Source of the DNA: Lampris incognitus
Lineage: Eukaryota; Chordata; Actinopteri; Lampriformes; Lampridae
Direction: 5' to 3'
DNA length: 64,000 bases
Assembly: GCF_029633865.1 (NCBI RefSeq)
Contig: NC_079215.1
Span: forward strand, 55,207,457 to 55,271,456
Of this stretch, positions 1 to 64,000 are shown piece by piece. The notes under the pieces were generated by a model. The model was not told the origin of the DNA. It made no database searches and was given only the letters and a program-made list of their open reading frames with translations. Each line of letters begins with the position of its first letter. Position 1 is the first letter of the stretch. The position numbers and the translations under genes are program-made.

Positions 1-718
1 TCAGATATATATCCATCAGTATTTGTCTTTCATTTCAGCTGTCAGTCTGAGGATGTAATAGACATTAATTCTAAGATGTGGAAAAAAAATCATATTTACA
101 TTATCACTCTTAACAAAAGGTGCAGAATTTTGCAATAGAGTGATACAAGTCATGTTCGAATCTGTGTTGCCTTTCATCCATTTATTAGCCATATATCGGA
201 ATGGCCTTTGGCACAGCAACTTAAAAATATCATCAGCTGATAAATCATAAAGTAGCTTTCTACTATACTGGATCATGTGCAACTGGAATCTTCCTGAAAC
301 AGTATCAATTTTGTGCAGTCATTAAGTACAAAACAGTTGAAGTTACTCTGTAACGTATAACTCTTACTCTCTGTAAGAGCGTTGTTAGAACTTCAGTTCA
401 CAGAATTGCAGCATTGCAACATCTTTAGAATGATCACAGCTTTAAAACACTAGATGCAACATGACATCATAGATCATGGGATAACTGCCTGCCATCTTAT
501 CTGAGTATTGGTAACCGGTTGTTTACTAAGGGCAGGGATTATCATGGTGGCCCAGAAGTGAAAAACACCAACATTGAGAAAAGACAGATTTATTGTTACC
601 ATATGGATCATTTAGAGTGACAAAAAGTGAGTGGAGGTGCTGTGGGGCCAGCTATGGAGTAGGATGTGTATCGTTTAATGCTGCAGAACAAACAATCAAA
701 TATCGAACTCAAAGGCAC
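1..718. other. Intron sequence, no feature seen
   Basis: AT-rich sequence expected to be an intron of the integrin alpha gene whose first visible exon is at 3099. I see no exon, RNA gene or clear repeat boundary here. The short open frames lack family resemblance. Confidence 0.4.
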
Positions 719-1151
719 TCCCCCCCCTTTTTCTCCCCAATTGTATCCGGCCAATTACCCCACTCTTCCAAGACGTCCCGGTCGCTGCTCCACCTCCTCT
801 GCAGATCCGGGGAGGGCTGCAGACTACCACATGCCTCCTCCGATACATGTGGAGTCGCCAGCCGCTTCGTTTCACCTGACAGTGAGGAGTTTTGCTAGGG
901 GAACGTAGCGCGCGGGAGGATCACGCTATTCCCCTCAGTTCCTCATCCCCCCTGAACAGGCGCCCCGACCAACCAGAGGGGGCGCTAGTGCAGCAGCCAG
1001 CACACATACCCACATCCAGCTTCCCATCCAAAGACACGGCCAATTGTGTCTGTAGGGATGCCCAACCAAGCCGGCCGTAACATGGGGATTCGAACCGCCG
1101 ATCCCCGTGTTGGTAGACAACGCAATAGACCGCTATGCTACCCAAAAGCCC
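719..1151 (-). mobile_element. tRNA-derived SINE, family 1 (copy a)
   Basis: One of seven near-full copies of a roughly 435-bp repeat in this window. On the minus strand the head reads like a tRNA: the B-box GGTTCGAATCC lies near 1085-1096, followed by a body and a 3' tail ending in a GGGAGAAAAAGGGGG-type stretch (here seen as its complement at 720-740). Open frames across it (tandem Arg/Pro/Ser-rich) are by-products. Copies b-g are at 1869, 7526, 9192, 20618, 40275 and 46862. It sits in an integrin intron. The link to a named SINE family is not claimed. Confidence 0.7.
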
Positions 1152-1280
1152 AGGTGGTCAATTCATAAATGGTACTGCAATATGATCTTGTGCTTAAAGT
1201 AAAAATAATATTGTAAAGATTGTAAAGTAAAGATTGTAAAGGGATTGAGGAAATGATCCTGGAATTCAACCATTTCTGCG
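1145..1280. repeat. SINE flank duplicated at 9622-9745
   Basis: The 130 bp to the right of SINE copy a (starting GTGGTCAATTCATAAATGG) recur to the right of SINE copy d at 9622-9745. The copy here has an extra short expansion of GTAAAGATT units near 1213-1240. SINE plus flank therefore form a duplicated block of about 560 bp. Confidence 0.75.
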
Positions 1281-1346
1281 ATCATTTCTGCGATCCCTGT
1301 GTTGGTAGGCAACGGAATAGACTGCCATGCCACCCGGATGTCCCAA
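1281..1346 (-). repeat. SINE family 1 head fragment
   Basis: A 65-bp piece matches the tRNA-like head of SINE family 1 on the minus strand (GATCCCTGTGTTGGTAGGC, then the ACCCGGATG edge). It directly follows a small direct repeat of CATTTCTGCGATC, which suggests a secondary recombination or insertion event. Confidence 0.5.
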
Positions 1347-1868
1347 ACATTATAGTTTTTAGTGTTTGCTAAGGAATACAGAGGTCAGCCAGATGTTAGG
1401 AACTTTACAACACATATTGCACAACCTTACCAACCAACCACCCAGTCTACCCGAGATGTCACGCACACATTCCCCACTTATAGCTAAAACAAAATTAGCC
1501 ACTTTGATTAATTGTATTTACATTGGGTGTAGTCATCTTACACCCTGCCTTTGCATGACTTCCCTTTCTGTATAGCAAATCAAAGGTAATCCATGTCCTA
1601 ATCAGGTAAAGTGGTTCATATTTAGTTAGCCTGACCCGGAGACGGGACTAGAACTTCTGTAATTCAGGTCCCTTCAAAGTTCTCTTCAAATCTAGTGTGG
1701 GCACATGATGGCATGACAAGCAAATGAAGACTTCACTATTTAAATCACATTTTCATTTTTTTTTTTTGACATATTTCTGTTAGTGTACATTATTGTGTTT
1801 ATTTGTTGCTGATTCTGACATAGGCCGCTAATGCCATAATCCATTTAGGACATCTACATAAGGGTATC

Positions 1869-2311
1869 CGGGTGGCGTGGCGGTGTAGTCTGTTGCCTAC
1901 CAACACGGGAATCAGCGGTTCAAATCCCCGTGTTACCTCCGGCTTGGTCGGTCGTCCCTACAGACACAATTGGCCGTGCCTGTGGGTGGGAAGCCGGATG
2001 TGGGTAAGTGTCCGGGTCGCTGCACTAGCGCCTCCTCTGGTCGGTCGGGGCCTGTACGAGGGGGATGGGGAACTGAGGGGAATAGCGTGATCCTCCCACA
2101 TGCTATGTCCCCCTGGAAAAACTCCTCACTGTCAGGTGAAAAGAAGTGGCTGGCGACTCCACATGTATGGGAGGAGGCATGTGGTAGTCTGCAGCCTTCC
2201 CCGGATCGACAGAGGGGGTGGAGCAGCGACCGGGACAACTCGGAAGAGTGGGGTAATTGGCTGGACGCAATTTGGGAGAAAAAGGGGGAACCCCCCCCCC
2301 AAAAAAAAGGA
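1869..2311 (+). mobile_element. tRNA-derived SINE, family 1 (copy b)
   Basis: Plus-strand copy: tRNA-like head with a slightly decayed B-box (GGTTCAAATCC) at about 1917, the common body, and the GGGAGAAAAAGGGGGAA tail followed by C and A runs at 2274-2310. It lies in an integrin intron. Confidence 0.7.
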
Positions 2312-3098
2312 TAGCTACGTAAAAAACATTGTTGTTTGCAGTATTTGACACTTAGAATATCAAAGACGCATTTTACATATTAAGTTCAGACACATTTGGA
2401 GGGTTATCAGTGTAGACAGACACAGTTGTCTTACACGCTTGACTTTGAATTAAAAAAAAACACTACTGCTATATTGGTAAAAAAAAAATACAAGGATTAA
2501 AAAGGCAATAATATCCTTTTCCATTCATAGTTTCCATTTACAGCAAGTTTTGAACTGGACGGGTAAGATGGCCGCCACTGAGGTACCAGTCCAGATTGGG
2601 GATTCTCTATGATACTATGTCGCCTCTATGGTTTTATCTCAGTGACAATGATGTCATCAATTTCTGGCTGTGGTGATGTTTTCAAGGGTAAAAGAATAGC
2701 TACAAAAAAATCCAACAGCTAAGCGTTCTTGTGTAACATTAGACAATAGCCATTCAATAGACTGCCACTCACAGCAGTACTTCATTCAGCATGACTGACA
2801 GTTATTTTACAATGCTTTTTGCATATCCGCCACAGACAGATATGATGGTTGAGGCTCAGCTCAGCCCCCCATTTATTAAAACAAAGACATCAAGAACACC
2901 AGATTAAGATAGTAGAACAAGATTAAAGAAATACTTTTTTATTATGTAGTTGGGCATCTTTGTTTCGGGTATAGAGTTTGTTTTATCTGGCCTGAGTTGA
3001 TTAGACTTTGTCGAGGGAAGCTGGTCCCAACCACAACCAACTGTTTTTATTAGCTATTCATGACATGGACCGGGTTTGACTCTTCTTTGTTCTTACAG
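2312..3098. other. Intron sequence, no feature seen
   Basis: AT-rich intron DNA running up to the polypyrimidine tract and acceptor (TTCTTACAG) of the integrin exon at 3099. No exon with integrin character was found here. Confidence 0.4.
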
Positions 3099-6000
3099 GT
3101 ACCCTTTGAAAGGAACTGCGCAAGAAACGACACCTGCATAGCGGAACTTGAAGTAGACTTCAATTCCACGTATGTATACGACACATAAGAAGACATATTG
3201 TGACGCCATCTTCACAACTATTCATGTCTAGCTCTGTGAGAAGATAAGGTTGATCTGCTTCATCTCTTTTTTAAGTTCTCCAACTTTACTGGTGGTGGAC
3301 CAGGACTACTTTAATGTGACTGTTTCGCTGTCCAATATTGGAGATGACTCCTACAACACCAGCCTCATACTGCACTATCCTCCGGGCTTGTCCTTCTCCA
3401 TGATGAACGTCGTGAAGGTGATAAACTCTATACTGTTTACGTCCAACTCGGTTTCAGTGCTCTTAACAGCTTCTGGGATGCTCAAGACAAAACCAAATCT
3501 GTCTGATTTTCTTGCCGTTCTCAGGGGTGGGCCGTGAAATGATTTTTCATATACACGAATATTTTTAACCACAGCTACACTATCCCTAGGTGCTATAATG
3601 CTATTTGAACTGATAAATAGAAAACATGCCACATTCTATGTGCCGAAAAATGCTGCACACTTAACACCCAGGACATGACTTACTGAAAAATTATCTCATT
3701 TACTGAGCCATGCGTTTCACTTTCACAGCTCCATCAGGCTCATACAGGGCACAGGAAGTGAAGTAATGGGAAAGTTCACTCAGAAATTTGCATACAAGAT
3801 TGGAAGATGCATGATTGATAGACAAATGTAACACAATATTCACGAGTTTACATAACAATGCGTTACAACACAATGCTGTATCAAAAGTAGCAAACAGTAA
3901 ATGGCAATAGGCACAGTAAAACAATGAGACTACCATCAGCTCAAGCATGACAACAATGCATATAGGAACAGCAATAGTAGATAGTGAGGCTTACGCGAGA
4001 TATATTTAGAGAAAGGAGCTGAGATCTAGTGATTCGTAAAGATCCGGTAAACTTCTCTTTGTGGAAGCCTCTTAACCATATCGCCCCCTGTTGGTGAGGG
4101 AGACATTTTCTCAACTATGAATGTGAGTGTGGCCGCTGCTCAGCTGTGGCCTCTTTCTTTGTAGGGCCTGGCTATGCCATAGTCCACGTTGTTGTTTCAG
4201 GTAGCTGCTTTTGTTGTGCCCATAAAAAGGGGAAATAGTGAGGGGGAAGGAATGACAAAACCAGCACACATCTCTCGCCTTCACCCGTACTGCAGCCTTG
4301 AGGCATTACCAATCGATCAACGCACAACTAACCCGGACAAGACCCCGCGTTAGCCGTTTGTACTAATTCCACTAACCTTATACCAATAATCTTAGCAACA
4401 TCTCCAAAATAATGGAATCACATGTTACGGAAATGTTATGGAATACGAGGAGTGCAATGGCGTAACTCGGAAAGGAATGAAATTATGTTTTCTCCATCCA
4501 TTATCCAAACCGCTTATCCTGCTCTCAGGGTCACAGGGACGCTAGAGCCTATCTCAGCAGTCATTGGGGCGGCAGGAGGGGAGACACCCTGGACAGGCCA
4601 TCACAGGGCCCACACACACACACACACACATTCACACCTAGGGACAATTTAGTTTGGCCGATTCACCTGACCTACATGTCTTTGGACAGTGGGAGGAATA
4701 TAGTATAATGATGATAATAATAATAATTACATTTACATAGTGCCTTTCCAGACACCCAATGCGCCCCACACTGAAGGGAGCAACCCACCCCAACTACCAT
4801 CAATGTGTAGCACCCAACCGGCTGATGCATGGCAGCCACCCTGCGCCAGAACGCCCACCACACACCAGCCCGAGAAATTATGTTTTCTTTTAAATTATGA
4901 GTTTTGAAATTATGTTTTCTGACAAATTTAACTATTTTTAAATTCTTATCTGCTACACTTTGCGTTCAGTCAAAATGTAATTTTAGATTACACTTTGTTT
5001 GCCCCACATAAACTTTATCACATATGACATGGATGGACATGCAGTTAATAAACCTTTCGAGCTCATATTCTTTCCCTCTTTGGAGATGTTTGAAGGTTTT
5101 AGTGTCGTGTGATTTGGAGCAATGCATGCATTTTCCACAGTGGTAGTTGCCTTTTAGCTATAGTCACTTGGTTTTATGGCTGGAGTAGATAAAACATGGA
5201 GGTGACTAGTTTGTCTTTCAAGTTCCTGCCCCTCTTGAAACTGAACCTGAGTGGTGTGGACCCAAGCGACTTCTGATTGGGATCACACAGTAATATTTTC
5301 CCGTGTTTCATGATGATCGTCGTGCAAGTTATTGTTTAATTCTGATACAAATGTGGCTGGCTCTGTGGTCCAAGGTTTTTGTAACTCTAGTGGGGTTGAG
5401 GAGGTTGTTTTTTTTTTCCTATCCCTTAGTTTGTTGTAGGCTTTCGTGATAGTGTTCCTTGTATCCTCTTTGAGGTTTTAGTTCAAAGTCAGCTCCATCA
5501 CTACAGTTCCTTTTTAGGCTGAAAAGTTGTCCATAAGGAACGTTATCTATCATGCTTTTTGGTTGATGGCTCTGGGCATGCAAGATAGTGTTCCTGTCAG
5601 TGGCTTTACGAAAAACTGTAGTTTCTACTTTTCCTGTGTCTTTGGCTGTGATAAGCAGGTCAACGAACTGGATTTCAGTCTTACTGTGTTCCATTGTGAA
5701 CTTCGAGGAGGGTTGAGTGCTGTTGATGTGTTCTTTGAAGGTACATAGTTCTTCATTTCCTGTGAAGCATAAAAGGATGTCATTAATACATCTCTTCCAG
5801 AATAGCGCAAGTTTAGACAGTGGGTTGGCTTCTTCGTCATCAATATGAAATGTTCCCAATGTCCCATGAACACGTTAGTGTAGTTTGGGGCAAAAGTAGT
5901 TTCCATAGTTGTTCCTTGATTTTCTTTATAGCATCTTTTATCAAACATGAAATAGTTAGATTTTAGAACAAATTCCCAAAAAGTCCAATGGCAGTTTTGA

Positions 6001-9000
6001 GTTGATGTCACATGGGATTTTTTTCCCAGAAAGTTGGACATAGCATGGCCGGCATGGTGGCCCAGTGGTTAGCGATGTTGCCTCACAGCAAGAAGGTCCT
6101 GGGTTCAAACTCTGGGGTTGTCCAACCTTGGGGGTCATCCCAGGTCATCCTCTATGTGGAGTTTGCATGTTTTCCCCATGTCTACATGGGTTTCCTCCGG
6201 GTACTCTGGTTTCCTCCCACCGTCCAAAGACAAATAGGTCAGGTGAATTGGACTTACTAAATTGTCCCTAGGTGTGAATGTATCGGCCCTGGAATGGACT
6301 GGCGGCCTGTTCAGGGTGTTTCCCTGCCTTCCGCCCTATGACTGCTGGGATAGGCTCCAGCATCCTGTGACCATACTTAAGATAAGCAGTTGGATGGATG
6401 GATGGACGGACATAGCATTTAAACCTCCTTCAAGTTGTATGTTGGTATTTAGGCTTTCTACATCAAAGGAAACTAGGTAACCCTCTCTGGGAACAGTGAC
6501 TTCTGTCAACATACAGATAACATCTCTAGTATCAGCCAGGTATGATGGCCATGTTTTCACAATGTCCCTGATGAAGTGGCCAACAAATTGGCTTACAGGT
6601 TCTGATACAGACTTGTTAGTAGAAATGACAGGTCTGCCTGGGGAATGAGAAAGCTGTTTGAAGACTTTAGGTAGCAGATAGAACACTTGTGTGGAGGGGG
6701 CTTCAACTTCAATGCTTTATCCAAAATGATGTCTCTATTGTCCATAAATTGTTCCAGCTAGTATAGGTTGATAGAATATGTCATTGTGCAACTACCTTGT
6801 TGCTTCATCCACATAATCAACAGTGTGTTGGACTACAGTGGTAACACCCTTATCACCTCTCTTTAATAATAATTTTGGGATTGTATTGAAGTTGATTTTT
6901 TAACTTACTGAGGGGATCTGGGGCAGGATTGTTGGCAGTATTGGGTAGCTGCTGGAAGATATTCTTGAGATGCAGCTTTCTGAAAAATTTAAAACAGTCA
7001 ACCTTTAGTTTGAATGCATTTACTCTGTTGGCACATACTTGAGGCCCTTTGATAAGATCGAGCCCTGAGCATTAGAGAGCATGGTCAGAGAGATGAATTA
7101 CCACTTTTGGCTGGGGCAATTGGCTTGTCCCTGGCTCCGTGTGTGCACTGGGCACTTTTGCCCCCGCCTCGTCTTCCTCCCGATTTGTCTCAGTTTGTTT
7201 CTCGGTCTAAAAAAAACCCCTCATCTCTTGAATAAGAAGACTCACTCCTATTGACTGAACACAAAGCAGCTATCTGAAACAACAACACGGACTATGCCAT
7301 AACTAGGCACTACGAAGAAAGAGGCAACGGCTCAGCAGCCACATTCAAATTTATAGGCCTTGAGAAAATGTCTCCCTCACCAAACGGGAGAGATAAAATT
7401 AAGAGGCTTCTACAAAGAGAAACCTACTGGATCTTTACCCTAAACAGCATGGAACCACATGGTCTCAATGGTCTCTTTTCTCTAAATATATCTCTTGTAA
7501 GCCTCATTGTCCTTTTTTTTTTTTTGGATTTCCCCCCCTTTTTCTCCCCAACTTTATCCAGCCAATTACCCCACTCTTCCGAGCTATCTCAGTCGCTGCT
7601 CCACCCACTCTGCCAATCCAGGGAGGGCTGTAGACTACCACGTCTCCTCCGATACATGTGGAGTCGCCAGCCACTTCTTTTCACCTGACAGTGAGAAGTT
7701 TCGCCAGGGGGACGTAGCACGTGGGAGGATCACGCTATTCCCCCTAGTCCCCCCCCGAACAGGTGCCCCGACCGACCAGAGGAGGCACTAGTGCAGCAAC
7801 AAGGACACAGACCCACATCTAGCTTCCCACCCGCTGCATACACAGCCAATGTGTCTGTAGGGACGCCTGACCAAGCCAGAGGTAACACGGGGATTTGAAC
7901 TGGCGATCCCCGTGTTGGTAGGCAACAGAATAGACCACTATGCCACCCAGACACCCCAAGCCTCACTCACTATTGCTGTTCCTATATGCATTGTTGTCAT
8001 GGTTGAGCTACTGGTATCACAGAAAGTGAATCAGTTCATCTGGACACGTTTATTGACAGATAAATTTCATCACTCATCTAAGTGACCTCTTCAGTCTCAA
8101 CTGACTACAGGTATTTCCACCCTTATAAACAATACAGTGGCATAACGACCCAAAACAACAATCTCTGGTACTGGTAATACTGGCAGTCTCATTGTTTTAC
8201 CCTGGGGATCCCTTTTTGAATCATGTTTATTATGATATGCCTGTCTATTGCCATTTACCGTATGCAATTTGTGATACCGTATTGTGTTGTTACGTATTGT
8301 TATGTACATTTGTAAATATTGTGTTATACTTGTATATCAATCGTGCATCTTCCGATCTTGTATGTACATTTTTGAGTTAAGTTTCCTATTTATTACCTCA
8401 CTTCCTGTGCCCTGTATGAGCTCGATGGAGCTGTGGAAGCGAAATATTTAGCTCATTAAACGAAATTATTTTAAGTCACCTTGTTCTGAGTCTTAAGTGT
8501 ACAGCATTTTTGTCACTTAAAATGTGGCATTTTTTCCTATTTATTAGTATGCTTTTGCCGCTTGCCAGCACTTTTAGATTGCACATTGTGCATGGGCTTT
8601 TTCCATTTTTGTCGCTATTTAAACTCATTTAGACCAGTGGTATTCAACCATGTCCCGTGGAGAGCCATGTCTATGGTCCTGTCTGAAATGGTGCACTTGC
8701 AGACTCGCAGTCTTCAATTTGCACGTGTCCATCTAGGCTCATCTTTCTCATTTTGTGCTTTAGAAGGGTGCTCATGAGTGCCCTTAATGAGCCCTTTGGT
8801 GAAGCCGTCATCATTGTGGACTTCAAACCTGAAACGGTTTAGGATGACCAATCACAGCGCAGGGAATAACTGCTTGGCGTATAGGAAGGGAAAGTGACAG
8901 TCACTCTCTGGTGGTAGCATTTCTATACCTTTTTTTCCCCTCCAACTATTTTTTTTACCTCAGTATGAAATGGCTTGAATTCTCCATTGGGAGCGTTATA

Positions 9001-12000
9001 AAACATGGTATCTCAGGCTACATTGCAATATCAAGACAATGATGCCAGTTAATATAATTTGAGTCAACCTTTATTGATTTTTTTTTCAATTACAGACAAA
9101 AGAAACTTCTTACGATGACTTGATTTATTTTTGATGACCTAATTTCACCTTATAATTTATTTATTTTATTTATTTATTTTCATTTTTTTGGACCCCCCCC
9201 CCCTTTTCTCCTCAATTGTATTCGGCCAATTCCGCCATTCCGAGCCGTCCCGGTCGCTGCTCCACCCCCTCTGCCGATCCGGGGAGGGCTGCAGACTACC
9301 ACATGCCTCCTCCGATACATGTGGAGTCGCCAGCCGCTTCGTTTCACCTGACAGTGAGGAGTTTCGCCAGGGGGACATAGCGCGTGGGAGGATCACGCTA
9401 TTCCCCCCAGCTCCCCCCTCCGAACAGGCGCCCCAACCGACCAGAAGAGGTGCTAGTGCAGCGACCAGGACACGTACCCACGTCCGGCTTCCCACCCAAC
9501 AACAGCCCAGACACGGCCAATTGTGTCTGTAGGGATGCCCGACCAAGCCGGCTGTAACATGGGGATTCGAACCGCCGATCCCCGTGTTGGTAGACAACGG
9601 AATAGACCACTATGCTACCCAAACACCCAGGTGGTCAATTCATAAATGGTACTGCAATATGATCTTGTGCTTAAAGTAAAAATAATATTGTAAAGATTGT
9701 AAAGGGATTGAGGAAATGATCCTGGAATTCAACCATTTCTGTCAAAAGTGAACAGGTAAGAGCGTGTCCCAATTCTTGCTTTTACACCCATGCACTCTTT
9801 AGAACTAACTCACCACAAGTCCACTCCATCTCGACGTCACAAAAATGTGGCCTTGTTGCAGGACTGCAGAGCTGAGTGTACCATTTGAGAAAGGACCTAT
9901 GCAGGTTTTCATTCCAACCCAACAGTACACCGCCTGATTTAATTTGCTGATTTCACCTCCAAAATGTACACCAGCCATGGGCGGTTTGTTCATAAGGGCA
10001 ATTGGGTGATGCACCACCAAAGGGGATTTAACGACCCGTCGAGGGATTAACGGTGAAAGACGGAATATAGTTACAAAGATGTATGGAACCAGGAGTTGTA
10101 ATGGGACATATAAGCACACTTGAGAGGACAATAAAAGACACACAGAACGGATTATGGTGAACTGGGTGTTTACAGTGAAAAAAGTGAAGATTTACAAGAC
10201 ATAAAACACCACACCAAGTTACACAACCGAGACCTGTCAAAATAAAAGGAGTGGGGTCGAAAATAAACAAAACACCCCAACTACAGCTTGTAATATCTAC
10301 CTACCTCTTCACAAAGAAAACAAAACCTCTCTAGCTAATCTCACTACAATTAGCATTCATAAATACAGGGAGCGACACCACCGTTAAGCTAATGTGCCTA
10401 GACAGAGAACTCAGCCTACGTGTAAGCCGTGTATAGGGGCCCCTGTATCTTATCTGGCACTGGTCTCAGAGGTGAGACAGGGAGCTCAAAGATTTAGAAA
10501 AAACAACCTCTCTCACAACCTCCACACAGCACACAAGCGTAAATGAGGGAAACAACTGCCAGCTGGCATGGATTGGAGCTATTTCAAATGGAGAGCTGAG
10601 AGTTGATTGGAGAAGGCATAATTGCAGGAGGAAGCCGATTGGCGGGGGTGAGATGATGAGCAGATGGAATAATGATGATTGACAGCAGGTAGGACGATGA
10701 CGATGGCTGCACACCGACTCTTGCAGGAATGGACAGCAACAGAGAGAGAGGGTGAGAGGAAGAGAAAAGAGAGAGGGGAGGAAAAATGCACGCACACATC
10801 TCACACACACACACACACGATCGTAACACTCCCCCACACATGAACAAACTAATTAAAGTTTGTTCAATACACAATAATAGGATAGAACACAATACAATCC
10901 AGTATTGTACACACACTAAACTCAAGATAGTGCATCTGCTACCATGTTGTCCTTCCCCTTCTTATGTTTAATCACAATGTTGTAATTCTGTACAATCAAA
11001 GACCAACGCATGAGGCGCTGGTTCTGGTTGTACATACTAGACAAAAACAGCAAAGGACTGTGGTCAGTGTAGACAACAATGGGCACAGGTCTAGAATCAA
11101 GATAGACCTCGAAAAACTGCAATGCTAAAAGCAGCGCAAGCGCCTCCTTTTCAATGGTGGAATAATGCAACTGGTGCCTATTAAACTTCCGGGAGAAGAA
11201 ACAGACGGGGTGATCCTCTTGCAGAAAGCACTGCACCAGCTCCCAGGGCACTTGCATCTACCTCCAACTCAAATGGTAGTGCAAAGTCTGGGGCAATGAG
11301 CACAGGGATGGTACATAACAATGCCTTAATACTCTCAAAGGCATGCTGACAATCTGGGGTCCAATCAAAACGTTTGGTCACACTAAGGGCACTAGTCAAG
11401 GAGGCAACAACCACAGAGAAGTTTCTACAAAACTTCTATAATATCCAGCCATCCCGAGAAAACGGCATAGTAAACTCAGCGATAGCAGCTACCTTTGCAT
11501 CAACTGGACGGACTTGACCTTGGCCCACCTGTTTCCCCAAGTAGGTTACGGTCACTTTACCAAATTCGCATTTGGCCAGGTTCAGGGTGCGTGTTGCTTT
11601 GGCCAACGTTTCAAACACCAATCGTAATACTCTAACATGATTGGACTAGCTGTCTGACTTTACAAATAAATCATCTAAATAAGCATAGCAATCAGGTACA
11701 CCAGCCAGAACGGTATTCACCAACTGCTCAAAGGTGGCAGGGGCCTTTCGAAGTCCAAAGGCCAAAACATTATACTGCAAAAAGTTATTAGGAGTGACGA
11801 AGGCAGAAATCTCAGAGGCGCGGGATGTCAAAGGAACCTGACAATACCCCTTAAGTAGGTTGAGTTTAGTCACAAATTTTGCAGAACTGATGTTGTCAAT
11901 GCAGTCCTCTATCCGCAGCATAGGGTAGGAGTCTGGCACTGTGACTGCATTGACCTTGAGGAAATCTGTACAGAAACGTGATGTACTGTCGGGCTTTGGA

Positions 12001-15000
12001 ACGAGAAGACAGGGTGAACTCCAGCGACTAGAGCTGGGCCTAGCCAAGTTGTTATCTAAGAGATATTGCACTTCCTGTTTCATAGTATCCCGTTTTGCAG
12101 CATTGACACGGTATGGGTGTTGTCTAATGGGAACAGAGCCATTCACATCAATATCATGCTGCAAGTTTAACAAGGTCCCAGAATTTGTTAGTCTAGTGCA
12201 CTGTTGAGGTGTGTTCCGAAGCACAAGACCATCTTCATCCTCTGCACAGAGACGGGAGGTTTTAGGGACAGGACTAGCAATAGAAACAGGCAATACCTTC
12301 TTCCCCTCCTCTGACGGGGGTGTTTCTCTAACATGGTATGCCTTAAGCATGTTAATGTGGCAAATGTGTGACTGGCGCTTGCGTTCGGGTGTTCCAATTA
12401 CATAGCCAGTTTCACTAAGTTTCTCTTCCACAGCGTAAGCACCAGAAAAGCGAGCCGACAGAGCAGATCCAGGAATGAGCAGCAACACTAGCACCTGGTC
12501 TCCTGGCCTAAAAGAGCGCACTACAGCCTTCTCATCATAATGACGCTTCATGGTCCTCTGTGAGGAGTAAAGTGCCTCTTTGGCAAGTGAGCCGGCACTG
12601 TGTAAACGCTCTTTAATCTGACTGACATAATCCAGTACTTTAGACTGGGAGGACAAGTCAGACATAAACTGTTCTTTTAAAACCTTCAAAGGACCTCGTA
12701 TAGCATGTCCAAACAGCAGTTCAGCTGGGCTGAACCCTAACGATTCTTGGACTGCTTCTCTCAAGGCAAAAAACACAAAGGACACACACAGCCTCATCCC
12801 AACATGTTCTTGTCTCCAGACAGTATTTGCGTAGAGCAGACTTGAGTGTTTGGTGCCAACGTTCCAGTGTCCCCTGCGACTCGGGATGATATGCACTAGA
12901 AACCCCATGTGTGATAGACAGAGTGTGTAAGAACTGTTTAAAGCATTTGGAAAGAAAGTCTGTGCCTTGATCCATCTGAATAACCTTTGGGAACCCAAAT
13001 GTTGTGAAAATTTTAGTCAGTGCTTTGATTACATTTTTAGCAGTGATAGTATGCAGAGGAACAGCCTCAGGAAATCTGGTCGTCATACATATAATCGTAA
13101 GCAGAAACTGTTGACCAGATTTTGCCTTGGGGAGGGGTTCCACACAATCCAGAATTACGTGCTGGTAGGGCTCACCCATTGCAGGAATTGGACAGAGAGG
13201 GTTAAGAGGAACAAGCTGATTAGGTTTTCCAGTGACCTGACAAACATCACATGACCTACAGCGTTTCACTACAGAATTTTTAAGTCCAGGCCAGAAAAAG
13301 TGCTTTAACAAACAGTTATACGTCTTTGTAACCCCCAAATGACCAGACCGTGGGTTTTCATGTGCCAGTGATAACACCTGCGGTTGGTAAGCAATGGGCA
13401 CAACAATCTGATAAGTCACGCTCCATTCCATACCAGCAGCAACAGGAGAAGACCACTTCTGCTTTAACATACCATTCTCCACAAAATAAGCTACAGATAA
13501 CTTTTTGGCTGCTTCTAGTGTAACAGCTGTGTCAAAACACTGACGCAACGACTGATCACTCTGCTGAGTTAAAACAAGACTTGCGCGAGTGACAGGCAGT
13601 GCCAGGGAGGGCACTTCTGACTGTGGATTAGTCGATTGGCTTTCCTTCGCCTACTCCAGCTTACTTGTTATGGCCTCAGCTTTGAGCGTCTCCTTATGCA
13701 GCACTCTAGCAGTTTCAGTTACTGACTCATTAACATCACAAGGGGGTGCTAACACAGACTCAGATAAATTGATCTCATCTCCCTGTTTCCGTGTTTGGGC
13801 ATGAGTGAGCACACAGGCCGGAAACACCTCAGACATGGATTGAGACATAGGACATGGTTTGGGCTGTTCTACAACCTGTGGCAGAGGTCGCACATTACCT
13901 CCAGCAATATCGTTTCCCATAATAAAGGTCACGCCCATGACAGGTAGAGCAGAACACACAGCAACATAAAAACATCCTGAGGCCAACTCAGTGTTACCCT
14001 GCACTCTGTAACGGAACAGTTTTATACCCCATCTCAATAACCTGAACAATCACATTGGCGCCACTGGAAGTTGCTTCTGACACAGGCAACACATCAGCCA
14101 ACATGAACGACTGTGACGCATCAGTATCTCTGAGAACCCGCACTGCTTTCTGATCAGCCAGTGCACCAGGAAGAGATACCAGACCCTCGAAAATGAACGG
14201 CTCATAGCCAGAGTCAGTTTTCTTATCAGGGTCAACCAGGGGAGATGTCTGGGAGACTGTTCTCAAAGCCCGTGGGCTTGAGTGCTTTGGACATCTTATT
14301 TTTGTTCTGCAATGCCATGCAATCGGCAATAAGGTGACCCGACTTTTTACAGTAGAAACACTAGGCTGTTTTATGACTTGCAAGCTAGGGCGAGCAGAGC
14401 CTATTGGCTTCTCACTCCAGGTGTAAGGACCATTGCCACGGGGCCGAAAACCATCAAAACCATGCTTATGGGTCAATGCATAATTGTAAGCCATTGCAGC
14501 AGCATCCATTGGCTTCAGTACACCACGCTCACTTAAGTGAGTAACGATCGGCTGTGACATAGTATGTCTGAATTGCCCCAAAATCAACAAATCACAAAGT
14601 TCCTCATACGAAGTGGCTTTGGAGGCTTTCCTCCAGCGATCAAAATTAATTACCAAATCTCACACAAACTCCACATGAGTCTGTTTTTCACTTTGTCTAA
14701 GTTCTCTCAACTTTTGCCTGTAGGCTTCCGGGACCAACTCATAAGCTTTCAAAATTGCATCCTTCACTTCCTCATAGGACGCCAAAGTTTTTGTATCAAG
14801 GGCAGAAAATACCTCCTGAGCCTTTCCCACCACAACACACTGGAGCAAAAGAACCTTATCAGCCTCCAACCATTATCGGTTTGCTGCTAGCCTCTCAAAA
14901 AGTGTAAAAAAAAAAGTATCCAAATCACGCTCATTAAACTTTGGAACCAACTTCAAATTATGTACAGCACTACTATGGACAGGTGAATGGGAACCCTCAC

Positions 15001-18000
15001 TTTCAGACAATAAAGAGGCATCAAGTTTTCCTTCCATAACCAAACTCAAGCGCTGATTTCGATAGTCCACCGCATCTTTTTGTTTCTCCTCAGCTAAAGC
15101 CAATTCTCGTTCCTGTTTCACCTCAACTAAGGCCAATTCCCGCTCTTTGAGCTTTGCATTAATCCTAGAAAGTTCAAGTTGTTTATTAAACTCCATTTCA
15201 GCAAGTCTTAATTTAAGTTCAGCTTCCGTCATTTCTGTGGTCATTGTTTCAACTTTCAAAACCCCTTGCTCAACCATGAGTTCACTCAGGTGCTGCCAAA
15301 ATTCAAAAACACTAAATCGCCCAGTACACAGTTCTCTAGGCTCACCCCAATGACGAATGAGTAACACCAATTCCTCCCTCACAAGGCAATGCAAAGCAGA
15401 AAAAGACGGTCGAAGTAGAAACTCATTAATGCATGGATTGTTATGCAACTGAGTCACGCCTTTGCTACGAGTCGAATACATTCACTATGTATGTCACTAC
15501 TAGGTACAGGCCAATACAAAAAAATAAATAAATAAAATAAAATAGAGAGAGAGAGAGTAATGAACATAGGATCTACAAATAGTAAATACTGTTTCCAAAT
15601 ACCAATATCAACACCGTTTCTGTCAGCACATATTCACAAATATTACCCTCACAAAGGGGCTTATATCCCGGACGAGCCCCCAATTGTAACAACCCGTCTA
15701 GGGGTTAAGGGTGAAAGATGGAATATAGTTACAAAGATGTATGGAACCAGGAGGTGTAATGGGACATATAAGCACACTTGGGAGGACAATAAAAGACACA
15801 CAAGATGGACTATTGTGAATTGGGTGTTTACGGTGAAAAAAGTGAACATTATTTACAAGATATAAAACACCACACCAAGTTACACAACCGAGACCAGTCA
15901 AAACAAAAGGAGTGGTGTTGAAAATAACAAACAAAACACCCCAACTACAGCTTGTAATATCTACCTACCTCTTTACAAAGAAAACAAAACCTCTCTAGCT
16001 AATCTCACTACCATTAGCGTTCATAAATACAGGGAGCGACACCACCGTTAAACTAATGTGCCTAGACAGAGAACTCAGCCTACGTGTAAGCCGTGTATAG
16101 GGGCCCGTGTCTTACTTGGCACTGGTCTCAGAAGTGAAACAGGGAGATCAAAGATTTTGACAAAAACATCTCTCTCACAACCTGCACACAGAACTAACGC
16201 AAACAGCACACAAGCATAAATGAGGGAAGCAACAACTGCCAGCTGGCATGGATTGGAGCCATTTCAAATGGAGAGCTGAGAGTTGATTGGAGAAGGCATA
16301 ATTGCAGGAGGAAGCTGATTCTCCTTTCTCGATTAAAAAGCAGAGCTGCGTCACGGCTTTATGGCCGATGCGGCCTGCCTTGGGCCGGGTGTAATATATG
16401 TGCATTGCTATGCACACCAACTGAATTTGATGATGCAGCAAGCCACTTCTCACATCCCAGCAGTGAGAGTTTTCTTCTCCAGTCTGGGCGGTATTGCCAA
16501 TTTTTTTACCCGGTCACCCAAAAGCACCAGCATTCTTGACCAGATCGTCGCACGAAGGCTGCCAAGAGCTTCATCCACAAGACGGAACTTCAACAGCGGA
16601 ACCGTCAACACCGTGTACGAGGAACCTAGATGACCTCGTCAGTGTTTCGAATCCATCAGGGCATCGGGTTCATTTGACAACACCACGTTGAGGGAGGCAT
16701 CTGGCTTTCTGGGGATGCTGCAGGATGATGACTTGCAGTTTTTTCTGCAGTTATTTCGTCAAATCATGCCTCACGTTGACATGCTGTACCAGCAGCTGCA
16801 GAAGAAGGACACTGATGCAGTCTTCATCAAACGTGCCCTCCAGAGCTTCACAAGCAGTGTGCAGGCCATAAGGTAAGATTAAATAATATCGTTCAATCCT
16901 TCTCAATACAGAACCTTGCCATAACGAAATGTATACATGAAGCAAAGCTATATTAGTGTTGGAAATGAGCATTTTCTTCTCATTTCTAAATTCTATCAGG
17001 CCCTCATATTTTCATGTACTAACAAACACTGTTGGCCTGCTTGCCCTCAGGGACTCATCTCAACAGCAGCAGCAAGTAGTGACAGGAACCACAAGACCAA
17101 GGAGTGCCTTAGAAGAAGAGGAGAAGCAGAGGCTGTCTAAAGAGGTCTGCGATACCATCCTGGCTCACGCCAAAGAAAGGTTCTCCTTCACTGACCACCT
17201 TGTATGTGCCACACTACTACAAGCAGAGATGTTTGAACAGCACTGTCATACATTTCCTGTTGAGGCTCTGAATGCCACTGTGAAGGCATATCCCATGTTC
17301 AACAAGACAAAGCTTAAGACAGAACTATCTCTTATCTATGAGAATCCAGAATTCAAGGGCTGCTGTGGTGCACTGGCGCTGTACCAGGCTCCACTGAGAT
17401 ACAAACTCCAGGGGATATTTTCTGAGACTGTGGCTCTGTTGAACATCCTCATCCTGAGAGGTGTTTCTCAACATTAAAGAGAATTAAGACATTGGGCCAG
17501 GAATGTCTCAATGCATTGGCCATGCTTTCCATGGAGAGGGAACTAGTCAGGAACATGCCTGATTTCAATGAGAGGGTTATTGATCACGTTGCTGCTTTGA
17601 AAGAGAGATGAGCAAAATTTCAATATACTAGGTAATGTAGTTTAAATAGAGACACATTCTCAATCTCGGTCTCTCTCTCTCTCTCGCTCACTCTCTCTCA
17701 CACACACACACACACAAAATCGGTTAAGTGTTGATGTTGATTTTTAATAGTTATTTTTTTCAATCAATTGCTGTTTTTCAGGCAATATGTTCTTCTCTGT
17801 TCATGTTCATTTTTACAAATCTATACAAGTGGCCAGAAGATGGGTGTTCATTTTTATAAATCTTTACAAGTGGCCAGAGGATGGGTGTTCATTTTTATAA
17901 ATCTTTACAAGTGGCCAGAGGATGGGTGTTCATTTTTACAAATCTATACAAATTGCTGTGTTTCCCTTTTTACAAATTATATGCGTCACTTTCTTCATCA

Positions 18001-21000
18001 AAAGCTGTTGGTGTGAATTAGGCTGTGGTGCATGTCTTTTCCATTTCAACCATAAGGCCTTTTGAAAAAAGCCGTGAATGTGTAACTTATCAGAATTGCT
18101 TATACCTGGTTTGACCTAGTAGCACCTCATCATTCTGGTTTGGTCTTTGTGAAATGTGTAAAGCCAAGATACACTGACAAAACTAGGTCAAGCCTCACTT
18201 TTTCTCTCTTTTGGGATTTCTTTATTCTGCTTTTGTTACACTAAATAGCCCTCTGGTGGTATCCTTGATAAATAACAGAAATTGTAAGATGTGAAGATCC
18301 ACTTCACTTTTCTATTTTGTATTCTATCCTATTGCTAATGCCAATCTATTACTATTTATAGTTCATTGTTGAATGTGTGCACTTTCATTTGCACTTAAAG
18401 ATAATTAAGCTTCACAAAATCTTTAAAATGTTCAGGCAATCTGTTAAAATAGCCAGACTTTGTATTTATTGTTTGTTTCTGTAAATACAGATTATTGTTT
18501 GTGCAATGTTGAGGAATTTGAATATACTACCCCTTTATTACTTGCATTCTTATAAACTATTGTGTACTTGCAGTTTATGTTGTTTGTTATCATGTTTACA
18601 ATCACACCATACCATTGTCACTTTTCATAAGTGACAGTTATATGAATGTTCACTCAATGCGATTCACTAGCACTAGATACTAAATATTTTCTATCTGATA
18701 ACTTATTGTGCCAGTGCTTTTGTAAGCCATTTGTAATGAGAAAAAAAACCACAATACTTTCAAGAACTGTAACTAAATACTAATGTTTTTGACTTATATT
18801 TAGTCCTCTTCTTTATTAACGGTAAAGCAGATATCTCTCTCCATGTTCAAAGGTATTTGAAGGTAAACTGACTGATGATAATTTATCATCTGTTGATGAC
18901 CATTGTGGATTGATCATATTCATTGTGGAGCCAAGATTTTTTTTAAATTCATGATAACTCCTGGATGTTACTTTCCACAAACAGGCCTAGCATATATAGA
19001 ATGTAGCTTATCTATCTAAAGGGAAAATCTTTGTGTTGTGTGTTGCCATCTAGTGGTAACAAGTGGTATTGCAATGTCAGTTTATCGGAAAAAAGCAAAT
19101 TGTGACAATCGACCTTTTTCAAAGTCCCGCCCCCCTTAGTTACTGTTGCTATGCCCGTCAAGCATTTCAGAACTATCCAGGAAGTAGCCGGAAAACACCA
19201 AAACATGAAGGAAGAAAGCAGTGCATTGTGTGGGTAAAAGTAACAGTAATAATACGTTAGCTGTATTAGCCATCAATAATAGCTAGTAGCAAGCTTAGCT
19301 TGGAGCAGACAGGTATTGTTGTTGATTTCGGATGGATTAAGCTGGTCATGGGGTCTGCTATACTGCCAAATCTATTGCCGACATTGCGCTTCTTGCGTTC
19401 TGGGTTTCGGGAAGGGAAAGAAAATTACACCTCCTCCAAACTTTTCAGATATCTAGTATCCGATTTGCAGATCCCATAGGCACACCGTTTCAGCATTTTG
19501 CTGTGTGTTTGAAAGCTTGACGGACCGTTGCTAAGGTAGGATTGGACAAGCACCGTTCTAGGGCGGTACTTTGCGAAAGGTCAATTGTCTAGCTACCTAT
19601 TAATTCTCCCATTGAACGGGTCACCTTAGTCATCATCGCAATAAATGTCCCCCCTCCTCCGAGAAATTTGTCAGGAGCCGCCACTGACACCAGCTGATTT
19701 CCCCCACACTGGGTGTGACACTGTTATGCAGAAAAGACAGGTGTTTAGGGGACGCTAGACCCGGCATGCCTAGCGCCAACTATTATGCCGTGTTCAAAGT
19801 ACATAACGTTACTCGTTTTGCTCATTGCAATGCTCAGTTGAACACTAACTAATGCAAGAAACACTGGTCTGCTCAATTTATACCACACAGCACGTGACGT
19901 ATGGCATGTTGGAATGTAATATTTGTGTGAAGGTGAGGAGTGTACCTAATAATTTGACAACTCAGTGAAAATGCCCATCAGGGCTGAGCGACCACTTCAT
20001 AAAATGCGGCCAAGTTCAAACATAACTGCACATTTAAACTGATTTGACCCAGGGTGGATTTCGTAAATACAGATTTCTAACTTGTCTCTTTATGTTTTTC
20101 TTTCAACTGGATTCAACAGGCAACCAAGCTATATATGCAAGGCTTATATAGCTGTGATGGCCTACAGGATGTAGTGGACGAGGCTACATGTCGAATCACC
20201 TTTCCTGTCTATCGCAGCGGAGCCTCTGTGAGTCATGAAGCACACATAAAATTGATGAGAAGGATTAGTCCTGCTGACTGGAGATCAGTTTTCAACATAA
20301 TGACATTAACGTGGATCTTGAGTCCTGCCCCGACCACGTCATTTTATGGCCACAAAAAAATTCCAGGAAAGACATAATGCTGTGTTATGCATTACAGAAT
20401 GCACATGCAATGCGATGGTGTTGAGGTCCAACAATCAACAACATTGTCTGTTTTGTTTGGAAGCATGTACCTGTCCATATAAAAATGCATTAAAACGTCG
20501 CAAATTCCTTGCTGTAGCGCAATGTGGGATCAAAAGTGCAAGCGTGAAGGGCCTCCATGGTAGAGCTGTTTGCTGCTTCACGACAATATGGGCAATGTTT
20601 TTGACCGTAAACTTGGCTTTTTCTCCCCAATTGTATCCGGCCAATCACCCCACTCTTTTGAGCCGTCCCAGTCGCTGCTCCACCCCCTCTTCCGATCCGG
20701 GGAGGGCTGCACACTACCACATGTCTCCTCCGATACATGTGGAGTCACCAGCCGCTTCTTTTCACCTGACAGTGAGAGGTTTCCCCAGGGGGACGTAGCG
20801 CGCGGAAGGATCACGCTATTCCCCCCAGTTCCCCTGAACAGGCGCCCCAACCGACCAGAGGAGGCACTAGTGCAGCGACCAGGACACATACCCACATCCG
20901 GTTTCCCACCCGCAGACACGGCCAATTGTGTCTGTAGGGACGCCCAACCAAGCCGGGGGTAACACGGGGGTTCGAACTGGTGATCCCCATGTTGGTAGGC

Positions 21001-24000
21001 AACAGAAGAGACTGGTATGCTACCCAGACACCCCTTTGGTTGTAAACTTGAACACCATTGCATTCATACAGTGGCTTGCAAAAGCATTCATACCCCTTGA
21101 ACTTTTCCACATTTTGTCACGTTTCGACCACAAACATAAATATATTTTATTGGAATTTTATGTGAAAGACCAACACAAAGTGGCACACAATTGTGAAGTA
21201 CAAAGAAAATTATACATGATTTTAAAAAAAATTTTACAAATAAAAAACTGAAAAGTGCGGTGTGCAAAAGTATTCAGCCCCCCTGAGTCAATACTTTGTG
21301 GAACCACCTTTTGCTGCAATTACAGCTGCAAGTCTTTTGGGGTATGTCTCTACCAGCTTTGCACATCTAGAGACTTAAAGTTTTGCCCATTCTTCTTTGT
21401 AAAACAGCTCAAGCTCAGTCAGATTAGATGGAGAGCGTTTGTGAACGGCAGTTTTCAGATCTTGCCACAGATTCTCAATTGGATTTAGGTTTGGACTTTG
21501 ACTGGGCCATTCTAACACATGAATATGTTTTGTTTTAAACCAGTCCATTGTAGCCCTGGCTTTATGTTTAGGGTCGTTGTCCTGCTGGAAGGTGAACCTC
21601 CGCCCCAGTCTCAAGTCTTTTGCAGACTCCAACAGGTTTTCTTCCAAGATTGCCCTGTATTTGGCTCCATCCATCTTCCCATCAGCTCTGACCATCTTCC
21701 CTGTCCCTACTGAAGAGAAGCACCCCCAGAGCATGATGCTGCCACCACCATGTTTGACGGAGGGATGGTGTGTTCAGAGTGATGTGGAGTGTTAGTTTTC
21801 TGCCACACATAACGTTTTGCATTTAGGCCACAAAGTTCAATTTTGGTCTCATCTGACCAGAGCACCTTCTTCCACATGTTTGCTGTGTCCCCCACATGGC
21901 TTCTGGCAAACTGCAAACGGGACGTCTTATGGTTTTCTTTTAACAATGGCTTTCTTCTTGCCACTCTTCCATAAAGGCCAGATTTGTGCAGTGCATGACC
22001 AATAGTTGTCCAGTGGACAGATTTCCCCACCTGAGCTGTGGATCTCTGCAGTTCCTCCAGAGTCACCATGGGCCTCTTGGCTGCATCTCTGATCAGCGCT
22101 CTCCTTGTTCGGCCTGTAAGTTTAGGTGGACGGCCGTGTCTTGGTAGGTTTGCAGTTGTGCCATACTCTTTCCATTTCCGGATGATGGATTGAAAAGTGC
22201 TCCGTGAGATGTCAAAAGCTTGGGAAATCTTTTTATAGCCTAACCCTGCTTTAAACTTCTCCACAACTTTATCCCTGACCTGTCTGGTGTGTTCCTTGGA
22301 CTTCATGATGCTGTTTGCTCCCCAATATTCTCTTAACAAACCTCTGAGGCCGTCACAGAACAGCTGTATTTGTACTGAGATTAGATTACACACAGGTTGA
22401 CTCTATTTAGTCATTAGGTCAACATTCGATCATTCAGCAATCATCAGGCGACTTCTGAAGGCAATTGGTTGCACTCAGAGAAAAGGGGGCTGAATACTTT
22501 TGCACACTGCACTTTTCAGTTTTTTATTTGTAAAATTTTTTTTTTAAATCATGTATAATTTTCTTTGTACTTTACAATTGTGTGTCACTTTGTGTTGGTC
22601 TTTCACATAAAATTCCAATAAAATATATTTATGTTTGTGGTCGTAACGTGACAAAATGTGGAAAAGTTCAAGGGGTATGAATACTTTTGCAAGCCACTGT
22701 ATGTAGATTTTATAATGCATAACTCTGCATAGCAGCTATCCCACAATATTTGTTGCCACACAATGATATGGTTGTGGCAGGACCCAAGACCCAAATAAAT
22801 GCCATTATGCTGAAAATTGATCTTGAGTCAGTAGGACTAGGGAACATTGTGAAATATCATATGTGAAGTCAGGAGTTGGGACCAAGAGACGTTAACCTTT
22901 GACGTTTGACCTTTTACTTTTACAACCTTTACATTTACATATTTCTTGATAGCTGCTCTATTTCAGGTTCTTTTTCCTCTTTTTTTTACCCTTCAGTCAA
23001 ATGCAGATCTAATACCACTGTCTTTGGTCTTTTTTTTTTCATTTAAGGCAACATTCCTGGCTTTATTCCGCATCATCGGGACCTATGAGTGGAACAACAC
23101 CATGACAATGACCATCAGTGGACAAAGGTGCTTTTAATGTCTTCTTCTTTTTGACTCATGAGACAATGCAAATAATTTCCCAACTGTTACTTACCCCTCC
23201 CTCCAAAAAAATCCAAACCTTCATCTCACTAATATGAAACACATTTCTGCTCTCTTTGACACAGTGATAATGAAAACTCAACTAGAGGGTCCATGAACAA
23301 AACCATCCCTGTGCAATTTCAAATTGATTTGGCAGCAAGTGTGTAAGTAACATTCATAAAATCACTAAACAGAAATACAGTAATAGTTTACAAGGCTCTT
23401 CCTCCTCCTTCCATCCTTTATTCAATAGTTTTAATCTCTTGAAAAAAACCTTGTTTTTTTTTTGTCTTCCATTAATTGTAAATAGTGATTATGAGATGGT
23501 GTGTTTGTAGGAATGAAGACACAATCACCTATCTCAGCTTTACTCCAGAGGACAGCGCACCGAAAACAGTAGTGATCATCTACGAGGTAAAGTTGCACCA
23601 TATAGGTGAAAACTAATATGGATGAAATGTACAGAACATGACATGAAAACAGCTTAATTTTAAGTCCATGTTATACTTTTGAGGTTTTCTATATCTAGAA
23701 ACAACGGGAGCGACAAAGGAGAAAAGGACCCCTGAATCAGTCCCATGATATGTTTTGGTCTAGCTAGATGCTGTTGCAGTGGTGAAGAACTGACAAATTA
23801 AAATGGACAAATTATGTCCTTATTTGCAGGTGAAAAATCTGGGTTTGAAGGCTTTACCCGTCAGCATGTCACTGATAATCCCAACTAAACTGCAGCATAA
23901 CTTTGAAATGAACAACTATCACGTCTCAGTTGAACAGGTAATATGTTTGTAGTCAGAAGTCTACTTACATCAACTTTTTTTGCCACCGTTATACGTAACA

Positions 24001-27000
24001 TTATAAATCTGTGCTCTTTTTTAAAGAGCAAATCCCAGTGCAGTGAGATGGCCAACATAACAACTGATGTAAGTAAAACATATGCATCATCAAAGTTTTT
24101 CTAGTTTTAACTGTGGTTCAGTACAAATAATGATCATTTCGAAACCAAATTAACAAATACTGTCTTTGATTGTCTTACAGTCCTGTTCACCTGAACAAAA
24201 CTGCAAATCCATAATTTGCAGCAGTTATATTCTTGATATAGGTTCAACAACTCGTTTTAATCTGAGGGGAGAAGTAGCATTTCGGGACATCGAGGAGCAT
24301 GTGGCGGTTTGTATCAGAAATCCATCATTACCATTAGAGCTAAAGCTACAATCCTGAAGACCATTGTTTAACTTTCTATCACCAGTGGGGATTGTGGTCA
24401 TTTCAATACTGTCTGCCCACTTCACATCCATGAGGATCAGTCAGAAATGAAGTAGTTGCTTAGCTGTTGGGTCTGCATCTTCCCCCACCACTGAACAAAA
24501 AGAAATTTGTTTGTGCGTAAAAATTAAAGCTAAAATCCTACAGATTTACTTGGAAACAAATGTCTCTTGCTGGCATATTTTGGAAAACACAGGAAAATTC
24601 AAATAACTAAATACTAAACGTTTTTGTGGTTGCTCATTTTCAATTGTAACTATGGGGTAAGGATTTTTCTGGGAAAAAGGTTTCGGTGAATATTGATTTG
24701 TGTCTTAACTAAAGCAGCGTATGGTGGAAGAATACAATGGGTAAGAGTAACTTTCAATAAGAATCAAAGTTGTTGAGACAGACAAGCAAAATAGTAAACA
24801 GATATAGCAGCCCAAGCTTGCCAACAGATAGTACCGCAGTGTTTCCCAACCCAGTCCTCAAGGAACCCCTATCCTGCAGATATTCATTGTAACCCTGCAT
24901 AGGTAGCCCTGCTTGTACTTACTCAACCAATCATCTCACAGCACTTAATTATGCAAGGTGTGCAATATCTGACATAATTCATTGCTGATTGGTTGAATAA
25001 CTACAAACAGGTACCTATTCAGGGTTGCAAAGAAAATCTGCAGGATAGGGGTTCCTTGAGGACTGGGCTGGGAAACACTGCCGTAACCTACTAAAGACTC
25101 ACTGGCCGATCAGCCAGGGATCAGCCCCCTTTAGTTGAGTGGTTAACGGTGTCGCCTCGTGGTGCAGTACAACCCCGGATCAAATCCCGCAGTGTGCGGA
25201 AATATGCTCCGTTACATTGGTGGCAGTGGTGGGATCCGGGAAGATCCTCATAAATCTCTTCGGAGCGCAGGAATAACAAAGCACGGGGGGCACACTTCCA
25301 GGAGAGGGTGACCACTGTAACCTACTAAAGACTTGCTGGCTGATTGGCTAGGAGGTCAGCACCCTTTAGTCGAGCGGTTAGCAATGTCGCCTCGTGGTGC
25401 AGTACAACCCCAGATTGCATCCCGCAGCGGGCAGAAATAAGCCCGGTTACAGTACATCGTCAGTGGCTAAGTCAGGTTCGGCCTGGCTGTTTTGTTTGGT
25501 GGGGCGAGAGCACTCACTGAAAAAAAACACTGGCGAGCATTAGGACTATGCAAAAAATAAAAAAAAACGATACAGCTCAGTATTGCAATATTTTATTATT
25601 AATATTTTTCACAATACTTTATCAATTTTCCAGCCCCTTGTATCGATACGTTAAAAAATGTATCCATGTATTAAACAGATTTAAAATGTTTAAATATCCT
25701 TCAAATCCCTAAGATCAAATAGCCTATGACCTCTGCTCCTGTAGATGTCGCTGTGGGCTAGTAGTAGGCTAGCTGCCTCCTGGCAGTATTTCAAAGGCAA
25801 GCATGGTGGAAAATATTAGAGCAGCGCCTTCGTCTTTCAAAGCCGACTTTGGGTGTACTTTGGTTTTAAAGACAAAACAGGGAGTAAGGATTTGGATAAA
25901 ACTAATGCCGTTCAGCGTTTACCTCAAGACAGGCCTCAGGGCCCAGACACACCAAACCGACTAGCGGCGACGAAGGCCGACTGTTACGTCACCTCCCGTC
26001 TGGGCCAAAAAGTAGCACTTGAGCACACCGCAAAAACTACAGCCGACGGCCCTGATTCCCTAGTTTAGCACCGATTCGCTAAGCTGAACAGCCAATCAGA
26101 GCGATCTCTCTCACCGACGGGCTCCGCTGGTTCAACATGCTGAATCGGCCGGTGTGAGTACTTGATCTACTCGCCCTACCGGATGTGCTCGGGGTCCTGC
26201 AACTACAGATGACATCACTACTTCACGCATTATGATTGGGTAGGGGCTAGTTCAGTTTAGGAACAGTGGGAAAAAGTAGACTGAGTTAGACGCGGCTCGG
26301 GCCTTTGGCCCTCGCATGTGTTCGCTCGTTCGGGGGGGGGGGGGGTCCTGAGCCTGCAGCCTCGCACCTTTACTAACCAACTCTATGTCAACGTGGATTG
26401 TAAAAAAACACACAGCTAAATAACTATAAAGCTAGCGTTAAACAACACTAGCTAGCAACATAATCCGTGACGTCATATGTAGTTGAAGGACCCCGAGTCG
26501 ATATTGTACCCGAGCAGAAATGGAACCCACACCAGAAAGCTGCCAACAGGGGTCCGATTAGTGCCAATGGTGCGGGACACACTGCAAAAACTAGGGTCCC
26601 AGACGCTCATCGAGGGCCCAACATTGGCCGACTGTCTGGCCTAGCTAAAGATAGGCCAGAGGGTCAAAACACTTCATACTTAAAATGTAACCATTTAAGA
26701 GTTAATATCAAAGTATAGCGGACACTCGCAAATAACTTTCGAGTTGGACTACAGTATCTTAATGTTTACAGTTTATTCACAGCACACTGACTAATTCAGT
26801 TTTATGAGATTTGTTTATAATACTTAATATGCACTTTGTTTTATGTTATGGCATCAACATTGCAGTTGAGTTCAGTGTTTTCTGTGACACAACAAGAATA
26901 GTTGATATGCCCACTTTATTTTCATATGATGTTATGGCATCTACATTTCAGTTCAGTGTGTTCAGTGACAGTATGCACTGTGCAATGCAGAGATACTGTT

Positions 27001-28747
27001 CTAATAAATCAGAACAGACATTTTGAATTAATAGTTTGACTCAATTTGTCTGCTGAGTTATCAAAATATAATGTGATATAAATATTAGACTACCCAAGTG
27101 GTATTTTCAGCTATATTTTTAAAGTTTCAGTAAATTATGTAGAGTATTGCAATGTATTGCAATCGTATCGCAGTGTGTTGTGATACAATCATATCGTGAC
27201 CCATGTATCATGATACGTATCGTATCGCGAGGTCATTGCCAATACCCAGCCTTAGCGAGTACGGCATTTAAGATGGACCTCTGTTTGGATTGTTCAAATA
27301 CAAATTCAGTTGCCGGTATTATAAGAGACGTCAACAACTTAAACACAGACAACAATCTTCAGAACTGTAGCTTTAATTAATAATAATTTGAAATACTAAT
27401 AATAGTGTGGTAGTAATGAGTTGAAGAGTCAACTAAGTGCTTTCCTTCACAGAATATGTCATTTCTAAATACATTTACTGGACAAGTTGAAGAGGTTGTA
27501 TTCAAAAGCTTCATGGAAGTTCACTATGACACACAACTCTATGTTTTGCCACCACATGAACAAGAGGTAGGTTATACTGAAATTATCCCAACTTTCAGTC
27601 GTTCTATTTAAATATATTGACACTAAGTATATTGATACCGTTTATCCTATGGTTTGACAGACGAGAGAGGTCCCAACAAGATTTCCTACAGCACAGGTAA
27701 TTTATCTAATGTCAACTGATTTCTCAGTTGATTTGGGTGATACAGAATTAATTCAATGAGTCTACTTTGACCAACAGATTAAATGTAAAAACCATTTGAT
27801 TCAGAAAGGATTTAAAGATGAAAGATTGTTATTCAGAAATCCAACGTCCTGCTTTTATCCCCCCACCAAATAGACCAACATTCGGGTGGAGTTCATAGTT
27901 GCCCCTGATAAAATGCGGATCATTGGAGCTGGGGTTGGAGGGGGGTTCTTGCTTCTGATTATCACGGCTGTGGTAATGTATAAGGTAAGTGCCCATTCAC
28001 CTGAAACAGCCCCTGTCCCTGTACTGTGTGAAACTCATCAAGTGTGGAAGGTGGAGAGCCAAGGATTAGGATGCAGCAATATGTCTGTCATGTACCCATT
28101 CCCATGAGATCATCTGCCATGTTTAGTCTTCCAGCCCAACCCTTGACACAAGCAACGCAAAACACTGAAACTCAGACCTGTTATTGTTTCATGTTTGGGG
28201 AGCTTAGGATAGCTCATAAGAGTTTAGAGATGTGGGTTTGTTCCTGGTGAGGGAGCCAAATCCTGGACCAGATGTCATAATCTGGGTGTGGAAAGTAAAT
28301 AATATCTACTTTTCCTGAAGAAAAAACAAACAAAACTGACTAGTGAGTCAATTTTGTGTAAAGCACTAACACTCAATACCCAAAGAGTAACTGCTCAGTG
28401 GCTAACGGTTGAGGACTGTGGTTGCACAGGGAAGATCTGGGGAATGACTCATCTAAGAGCATCTGTTCAAATCCCCAATTCAATGGTAAAAGCAAATATG
28501 GATTGAAACTCCTCTCGTTTGTGTCTGTCTTAAGATGGGATGCTTTAAGAGGAAAACGCGCAAGTATTACGAAGAGGACATGGAGCGTACGGCCTCTCAG
28601 AAAAGTGATCAGCCTGACATAGCGTCTGCTGCCCCAGGCAATGAGCCAGAGACTGAGAACCAGTCTGAGGCAAGTGCAGAGGAAAAACTACTCGACAGTA
28701 AAGACCACGGCAATAACGGTGTTCCTGCTAGCCCTACTGGGGAGTGA
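3099..28747 (+). CDS. Integrin alpha subunit, leukocyte (CD11)-like, 3' half (13 exons)
   Basis: Type I membrane adhesion receptor chain; integrin alpha chains pair with a beta chain and link ligands to the cytoskeleton. Exons (phase-consistent): 3099-3169, 3276-3417, 20120-20227, 23048-23127, 23265-23342, 23511-23586, 23830-23937, 24027-24068, 24181-24300, 27453-27566, 27661-27696, 27874-27984, 28535-28747 (stop TGA 28745). They encode the thigh/calf-type ectodomain from a [17 protein letters not shown] segment, which resembles the PFEKNCG..C segment of ITGAM, through paired cysteines (NCKSIIC at exon 9), a transmembrane helix (exon 12, [17 protein letters not shown]) and a 70-residue acidic tail. 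The propeller and any I domain lie upstream of the window. The membrane-proximal GFFKR is GCFKR. Donors at 3418 (GTGATA) and 24301 (GTGGCG) are weak. Exon 3 lies alone between introns of 16.7 and 2.8 kb. Layout and sequence favour the ITGAL/M/X/E group; the exact orthologue is not settled. Confidence 0.85.
4494..4873 (-). mobile_element. SINE-type insertion with 15-bp target duplication
   Basis: Inserted in the Penelope element. GAAATTATGTTTTCT at 4479-4493 is repeated at 4874-4888. The left part (4494-4700) is the 3' half of the SINE family 2 repeat (complement of the CCATCC tail and a CA-rich patch); the right part (4700-4870) is a different repeat ending in CACCACACACCAGC. It is either a chimeric SINE or two nested pieces. 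Confidence 0.65.
6047..6407 (+). mobile_element. tRNA-derived SINE, family 2 (mermaid-like), full length
   Basis: Starts with a tRNA-like head (GGCATGGTGGCCCAGTGGTTAG as A-box region, GGTTCAAACTC as B-box) and ends in GGATGGATGGATGG. The perfect 11-bp duplication GGACATAGCAT at 6036-6046 and 6408-6418 marks the insertion into the Penelope RT region. Related copies are at 4494, 29275, 42461 and 58920. Confidence 0.85.
7230..8470 (+). mobile_element. Penelope-like element C-terminus and 3' UTR, inverted copy
   Basis: The plus strand encodes [18 protein letters not shown], then [19 protein letters not shown], typical of the end of a Penelope ORF. The following UTR (7970-8460) matches the complement of 3690-3990. 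It is therefore an inverted partial copy lying head-to-head with the minus-strand element at 3690-7230. SINE copy c (7526-7958) splits it. Confidence 0.7.
7526..7958 (-). mobile_element. tRNA-derived SINE, family 1 (copy c)
   Basis: Minus-strand copy with the tail complement at 7536-7555 and the tRNA-like head at 7885-7956. It is inserted between the coding end and the 3' UTR of the inverted Penelope copy; AAGCCTCA at 7500-7507 and 7959-7966 is a good 8-bp target duplication. Confidence 0.75.
8471..9191. other. Intron sequence, repeat scraps only
   Basis: Contains a short hAT-like scrap near 8635-8680 (CCAGTGGTATTCAACC) and an ATTT-rich stretch at 9130-9185. I see no exon or RNA gene. Confidence 0.35.
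9192..9627 (-). mobile_element. tRNA-derived SINE, family 1 (copy d)
   Basis: Near-identical in arrangement to copy a and followed by the same 130-bp flank (9622-9745). It carries a small insert near 9500 (CAACAACAGC) that copy a lacks. Confidence 0.75.
9746..10027. other. Unassigned intron sequence
   Basis: About 280 bp between the duplicated SINE flank and the Gmr1-like LTR. I see no coding signal. It resembles dispersed-repeat DNA but I cannot assign it. Confidence 0.3.
10028..10828 (-). repeat. 3' LTR of the Gmr1-like element
   Basis: About 800 bp; on the minus strand it begins TGTTACGATCG and ends near GGGTCGTTAAA, where the expected ...TTACA end has mutated. It aligns with 15685-16319 over the first 610 plus-strand bases. 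Inner end contains a CA repeat (10801-10818). Confidence 0.85.
10829..10842 (-). other. Polypurine tract
   Basis: The minus strand reads TGTGTGGGGGAG directly before the LTR start TGTTACG, the expected place for plus-strand priming. Confidence 0.65.
10922..13614 (-). pseudogene. Gmr1-like pol: integrase, reverse transcriptase, RNase H
   Basis: 13614-12721: integrase with H-H-C-C zinc site (HENPRSGH ... CRSCDVCQ) and D-D-E residues ([23 protein letters not shown]). In the next frame 12780-12350: the integrase C-terminus ([25 protein letters not shown]). The same frame then runs into RT at about 12130-11650 ([37 protein letters not shown]). RNase H follows at 11420-10922 ([36 protein letters not shown]). 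Frameshifts near 12800, 11640, 11430 and 11230 break the polyprotein. The integrase-to-RT link within one frame shows that the order is not due to a rearrangement between separate pieces. Confidence 0.9.
13651..14656 (-). pseudogene. Gmr1-like zinc knuckle and protease region
   Basis: The minus strand encodes a zinc knuckle [14 protein letters not shown] (CX2CX4HX4C, about 14355-14312) and then a retropepsin-like [13 protein letters not shown] (about 14145-14105). The usual D-T/S-G-A triad reads D-T-D-A, so the protease would be inactive. A frameshift between the two parts breaks the frame. Confidence 0.75.
14660..15481 (-). pseudogene. Gmr1-like gag, SCAN-like capsid
   Basis: Starts at Met 15481. 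The first 200 residues include a charged coiled coil rich in [11 protein letters not shown] and [11 protein letters not shown] heptads, then [15 protein letters not shown]. After an in-frame stop at 14870-14872 the frame continues with [18 protein letters not shown] and [20 protein letters not shown], which resembles the SCAN/gypsy capsid fold. The SCAN domain of vertebrate zinc-finger proteins is known to derive from Gmr1-like gag, so this fits the pol order. Confidence 0.8.
15665..15682 (-). promoter_or_regulatory. Primer-binding site, tRNA-Pro
   Basis: Minus strand TGGGGGCTCGTCCGGGAT, 18 nt, is the known tRNA-Pro-type primer site. It begins 2 nt inside the LTR end (...TTACA at 15685). Confidence 0.9.
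15685..16319 (-). repeat. 5' LTR of the Gmr1-like element, truncated
   Basis: Plus-strand start TGTAACAACCCG; collinear with 10028-10636 and then stops at GGAGGAAGCTGATT. About 190 bp of the LTR's outer part (its U3 start) are missing, replaced by hAT-derived sequence from 16320. Confidence 0.85.
16320..17630 (+). pseudogene. hAT-type transposase relic
   Basis: The plus strand encodes [20 protein letters not shown] and a following [20 protein letters not shown] (16390-16540), then [20 protein letters not shown] (16730-16780), and after a possible intron (donor 16873) [19 protein letters not shown] (about 17115-17175) and [11 protein letters not shown] ... [13 protein letters not shown] (17467-17545), the hAT C-terminal dimerisation region. 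Frameshifts at about 16640 and 17460 and loss of the N-terminal zinc finger make it a relic. A conserved Trp after the TR of the RRNFNS motif is Arg here. Confidence 0.75.
17808..17950. repeat. 41-bp minisatellite, about 3.3 copies
   Basis: Three consecutive units begin AGTGGCCAGA and contain GATGGGTGTTCATTTTTA, with 1-3 differences between units. Confidence 0.85.
19104..19589. mobile_element. MITE with about 29-bp terminal inverted repeats
   Basis: GACAATCGACCTTTTTCAAA at 19104 pairs with TTTGCGAAAGGTCAATTGTC ending at 19589; the arms extend to a CCCGCCC/GGGCGG edge. No transposase inside. Superfamily unassigned. Confidence 0.65.
20618..21033 (-). mobile_element. tRNA-derived SINE, family 1 (copy e)
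   Basis: Minus-strand copy with tail complement TTTTTCTCCCCAATTGTATC at the left and the head ending GCTACCCAGACACCCC at 21033. Lies between integrin exons 3 and 4, next to a Tc1 element. Confidence 0.75.
21069..22699 (-). mobile_element. Tc1/mariner element, 1631 bp
   Basis: Long inverted repeats of about 215 bp (CAGTGGCTTGCAAAAGCATT at 21069 and its complement ending at 22699), each flanked by the TA target duplication (21067-21068, 22700-22701). The arms are very similar, so the insertion is fairly young. It lies antisense in the intron between integrin exons 3 and 4. Confidence 0.95.
21360..22305 (-). pseudogene. Tc1 transposase, frameshifted
   Basis: DNA cut-and-paste transposase. The probable start [18 protein letters not shown] is at 22305; helix-turn-helix follows ([20 protein letters not shown]), then a [12 protein letters not shown] hook. 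The first catalytic Asp is in [12 protein letters not shown]; a frameshift near 21720 separates it from [10 protein letters not shown], the second Asp (FQQDNDPKH) and the Glu (LNPIENLW). The frame ends early at EEWAKL, short of the usual C-terminus. All three DD34E residues are present, but one product cannot be made. Confidence 0.92.
24837..25080. mobile_element. hAT-type MITE, 244 bp
   Basis: Near-palindromic ends: CAGTGTTTCCCAACCCAGTC at 24837 and its imperfect complement ending at 25080, about 45 bp per arm. The CAGTG ends are typical of hAT miniature elements. A convincing 8-bp duplication is not visible. Confidence 0.75.
25082..25451 (+). mobile_element. Miniature LTR retrotransposon (TRIM-like), tRNA-like LTRs
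   Basis: Left LTR 25082-25216 and right LTR 25316-25451, about 80% alike, each (T/C)GTAACCTACTAAAGAC...GTTACA. Directly after the left LTR lies TGGTGGCAGTGGTGGGAT (25218-25235), differing at one of 18 places from a tRNA-Leu (AAG/TAG) primer site. The 99-bp interior has no ORF, and a purine-rich GGAGAGGGTG lies just before the right LTR. Each LTR contains a tRNA-like module with A-box TAGTCGAGCGG (right LTR) and a weak B-box. No clear target duplication here. Confidence 0.75.
25540..27255. mobile_element. Nested non-autonomous DNA elements
   Basis: The left part (25560-25690) and right part (27140-27250) share TATCGATACG-type inverted sequence, and the right edge (complement TAAGGCTGGGTATTGGCAA) looks like a hAT miniature end. 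A second GC-rich unit (about 25900-26700) with GCCCAGACACACC / CACACTGCAAAA edges seems to be inserted inside. A G run lies at 26331-26345. Boundaries are uncertain. Confidence 0.4.
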
Positions 28748-28911
28748 TCCAATATAACATAAGAAAATACAACTATCACAACTCGGGCAACAGATTTTAA
28801 TGCTGGGATTATCTGAAGTATGCAGACTCAATTTAAAAAAAATAAATAAGTGAAAATGATAAAAGTTGCAACAGCCAAGAACTAAAGCCCTTTTCAGGAA
28901 TTACATTGAAT

Positions 28912-28917
28912 AATAAA
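28912..28917 (+). promoter_or_regulatory. Polyadenylation signal of the integrin gene
   Basis: AATAAA 165 nt after the integrin stop codon. Another AATAAA at about 28840 is possible. Confidence 0.5.
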
Positions 28918-29039
28918 TTATTACACTCATTATGGTGTACTGTTACTTTTGAGAGTGCATCAATTTGAGCCTCTTTCATTTGTCTATTTGGCTTGAACTT
29001 AATAGTTAATGTGAGAGTTGTGTATTTGTTGAGCGAGGC

Positions 29040-30715
29040 CCCTTAAAGGAGTAGTTCAGAATTGAAGTGTTGAAGTTTATCCCAATTTTATACTCACTGC
29101 TTATGTAGTACATAGGATGGCTTCATTTTCAACCATCCATCATTTTCTTCATACTGGACATGCAGTTAATGGAGAACAAATCCACAATCCTCGTTCAGTG
29201 CCAAAGGAAAAAAAAGCAACCTACACTTCAGGCAAAGCTCACATGATGCTACAGCAGTCTATCGTAGCGACTTCCACCCATTTTCCACACCGCTGATCCT
29301 GCTCTCAGGGTCGCGGGGATGCTGGAGCCTATCACAGCAGTCATTGGGCGGCAGGCGGGGAGACACCCTGGACAGGCCGCCAGACTATCACACAGGTCCG
29401 ACATATACACACCCACATTCATACCTAGGGACAATTTAGTGTGGCCAATTCACCTGACCTACATGTCATTGGACTGTGGGAGGAAACCGGAGCCCCTGGA
29501 GGAAACCCACGCAAACACGGGGAGACATGCAAACTCCACACACGACGACCCAGGACGACCCCCAAGGTTGGACTACCCCGGGGCTCGAACCCAGGACCTT
29601 CTTGCTGTGAGGCGACCGCGCTAACCACTGCGCCACCGTGCCGCCCCATAGCGAATTCAAGTGGTCATTTTAAAAATTGACAGTGCAAATTCCCTCTTAG
29701 TGTTTGCTTTGCTGCGGTAGAGTAGCTCTTTCTGGTTTCCTACCTTGTCAAATTGTACTACGTTAGCACAAATGTATGGTATCCACAACCCAAATCCAAT
29801 CCTAACCTTAACCGGCGCCTGCACATTAACACTCGGTAGGACAACACAGCAAACATGTCCGGAGAAGTTCAATTCTAAAAACAATTCTTTCAGCATCAAC
29901 ATAAAAGAAAGCAAAATAAAGGAAGGCTGCTTACAGCTTGAGGCTACTCCAATGTGAAAAAATATTGAAAATTAGAAAATACTGATTTTCTAATTTTCTG
30001 TTTTGTCCTGTGGCACGTTTTATGCCCCCCCCCACACACTTTGAGAGCAGCAGCCATATTTTATTGCATTATCAACAAAAATATGAATTTTGTCAGTTAC
30101 GATGGGCAATCTAGTGCATGAACGGGATTTGGAGGGAAGGAGGAAGCAAAGCATGGGGACTTTTTTTTTCCAGGGGTGTTTGTCAAGAACGCTCCTCCCT
30201 CTAAATGTACCTAGCAGCAGCTTTAAGGGTGGACTGTGTTGTCATACTCCACCCATATGGGATACAGGTGCTAGCGTAGGCCGATCCGAGGCCCAAGGCC
30301 TAAACGATAAAACAAGAACAAAAGTTAATTCGTTTAATCGCCCGATACGCCTACAAGCCTACTTTTTTTTCCGAAGATCTACATTTTTAATATAAGCGTC
30401 GAAAAAAAATGTTTCATATTCATAGAACTTCATATTCTATGGGTGGATTTGTACACCATGACCAAGGAGATTATTAATCGTTGGATTCTGAGAGATTTTA
30501 CTGGCCAAGAAAATGGTAATTAATCACTAACAGAAACCCTGCCATGGAGTGGTTCTTTAGATGAGCGAGGATTGTGGATTTGTATGCCATTAAATGTACG
30601 GAACTGAAGCTGTGTGTCCCGTACAAAGAAACGGATGGATGACTGAAAATGAAACCTACCTATGTACTACATTAGCAGTGAGCGTAAAATGGGGATAGGC
30701 TTCATAAAATTACAA
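29040..30715. mobile_element. Large MITE-like element with about 150-bp inverted repeats
   Basis: 29040-29215 is matched in inverted orientation by 30565-30715; for example CGAGGATTGTGGATTTGT at 30569 is the complement of the stretch near 29180. The interior has no transposase. SINE family 2 (29275-29648) is inserted inside. Outer edges and superfamily are not settled. Confidence 0.5.
29275..29648 (-). mobile_element. tRNA-derived SINE, family 2, full length
   Basis: Minus-strand copy: tRNA-like head at 29580-29645 (complement of GGTTCGAGCCC and TGGTTAGCGCGG) and body to 29275. TAGCGACTTC (29265-29274) and TAGCGAATTC (29649-29658) are an imperfect 10-bp target duplication (9/10). Confidence 0.85.
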
Positions 30716-30903
30716 ACTATAACTAAGTGCTACTTGTATGTATATTGGTATGGGTATGCTAACATTATTGATTTTCTTTTCTTTTTTTGCTCCTATGTTG
30801 GTCTTGAGCAATTTATCGTATTTCTGCCTTCCTGAAGTATGACTTGTGAATTATAGGCTATGGGTGATGTGGAAAACATTATCACATAACTATAGGGAAT
30901 TTA

Positions 30904-31085
30904 ACACATCTACACCGATCATCCAAAACTTTCAAATCACTGACAGGTAAGTGAATAACATTGATATTACAATAGCATCTGTCAATGGGTGGGATATATT
31001 AGGCAGCAAGTGAACAGTCAGTCCTTGAAGTTGCTGTGTGGGAAGCAGGAAAAATGGGCAAACATAAGGCTCTGAGTGAGCCATC
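30904..31085 (+). mobile_element. Truncated Tc1-type element end
   Basis: The stretch with GGGTGGGATATATTAGGCAG and AAAAATGGGCAAACATAAGG resembles the 5' untranslated and start region of a fish Tc1 family. The transposase is lost at the junction with the tandem repeat at 31085. Confidence 0.5.
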
Positions 31086-31355
31086 AAATATTCTGCTTAT
31101 AAAAGTTGCTAAGTGTTGAACTTTTGGTTTTCCTATGAAACATATCTATTGGTTTAATCTATGTATATGATTTTGTCAAATATTCTGCTTATAAAAGGTG
31201 TTAAGTGTTTAACTTTTGGTTTTCTTATGAAACATATCTATTGGTTTAATGTATATATATATGATTTTGTCAAATATTCTGCTTATAAAAGGTGTTAAGT
31301 GTTTAACTTTTGGTTTTCTTATGAAATTTATCTATTTGTTTAATCTATATATATG
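31085..31355. repeat. 93-bp tandem repeat, about 3 copies
   Basis: Units begin AAATATTCTGCTTATAAAAG at about 31087, 31179 and 31272, with a few differences and a variable TA stretch inside. Confidence 0.85.
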
Positions 31356-31359
31356 GTTT

Positions 31360-31460
31360 TCCCTGGGTGCTGCAGCTGCCCACTGCTCCTATACAATAGG
31401 ATGGGTTAAATGCAGAGAACACATTCATTGTAAGAATACAATGTCAAATAAAGTGGAGGG
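31360..31460 (+). repeat. SINE/LINE 3'-end fragment
   Basis: TGCAGCTGCCCACTGCTCCT and GGATGGGTTAAATGCAGAG, ending in AATGTCAAATAAAGTG. It is related to the left part of the minus-strand repeat at 41630-41690. Confidence 0.55.
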
Positions 31461-31724
31461 AAAAAAGTTGTATATTGGTATATTTGTTGAATTTATTGGG
31501 TTTTTGGTATGTTTGTTATGTGAACCTTAGTCCTGTTTAAGTTGCTCTGATACATTGTGTTTAAGGTGATATTACTGTGGATGCATGGGACATTTCCTTT
31601 TTTCAAGTGTTTGGAATTTGTATTTAAATGTTTTTATGTTGTTGAGTGGTTCAACCAACTTTCCAAATTTTTGCTAACAATTATTACATGGCTAACCTGT
31701 CATTTTTGTTTTCTGTGTGGGAAG

Positions 31725-32515
31725 ATGGCGGCGCAAATTCACGTTTGCGGCAGCCTCACCCAACGACATCCATGCAGTGTCTCTGTCCACGTCTGCTTCT
31801 AAGCTTGTCTTCGTTTTATGCCTGGGAGAGCTGCTGCTGGATTGGCTGGGAGAGCTTGGTCTGTTGCGTCCTGTGGGCCCAGGTACCACGGTCCTGCCTG
31901 GAGCTGTGCTCGAAAAGGTGATGCCGAGGGCGGTCTGACAGGACGCGGAAGTGGAGCAGGCTAAGCTAGCTACTAGCCCACGCAGACTTGGCAGTTCCGA
32001 TAACACCGAGGGCAGTCTGGCGGCAGCCTCGCTTAGCCTTGACTGTGTTTTTAGTGTTGTTGCTTGGAGTGCAGAGGGAAGGTGTCTGGCTGGGAGAGCT
32101 GGCGTTGGATCGGCTCAGGGAGCTTGGTCTGCTGCATCCCGTGGGCCCCAAGGACCACGGCCCTGACCAGAGCTGCACCCTAAGAGGAAACACCCCGAAG
32201 GCGGTCTGACAGGATGCAGAAGCGGGGCAGGCTAAGCTAACCGCTAGCCCATGCAAACCGGCAGTTCCGTCAGTCATCCTGGCTGGCGTTCATTCTCTTG
32301 GGCAGTGATTTTTTTTTAATTTTTCTTTATAGTTTGGATATATGTGTTAGTTTGGATATATGTGTTTTTGTAGGTCTTGTAGTTTTTGGATATGTGTTTT
32401 TGTCCTTGTGTTGCACTGCTGTGAGCTGGGTAAAACGACGTTTTGTTTCATTTCATGTGCGCAAGTGCATGAAATGAAATGACAATGTTTCTGATTTCTA
32501 ATTCTGATTCTTTAA
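31725..32515 (+). mobile_element. L1-like non-LTR fragment with an internal duplication
   Basis: Begins AGATGGCGGCG, as many LINE-1-type 5' ends do, contains two related about 250-bp GC-rich halves (31800-31985 and 32080-32260, both with GGCGGTCTGACAGGA), and ends with GTAAAACGACGTTTTGTTTC and an ATGAAATGACAAT ... TCTGATTC tail. No ORF of use. Confidence 0.45.
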
Positions 32516-32706
32516 AAAAATGTTATGTATTTCCCTTTTGTTCTTATGTCTCATTATTAATAAATGAAATGCTTGAAATGAAATTTCTCAAATGTGTTTT
32601 TTTTTTCATTAAAGAGGTCCTAAACACTAAACGTGTTTTTGAGCTGTGTATTGAATGCTACGACTGTACGGTGATGAAACACACCAATGCTGGCATTATG
32701 GACTTG

Positions 32707-33200
32707 TCGGGTCTAGGGGGGTTAAGGGTTAAGCACGCAATACCAGTCCTAACCTGGAGTGTGTAGAAAAGATGGAACAGAAAGGAGGACTGAGTTCCAG
32801 GACTAGAGAAATAGCCGGGAGATGGGCTAGCTTACCGAGGTGGCAGGCTAGCAGTTAGCTGGTCCCTCCGACAAGGCCTCCGACATATGGGTCTCAGCTC
32901 TCGTAAGCGGCGGACTCCGTCTTGGTAGGCCAGTTCAGTTTAGGTTGATGGTCTTGAGCTGGAAAGGTGTGAACTTGTGGTGTCCTGAACAGCGTGCTCC
33001 AAAATGGCGTAACCTGAGCGTGTGTACGCAAACTGCTGCCATTAACTAACTCCAGGGGAAACACTTGCGCCTCACAGTGACGTCCTCTTACCAACCCCGC
33101 TTAACCACGCCTCCAATAATTTCACAACGAAAACCAGTCCAAGTATGTAAGAAAAGGAAGAAGGGGAAAAGGCAAATATAACCCCCATCACTTCTAACAT
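32707..33200 (-). repeat. Probable gypsy-type LTR with adjacent polypurine tract
   Basis: The minus strand reads GGGGGGAGGAA directly before TGTTAGAAGTGATGG, and the other end reads CTAGACCCGACA: a TG...CA unit of 494 bp with a purine tract in the expected place. No second LTR is visible in the window. It could belong to the gag/protease scrap at 35355. Confidence 0.45.
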
Positions 33201-33902
33201 TCCTCCCCCCTTGCAATAAAAATAAAAATAAATCTGGTTTCCTGAAGTTAGCAGGTATTTCCGGCATCTCTGACTAACAGGAAGTGATGCGCTGACTAAC
33301 AGGAAGTGATGCGCTGACTAACGGGAAGGGGCCTGTTTGAACTAACTTTATCCAACATTTTAAACAATGCAATTCAATACAAAGGCATAGTAAGTCATTA
33401 CAAAAAACATTACAAAAAAACAACTCATGTCTTGTAGACATCACAGCAATAGTGGGCTACACTTAACGTAAAACATTACGTACCTCGCTCCGCTTATCAA
33501 GGGGCTAGAAAATCTTAGAACGCCATCTTGAGACGCGCCTTGGAACGGCTGGAAACTTGCCAGAAACTCTGCAACTTGCTCTTCACCTCTAACGGTCTTC
33601 TGGTCTCAAACGTTTTAAACTGCTTATCGGTAGTTTCGAATCAATTGTTCAGTAATCATAAACATTTAGGCTAATTCTCGAGGTATGCAGTGAACACTAC
33701 GATCCACTTCATATTGGGGTCTCACATGCGCTTGCCTTCACCTGCTTTATCGCTGAGCCAACGTGAACTTCCGCTAGTCGGACGGCAAGGAAAACATTCT
33801 TCAAAACAAAAGTCCCCATACATAGGTAACGCGATCTCAAATTAAAAGTAGGTAAAAAACGACATTAGGGTTGCGGTCACTTACACAGTATATTGACAAT
33901 AT
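33201..33902. other. Unassigned sequence
   Basis: Contains a 27-bp direct repeat of TAACAGGAAGTGATGCGCTG (33279-33330) but no ORF, exon or known repeat edge that I can name. Confidence 0.3.
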
Positions 33903-34034
33903 TGTAACCGGTTATTTTCTTGCCCGGTGTGGGATTCGATACGGGGTGTACTGCACCACAAGGCGACATCGCTAACCGCTCGGCTAAAGGGTCAGACCCG
34001 TTAGCTAGGGGCTAACGTGTCTTATTAGTTTACA
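33903..34034 (-). mobile_element. Solo LTR of the tRNA-like miniature family
   Basis: 132 bp, minus-strand TGTAAACTAATAAGACACG ... CCGGTTACA. Flanked by ATAT on both sides (33899-33902, 34035-34038). It carries the same tRNA-like module (GCCGAGCGGTTAGCGATGTC) as the TRIM-like elements at 25082 and 51953. Confidence 0.75.
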
Positions 34035-34203
34035 ATATTATAAATGTTCCAGTAATGTTTGCCACCTATACCGAATAACGTTAAAAGCATGCTGGTAATG
34101 TTGCCATTTCTGTCGCCAAGCTAACTAACACCAACAGTGCTAGCCTGCCGAGCCAGATCAGTAGCACGTGTTGTTTGCTCCCTTCAAAATAAGCATTTTG
34201 TTG

Positions 34204-34276
34204 ATGGCGCCCCAAGCGAACAATATCCTGATCCTGTGGATGCAGGAGGAAGAGCTGCCAGACCTAGTCGAAAAAG
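34204..34276 (+). other. Possible first coding exon, 24 codons
   Basis: ATG at 34204 opens MAPQANNILILWMQEEELPD and four more residues, followed by a good donor (G|GTAAAG). It sits between two inverted solo LTRs. I do not recognise the peptide and see no partner exon, so it may be a captured exon, part of a repeat, or chance. Confidence 0.2.
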
Positions 34277-34338
34277 GTAAAGTAGGAAATGTTGTTTGCT
34301 AATGTCAGCTAAGCAACTTGGTGTCTGATGTAACTTAG

Positions 34339-34470
34339 TGTGAACTACTAATAAGACACGTTAGCTAATTAACGGTTCTGACCCTTTAGCCGAGCGGTTA
34401 GTGATGTCGCCTTGTGGTGCAGTACACCCTGTATCGAATCCCGCACCGGGCAAGAAAATAACCGGTTACA
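34339..34470 (+). mobile_element. Solo LTR of the tRNA-like miniature family
   Basis: 132 bp, TGTGAACTACTAATAAG ... CCGGTTACA with TTAG on both sides (34335-34338, 34471-34474). About 93% like the complement of 33903-34034. A-box TAGCCGAGCGG and a B-box-like TATCGAATCCC are visible. Confidence 0.8.
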
Positions 34471-35354
34471 TTAGGCTAACACAGCCAGCAGTGAGCTAAC
34501 GTAAATTAATTTGTGTGTTTTGGTGAAAGAATTATACTTTAACTTTTCATTATTATATTTCTGACATACAGTGTCTCAAATAATTATTTGGGGTCCCCGC
34601 TCAATCCTCCTAGGGCTTAGACATATTTCATGCTTCTTGTGGACGGCCAACACAGTGCATCTGCAAGAAGCATGAAACCCATCTTAGAAGGATGGCAATG
34701 AAGTTTTTGTTTAAATTATTACAAAGAACAGGCCCAATATTACTTTTAGAATTTCCAATATAATTCTAATGTGATGATAACAAACAGTACACCGATAAAA
34801 CAGTAAACAGTTATTATATGACAAAAATTGCAATTGATGCTCTGTGTGAATTTTAGTTTCATCTGAATGATGTCAGGGCAGTTTTATGAATGTCTGCCAT
34901 TTAAAAATAAGAAACTCTTTCTCCTCTTTTAAATTATTTAGACGGTTAGATCAACAAAGACAGAACAGCACAGACTTAATGTTAACTATGTTGTTGTGTT
35001 TACGTCTTAATACTTGAAATTAGACCATTACAGTATTCACTGAATTGAATCAAAATGAACAACAAATGCATAATCGCATTTCAACCCTTTACTGAGTGAA
35101 TTCTCCTGTTACAACATTTCTGGGTATGACATCACTCCTTGTCTCTCACGTTGTGCTGTCTCACCCAGCAATCGTGACAGTGGGTCGGCGATATTTTGCT
35201 TTATTTTGGCCTCTGTTGCCCCCCCCCCCCCCCGAGGTTGAATGGTATGCACCTAAGAGGTTGGGCGACAGGCTTCACGTCTGGGTTGATGTGTAAGCTA
35301 ACCTGCTTGGAGTTCAGTTTTCCAACACCTTGGAATAGCTTTGGATACTGCTGT
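34471..35354. other. Unassigned sequence with one strong hairpin
   Basis: TTTCATGCTTCTTG (34626-34639) is perfectly complementary to CAAGAAGCATGAAA (34664-34677) with a 24-nt loop. A C run lies at 35220-35233. No exon seen. Confidence 0.35.
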
Positions 35355-35626
35355 TCAAGTGACTGATTTTAGTGTCTCCCATGTGTTTTCACCCATCACA
35401 TTACTGGTCGCCCCTGACTCAACTAACATCTGCAGTTTTACTCCCCCCACAGAAAAGGTAAGTCTCTCAGTTGTGTTATTCTCTTTAACAACGAATGCAT
35501 AGTCTCCTTGTTCCTCAACATTACTAACACGTTGTTTTGCACCTTTAGCCTTGGTGCGACATACTGCTGAAAAGTGGTCCTTTCCGTTGCACTTATGACA
35601 TATCTGGCCGTGTGCCGGGCATTTCG
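35355..35626 (-). pseudogene. Gypsy-type gag zinc knuckle and protease fragment
   Basis: The minus strand reads a knuckle CHKCNGKDHFSAVC (CX2CX4HX4C), then VKLQMLVESGATSNVMG, a retropepsin-like site in which the catalytic Asp of the usual D-S-G-A-T is Glu, ending at TGA 35355. No Met start. A remnant of a second LTR retrotransposon distinct from the Gmr1-like one. Confidence 0.75.
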
Positions 35627-35924
35627 GGTCCCTGCTCAGGTGATCTGTATGTCCACATCTTTAACACTTCCTTTCATTTTGAACACTTTTGGCGTTTCAC
35701 GTTTCTCCCTCCTGAAGCCAGAATAATCACAATATATAGGACTCTGGTATACTCCCCTCTACGTCTACACCCCTTTATGGACACCTCCATCACCGTCCTC
35801 TACACCTACATCCCTTTATATCCTTTATACATGGGCACCACCATCACTGTCCTCTACATCTACACCACCAGATCCTCCTCTCTACCCTCGAGGGGCTGGG
35901 TGTCACAGCCTCTGCACTCTCAAT

Positions 35925-37150
35925 GTTTGCAACCTGCCTGACGGGTCACTCCTACCAGGTGACATGAAGGGGATCTGTGTCGGAGCCTCGCAGACTGACT
36001 ACAGGCATTCCACAGGGTTCGGTTCTGGGTCCTCTCCTTTTCTCCCTGTACACGACATCCCTGGATTCTGTTATTCGCTCGCATGACTTCTCTTACCATT
36101 GTTATGCCGATGACACCCAGCTGATCTTGTCCTTTCCTCCCTCTGACACACAAGTAGAGACACGCATTGCTGCGTGCTTGACTGACATCTCGGAGTGGAT
36201 GGCAACACACCACCTGAAGCTCAATCTGGACAGAGCTGATGTTCCTCCCGGGGAAAGGTTGCCTGCACCGAGACCTGGCCATCACCATTGACAACACCGT
36301 GGTGACGCCAACTCGGACTGTGAGGAATCTGGGTGTGATCCTGGATGACCAACTGTCATTTGCTGCAAACGTTGCATCGGTTGCTCGCTCCTGCAGATTT
36401 CTCCTCTAATAACATCAGGAAGATTCGCCCATTCCTCACCGACGAGACGGCACAGGTGCTCATCCAGGCTCTGGTCATCTCCCGGCTGGATTACGGCAAC
36501 TCCCTCCTTGCTGGCGCCCCAGCGTCAGCCATCAGACCTCTGGTGCTTTTTCAGAAAGCTGCAGCTCGTCTGGTGTTCAACCGCCCTAAGTTCTTCCACA
36601 CAACTCCCCTTCTCATGTCCCTACACTGGCTCCCAGTAGCTGCTCACATCCAGTTTAAGACTCTGGTGCTAGCCTACAGGGCAGTGAAAGGAACAGCTCC
36701 TTCCTATCTCCAGGCCATGGTCAAGCCCTACACCCGCGCCCGACCACTTCGCTCTGCTGCCTCAGGATGCCTGGTTGCCCTGTCGCTCAGAGGCCCCTGC
36801 TGCCGATTGACCCGGTCACGGCTCTTTTCTGTCCTGGCCCCACAGTGGTGGAATGAACTCCCCACTGATGTCAGGACAGCGGAGTCACTGCCCATCTTTT
36901 GGCGCAGGTTGAAAACTCACCTCTTGAAGAACTATTGCCCTGTTACTTGTTCTTAGCACTTACTGTATTCACTCATTAAAAAAAAAAACTTTCTTGCACT
37001 TTTACTTTAGCACTGGTTTTGCTCTTAGGTGCTTGTTTAGATGCACTTAAGATCTGGGATGACTAGTAGATCTCCTGATTTCCTACGTTAAATGCACTTA
37101 TTGTAAGTCGCTTTGGATAAAAGCGTCGGCTAAATGACTGTAATGTAATC
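35925..37150 (+). mobile_element. L2-clade LINE, 3' half
   Basis: The reverse transcriptase is broken by a stop at about 35962 and a frameshift near 36250: TTGIPQGSVLGPLLFSLYT, YADDTQLIL, HHLKLNL, then ALVISRLDYGNSLLAGAPA, FKTLVLAYRAVKGTAPSYL, LAPQWWNELPTDVRTAESL. The 3' end has GTCGCTTTGGATAAAAGCG and CTAAATG, typical of L2 tails. Not functional. Confidence 0.85.
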
Positions 37151-37883
37151 TTCACCCTTATCTTTTTTTTATATATATATATATATATAAGTGTGAGTAG
37201 GTGGAGACGGGCTACTTGTCTGAGACATGGTTACCGTGCTTACTCATTGATATTTAAAAGAGGGAAAAAAATTTGCCTTTTTCTTAAAATTTTGTCTTAG
37301 TAACCAAGTGCCATTTAACAAAGAGCAGGTGATGAATCTGCTGGTCCTGGCTCTGTTGATATTTGTTGTATTTGTCTGTGCTGATAATATGTAAATGATC
37401 ACCGTTTTGTTATGAGGATGTGATATAAGTGCTGAAATGGGACAATTTTTTCCTTTGGGGTTTAATTTGAGGGTTGTATTTCTGTTGAGCAAAACATCCT
37501 AAGTGTTACTGTATGTTTGTGCCGGCATGCTAACATTATCAGTTGAGTGTTAGAGAATTTGCATCCATTTTGGGCAAACGCTTAACATTTATACAGTTTA
37601 ACCTTCATTGTCAAACATGTATACCACATCCTTATATAGTTATATTCAACATTTCTCTTGGATCTGTGTTGTGAGTCAGACCTCAGTCCTATCTATATTA
37701 GCATGAGGTATTATGTGCAGGGTGGCATGACTAGATGCATTTGACATTTCTTCTCTTTTCAAGGGTAATTCCCCCCGGCTATATGTATTGAAGTCCTTTG
37801 GATTTCAGTGTGATGTTGGTTGAATGGTTCAGCTTGTTTTTCCCTAAATATGGCTTGAAGTTGTATCCTATCAGCAATCTACT
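37151..37883. other. Unassigned sequence
   Basis: Contains a TA microsatellite (37169-37188). No coding signal seen. Confidence 0.3.
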
Positions 37884-38985
37884 ACTACTACTGTCAGCTG
37901 CTCCCGTTAGGGGTCGCCACAGCAGATCATCCGTTTCCATCTCTTCCTGTCCTCTGCATCTTCCTCTGTCACACCAGCCACCTGCATGTCCTCCCTCACC
38001 ACATCCATAAACCTCCTCTTTGGCCTTCCTCTTTTCTTCTTCCCTGGCAGCTCCATATTCAGCATCCTTCTCCCAACATACCCAGCATCTCTCCTCCACA
38101 CATGTCCAAACCATCTCAATCTTGCCTCTCTTGCTTGGTCTTCAAACCGTCCAACCTGAGCCGTCCCTCTAATATACTCGTTCCTAATCCTGTCCTTCTT
38201 CGTCACTCCCAATGAAAATCTTAGCATCTCCAACTCTGCCACCTCCAGCAACTCCTCCTGTCTTTTTGTCAGTGCCACTGTCTCCAAACCATATAACATA
38301 GCTGGTCTCACAACCATCTTGTAAACCTTTCTTTAACTCTTGCTGGTACCCTTCTGTCGCAAATCACTCCTGACACACTTCTCCACCCACTCCAGCCTGC
38401 CTGCACTCTCTTCTTCACCTCTCTTCTGCATTCCCCATTACTTTGGACAGTTGACTCCAAATATTTAAACTCAACCACCTTCATCACCTCTACTCCTTGC
38501 ATCCTCTCCATTCCACTGTCCTCCCGCATATGTATTCCATCTTGCTTGTATTGACTTTCCTTCCTCTTCTCTCCAGTGCATACCTCCACCTCTCCAGGCT
38601 CTCCTCAACCCGCTCCCTACTCTCGCTACAGATCACAATGTCATCCGCAAACATCATAGTCCACGGAGACTCCTACCTGATCTCGTCCGTCAACCTGTCC
38701 ATCACCATTGCAAACAAAAAAGGGCTCAGAGCCGATCCTTGATGTAGTTCCACCTACACCTTGAACTCACCTGTCATTCCAACTGCACACCTCACCACTG
38801 TCACACCTTCTTCATCACTCTGCAACTCCCGACTTCCTCATACAATACCACACCTCCTCTCTCAGCACCGTCATATGCTTTCTCTAAATCCATAAAGACA
38901 CAATCTAACTCCTTCTGACCTTCTCTATACTTCTCAATCAACATTCTCAAAGCAAACATTAGCAATAAATACCCTATCGGCAATA
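37884..38985 (-). mobile_element. RTE-clade LINE, 3' half
   Basis: Minus-strand pieces: FMDLEKAYDGA (about 38895), VVEFKYLESTVQSNGECRR (about 38480), then LYGLETVALTKRQEELLEVA and AELEMLRFSLGVTKKDRIRN (38290-38160) and RRDAGYVGRRMLNMELPGK. Stops and shifts separate them. The tail complement CTCCCGTTAGGGGTCGCCAC is at 37900-37920. Confidence 0.8.
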
Positions 38986-40267
38986 AAAATCTAAATATCA
39001 GTGGTGAAAGATCATTCAAACTGTTACACGAATTAACCCTTTCTTTTTCATATTGAGAACATTGCCAGTATTCATTTATACATTTTACACTAATTGTGTA
39101 ACGCCACCCTTAATTTGGCAATCTCCAAGATTCTCACTTACATAAATGTTTAATTTACTATCTTTTGCTGAACACGGTGACACAATGATGATTCAGCCCA
39201 TCGGCCACTGATGAAGGCCTTTGCATTGGAAGTAATACAGAGAAATAAAATTGCGTCCCTGTGGCAACATACATCCCAAGCGTCACACAGGAAGTGATGT
39301 GTTTATGTCACCCAGCAGCAGTTGGTCCACCAGAGAGGATAGGCAACACAAACACTGTTGTGGCTAGCAAAATAGTGGTTCCCAAATGACTCCTAGAAAG
39401 TACACAAAAAAAAAACAAAAGAAACAAACAAACACCATGCTACTGGAATCTTTGAGATTACCATTTTAAAAATCAGTTGTTTTTATTCATTTCCTCAAGC
39501 TGGAATTTGGTTTGGGTTCATAAAGTCCATTTAAATCACAGTGGCAAATGCCATTAAATGCTTATTTCACCGTAAACATTATGAAATAAAACGTTACATG
39601 AATGAACCAACCTGTGCGATGTCTAAATTAGCCCTTTTGTTTTTCTCTTCCAAAAGGACCGTCTCGCCACTTTCCAAACAACGTATTCTGGCACCGAATG
39701 CCTTAAAAATTCCATGTTTGGATTTTTTTCCCCTTTAAATCCAACTTCACCAAATCAACTGAATACATCACCACTAGCAAATATTTTTTAAAAATAAACA
39801 ACTTACTAAATTAACTTGGGGAAAACAAAAAATCAAAACCCAGGATCAGACATTTTTCAACGATTCAGCACCCTTTAAAAACTTCTTCAGCACAACATCG
39901 GAAATAATTTGTATAGCCAATAAAAAACTGCATTACAAAACCATTAGAAAAAATACTTTTACAAGTTCAAATAATTCGTTAATACAGTTAAGCCAGCGGG
40001 ACTGAAATGTACATAGTCAGTGACTGCAAGATATAATTCAATCCAATCTTTTGTGGAAACCATCGAGGAAAATAAAGAAACCTATCAAAGAAACTAATTA
40101 TAACCTAGCGTTATTTATCATAAAACAAGCTGACGGAGCAAATTGGAAAAAAAAATTACAAGAGCAGCAAAAGGTTTCCACAACACTTGAATCAAAAAGG
40201 AGTCACATATTTCACAGCTCAAGCAATGGCGTTAAGCAAAATTGTTTTCTCTCTCTCATATATAGTC
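38986..40267. other. Unassigned AT-rich sequence
   Basis: No exon, RNA gene or repeat boundary that I can support. Confidence 0.3.
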
Positions 40268-40274
40268 AATCCAG

Positions 40275-40730
40275 GGTGTCTGGGTAGCGTGGCGGTCTAT
40301 TCTGTTGATGGCCAACATGGGGATCCCGGTTTGAATCCCCGTGTTACCTCCGGCTTGGTTGGGCGTCCCTACAGACACAATTGGCCGTGTCTGCGGGTGG
40401 GAAGCCGAAAGTGGGTATGTGTCCTGATCGCTGCACTAGCGCCTCCTCTGGTCGGTCTGGGCGCCTGTTGTGAGGGGGGGGGGACTGGGGGGAATAGCGT
40501 GATCCTCCAATGCGCTACGTCCCCCTGGTGAAACTCCTCACTGTCAGGTGAAAAGAAGCGGCTGACGACGCCACATGTATCGGAGGAGGCATGTGGTAGT
40601 CTGCAGCCCTCCCCCGGATCAAAAGAGGGGGTGGAGCAGCGACCGGGAAGGCTCAGAAGAGTGGGGTAATTAATTGGCTGGATATAATGGGGAGAAAAAG
40701 GAGGGGAAAAAATCCACAAAAAAAAAAATA
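40275..40730 (+). mobile_element. tRNA-derived SINE, family 1 (copy f)
   Basis: Full plus-strand copy with an A-rich tail, flanked by AATCCAG (40268-40274 and 40731-40737), a 7-bp target duplication. Confidence 0.8.
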
Positions 40731-40737
40731 AATCCAG

Positions 40738-41609
40738 ATGATTATCTGTGGTTCCAACGTTATTTTCCGAAGGGGGATGCAGTGGGGTCTAAAGTCATAA
40801 AAAGCTTCTTCAGACCTGTTCCACCCGTGTTGCCAGTTCTCTGCTCCTTTTTTCTACATTTTTGCTCCGGCGCCGTTCTAGCCTGAGGTTGTGCCTTAGA
40901 TGCCACTGGTCTGACTGGCAGCCTGTGCATGCCAGGGCATCTGACAGGTATGTGTTTCACACACATACTCATGGACGTAGACCCACCTTCTGCCTCCAGG
41001 GAGTTATGGGTCAGGCGATTCAGTGCTTCAGCAGTCTTCACTGCAGACAGTATGTGGGAACTCTAAGCAGCAAAAGAACGAGGGTGGGGGATTTTAGAAA
41101 GAGAGAAGAGGGAAAAGTTTAGTCGGGAGGCATCCACTGTCCTAGGAAAAACTAGGCTTAAAACATGGCGACACATGAGGCAATGCTTTAGACACTTTAG
41201 AAGGCCTACAATCAGGGAGTAAACAAAACTGGGTCTCACATCCTTGCTGGCCGGTGTTCACACCGCATCCTCTCTACCTAGATGCCTACTCACCTCTACG
41301 TTATGTGCATTAGTACCGTCCCAGCCCTGACACAACCTTCGCTGGAAACTTTATATTTATTTCATGCATCGATGAGGCTATCAAGTCATGACATGTCTCA
41401 CACTGATCGCCTTCAATGTGGCACTGCATTGAAAATGGAGAGCTGAATAAACACTTCACCTGTAAGTCTTCACAAGAACAATATTGCCGTTACCAGGATT
41501 TGCCGAATTCTTTTTATAAGGCACAGCGATTGTATTCAGGCAGTCCACATAAGAGTGGGCGAGAATCCCGTCAGCAGCTGTTACAGGTATAGCTCCATAA
41601 AAGGAAAAT
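40738..41609. other. Unassigned sequence
   Basis: Moderately GC-rich, no convincing ORF. It may be old repeat DNA. Confidence 0.3.
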
Positions 41610-41942
41610 TTTGTACACGTGTACTACTTTATTAATCCCCGTGGGGGAATTCCCTCTTGATTTAACCCATCCTAACTGTGTAGCTAGGAGCAGTGGGCAC
41701 AGCTGCAGCACCCTGGGGAACAACTCCAGTTCGTCTTGCCATGCCTTGGCCAGGGGCACAGACAGGAGCATTAACCCCAACACGCATGTCTTTTTGATGG
41801 TGGGAGGAAACCGGAGCGCCCGGAGGAAACCCACCGCAGACACAGGGAGAACACGCAAACTCCGCACAGAGGATGACCTGGGGTGACCCCCAAGGCCGGA
41901 CAACCCCCGGGTTCGAACCCAGGACCTTCTTGCTGTGAGGCA
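41610..41942 (-). mobile_element. SINE with family 2 head and a different tail
   Basis: The right part (41800-41942) is the tRNA-like head and body of SINE family 2, but the left part (41625-41760) carries a distinct tail (complement of GGATGGGTTAAATCAAGAGG), related to the piece at 31360. A recombined or hybrid SINE. Confidence 0.6.
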
Positions 41943-42460
41943 ACTTGAATTTTTCTTTTTGCTGCCATGATTTTTCAGCCAAGTTGTGACATACTACAAT
42001 TACATATGCTTGACAATTGCACACATTACAGTTAGTTATGTGAACAAAACCTTAAACTAGCTACTGTATTAAGCCAGTAGATCATTTGGTCTTAAACTTA
42101 GCATTTGCTAGCAGTCAACAGAAACAAACATCTGTGATGTTGGCTGGGTAATTAATCCAACAAAACTGTAAAAATGGTCAAATTCAACACAATTCATGAA
42201 TGGGAAAAAAATTACGGCAATTTGGTGAAATAAACGAAAAATCACAGTTCAACGATCAATCATCTAAGTATCGGATTTAGCCGTGTGTAAAGTAAGTGAG
42301 CAGATGGCTGCTGCACTGCCGCTATGAGCGTCCTTAGCCAATTACAGCTGGGATTTTTGATAGAGACATGTCCAGTAATTAATTGAAGAGAGCAAGCGCG
42401 AGAGAGAAAATCAGCGTCGGGATATTTCAACATGCTAAAATGTTGGTGTGGACAAATCAC
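41943..42460. other. Unassigned sequence
   Basis: No feature seen. Confidence 0.3.
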
Positions 42461-42832
42461 GACCATCCATCCAGCCATTATCCAAACCGCTTATCCTGCT
42501 CTCAGGGTCGTGGGGATGTTGGAGCCTATCCCAGCAGTCATTGGGCGGCAGGCGGAGCGACACCCTGGACAGGCCGCTAGTCCATCACACACACACACAC
42601 ACACACACACCTAGGGACAATTTAGTATGGCCAATTCACCTGACCTACATGTCTTTGGACTGTGGGAGGAAACCGGAGCACCCGGAGGAAACCCACGCAG
42701 ACACGGGGAGAACATGCAAACCACACAGAGGACGACCTGGGATGAACCCCAAAGTTGGACTACCCCGGGGCTCGAACCCAGGACCTTCTTGCTGTGAGGC
42801 GACTACTCTAACCACCGCGCCACCGTGCCACC
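42461..42832 (-). mobile_element. tRNA-derived SINE, family 2, full length
   Basis: Complete minus-strand copy flanked by the 8-bp duplication CAAATCAC (42453-42460 and 42833-42840). Has a CA run at 42588-42610. Confidence 0.85.
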
Positions 42833-43048
42833 CAAATCACCACCAACCCGATCCAAATCTACACCTATGGGTGGAACACAATATAAGCTGAGTAAGTTGC
42901 ATTTCAAGTAGGGATGCATTCAGCTCTAACACGAATTCAGCAGTTCCTTCTTTAAAAGCAAATCCCCACTCATTGTTTTGCAGTATAGAGATGTAGCGAT
43001 GTGAAACATCTGTATTAAAGCTTTTGCTTGTCATTTTGGTGTTTTCAC

Positions 43049-46000
43049 TCATCTCCTGAAAAGTAATGCCTTGTCAGCATCACATTCCACGTTGCGCCAC
43101 TGTAATGACTGCATCTGAATGCGGCTCAAATTCCTATCAATACACATGTCGCCACTCCCAAACATGATGACCCTATGAGATCCAATTTCTTGAGTGATGT
43201 TACCAATCACAGTTGTCCAAAAAGTTGCCCCCCCCCCCCCCCCCCACCATACCTGACGTGACCAACCAACAGTGAAAATACGTACTTGGAGTTGGTGGCG
43301 ATGATTCAACAGATTTTCAACTGGCTCGTCCCCCAGACCCGTCTCCTTTAACTCCACTGCCTTCATTTCCCCGTTTCGTCCTTTTTCTTCTCCTCTCTTC
43401 AGTTGTTTAGTGGAGACTGACCCGGTGCTCTTCTGTTCCCCATTTTTACTTCCTAAATTACAACCAAAAGTGTTTGGATGAGTTCTAATAGTAAAAGGCA
43501 ACAAAAAAACAAAACAAAACAACAGAAAGCATTAAGCACCTGGTGCAAGGTTCTTCTCATATGGCTAACACTTATGAATGAACACTATACCTAATGAGGA
43601 TTTGCTCTGGGTTTTGTCCCCTCTCTCTCCATCCTGGCAGTATGGGCTCAACTGCAGAAACAAGGTCTTGAAATCGGCAGCTGTTGATTTAGATGAGGCT
43701 ACAAAATCGAAACAGCAATGAAAATTTCAGCAAGTGATTTCCAAACCGTAACCAAAGACCACATGGTGCATTCAATGTTCTTACCATTTTGGGATGAACC
43801 ATCTGGTAGCTGCTGTTGAGCTTGGGCTCTGGAGGTTTCTAAATTGGCATTGATGTAAACTGAATCGGTTGACATCTCACTGAAAGAATTTGAGACATTT
43901 CTACAAGTAGGTTTGGCCACCTTCTTTGGGCATTTATTTATATGTACAGCTACATTTGATTTTTCGCTCTTTTTCCTTTCACATCTAGGAAGGGAGTCTG
44001 GGGACTTTGGTGGAGTAAGAGTTTGGAGGAGATCATTACTAATGAGACCTGCAAACAAGTCCTGGAAAGGTCTTTTTGACGTAGAAGCCATTTGCGTTCC
44101 GTGTTGTGAATATGATGTACAAACAGCTGGCTGAATGGATGGCATCTCTGAGGGGACTGGCTCGGCTTTCACTGGAGGTAATGGAGTAGTCTTAATAACA
44201 GGACCGACCGAAAGACAGAGGGAAGGTCTTTCAGTGGTCTCCCTACGCTCAGTTGTAGCTGTTTTGCCAAAAGTAGTTGTACTAAAGCGGTCTGTAGGAG
44301 TAGACTCGTTGAGATGAGGGGTAGTTTTAGCCAATTCTGATGTAGTCCTCAAAGGAAACTGCTGTTTAGGGTTGTCAGTAACTGGGTTTGCAAAAAGACT
44401 GTGGAAAGGTCGTTTCATTAGTGGAATACGTCCACCTGAGGGGTGAGGAGCTTCATTTTGGTATCCAGAGCTTGGAGCGCAATCACCGAAAGTCTGTGGG
44501 GAAGAACAAGCACCAGAATCCTGGCCTCGAGGCACTGCAAAAAGACTGGGGAAATTTTGGGATTTTTGAGATCCAAGCACAGCTTCAACTGAATAAGAAA
44601 CTAGCTCCTTACAGCTGGGAGAATGTGAGAGAAGGTTGGGGGGATGAGTTGCAGCTGTGATACACGGTGGTGAGATAGCATCCTCAGCAACATTAGCCAG
44701 GCCGGTAGTCTGCCCCATCAAGGCCTCCGTCTCAGCCAGTGGCTCTGTTGGGCATGAACTGTTGTAAAAATTAGGCCTGTAAGGTAAAAATGACAAAAGC
44801 TTTAAGTTACTGCGGGTCAACCTGCACAAACAAAGACTGGGTAAATCTATTCTATCAAAATTTGTCTTGAGGATTGATGACAAATATCCTGTTGTAAACA
44901 TAATTTTAACTGTCGCACTAAGATTCTATATATCAAAAGTAATTACAGTCGTACCTGATGGGATGCAGACATATGTCAGGCTTTGTGTCATCAGGAGTCA
45001 TGTTCTCTTCTGTGTTCTCTGGCTCCCCTGAACCACGATTTTGCACACTAAGTTCATAATCCTTTTTTAATACCTACAGAAGTGGGATATAAAAAGGCAT
45101 ATTTTCAACACACAGTGATGCAAATAATACACTGATGAGAAATAAAAAAAAAAAGCCATGTCAGGATAACATACGTACCTCATCCAGCAGCTGCTTGGTA
45201 AGGTCGGTGAGTGGTGTATGGGAAAACCTACACGCTGGACCCTGAGAACACGTCCCCCATTTGTGGAAAAACTTGCAGGGGAAGGAATGTGTCAATGATT
45301 TAGTTAAGGAAAGTATATTCCCCCAACCCCCCTTACCATTTATCCCACTGTATATCCACTTTGCCCCTCTGACCCAGCTCAATTAATATCCACCATAGCA
45401 GTGACCAGAAAAATGGAAATCCTGCCCTTGCAGAAGTGGGCCTCCTTTTGCCATTTGCATGTCACGACAAAAACCAGTGTATGCAACAGCAACTCCATTT
45501 CCACACTTGCTTTGCATGTGAGCAGATTACAGAGAATGCGCTGAAAGCGTGATCTAATAGACTTTGAAAAATCCACGATCATGGATATCAGGAGGGCGAG
45601 TTTGAACACTGCCAAGGCTTGGTATATATCCGTGAAGACGTTTCGCCTCTCATCCAAGAGGCTTCTTGAGTTCATGCCTTTCAGACTAGACGAAGCTAGT
45701 CTGACTGGCTGGTGATGAGACTAGCCAGTGGTCAGACTAGCTTTGTCTAGTCAGAAAGGCACGAACTGAGGAAGCCTCTCGGATGAGAGGCGAAACGTCT
45801 TCACGGATATATACCAAGTCCAGTTGCACTTGATTCAACTCCTTTGGATAACCATGATCTGGGTGAACGAGAACATTCCCAGACAACACTGCCAAGACCG
45901 TGGAGGTGGCAATCTCAAAAGGCGTACGATAGATTGACCAGACCACTAGACACCTTATCGAAGTGTTTGCTTCATCGGAGGAGGCCATTGGTAGATGAAC

Positions 46001-49000
46001 ACAGGAGACAAGTGGGTGGCTTGGTCCACAACAATTAATTGCCAGTCAACAGTACAACACTTAACGTCAGAGTACAGTTGTGGGTTACAACAACCAATTC
46101 TGGAACACAAAATGTGCCTGTAATGCTGTATAGCAGCAGATAACAGATCAGGGTACTCCTCCTGTCCATGGTAAACTAACCAAGGCATTTCCAGTGGGCT
46201 AAGAAACATCAATACTGGACTGTCAATGACTGGAAAAAGGTTGTGTGGTCTGATGAATCCTGTTTCAAACTGTACCACAAACACTCCACGGTGGTGTAGC
46301 GGTCTAAGCATTGGCTTTGTGTCGATGCAGTTCCCCACTGGGGACCGGAGTTCGTGCCTCGGTCTCGTCAGATCCGACTATGGCCGAACTCCATGAAGCA
46401 GCAATAATTGGCAACACTGTCTTCGGGAAGGGGGCGGGGTCGGCTTGTGTTCGTCACATAAATGCATCTTTGTGTGTGTCGGAAAAAGCAGTGGTTCGGC
46501 CTGGATTCGCCTTGTCACGAAAGTAGCAAGGCGTCTCCTTCGAGACTGCCGGCCGGAGAGATGCAGTTGGCGAATGCGTGCAGTACAAGGGTGGGTGTTT
46601 GAACTAAAATAGGGATCGACTGGTCACTAAATTGGGAGAAAAAGGGAAAAATCAGAAATAAATTTAGAAGGAAAAAAACTGCACCACCATGATGGTAGAT
46701 TCAGGAAGTGGTATAAACAACATGAGGCAATAGACCCACCACGCAAGGTTACAACTCTACATAACTGCATGAGGGGCATTCAGTTGGCATTCACTGGGTC
46801 CATTAATACCTGCAGATCCATGCACTGATGCCAGAGCTCACCCTAACATTGTATCAAACATGGGCATCTGGGTGGCATGGCGGTCTATTATGTTGCCTAT
46901 CAACACGGAGATCGGCGGTTCGAATCCCCGTGTTACCTACGGCTTGGTCAGGTGTCCCTACAGACACAATTGACTGTGGGAAGCCGGATGTGGGTATGTG
47001 TCCTTGTCGCTGCACTAGCGCCTCCTCTGGTCTGTTCGGGGGGGAAGGGGAACTGGGGGGAATAGCGTGAGCCTCCCATGCACTACATCCCCCTGGTGAA
47101 ACTCCTCACTGTCAGGTGAAAAGAAGCGGCTGGCGACTCCACATGTATTGGAGGAGGCATGTGGTAGTCTGCAGCCCTCCCCGGATCGGCAGAGGGGGGA
47201 GGAGCAGCGACCGGGACAGATGGCTCGGGAAGAGTGGGGTAATTGGACGGATACAATTGGGGAGAAAAAGGGGGGAACCCCACCCCCAAAAAAACAAAAC
47301 AAAACAAGGTTCATCCATCAAGGGCCACCGAGGGGACGGGCACTTTCAACAAGATAATGCTCCCCGTTATAGTCCAAGATCTTCCAGGAGTGGTTTGAGG
47401 ACCACTCAAGTGAAACCCAATTTCAGAATTTATTAATTCACCTACCAGTAGCCAAACATTAAAAGTACAAATCATCATTATCATTTGACCACAACACCAT
47501 ATAAAAATCATGACTTTTAAACCCAAAGGATATCGTGCATGTATGGGCAGCTCTCTCCTTTAGTGCAGAATCCTTGCACATAAAATTTGCAAACTTCTTT
47601 AAAGAGGTTGTTGTAACCCTGAGCATGCTCCAGTTGGCATTCATCACCCTGTATGCAACAAAAGCAAAGGCAAGCTTCAGAACTCGCCTTAAATAACCCT
47701 TACAAAATACTGAATGACATCCTCTTTGGTTGCAAAAGACTGTTTTGTCAGTTACGAAGATCTACAAACACTTAATAACCATAACCTGCCTTGATGCATT
47801 TACCCCAAAGGAAATGTCGACAGATTAACCGCCCATCCACTTCCAATGCATTCTGGTCTTTGAACTCTTGTGTCATGACCCTCCTCTGTTCCACTGGGGC
47901 ATTCTGTTAGAAATGAGAGAACAAAATGTTAGAATGATCGGTAAAAATCTCAAAGGACAGAAGATAGCTGTTCACAAGAGAAATCTTCAAGGTACAGTAA
48001 GGAGACTAGATTCAATGCAGTCTTCTTCCCACTCAGCACCATGCAAATATCCCCTCATCTGAATTACTGCCACGGACCTTGAACTGATCAGCTTTTCCTC
48101 GTAAATCTCCACCCCGAATAGCACAGCCTAGGCTACGGCGTCCTCTGCCTTTGTTTGAAGTTCCACTTCCTCTGCCCTTGATTGAAGTTCCACTTCTACG
48201 GTTCGCTCGATGGCACCCCGTTCTATTGGTAGGCCCCCATCTGTTGCTCTGCCTATGCTTCTTCTGGTTATTTTTAGTTGGGTGATGCTGGCCTTTGTGA
48301 TCCATATCATTCTGATCAACTTTACCATCGTAGCGGCAAAGGTCCAGCTCTTTGGTGAAGTCAACACTCGTTTGCCCACACTCATGTTTCACCACACGAT
48401 AGTCTCTGGGCTTAGAAGGATGTATGTGGGATGCGTTCCCTTTTTTTGTTTTTGTATTCTGCTGTGGGACAGTAACAAAGAAAACAGTTTTAGTTGATTG
48501 TACAAATCAAGCAAATTCAAAGTTCTTCCATTGGAACTGAAGAGCTATGCTCTTTAGGGAAGAAGCCAGGAATTGGTGGCCCAAAGTGATCAAAGGGTCC
48601 AGTCCTAAACATGACAACCAAAAACCTATTCTTAGTTCATGAGCAAGGCAGGAGCTGGACTTCCTGGTTTCAATTATACTTTTTAAACGGGCTGCATCAA
48701 AACCAAAACCCAACTGATCAAGAGTCAATGGCCACATCAGCAGAGAACATTTGTAGTTTTCCTTGAATTCTAACGTCAGGGAGGAACACACCCAAGAAAG
48801 CAATCAACACTTGTCTGAAAAGCTCTACATGGCACAGATAAGTAAAATTGACACATCTGCTTCATTTTGCAGAAGGGGGTTATGATTAAGTGTACCAAAA
48901 TAACATTGCCAATTAATGTGATGTAAATGCTACACATTACGGCACCATTATTGATTTGTTATTAGTGAGTCTACCTGCTGTGTGTTTGTGTGTGTGTGTG

Positions 49001-49718
49001 TGACAGAAATGCACCAATGTGGGAATTGCACGTTACTGGAGAGAAAAGCAGACCTGATAACACAAAACATGGCAACCATATTGTCATCGGCGACCAAAAG
49101 CTGATACCTGGTTGCCACGCCTGGCGACCACTTTTACTGGTCAGCGTAGCGCCCTGCAAACGGTTGCGTCATTTTAGCCCACGTGCCATTTCTTCGCACC
49201 TTTATGTCATATTTACCTGCTTGCGTTTGGCGTTCAGCTCCTCGCTAAGTTGCCTCTTTCTGGCACACGTGCGTTTGGCGTTCTGCTCACGCGCAGACAA
49301 GTCGCTGTGAGAAGGATGGGTGACATTTGACAAGGTGTCCACAGATGACCCCAACATATCCCAAATCTCTGAAAGCGGTTAAAGCTGCTGCGGGCGACGT
49401 TTTTAACCCCACGTTGTCATAGTTGGTGAAATCCCCCATCGTATACCGACACCAAGCTGATGCCCTGAGACACAAACCCGGTCTCTCCCGCTGCTCCGGG
49501 GCCCGTATCGGGGTGGGTGGTTTAGGGGAGGGGGCGTCGTGGACTTCTTGGCAGGCGTTCTCTCAAAATTGCCCCACTTCTCTTAAAAGACCACCCGCAG
49601 CAGCTATAAGACGCAACATGGTCTACCTGTCTGGAGGCGCCGGTCCGCAGGGGCGGGCGACATCTTCGGCAGGCAGTCCCGCGAAGAGATCGGAATATCC
49701 TATTTTTTGCTTCTTCAT
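43049..49718 (-). CDS. zc3h8: ZC3H8-like CCCH zinc-finger protein, 10 exons
   Basis: Nuclear CCCH-finger protein; human ZC3H8 is a part of the little elongation complex that aids snRNA gene transcription (function transferred by similarity). Exons in order: 49718-49627, 48604-48538, 48461-48078, 47903-47790, 47648-47534, 45288-45179, 45073-44955, 44776-43785, 43680-43591, 43452-43049; all phases agree and give 828 residues. Three fingers: C209-C217-C223-H227 and C239-C247-C253-H257 (CX7CX5CX3H) and C262-C271-C277-H281 (CX8CX5CX3H). The stretch after finger 3 (RFSHTPLTDLTKQLLDEVL) is closest to ZC3H8. The Ser/Pro-rich C-terminal half is much longer than in human ZC3H8, so ZC3H6-type or a fish paralogue remains possible. 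Exon 2's donor (GTTCCA, 76-bp intron) and the last exon, which holds an 18-nt G run, are the least sure parts. Confidence 0.8.
45605..45835. repeat. Foldback repeat
   Basis: Left arm GGTATATATCCGTGAAGACG ... GCCTTTCAGACTAGAC and its complement on the right (GTCTAGTCAGAAAGGC ... ATATATACC), about 100 bp per arm around a GACTGGCTGGTGATGAGACT core. It lies within the U12 intron. Confidence 0.75.
46283..46672 (+). mobile_element. tRNA-derived SINE, family 3
   Basis: Head with A-box-like GGTGTAGCGGTCTAAGC and B-box-like GGAGTTCGTGCCTC; the body differs from families 1 and 2, but the 3' tail (TTGGGAGAAAAAGGGAAAAAT) is that of family 1. One copy in the window. Confidence 0.7.
46862..47303 (+). mobile_element. 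tRNA-derived SINE, family 1 (copy g)
   Basis: Plus-strand copy; perfect B-box GGTTCGAATCC at 46917-46927, tail GGGAGAAAAAGGGGGGAA and an AAACAAAAC tract. Has a short deletion in the body near 46980. Confidence 0.8.
47649..47789 (-). other. GC-AG intron of the ZC3H8-like gene
   Basis: The donor reads AAG|GCAGGT (47790|47789) and the acceptor ATACAG|GGTGAT. Only this joint keeps the phase and the C-X5-C spacing of finger 1 (..CIK|GDEC..). A GT donor 15 nt upstream (GTAAAT) would delete a finger Cys and bring a stop. Confidence 0.8.
48605..49626 (-). other. First intron of the ZC3H8-like gene
   Basis: Between exon 1 (donor AG|GTAGAC) and exon 2 (acceptor GTTTAG|G). Holds a GT microsatellite (48979-48999); no further exon could be supported. 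Confidence 0.5.
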
Positions 49719-49904
49719 TTGTTCCGCAGTTCGGCGTGAACTTTAGATTTAAACCCCTCGCCACACGGAGGACGCCATAATGCTTGGGGCGGTGACCCGC
49801 GTTGTTGTGAGCATCAAAGCTAGCTTACAGCGCCTAAATTGTTTACGGGAAACGACCCACAAACGTCTTTCCGCACACAAACTGCTCCCAGAGGCGTGAA
49901 TTTC
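49719..49904 (-). promoter_or_regulatory. 5' UTR and promoter side of the ZC3H8-like gene
   Basis: GC-richer and with several CG steps compared with the surroundings, just upstream of the inferred start ATG at 49718. No TATA box seen. Transcript start not determined. Confidence 0.4.
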
Positions 49905-50099
49905 TTTCGCACCCGTTTTTTCCGGGAACTCTGCCTCTGATTGGCTAGTAGTCGTCACCTGATTCCCGGAAGACCCGCCCCTACTCGATCTCTGATTGGC
50001 TAAGCCTATCCCTAACCCTGACCTCAACCGACCTAACCAACGGAGGCAGCGAGTACTAGCCAATCACAGGCAGCGTTGCCGGAAAACGGGTACGAAAAA
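49905..50099. mobile_element. Short foldback element carrying CCAAT boxes
   Basis: Left arm TTTCGCACCCGTTTTTTCCGG ... CTGATTGGCTAGTAG pairs with the right arm CTAGCCAATCACAGGCAGC ... ACGGGTACGAAA. Inverted CCAAT boxes are at 49939-49944, 49994-49999 and 50060-50064. Confidence 0.65.
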
Positions 50100-50109
50100 A
50101 ACCAGGCGT

Positions 50110-50890
50110 CCCAGAAACATGTGGTCTTCTTCTTCTGCGTCGCTTCCTTCTTCTTCGTCTCTAGGTTTACCGGCGGAACACAAACGGCATTACGGCGTAT
50201 ACCGCCACCTACTGCACAAGAGTGTGTATAATACGTTATTTTACCCTATTTCTTCAATTCTACCCATCCTCCTTGTGCCGTTTAAGAAAGTAAAGAGTGC
50301 CTTCCTGATGGTTTTAATCCCATCTTCCTCTCCTTCTGTTCGCAGTATCCCCATCAGATTCCACTCCCGTCCCGCCTTTCGGACTTTACCCTGTAACCTT
50401 TCTCTTCCCACTTCATACATGTTACAATGCAATAATACATGTCGAGCGTTTTCTTTAACTCCACGATTCTCACACTTATCACTGTCCCTCTTCCCCATCA
50501 TACACAAAGTGCCATTTAATCCTGTGTGATCCAATCTTAGCCTTGTTACTATGATTTCCTCCCTTCTGTTCCTTTCTGTTTCCGTAGTTCTTTGTTATGA
50601 CAGATTTTTGTATTTTGTAATACCCCCTTCCTTTCTGGTCTTCCTCCCACCTTTTCTGCACTATCTCCATTCCTTTCCTCTTAATCCCTGCTTTTCCTTC
50701 TCCCTTTCCAAGTGGAACTGATAAAAGAGAAACACATGGTCCGTCAGAGCGTTGTTCCTATTTAGCTCACCCACTTCCGTGTATGTCTTATTGTGTCGCC
50801 AATGAAACCACCCGAATAAGACCCCCCACTCTCTGTCACTTCGATTGTTCTTTACTTTGGGAGCGCCTGCTGCCACCACTAGGAAGTGCA
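50110..50890 (-). mobile_element. Non-LTR retrotransposon 3' ORF fragment
   Basis: The minus strand encodes GLNGTLCMMGKRDSDKCENR and the following GVKENARHVLLHCNMYEVGR, the Cys/His-containing C-terminus seen in I/Nimb-type LINEs, plus FYQFHLEREKEKQGLRGKEW upstream. Frames are interrupted. Confidence 0.6.
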
Positions 50891-50939
50891 AGCGGAAATG
50901 AATGGGCGAGGTAGGGCTGAGACGCGGCTAAATGGTTGT

Positions 50940-51361
50940 GGCTAGATGGGGTACAGCCACGGACGGAAGTGACGCAAAATCTCGCTTAATAGGGATAAAT
51001 GCACAGAATTATATGATGTTATCTCTATGGATAAATAGCTACAGTGTCGCAGACACTAGCTAACGTTAGCTGCCGTTTTATATGGACTTAGCTGGCTTGC
51101 TAGCATTGGGAAGCAGTATCTAGGCACAAGTAACAATGATATTTCATTTGAAATACACAATTACTAGTTTTTATTATGTGAAATTGTAGTTATTTTGAGG
51201 AAAACTAATTCATCCGACTCATCATTCATCTGGCTTTAAAAACCGAAGTCCAAACTCGCGGTAGCTCAGGAGGTTAGCTAGGCTAGCTATCGCCATAGCA
51301 ACGAAATACGCCTGGGGGAGATTTTGCGTCAGTTCCGTCCGTGGCTGTATCCCATCTAGCC
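50940..51361. mobile_element. MITE with about 45-bp inverted repeats
   Basis: GGCTAGATGGGGTACAGCCA ... AATCTCGC (50940-50985) is matched in inverse by 51318-51361 with two or three differences. No ORF inside. Confidence 0.75.
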
Positions 51362-51539
51362 TCAACCCGGTTGAATGGCTAAAAACTTATTTTTATGATT
51401 CGATAACCGTGAGTCTTCTTTTGTTAAAGGGTCCCAAAGGTGTTATGTCTCACTGTCCTCAAAGCTACTCAATAATAATAATTATTATTATAATTATAAT
51501 TATAATCAAGAACAAAAAAAAGCTGCCTATTCATCGACA

Positions 51540-51810
51540 TGTCCATCCCGACTGAAAGGAGCACCTCAGTAAAAGTAACTGAAAAACTGTCGAAATATAA
51601 AGACCTTGAAATCGAGATTGAACGAATGTGGGGAATGAAAACCACAACAATACCAGTAGTGACAGGAGCCCTGGGACTTGTAAAAAAAAGGGATGGAGAA
51701 ATACACCCAACGGATCCCGGGTAACATCAGAATACAAGAACTACAGAAGATCGCACTACTTGGAACATCTCATATCCTAAGAAAGGCACTATCCATCACA
51801 TAGACTTCTA
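51540..51810 (+). mobile_element. Non-LTR retrotransposon C-terminal scrap
   Basis: KVTEKLSKYKDLEIEIERMW, VVTGALGLVKK, then (shifted) IRIQELQKIALLGTSHILRK: the recurring end of a fish LINE ORF. Clade not fixed. Confidence 0.5.
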
Positions 51811-51887
51811 CCTCATTCTAACCCTAGGCCCAAGGAATGGGCCCGGTTATTATGTTGTATTATGGCATGAAGTTAAAGGAAATTTGT

Positions 51888-51889
<2 letters not shown>

Positions 51890-51952
<63 letters not shown>
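51890..51952. repeat. AAT microsatellite
   Basis: About 20 TAA units; the miniature LTR element at 51953 is inserted at its right end, and the repeat resumes briefly at 52346. Confidence 0.95.
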
Positions 51953-51954
<2 letters not shown>

Positions 51955-52345
51955 TAACATGCATGGATAAGTAGACGGACCCTTTAGTCGACTGCTTAAC
52001 GTTGTCGCCCGCGGTGCGGGAGATACGGGTTCGCGTCCCGGCTGTGGCAGTTCCCGGGTGCCCTCCTTGAGTTCGCTGCAATTGGTGTCAGAAGTGGGAT
52101 GGTGAGACCGTGAGGTCATCGGAAGCGCGTGCGCCAAGAGGCGTGAGGGAGTTGATATGCTGAAGCGCGGGGACCCGCTTCCCGAATGAGGGGGGTAGTG
52201 TAATGTGCACGAATAACGTTAGCCCTTGGCTAACGGGTCGGACCCTTTAGTCGACTGATTAACGTTGTCACCCGCGGTGCGGGAGATACGGGTTCGCGTC
52301 CCGGCTGTGGCGGTTCCCGATTACCCCCCCATTTAGTTCGCGGCA
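51953..52345 (+). mobile_element. Miniature LTR retrotransposon (TRIM-like), tRNA-like LTRs
   Basis: Left LTR 51953-52080 (TGTAACATGC ... TTCGCTGCA), right LTR 52199-52345 (TGTAATGTGC ... TTCGCGGCA). The primer site TGGTGTCAGAAGTGGGAT at 52083-52100 is an exact 18-nt complement of the tRNA-Leu(CAG) 3' end with CCA. The 118-bp interior has no ORF and ends in a purine tract GAATGAGGGGGG. ATAA flanks both sides (51949-51952, 52346-52349; the microsatellite weakens this). Each LTR carries TTTAGTCGACTG ... CGGGTTCGCGTCCCG, an A-box-like and T-arm-like pair. Confidence 0.85.
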
Positions 52346-52409
52346 ATAATAATAATGGATTAATTACATTGATTGTGGGGCTACTGAGGTGGGGTCGGGC
52401 TGGCAGCAA

Positions 52410-53185
52410 GTTAAGTAGGGCACTCAGATGTCCCTCTCCCCAGCAACGCCCTCCAGCTCCTCCTGGGGGATCCCAAGACGTTCCCAAGCCAGATTGGACA
52501 TCTACCCCGGGTTCTCCTCCCAGTTGGACGTACCTGGAAAATCTCCAAAGGAAGGCGCCAAGGAGGCATCCTAATCAAACGCCCGAACCACCTCAACTGG
52601 CTCCTTTCGACACGAAGGAGCAGCGGCTCTACTCCAAGCTCCCTCCGGCTGTCTGAGCTCCTCACCCCATCTCCAAGGCTGAGCCCAGACACCCTACGGA
52701 GGAAACTCATTTCAGCCACTTGTATCTGCGATCTTACCCTTCCGATCACTACCCAAAGCTCATGACCATAGGTGAGGGTTGGAATGAAGATTGACTGGTA
52801 AACTGAGAGCTTTGCCTTCCGGCTCAGCTCCCTCTTCACCACAACGGTCCAGCACAACATCCGCATTACTGCTGATGCTGCACCAATCCGCCTGTCAATC
52901 TCCCGCTCCATCCTACCCTCACCCGTGAACAAGACCCCGAGATACTTGAACTCCTTCACTTGAGGCAACAACTCACCCCCAACCCGGGGGGAGCAATCCA
53001 CCATTTTCCAGCAGAGAACCATGGCCTCAGACTTGGAGGTGCTGACTCTCATCCAGGCCATTTCACACTCCGCTGCAACCCGCCCCAGTGCGCGCTGGAG
53101 GTCGCGTTCTGATGAAGCCAACAAAACCACATCATCTGCAAAGAGCAGAGATGCAATCCTGAGGTTCCCAAAACGAAGGGCTTTA
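52410..53185 (-). mobile_element. RTE/Rex-type LINE reverse transcriptase C-terminus
   Basis: An open minus-strand frame of 239 residues: ERDLQRALGRVAAECEMAWM, VKEFKYLGVLFTGEGRMERE, YGHELWVVIGRVRSQIQVAE, RVERSQLRWFGRLIRMPPWR. The catalytic YxDD part is upstream or lost. Fragment only. Confidence 0.8.
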
Positions 53186-54691
53186 GTCTAAAAAAAACGC
53201 CGATTGACCTCGCTGGGTAGATTACGTGAATGACGCGATGACGTCACTCGTAGAGTAAGAATGACGCTCAAATTTACGAAAATATCAACCATATATAAAT
53301 TGCATTTTATAAAATGTATATCTAGTATATATGTCTTTAAATAAACGTGAAAAGATAGTAAGATAGTTCCCTGAAATTGCAATGGTTTGTGATTTTGTGA
53401 AATTCATCCATTGACCACCATTCATTTTACACTTACCCCCCCCCTTCGCGTGCCGCTATTGGCCATCTTCAGAGAGACGTATCTTTCATTCAGGCTAAAG
53501 AACCTTTGGTAGAACCTACAAACTGGCAAGAGACGTCAACGCTCCCCTCCGTCCAATCTCTTCCCAAGCAAGTCTCTTGTTATGGCTGTTTCCTTCCCAG
53601 GTAGCATCAGGATGTGGGCCACTTCAGGCACTGATGGCCTTCTTCTGGCCCTGGCGAAATGGATGTGAGCCTGAAGTGGCCCACATGTATAACAGCAAAT
53701 ATGGCTCAAACATGCCAAATCAAATGTGGACCTTTTTTGGCAAAGATGAGGTGCTCTCGGCAACATGTAATCCGGATGTGACCCTGATGTTGCCCATGTG
53801 GTAAATGGTGAATATGGCCCAAATATCACAAAACAAATATGGGCCACCTTTGGCAAATATGTGGCACATGCGGCATTGCTATGGCTTGGTTCTGGCCCAG
53901 ATCTGGCAAACAGGAGTGGCCCGCCCAAGTGCCATCATTCCATGCGGAATGTGGGCCGGATGAAAGAAAGATGAAAGCCGGGTGTGGGACGGGTCCGGGC
54001 CACAACAATTTTGCTATCTGGGTTCTGACAAAATAAAATAATATTTGTTGTATTACTATGTATTGTGGTATATAAAAGTAATCTTATACAATACAATCCA
54101 TCACCCCTCCGAATTCTTTGTAAGACAAGACTATCACCTGGTGTGTCTGTTTGAGAAAGGAGAGCTATTTTACATGATTCAGTATGTTGAATCCCATTCA
54201 GCTTACAGTTTAATTTATCCATCCATCCATTATTCAAACCACTTATCCTTACCCAGAGTTTGTTTTCTGTAAAAATTATTACTACTTAATGGATTTTCAA
54301 TGAAAAGCTGAATATCCAAAAGATCTTCAGTTGACACTGCTCCTGGTATCTATGGTTAACACGGCAATAATTTTCAGATTCAAAAGCTATATAAGAATGA
54401 GTGGCTCTGGCACTGAGATGAAACTGAATCCACTCATCTAAATGAAAGGCACATCACCCAGCATCTCACCAAGCCTTCAGGGTAAATACTGATAAGTAAA
54501 ATCTTGCTCCAAGCTGAACTTCGAGCCTCCACATTGGAGGCCGGCCCTGTGACTGGCTCAAAGTCCACTTCTTTGCAGCAACACTGCAGTTTTCGGCGTT
54601 ATCTCTTGTGTTTGTGATCCCTCTCAAATCTCTTCACTTTCTGAACCGCCAAACCAAGTGTGGTGTCCTTAGCGCTTTCTGAAACCACAGG
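53186..54691. other. Intergenic sequence before pla2g12b
   Basis: 53600-54010 is a degenerate repeat with many TGGCCCA/TGGCAAA-type words (AAATATGGCCCAAATATC and like). 54215-54250 is a scrap of the SINE family 2 tail. The last 150 bp are the 5' UTR and promoter side of pla2g12b; no TATA box is obvious. Confidence 0.4.
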
Positions 54692-57387
54692 ATGGCATAT
54701 CGATCCCTGCTTGTCCTTCTGTTCCTCCTTGCCCTGTCCATCTGTAGTACCCTCAGCCAAGACGCAGAGGTACCACCGACAGCATCAGGACAGCCCTCTG
54801 ACAGCCCACAGGAGGAAGAGGAGGGTGACTGGGGCCTCAGCTCCATCAGGGGCAGTTTTGAGACAGTCGGCAGCTACTTTGACTCCATGCTGGAGCTCCT
54901 GGGCGGGCGTGACGGAATGTGCCAGTACCGGTGTCGACACGGTAAATTGCTCGATCAACTAGGTTAAATGATAGGCTGCATTACTGCAATCCGTTTTCTA
55001 CACTCCGGAAATAGATTGTAACTTAAAATTAAAATGCAGAATATTCAGTAGCCTATAATGATGCAAATTAGTCCAACTTTGTGTGGTTTGTGTGTACAGG
55101 TGTGACATTTCTGTTGGTTTTGTGGTTAATAACCTGTGTGCTCTGACTGACCACCGATTTATTCCATACTTGGGTTGCAATTCTTCCGGAAGCCCAATAT
55201 GCGTGTAAAACTGATCGTAGGACGAGTCGAGGTCAGGATCCCCTGTATTTATTTATACGCGGAAATGCAATGATTCAATATCATCCAATGTGCTCCTAGA
55301 AGTAAGTCACTTGAGTTTTAGTAGGGTTGATTTACTCTCTTCTACCCCTTCATCATGAGAACAGAAACTGGGAGTGGACTGTGGCCTGGGCTGATAGGGT
55401 TCAAAGGGTGATTGGGGCGGTGCTCAAATGTCGTCTTGGGTTTAAAGTTGCATTTATGATGTGACATTTTTTTTTTACATTCGCGATATGATAATCATCA
55501 CACAGATATTCAAGATAGGTTACATAGTGAGATGTCAACTGTGTTGGTTTTGACATGGAGCATGGTTGTGTGCCGGCCTATAAAGGCATCAGGGCGGTCA
55601 CCGCAGGGGCAGTCATCACCTTCTGACACTTGGGTCACTTATCAAACAGCTTATATTTTCTGTCACAGTGCTTTCAAAAAGCATACACTTGATTGGATTA
55701 TCTGTCATTTTCAGGTAAAGCTCCTCTTCCGCGTCCAGACTTCCAGATGCCTGAGCCTGATGGATGCAGCACCTATTTTCTAGGCCTTCCTGTTCCAAAT
55801 GGAGTATGTATCTCGTGCAAGACGGTCATTTTGGCCGATTTGGATTTTCCAAGTTTAATAACAGAATTCTCCCTGAATTCTCCAAAAACAGCACATATTT
55901 GCATTTAAAACGAGTTTTAGGTCAATTGCACTAAAAAAAAATTTTTTTTTAAATTATAAGATCTACCTAAAACGACCATGGGCGGTCAAAATGGCCGCTC
56001 TTAATTTGCACGTGATGTCACTATTTATGACGTGTGTTGGTCGCGTCATTTCCTTCGTGAAGTTCGTCGCTCTGCCCTAGAAACACACCAGCGTTCTCCA
56101 GTGCAGAGCAATAAGCCTAAACTTGACTCCTGGTTATTTCCAACATGTCTGGTTACAGACGCACCACGACTACCACCGAGGCGTTGCAGCATTGACAGGC
56201 GTTGGACAACCGCCATTTTAAATTGTTTGAAAAATAGTATCAAAGTTGTTAAAATGTTATCAGTTAGTATAACAGACACACTAACATATGCATTAATATC
56301 TCAATTGGGTATTTATCTTGACAGAATATAGAGTTTAAAAACCGGCGGTCATATTGACCGCCCATGGTCGTTTTAGGGTAGGAGCGAAATCCCGGTCGTC
56401 CTGGTGTTAAATCACAAAGACAAGCCCTGTAAATGTATTACACTCGATAAATACGACTAAGAAGTTTCATGTATTTACTCTTCTGATGCAAAAAATGTAG
56501 CACATACACACTGACCCTTGCCATGTTTGCAGATGGACATGGGCATCCCTGCAATGACCAAATGCTGCAATCAGCTGGACATCTGTTACGACACCTGCGG
56601 CTCCAACAAGTACCGGTGTGACTCCAAATTCCGCTGGTGTCTTCACAGTATTTGCTCTGACCTCAAGAGGAGCCTGGGATTCGTTTCAAAAGTTGAAGGT
56701 CAGTATTTTGAGGCACTGCATCACAACCCCCCCCCCCCAGTGGCGCCCCCAGAAATTTTTCATCGGGGGGGGGGCCAAATGGGGCCACTGAAAATCTTGG
56801 GGGGGGTGGCACACCAAAACCAAAAGCCATGACTGAATTTTGGGAATTCCATGATGCTGCTGTAGTATACTGTATAGCCTAGTGGAAAACTGTCAATATG
56901 AGAGTTAAGAAAAATATACATTATTGATTTAAATGAACAGCACCTAATGCAAAATATCAGATAGAAACATATTATGCATAATCAGAAGCATATTCTGCAT
57001 ATGCCACTCGTGGCTGGGGGGGGGCAGCGGGGGGGGCAGGGATAGTATCAGGGTGGCCGTGGCCACTCCTGGCCACCCCTTGGGGGCACCACTGAACCCC
57101 CCCCCAAAAAAAACCCCAACAACAACCGCATACCATCCCTCAGACTTCACGGGTATGGTCTTCAGCAGCCACACCGCCCGTCTCTTCAAAATACTCAACG
57201 CTTTGGACGGCACTGAACGGCGACCACGTGTAAATGTGACTGCATGTGTGTCTCCCCTCTCCTCTTAGCATGTGAGACAGTAGCGGACACCCTGTTCAAC
57301 ACCGTGTGGACCCTGGGCTGCAGGCCTTACATGAACAGCCAGAGGGCAGCCTGCTATTGCGAAGGAGAAGAAAAGGACGAGCTTTAG
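54692..57387 (+). CDS. pla2g12b: Group XIIB secretory phospholipase A2-like protein
   Basis: Catalytically silent sPLA2 relative that acts in the ER lumen and, from work in mouse and zebrafish, supports lipoprotein export from liver and gut. Exons 54692-54941, 55715-55803, 56533-56698, 57269-57387 give 207 residues (human 195). Signal peptide about residues 1-23 ([14 protein letters not shown]), then an acidic linker, [13 protein letters not shown], and the Cys-rich core. At the active site the family CCxxHD reads CCNQLD (C124-D129): the catalytic His is Leu128, as in human PLA2G12B. The segment [20 protein letters not shown] is almost the same as in human. The C-terminus is EEKDEL, a standard ER retrieval signal. 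Orthology is clear. Introns 2 and 3 hold a MITE and G-rich runs. Confidence 0.96.
55966..56377. mobile_element. MITE, possibly piggyBac-type
   Basis: CCTAAAACGACCATGGGCGG (55966) and its complement ending at 56377 form arms of about 33 bp with two differences. No transposase; a TTAA lies outside the right arm at 56405. In intron 2 of pla2g12b. Confidence 0.65.
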
Positions 57388-57708
57388 ATCGGCACCAGAA
57401 CCCCATCTTATATTTATGAAAAAAAAAGAAAAGAAGATGGACTGGAGCATCACGTGAAATACGGGTCTTTGGATTGCAGTGTTACAAGAGACTGCCGTGT
57501 GACGACTTCTGTCATTTATTTGGAAGATATCGGTCTAGTTTGTTTGTCAAAGGCATCGATTTATTCTTTTACAAACACTGAACTTTTGTGTATGGGGGGG
57601 GGCATAGTGTGTTATCGCAATTCAAATCTGTATTCTCTAATTTCAGCATGTGATTTGAAAAGCTTATTAAAGATGTGGAACTGACAAACCACAGACCTGT
57701 TGTCTATG

Positions 57709-57714
57709 AATAAA
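57709..57714 (+). promoter_or_regulatory. Polyadenylation signal of pla2g12b
   Basis: AATAAA, 322 nt after the stop; an ATTAAA variant at 57664 is an alternative. Confidence 0.55.
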
Positions 57715-58875
57715 ACACAACTTCTCAAAATGCAAACCACAAGAAAGTGCACGAATACAAAGTGCAAGAGTTCAGCTAACATCTTGTGACCAGATTTCTT
57801 TATTAACAAGAACATTTACAAAAGGGACATTTTCCCCATTTGCAAACCCGCTTGTGAAAGAACAAGTAGCAAGATATGGGACAGGCTGTGTTTGAAGTCC
57901 ATTCTCAACTTTTACTCAAACTTAAACGGTAACACAGGAACGGGGGTTTCCCACACCCTTTTTAACTCAGAACTTTCATATTTGACGGGGGGATAAAACT
58001 CCAGTCCCCCTCACTGTTAACCGAAATATCTGACAACCTGATGTGACCATACGACTTTTGAATCACAAAACCACTTCCATCATTTATCACTGGCCCAGGA
58101 CAGGAGAGGTCAGACAGAACTGAGTGAAATTACAAGTTCGCAAAACGGTGACAATTTCAAATGTTTGATGATAACAGGGTTAATACCAGGCTTTAAAGAA
58201 AATAGCATCAAGTGTTGCACCACAACACCCCTAAGAAACGACAAATACTTGTTTGAATTTGAGGAGAAATTATGTCGGTACAAATCTGATAATATTCAAC
58301 CTTAGGGGTACTGGAAATACGGGTTTTTTTTTACTCTGCCAAGGGGAAAAACTTGCTTCATAGACACCATCCATACATTTCTAACACTCATGACTGAGTT
58401 GATGCCAAATGTAATCAATACTAATCAGACAGTTGAGGGCATTCCGAGGAAAATGGTTTACAATGATGAGATTTATGTCTTGAAATAGGGCTGTGACGTT
58501 GTATATCGTGACAATAGAAAAATGCCATCGTTTCATATTATGCGCTGTCGTTTATTTCATTTGCTGTGTTGCAGTCACTTTTGTCGAGTCCTTTAAATCC
58601 AAACTTAAAAGATCTTTTTGCCTTAGCCTACAATTAGTTGTGTTTTAAGTTGAGTGCTTCACAACTTGTGCTGCACGGCGGGTCGGTTTCTGTCTCAGTG
58701 AATTTACCAAGCGCTGTTCTGCCAACGAGATTACAGTGTATATAGATCGACTAAACTGTTCTCTTCTCACCGTTCTCTCTCTCCGAATGACGCCTTCCCC
58801 TTTCTCTTTTTCTGTGTGTGAATGGTGATGAGTCTCCCTTGTGTGCACGTGCAGTCTGTCCTCCTCCCAGGTCTC
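57715..58875. other. Intergenic sequence
   Basis: Between the ends of two converging genes. A stretch near 58490-58530 looks like an old hAT miniature edge (GGGCTGTGACGTTGTATATC). No exon or RNA gene seen. Confidence 0.35.
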
Positions 58876-59045
58876 CATGGTGATGGTGGCCGCCACCTGG
58901 ACACTGCTTGGCATCCCCCTCAACACTGGCGGCCTGTCCAGGGTGTCTGTCTACCCGCCTGCCGCCCAATGACTGCTGGGATAGGCTCCAGCCTCCCTGC
59001 GATCCTGAGAGCAGGATAAGCGGTTTGGATAATGGACGGGCAGAC
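58876..59045 (+). mobile_element. SINE family 2 3' part joined to a LINE-tail scrap
   Basis: 58920-59045 is the 3' portion of family 2 (GACTGCTGGGATAGGCTCCA, GAGAGCAGGATAAGCGG). 58876-58925 (TGGTGATGGTGG ... CTTGGCATCC) recurs at 59137-59205 as the start of the next repeat. Confidence 0.65.
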
Positions 59046-59129
59046 GGATATCCGATAAATCCACATAATTTTGTTATTCTGTTTCAATTTCATATCCTTC
59101 TCTCACTCAAGGGTGACTAAATTTTTTTT

Positions 59130-59510
59130 TTTTGACATGGTGATGGTGGATCACGTGGCTCAGGTCCACGTGATCCAGCGGCGTCTGGACACCGCTTGGC
59201 ATCCTCCTCATCATATTCTTCATATTTCTTATAATTCCATTATAATTCTGTTATCCTTTTTAAATGTTGTATTGTGTAAATTGTGCAAACACAACATCCG
59301 CTGCACATTGTCCATCTTGGGGGAGAGATCCCTCCTCTGTTGCTCTCCCTGAGATTTCTTCCTATTTGTTCTCCCTGTTAAAGGGTTTTTTGTTTTTTTT
59401 AGGGAGTTGTTCCTTATCCGATGTGAGGGTCTAAGGACAGGATGTGGAGTTGCTGTAAAGCCCCTTGAGGTAAATTTGAAATTTGTGATACTGGGCTAAT
59501 TGACTTGACT
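59130..59510 (+). mobile_element. LINE 3' UTR-type repeat
   Basis: Contains GAGATTTCTTCCTATTTG, CCCTGTTAAAGGGTT, CGATGTGAGGGTCTAAGGAC and AAAGCCCCTTGAGG ... GTGATACTGGGCTA, a common fish LINE tail. No ORF. Confidence 0.6.
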
Positions 59511-59733
59511 GGAAGGGAGGGGTGAGGTGTGGCTTAGATGTGTGTGTGTGTGTTTTGGAATCGCAGTAGCTCTGTCTGCCCTCTAGCGGACAGAAACAGC
59601 TTTAACACCGCTTTAAGCTAAGGAGCACATAAAATTGGCACTGTCAATTATTTTGTTTTAATTTTCTCAAATACTCAATCTCCTTTAAGTGGAATTTTTT
59701 TTAATCATGCCTTTAGGTTTGAATACACCAAAT

Positions 59734-59739
59734 TTTATT
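59734..59739 (-). promoter_or_regulatory. Polyadenylation signal of the ZNF318-like gene
   Basis: Minus-strand AATAAA about 130 nt after the stop. Confidence 0.5.
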
Positions 59740-59867
59740 ATTGGAATTAAAAAAAATATGTAAATAATGATCAAATTTCCATTCCATAAGCATCTTATAC
59801 ATAAACGTGTTAAAGGGGTTTTACTTACTTTAACCAATGCTTTAGGTTAGGAACAAGATGCTGCCAG

Positions 59868-62800
59868 TTACGTAACTTTGTGCTTCATCTTCTGATTAAA
59901 CTCTTCAAGCTGAAAATTTTGGTAAAAAAAATATTTGAATGAATTTGGATTTATACAAATACAAAGACAAAACAAAATGAATAAGAAAAAATAAAATGGA
60001 GAAAACTTAGATAGATAGGGAACATTTTTAAAACCGGGCAGTTATTGTAAAAATTAAGGGCATATAAATCGAGCTCACCTTTTTCTTCAAATTTGCCTTT
60101 ATATCCTCTTCAGTTAACAGTTCTGATTCCCGTGGTTTTGGTTTGACCACCGTGTGACCTTCTGATTCCTGTGTTTTTGGTTTGGCCCCCGTGGATGCCA
60201 TTGGCACCCCCAGACTGCCCAGAGAGCTGCAGCCCATAGCTGGATTGGTAGACATGTTGGCTTTTTTGAGGGCCTGCTTCTCTTTTCTCTGTTGCCTCCT
60301 TAACCTTCGATTTTGCATGTATTTATGCTTTGCCTTGCCCCTTGAAGATCTCTTCGATTTCGTAAGATGGATTAGATGATTGTGTTTGGTTAGTGACTGC
60401 TGAGTTTCGATGACCTTTAGACAACGTGACATTGACTGATTTCCATTTTGGCCCGTATTCTGTGCCAGGTCGGGTTTCACAGTCAAGAGAGAATGTGTGA
60501 GTGACAAGTTGTTCTTGGGCTCAGGGCAAGGATAAATAAGGTCAGGTGAAGCCGTAGAGCTGGTGAATTGATGTAAGGGATACTGCGAGTAAGGATATGT
60601 AGGATGGGAAGGGTAGGGGGTGGTGGTATGGGTGGTGTGCTGCCAGGCTGAGGGGTTGGCACCATTGAACGCCCCGCTTTGGTAGGCAGCATAACTGTAG
60701 TACTGGGCTGAGCTGTATTCTGGAAATGTAAACTGTGCAGCATGGTGAGGATAAAGACCTGTTGTGTTTTCAAGGTAAGGATTCTCAGCCAGTGAGCTTT
60801 CTTTTGAGTTGATTCCATCCACATCTCTGTCCCCATTTCCACCCCTCTCCCTGGAGTGACTGATTTCAGAAGTAAGCTTTTCCTTTCTGCTATCCTCAGA
60901 GACATTAGTAAGGGAACGCTGAACAGGAGCCAGGTTTGGAGTAACGCTGCCAGATACTGCGGTGGAGGAAGAGGAATGCCTGTGAATTCTTTGAGGGTTC
61001 GTCTGACATTTATCTCTCTCCTGTGAGTCATCACCCCTTTGTCCGTCGTCTTCCTTCTTACCGTATAGCCTTTCCTGGGTCCGCTCTGTTAATCTGTTTA
61101 GCTCATCTGCATCTATGCTCAACCCCAAAGTCTCAAGAATGTTCTGCAGCTGTCCCTGTTGCTCCTTTAGCCTCACTTGTCCCTGCTGCTCCTCAAGCCT
61201 CACTTCCTTCTCTTCCACTGCCGGGGGAGACCTCGATCTGCTCCTAGAGCCAAAATGACCACCCCCTTCACCTCCTATCTGGACATACTGCTCATCAGGA
61301 AGGTTGTGTTTGTCTTTGTGTGATCCCCATTGGTTGAGATGTTCAGCGCTCCTCTCTCTGCTTTTGGATAAACTACAACCCAGTTGGGGGGCTGCACTGT
61401 ATGACCCCTGACTCTCACTCCTGTAAAGTGCCTGTAATGTGCTCTTTAAAAAAGGAGGCTGAGTATGCAGGGGCTCTCCACTCATAGGGAGGGCTATACT
61501 GTCATCATTGACAATTTTGGTGAGCAGATTGACATCCACTCCTTTATTGAGAACACCGAGGAAGCGTTGAAATCCTTTGGCAACTGTACTCTCTTCCTCC
61601 ACTGCTGAGGTAGGGCAGTGGCTTGAAAGGTGTGGTTCAGAATCAGGGACCTTGCAAACACAGAGATTAAGCAAGATATTAGGCGAACACTGACCATTTG
61701 CTGTAGAGAGCAACCCATCCACCACACATTAACTCATATGAACACATGGGAGTTATGGCAGCAACCAGGCAGGATTTGTTCATTGTCTACTTACTTTATC
61801 ATGTGTGAAGTCCAAAGAATAGATTATCACAAAGAAAAGAGCATCAACTTCAGTTTGAAGTCTTTTTTTTATTTACTTTTTTTGTATGTCGCTAACCTAT
61901 GTTAGCATTACATAGACAAATTAGAAGATTCAAGAAGAAGTGGTGTCAAAAACTCTTACTAAGCAATACCTTCTTATAGTAACCCATTAAATCATGGACA
62001 TCTTGCTTTTTTTACATTTCCAGATGAGCTTGAAGAAGTATAGGGACTATTATTTAGTAATTTCAAATCAAAACTAGTTCAGTCATCTACAAAAATGTCA
62101 TGTTTTTACTTTTCATCCAATATGATTTAAGTGCCCTTAACGTAGACCCAATGGACACCACTTCACCCTCTAACATGGCAAGTCATAGCTATATTTGTAG
62201 AATTCATATTACGGCAGCCTATTCATATACCTGTTTTGGAGTTCAATGAGTCTGTTGAGACACTATGCAAGCAATAGTGAGATGGACAATGGATGGTTTG
62301 ATGAAGTAGTGCTAGCGTTTAACATATCAAAACATACGTACCTCCTCACTTATTTGCGGTGCCCATGAATTACTACATCGTTTCTTCATTAACTTCACTC
62401 TGAGTTTAAGGGGATGGTCCTCCTGCTTACTCATCTCTGTGAAACTGTTGGCTCCAGTGGATGACTGCACTAGAGACTTTAGGACCATCACAGTTAAGGA
62501 GACATTTATAAAGCTGTTGAATATATCCTGTGGAACACAGCCGGGCTAAGAACACTAATAAATATATACACTGTGTTACATTTAAACCATGGTAGATGGG
62601 GTAGTTTAGAGGGGGTGAACATAAAAATATTGTGTGGACAAGAATTGTGCTCCAAAAATGTATCTGGTCAATCTGTGCAACACTCACCTTTGAGGAATGA
62701 CCTTGAGGCCACCTTCGCCGTAAGATCAAATTCACCCTGTCTCTCAGAGTTGTGCCTTTCTCACCAGGCGTGGAATCAAATGAAGCTGGCTTCTTCATAA

Positions 62801-63272
62801 AGGAGCGAATGGCCCCATTTTCTTTTGTTAACTGTGTGAAGAGCTCATTACCGTTTCCAGACAAGTCAGCTTTACTATGTGAGAAATCATGTTGTAATTC
62901 CCCTGTAATAAGTGGCATCTTTAAGAGTGGCTCGACTTTTTTCAAACCAATAGCAGCTTTCTTGAGAACAATCTTCTCCTCCAGCTCTTGAAGCTCTTTC
63001 CTTTTCCTTGCCAGCTCCTGGTCTGGAGCACTCAACGTCAGCTGGTCGCCATTTAGGTCTTGCTCCTCGCCCACAGTGAGGCCCGCACACTCCTCCCTGT
63101 GTCGCTCATGACGGGAAGCGTTGCGTTGCTCCCGTTCTACTTGCCATCCCATGCTGGCGGGTGGGTCTTGATGGGCGTGGCTTCTTCCCCTTTCCCCAGA
63201 AGCAGTCCAGCGTTTTGGGTTGACGTCTCTCTGCGGTCTTCGCGGACTGCTTCCCACACCAACTGGATACAT
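59868..63272 (-). CDS. ZNF318-like protein, 5 exons here counted as 4 coding joints
   Basis: Probable nuclear protein related to the N-terminal part of ZNF318. Coding exons: 63272-62688, 62527-62342, 61650-60079, 59909-59868 (four coding exons, 794 residues; phases all zero). Visible parts: Arg-rich N-terminus starting MYPVGVGSSPRRP; coiled coil ELARKRKELQELEEKIVLKK (about residue 84-104); FQRFLGVLNKGVDVNLL (about 282); ILETLGLSIDADELN plus LTERTQERLYGKK (about 424-455), matching the LLKTIGLDI...ARTQERLHGKK box of ZNF318; a Tyr-rich PEYSSAQYYSYAAYQSG (about 560); a basic RRLRRQQRKEKQALKK (about 703). The C2H2 fingers of full ZNF318 are absent. The last exon adds LEEFNQKMKHKVT. Family match is good, the specific orthologue is not. 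Confidence 0.75.
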
Positions 63273-64000
63273 CGTTTATTTGTGTTTCAGCTCCCCGTCT
63301 ATTATAGCGGAGAGCTAAGTTTCCCCACACGTGTTTGTCCCAGGCGGTGCAACGCATTAGTATACCGTTGTTCTGCATCAAAGGGAAAACACAAACAAAA
63401 AAGTTGAACCACCCACATTAGCAAGCTGAATAGGTTGGCTCACGACATCTTTAGATTACGCAGTGAAAGGGAGGGCAAGACCGTGCCGAGCGCGAGCTAG
63501 AACCCCCCCCCCTAACGAGTTATGACAATAACCGCTAAGCAGAACACCACAGAAACCAAGTCAGTGGATTATCCAGTTAACGCTGTGGCCCGCAGCTAGC
63601 TAGCTAGCTAGTTAGCGCGACAGCTCCGTATTATAAACCCCAATATCGACGAGGCCACCTGTAGTTGGGTGTCTCGAAACTTTCTTCCGAGCTAATATAT
63701 TGAAAAACTTGAACCGGCTCGACGTCTTGCGTCAAGATAGCCCGCTGATACGTTTACCCACTGAGGCCGGTGAGGCGACGACCGCTCCGCTCCTCTCCTC
63801 TCCTCCAGTCTCACCGCCGAGAGAAAACCGCCATGACTTCAAAGGGGCAGACGGTCGTTTGACAATAACCCGCAAGGACGAGCTTCAGCGTCCATCCGCA
63901 GACTGTTTAAACGTGACATTTCTCATGTTATCCGACGAGACGGACGCTCGTATTTCGGTGGTGAGAGAAAAACCAAACAAACGAAAACAAAAGGGGGACA
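63273..64000 (-). promoter_or_regulatory. 5' UTR and promoter side of the ZNF318-like gene
   Basis: Upstream of the start ATG at 63272. From about 63470 it becomes richer in CG steps (for example GCCGGTGAGGCGACGACCGC near 63770), a likely promoter. GCTA repeats lie at 63597-63615. No exon for a divergent gene was found up to the window end. Confidence 0.45.

Follow-up and report, generated by a model that had tools for sequence, protein, structure and literature searches.

tRNA-derived SINEs are non-coding repeats with an internal tRNA-like promoter; they occur in many copies, have no LTRs, primer binding site (PBS) or polypurine tract (PPT), and are moved by LINEs. Among repeats that do have LTRs, the plant TRIM Cassandra carries 5S rRNA in its LTR, forms tandem arrays and has been shown to be transcribed by pol III (as told in PMC10886601). 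Helenus elements are TRIMs whose LTRs hold a tRNA-like module with A and B boxes (Kojima 2024, PMC10886601). In the parts of that paper on which we draw, they are non-coding elements of 311-1263 bp with two LTRs, a PBS and a PPT; those of animals make 4-bp duplications, vertebrate families are primed by tRNA-His, -Leu or -Lys, and Gypsy was inferred to be the mobiliser of the animal elements. The fish families reported there include LTR-11_DR of zebrafish, with 5,575 LTRs, 2,618 interiors and tandem arrays, and relatives in other Cypriniformes, a catfish and milkfish; further hosts are sturgeon, paddlefish and coelacanth.

Here we describe an element in a 64,000-nucleotide stretch of the Lampris incognitus genome, referred to as the window. 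A first-pass annotation made from the letters of the window knew of no described fish family of this kind. This claim fell, as the published Helenus set has fish families, and the kind of element is already described and not new. We found a 393-bp non-coding element with two LTRs, a PBS and a PPT, 4-bp duplications and a tRNA-Leu primer. As far as the published description goes, it is like the Helenus/LTR-11_DR group in its TRIM plan, the A/B-box-like motifs of its LTR, its duplications and primer, its tandem arrays and its thousands of copies, which here are first-look candidates. On this analogy it may be filed as a Helenus-type TRIM, set beside LTR-11_DR by description, not by letters; judged in the same way, it perhaps belongs to the LTR-11_DR group.

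The comparison with Cassandra drawn in the first-pass annotation is apt, since each LTR carries a tRNA-like A/B-box module. Within the account of Cassandra cited above, both are non-coding TRIMs with tandem arrays and with small-RNA-like pol III promoter sequence in the LTR, which is predicted for the element described here. Unlike Cassandra, a plant element with 5S rRNA and demonstrated transcription, this element has a tRNA-like module and a putative promoter. It shares a tRNA-like module, the lack of coding capacity and abundance with tRNA-derived SINEs, and differs from them in having LTRs, a PBS and a PPT. A target preference and joins between the primer tRNA and the LTR, both seen here, were not found in the portion of the Helenus description on which we draw (PMC10886601). 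What the element contributes to the described class is an example on the scale of a whole genome, a preference for certain targets and direct evidence of the primer.

The window contains a complete but decayed element

Direct reading of the letters confirmed a complete LTR-interior-LTR element of 393 bp at 51953-52345 of the window, as the first-pass annotation had proposed; its coordinates, the TG...CA LTRs of 128 and 147 bp and the purine tract all hold. The 5' LTR (LTR5, 128 bp, 51953-52080) and the 3' LTR (LTR3, 147 bp, 52199-52345), both delimited from the letters and by repeat comparison, lie on the plus strand, as do all features of the element given below, and are 88% identical over a common 103-nt stretch. 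By eye, LTR5 is without a 19-nt hairpin, CGTTAGCC-CTT-GGCTAACG, that lies in the U3 of LTR3 (52217-52235). LTR5 is followed by A, T and then the 18-nt site TGGTGTCAGAAGTGGGAT (52083-52100), the PBS, which by comparison with host genes pairs with the 3' end plus CCA of tRNA-Leu (tRNA positions 76 to 59). The interior (52081-52198, 118 bp) is non-coding, as judged from the letters, family comparison and the ORF list, and it ends in the PPT GAGGGGGGTAG (52188-52198), directly 5' of LTR3. Both LTRs contain TAGTCGACTG and GGTTCGCGTCC, 43 nt apart from start to start. In LTR5 the A-box-like sequence is TAGTCGACTGC (51985-51995) and the B-box-like sequence is GGTTCGCGTCC (52028-52038), both read from the letters and column conservation; in LTR3 the letters give TAGTCGACTGA (52248-52258) and GGTTCGCGTCC (52291-52301).

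No coding ORF was seen inside the element in the ORF list of the window, and the earlier statement to this effect stands: the single stop-to-stop frame of at least 120 aa that reaches the element (52234-52656) extends out into the flank. The TRIM plan proposed at first sight, short and non-coding with two LTRs, PBS and PPT, is likewise borne out. The flanking ATAA, a candidate 4-bp target duplication, is indeed present on both sides (51949-51952 and 52346-52349), but the element lies in or beside an (ATA)n array of 21.7 copies found by repeat analysis (51888-51953), with the left ATAA inside it. The element stands where this array ends, and for the window copy the ATAA pair is therefore uninformative as a duplication. 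The window copy is old and decayed.

The element belongs to a dispersed family with a target preference

The element was searched against its own genome (1.48 Gb, 537 contigs). The full-element query gave 5,567 first-look candidates, of which the best 40 were scored and 49 matches listed, 48 of them besides the window copy. Queries with LTR5 (129 bp) and with the interior gave 2,633 and 2,348 first-look candidates, again with the best 40 scored, and these numbers are unconfirmed as copy counts. The family is dispersed, has TG...CA ends and includes some copies in tandem arrays. Two sequence patterns run against viral contigs gave no match.

Family statistics were drawn from 88 partly overlapping loci chosen by similarity to the window copy, in which we found 235 profile matches to the module and 109 to the interior. 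Counting complete, unique interiors with enough sequence to either side, the LTR module was present on both sides in 67/81, on one side in 14/81 and on neither in 0/81, in loci that are similar to the window copy. Longer homologues with ORFs, which the first-pass annotation had named as evidence against its reading, are thus not what these loci contain. The identity of LTRs from one copy was 0.868 vs 0.846 between copies, and that of the interior was 0.929; these values carry little weight, as the loci were chosen by similarity.

To look at duplications we removed from the 67 flanked interiors 16 in tandem, 13 whose TG start was not clear and 3 whose end could not be placed clearly, which left 35. 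Identical 4-bp flanks were found in 10/35, while shuffled pairing gave a mean of 4.7 and a maximum of 10 (2,000 shuffles). Identical flanks of other lengths were rare in the same sample (3 bp, 1; 5 bp, 0; 6 bp, 2). The targets are mostly ATAT or ATAC: over the four letters to the left (-4 to -1), the 35 copies have A in 23, T in 26, A in 28 and T or C in 24. Pairs of ATAT are to be expected from this preference by itself, and identical pairs of ATAC or GTAT (L048, L035, L084) are therefore more telling. The test is weak beyond the target preference, as at least 1 of the 2,000 shuffles also gave 10/35. At the level of the family these results show 4-bp target duplications, mostly at ATAT or ATAC. 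The first-pass annotation had looked to many copies, 4-bp duplications and conserved boxes for support; the copies and the duplications are there, but conservation of the boxes exceeds that of the other module columns by no more than a small margin.

Among 242 LTR pieces in the 88 overlapping loci we found 7 head-to-head and 5 tail-to-tail junctions, and no transcription start could be derived from these snap-back junctions. In the head-to-head pairs (L028, L043, L044, L046, L060, L062, L076), several of the junctions fall on or close to the A-box palindrome AGTCGACT.

The LTR module resembles a tRNA in its boxes but not in its fold

Of the 171 unique modules within the 235 profile matches, 155 retain GGTTC and 139 a relaxed A box. 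Mean column conservation was 0.947 for the A box, 0.948 for the B box and 0.889 for the other 55 columns. With CpG columns removed the values were 0.952, 0.968 and 0.901 (one-sided p = 0.02, with columns that are not independent). The first-pass annotation had described an A-box-like and a T-arm-like sequence in each LTR. The boxes are present in both LTRs, but neither a tRNA call nor a tRNA fold accompanies them. ARAGORN called no tRNA in the window (bacterial settings) or in the 88 loci, and Rfam, run on 51900-52400 with E up to 10, gave no tRNA and six chance-level matches to other RNAs. Folding of the module was ordinary and not tRNA-like (z 0.87 and -0.57). The tRNA aligned to fish Helenus in the published description is tRNA-Val(CAC) (Kojima 2024, PMC10886601). 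When we compared the module with the human tRNA-Val(CAC) sequence, the similarity was equalled by 45 (LTR5) and 75 (LTR3) of 1,000 shuffles. A working pol III promoter in the LTR module is no more than plausible.

T-runs are depleted (17 vs 60 expected). We rejected this as a sign of selection against pol III terminators, because A-runs are equally depleted (10 vs 35 expected).

Joins between tRNA-Leu and the LTR point to the primer

All 18 nt of the PBS pair with the 3' end and CCA of the host gene L092, which ARAGORN reads as tRNA-Leu(CAG). The same 3' end occurs in intron-bearing genes that we read as Leu(CAA), though ARAGORN does not call them so, and the isoacceptor therefore cannot be named from the 18 nt alone. 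The exact complement reported in the first-pass annotation was correct, but the name tRNA-Leu(CAG) that it attached to these 18 nt was ambiguous, and support for CAG comes from the readable joins described below.

A search of the genome for tRNA-Leu 3' ends gave 39 places, of which 34 were read. These include Leu genes and gene-like copies as well as places where the sequence runs through CCA into an LTR of the element, mostly in inverted orientation. Among 48 tRNA-Leu 3'-end stretches read in total (L095-L142, 242 bp each), an LTR of the element adjoins 22. The longest tRNA stretches in joins are 65 nt (L106) and 60 nt (L112). The letters upstream best fit the CAG type in 12 joins (L098, L102, L105, L106, L107, L112, L125, L126, L130, L133, L137 and L138). 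One join (L140) best fits CAA-type tRNA-Leu, and the remaining joins linked to the element were assigned to no type. Where the tRNA runs into other LTR ends, CAA fits best in 5/9 (L121, L127, L131, L134, L136). Because the upstream letters of the joins fit CAG, the assignment to tRNA-Leu(CAG) rests on more than the 18-nt pairing. Two near-identical joins (L113, L114) carry AAG-type tRNA-Leu, which hints at another Leu isoacceptor in some copies.

In 4/22 element-linked loci (L105, L107, L125, L126; ungapped extension) the first tRNA letter of the join is nt 39 or 40, immediately beyond canonical position 37, which in tRNA-Leu(CAG) is presumably m1G. L102 also starts there by gapped alignment, and the other element-linked joins start from nt 22 to 61, so that ending at tRNA position 37 is a tendency at most.

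The shapes of three joins were read from the letters. L104 has the order LTR, PBS, tRNA complement, purine tract and LTR, with the interior missing; L110 runs from the LTR through its own B box into the tRNA T-arm and then into an inverted LTR; and L112 turns back on itself at the anticodon arm. Such shapes would be expected if plus strands were extended too far and then switched to a new template through short homology. Switching between primer tRNA and LTR, as from B box to T-arm in L110, could also have been the route by which tRNA-like modules entered LTRs, instead of SINE insertion. Our search of the literature, in which subscription journals were poorly covered, is a weak negative and found no genomic record of such tRNA joins. 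Seven tRNA-Leu 3' ends lie at regular spacing within 7.2 kb of the host genome (C2:33744523-33751705), and one of them, L101, is Leu(CAG) by ARAGORN.

Changes at position 58 are in excess in tRNA stretches that end in CCA

A 34-nt pattern ending in CCA, for which 3 mismatches were allowed, matched at 54 places, and its reversed control at 0. Of these places 31 have the CCA end and 23 are without it. We compared 29 of the 31; the other 2 keep A at position 58 and have a different Leu 3' end. Nucleotide 68 of the tRNA (canonical position 58) was not A in 11/29 (7 G, 3 T, 1 C). Elsewhere in the same stretches, over 30 positions, 32/870 were changed (Fisher p = 1.5e-8 vs position 58). Some of the 29 stretches depend on each other, as L113 and L114 are near-identical and L125, L126 and L137 lie within 400 bp.

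None of the 23 places without CCA was changed at position 58. Within this group 15 copies had room for a change under the mismatch limit, 6 of which were changed elsewhere; this 0/15 gave p = 0.008 vs 11/29 and 0.009 vs 11/31, in a control that is small and has a tighter mismatch limit than the CCA group. A count of 0/13 in gene-like copies was discarded as a control, since it is biased: either the pattern fixes A58 or the mismatches are spent on the missing CCA. The element adjoins 20/29 stretches (19 by LTR match and L133 by its CCAATGTAG end), of which 6 are changed at position 58; different LTR ends adjoin the other 9/29, of which 5 are changed.

In retroviral priming m1A58 is a known plus-strand stop, and in the portion of the work we cite a stop at 37 is a minor product (PMC13191261). 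Since position 58, which is m1A in mature tRNA, is changed in excess in the CCA-ended stretches, mature tRNA-Leu itself was probably reverse-transcribed. We tentatively suggest that copies that went wrong, both in this element and in another LTR family, form a fossil record of the modification state of the primer tRNA, left by plus strands that passed m1A58 with misincorporation. It is possible, on an equally tentative footing, that some of these strands stopped close to position 37, and that the strands gave rise to LTR dimers that contain tRNA, are palindromic or lack the interior. If true, a genome alone reveals the isoacceptor that primes an LTR family and the modification of that tRNA, families with an identical 18-nt primer site become separable, and the question of the Helenus helper becomes testable. 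The putative record of tRNA modification is the part worth following.

Candidate helper elements

The sequence CA plus the 18-nt PBS occurs 108 times in the genome, and four loci were read (L143-L146). One is a copy of the element (L143) and another is a tRNA join (L144). L145 has two open frames after the primer site, which gave no Pfam match and look like gag and reverse transcriptase. L146 is a Gypsy element that has domains of RNase H and integrase, shares the 18-nt primer site and ends in TGTAA...TTACA; 191 positions of its 193-bp LTR were aligned at 98.4%, and no A- or B-box-like match was found in this LTR. The Gypsy flanks (L146/L147) read GTCTT on both sides, which is 5 bp in this one copy vs 4 bp for the element. 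Among the four loci read, none was a coding element with the LTR described here. Because of the 5-bp duplication of its one copy and the CAA-type joins at such LTR ends, the L146 Gypsy is disfavoured as helper.

A proposed mechanism and its alternatives

The window copy is very probably an old, decayed Helenus-type TRIM with a tRNA-like LTR module that spread as follows. Pol III factors would recognise the A and B boxes in the 5' LTR, transcription would begin about 10-20 nt upstream of the A box, and the transcript would run through PBS, interior and PPT into the 3' LTR. Mature tRNA-Leu, of the CAG type where readable, would sit on the PBS and, as the joins support, would itself be copied by reverse transcriptase. 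The anatomy suggests that strand transfers and priming from the PPT then yield a double-stranded copy, which would be inserted with a 4-bp duplication, mostly at ATAT or ATAC as seen at the family level. The proteins would be supplied in trans by an LTR element, probably a Gypsy, as Kojima proposed for animal Helenus.

The weightiest alternative is an ordinary TRIM transcribed by pol II, in which the LTR contains the old remnant of a tRNA or SINE and the boxes are idle. The weak tRNA similarity, the missing tRNA fold and tRNA call, and a T-run depletion that is not strand-specific all agree with it. However, the box columns are somewhat better conserved than the rest even without CpG columns, and many Helenus families have been published with this arrangement (PMC10886601); we regard unused boxes as unlikely, though well ahead of the other alternatives.

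A deletion derivative of an autonomous element with the same LTR, the module then belonging to a full Gypsy, would account for the 18-nt primer site and the TGTAA...TTACA ends found in the host Gypsy. Its 193-bp LTR without box-like matches and its GTCTT flanks in the one copy argue against such a descent, as do the joins, which are CAA type in 5/9 at other LTR ends and mostly CAG at the element, and the lack of a coding element with this LTR among the four loci read; we consider this derivation improbable. The (ATA)n array at the window copy might suggest that a tRNA-like stretch arose by chance in an accidental repeat of a microsatellite region, but this reading is already refuted by copies elsewhere in the genome that have LTRs, 4-bp duplications and joins to tRNA, and its likelihood is negligible.

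Other mobile elements in the window

An LTR retrotransposon lies on the minus strand of the window at 10029-16320. Its direct repeats are about 5,660 bp apart, its reverse transcriptase and integrase domains are in separate frames, and its primer site is TGGGGGCTCGTCCGGGAT, which we take to be of the tRNA-Pro type. Pieces of a Tc1/Sleeping Beauty-like transposase are found at 21375-22402, also on the minus strand. Finally, a minus-strand reverse transcriptase fragment at 52411-53187 lies about 70 bp past the element.
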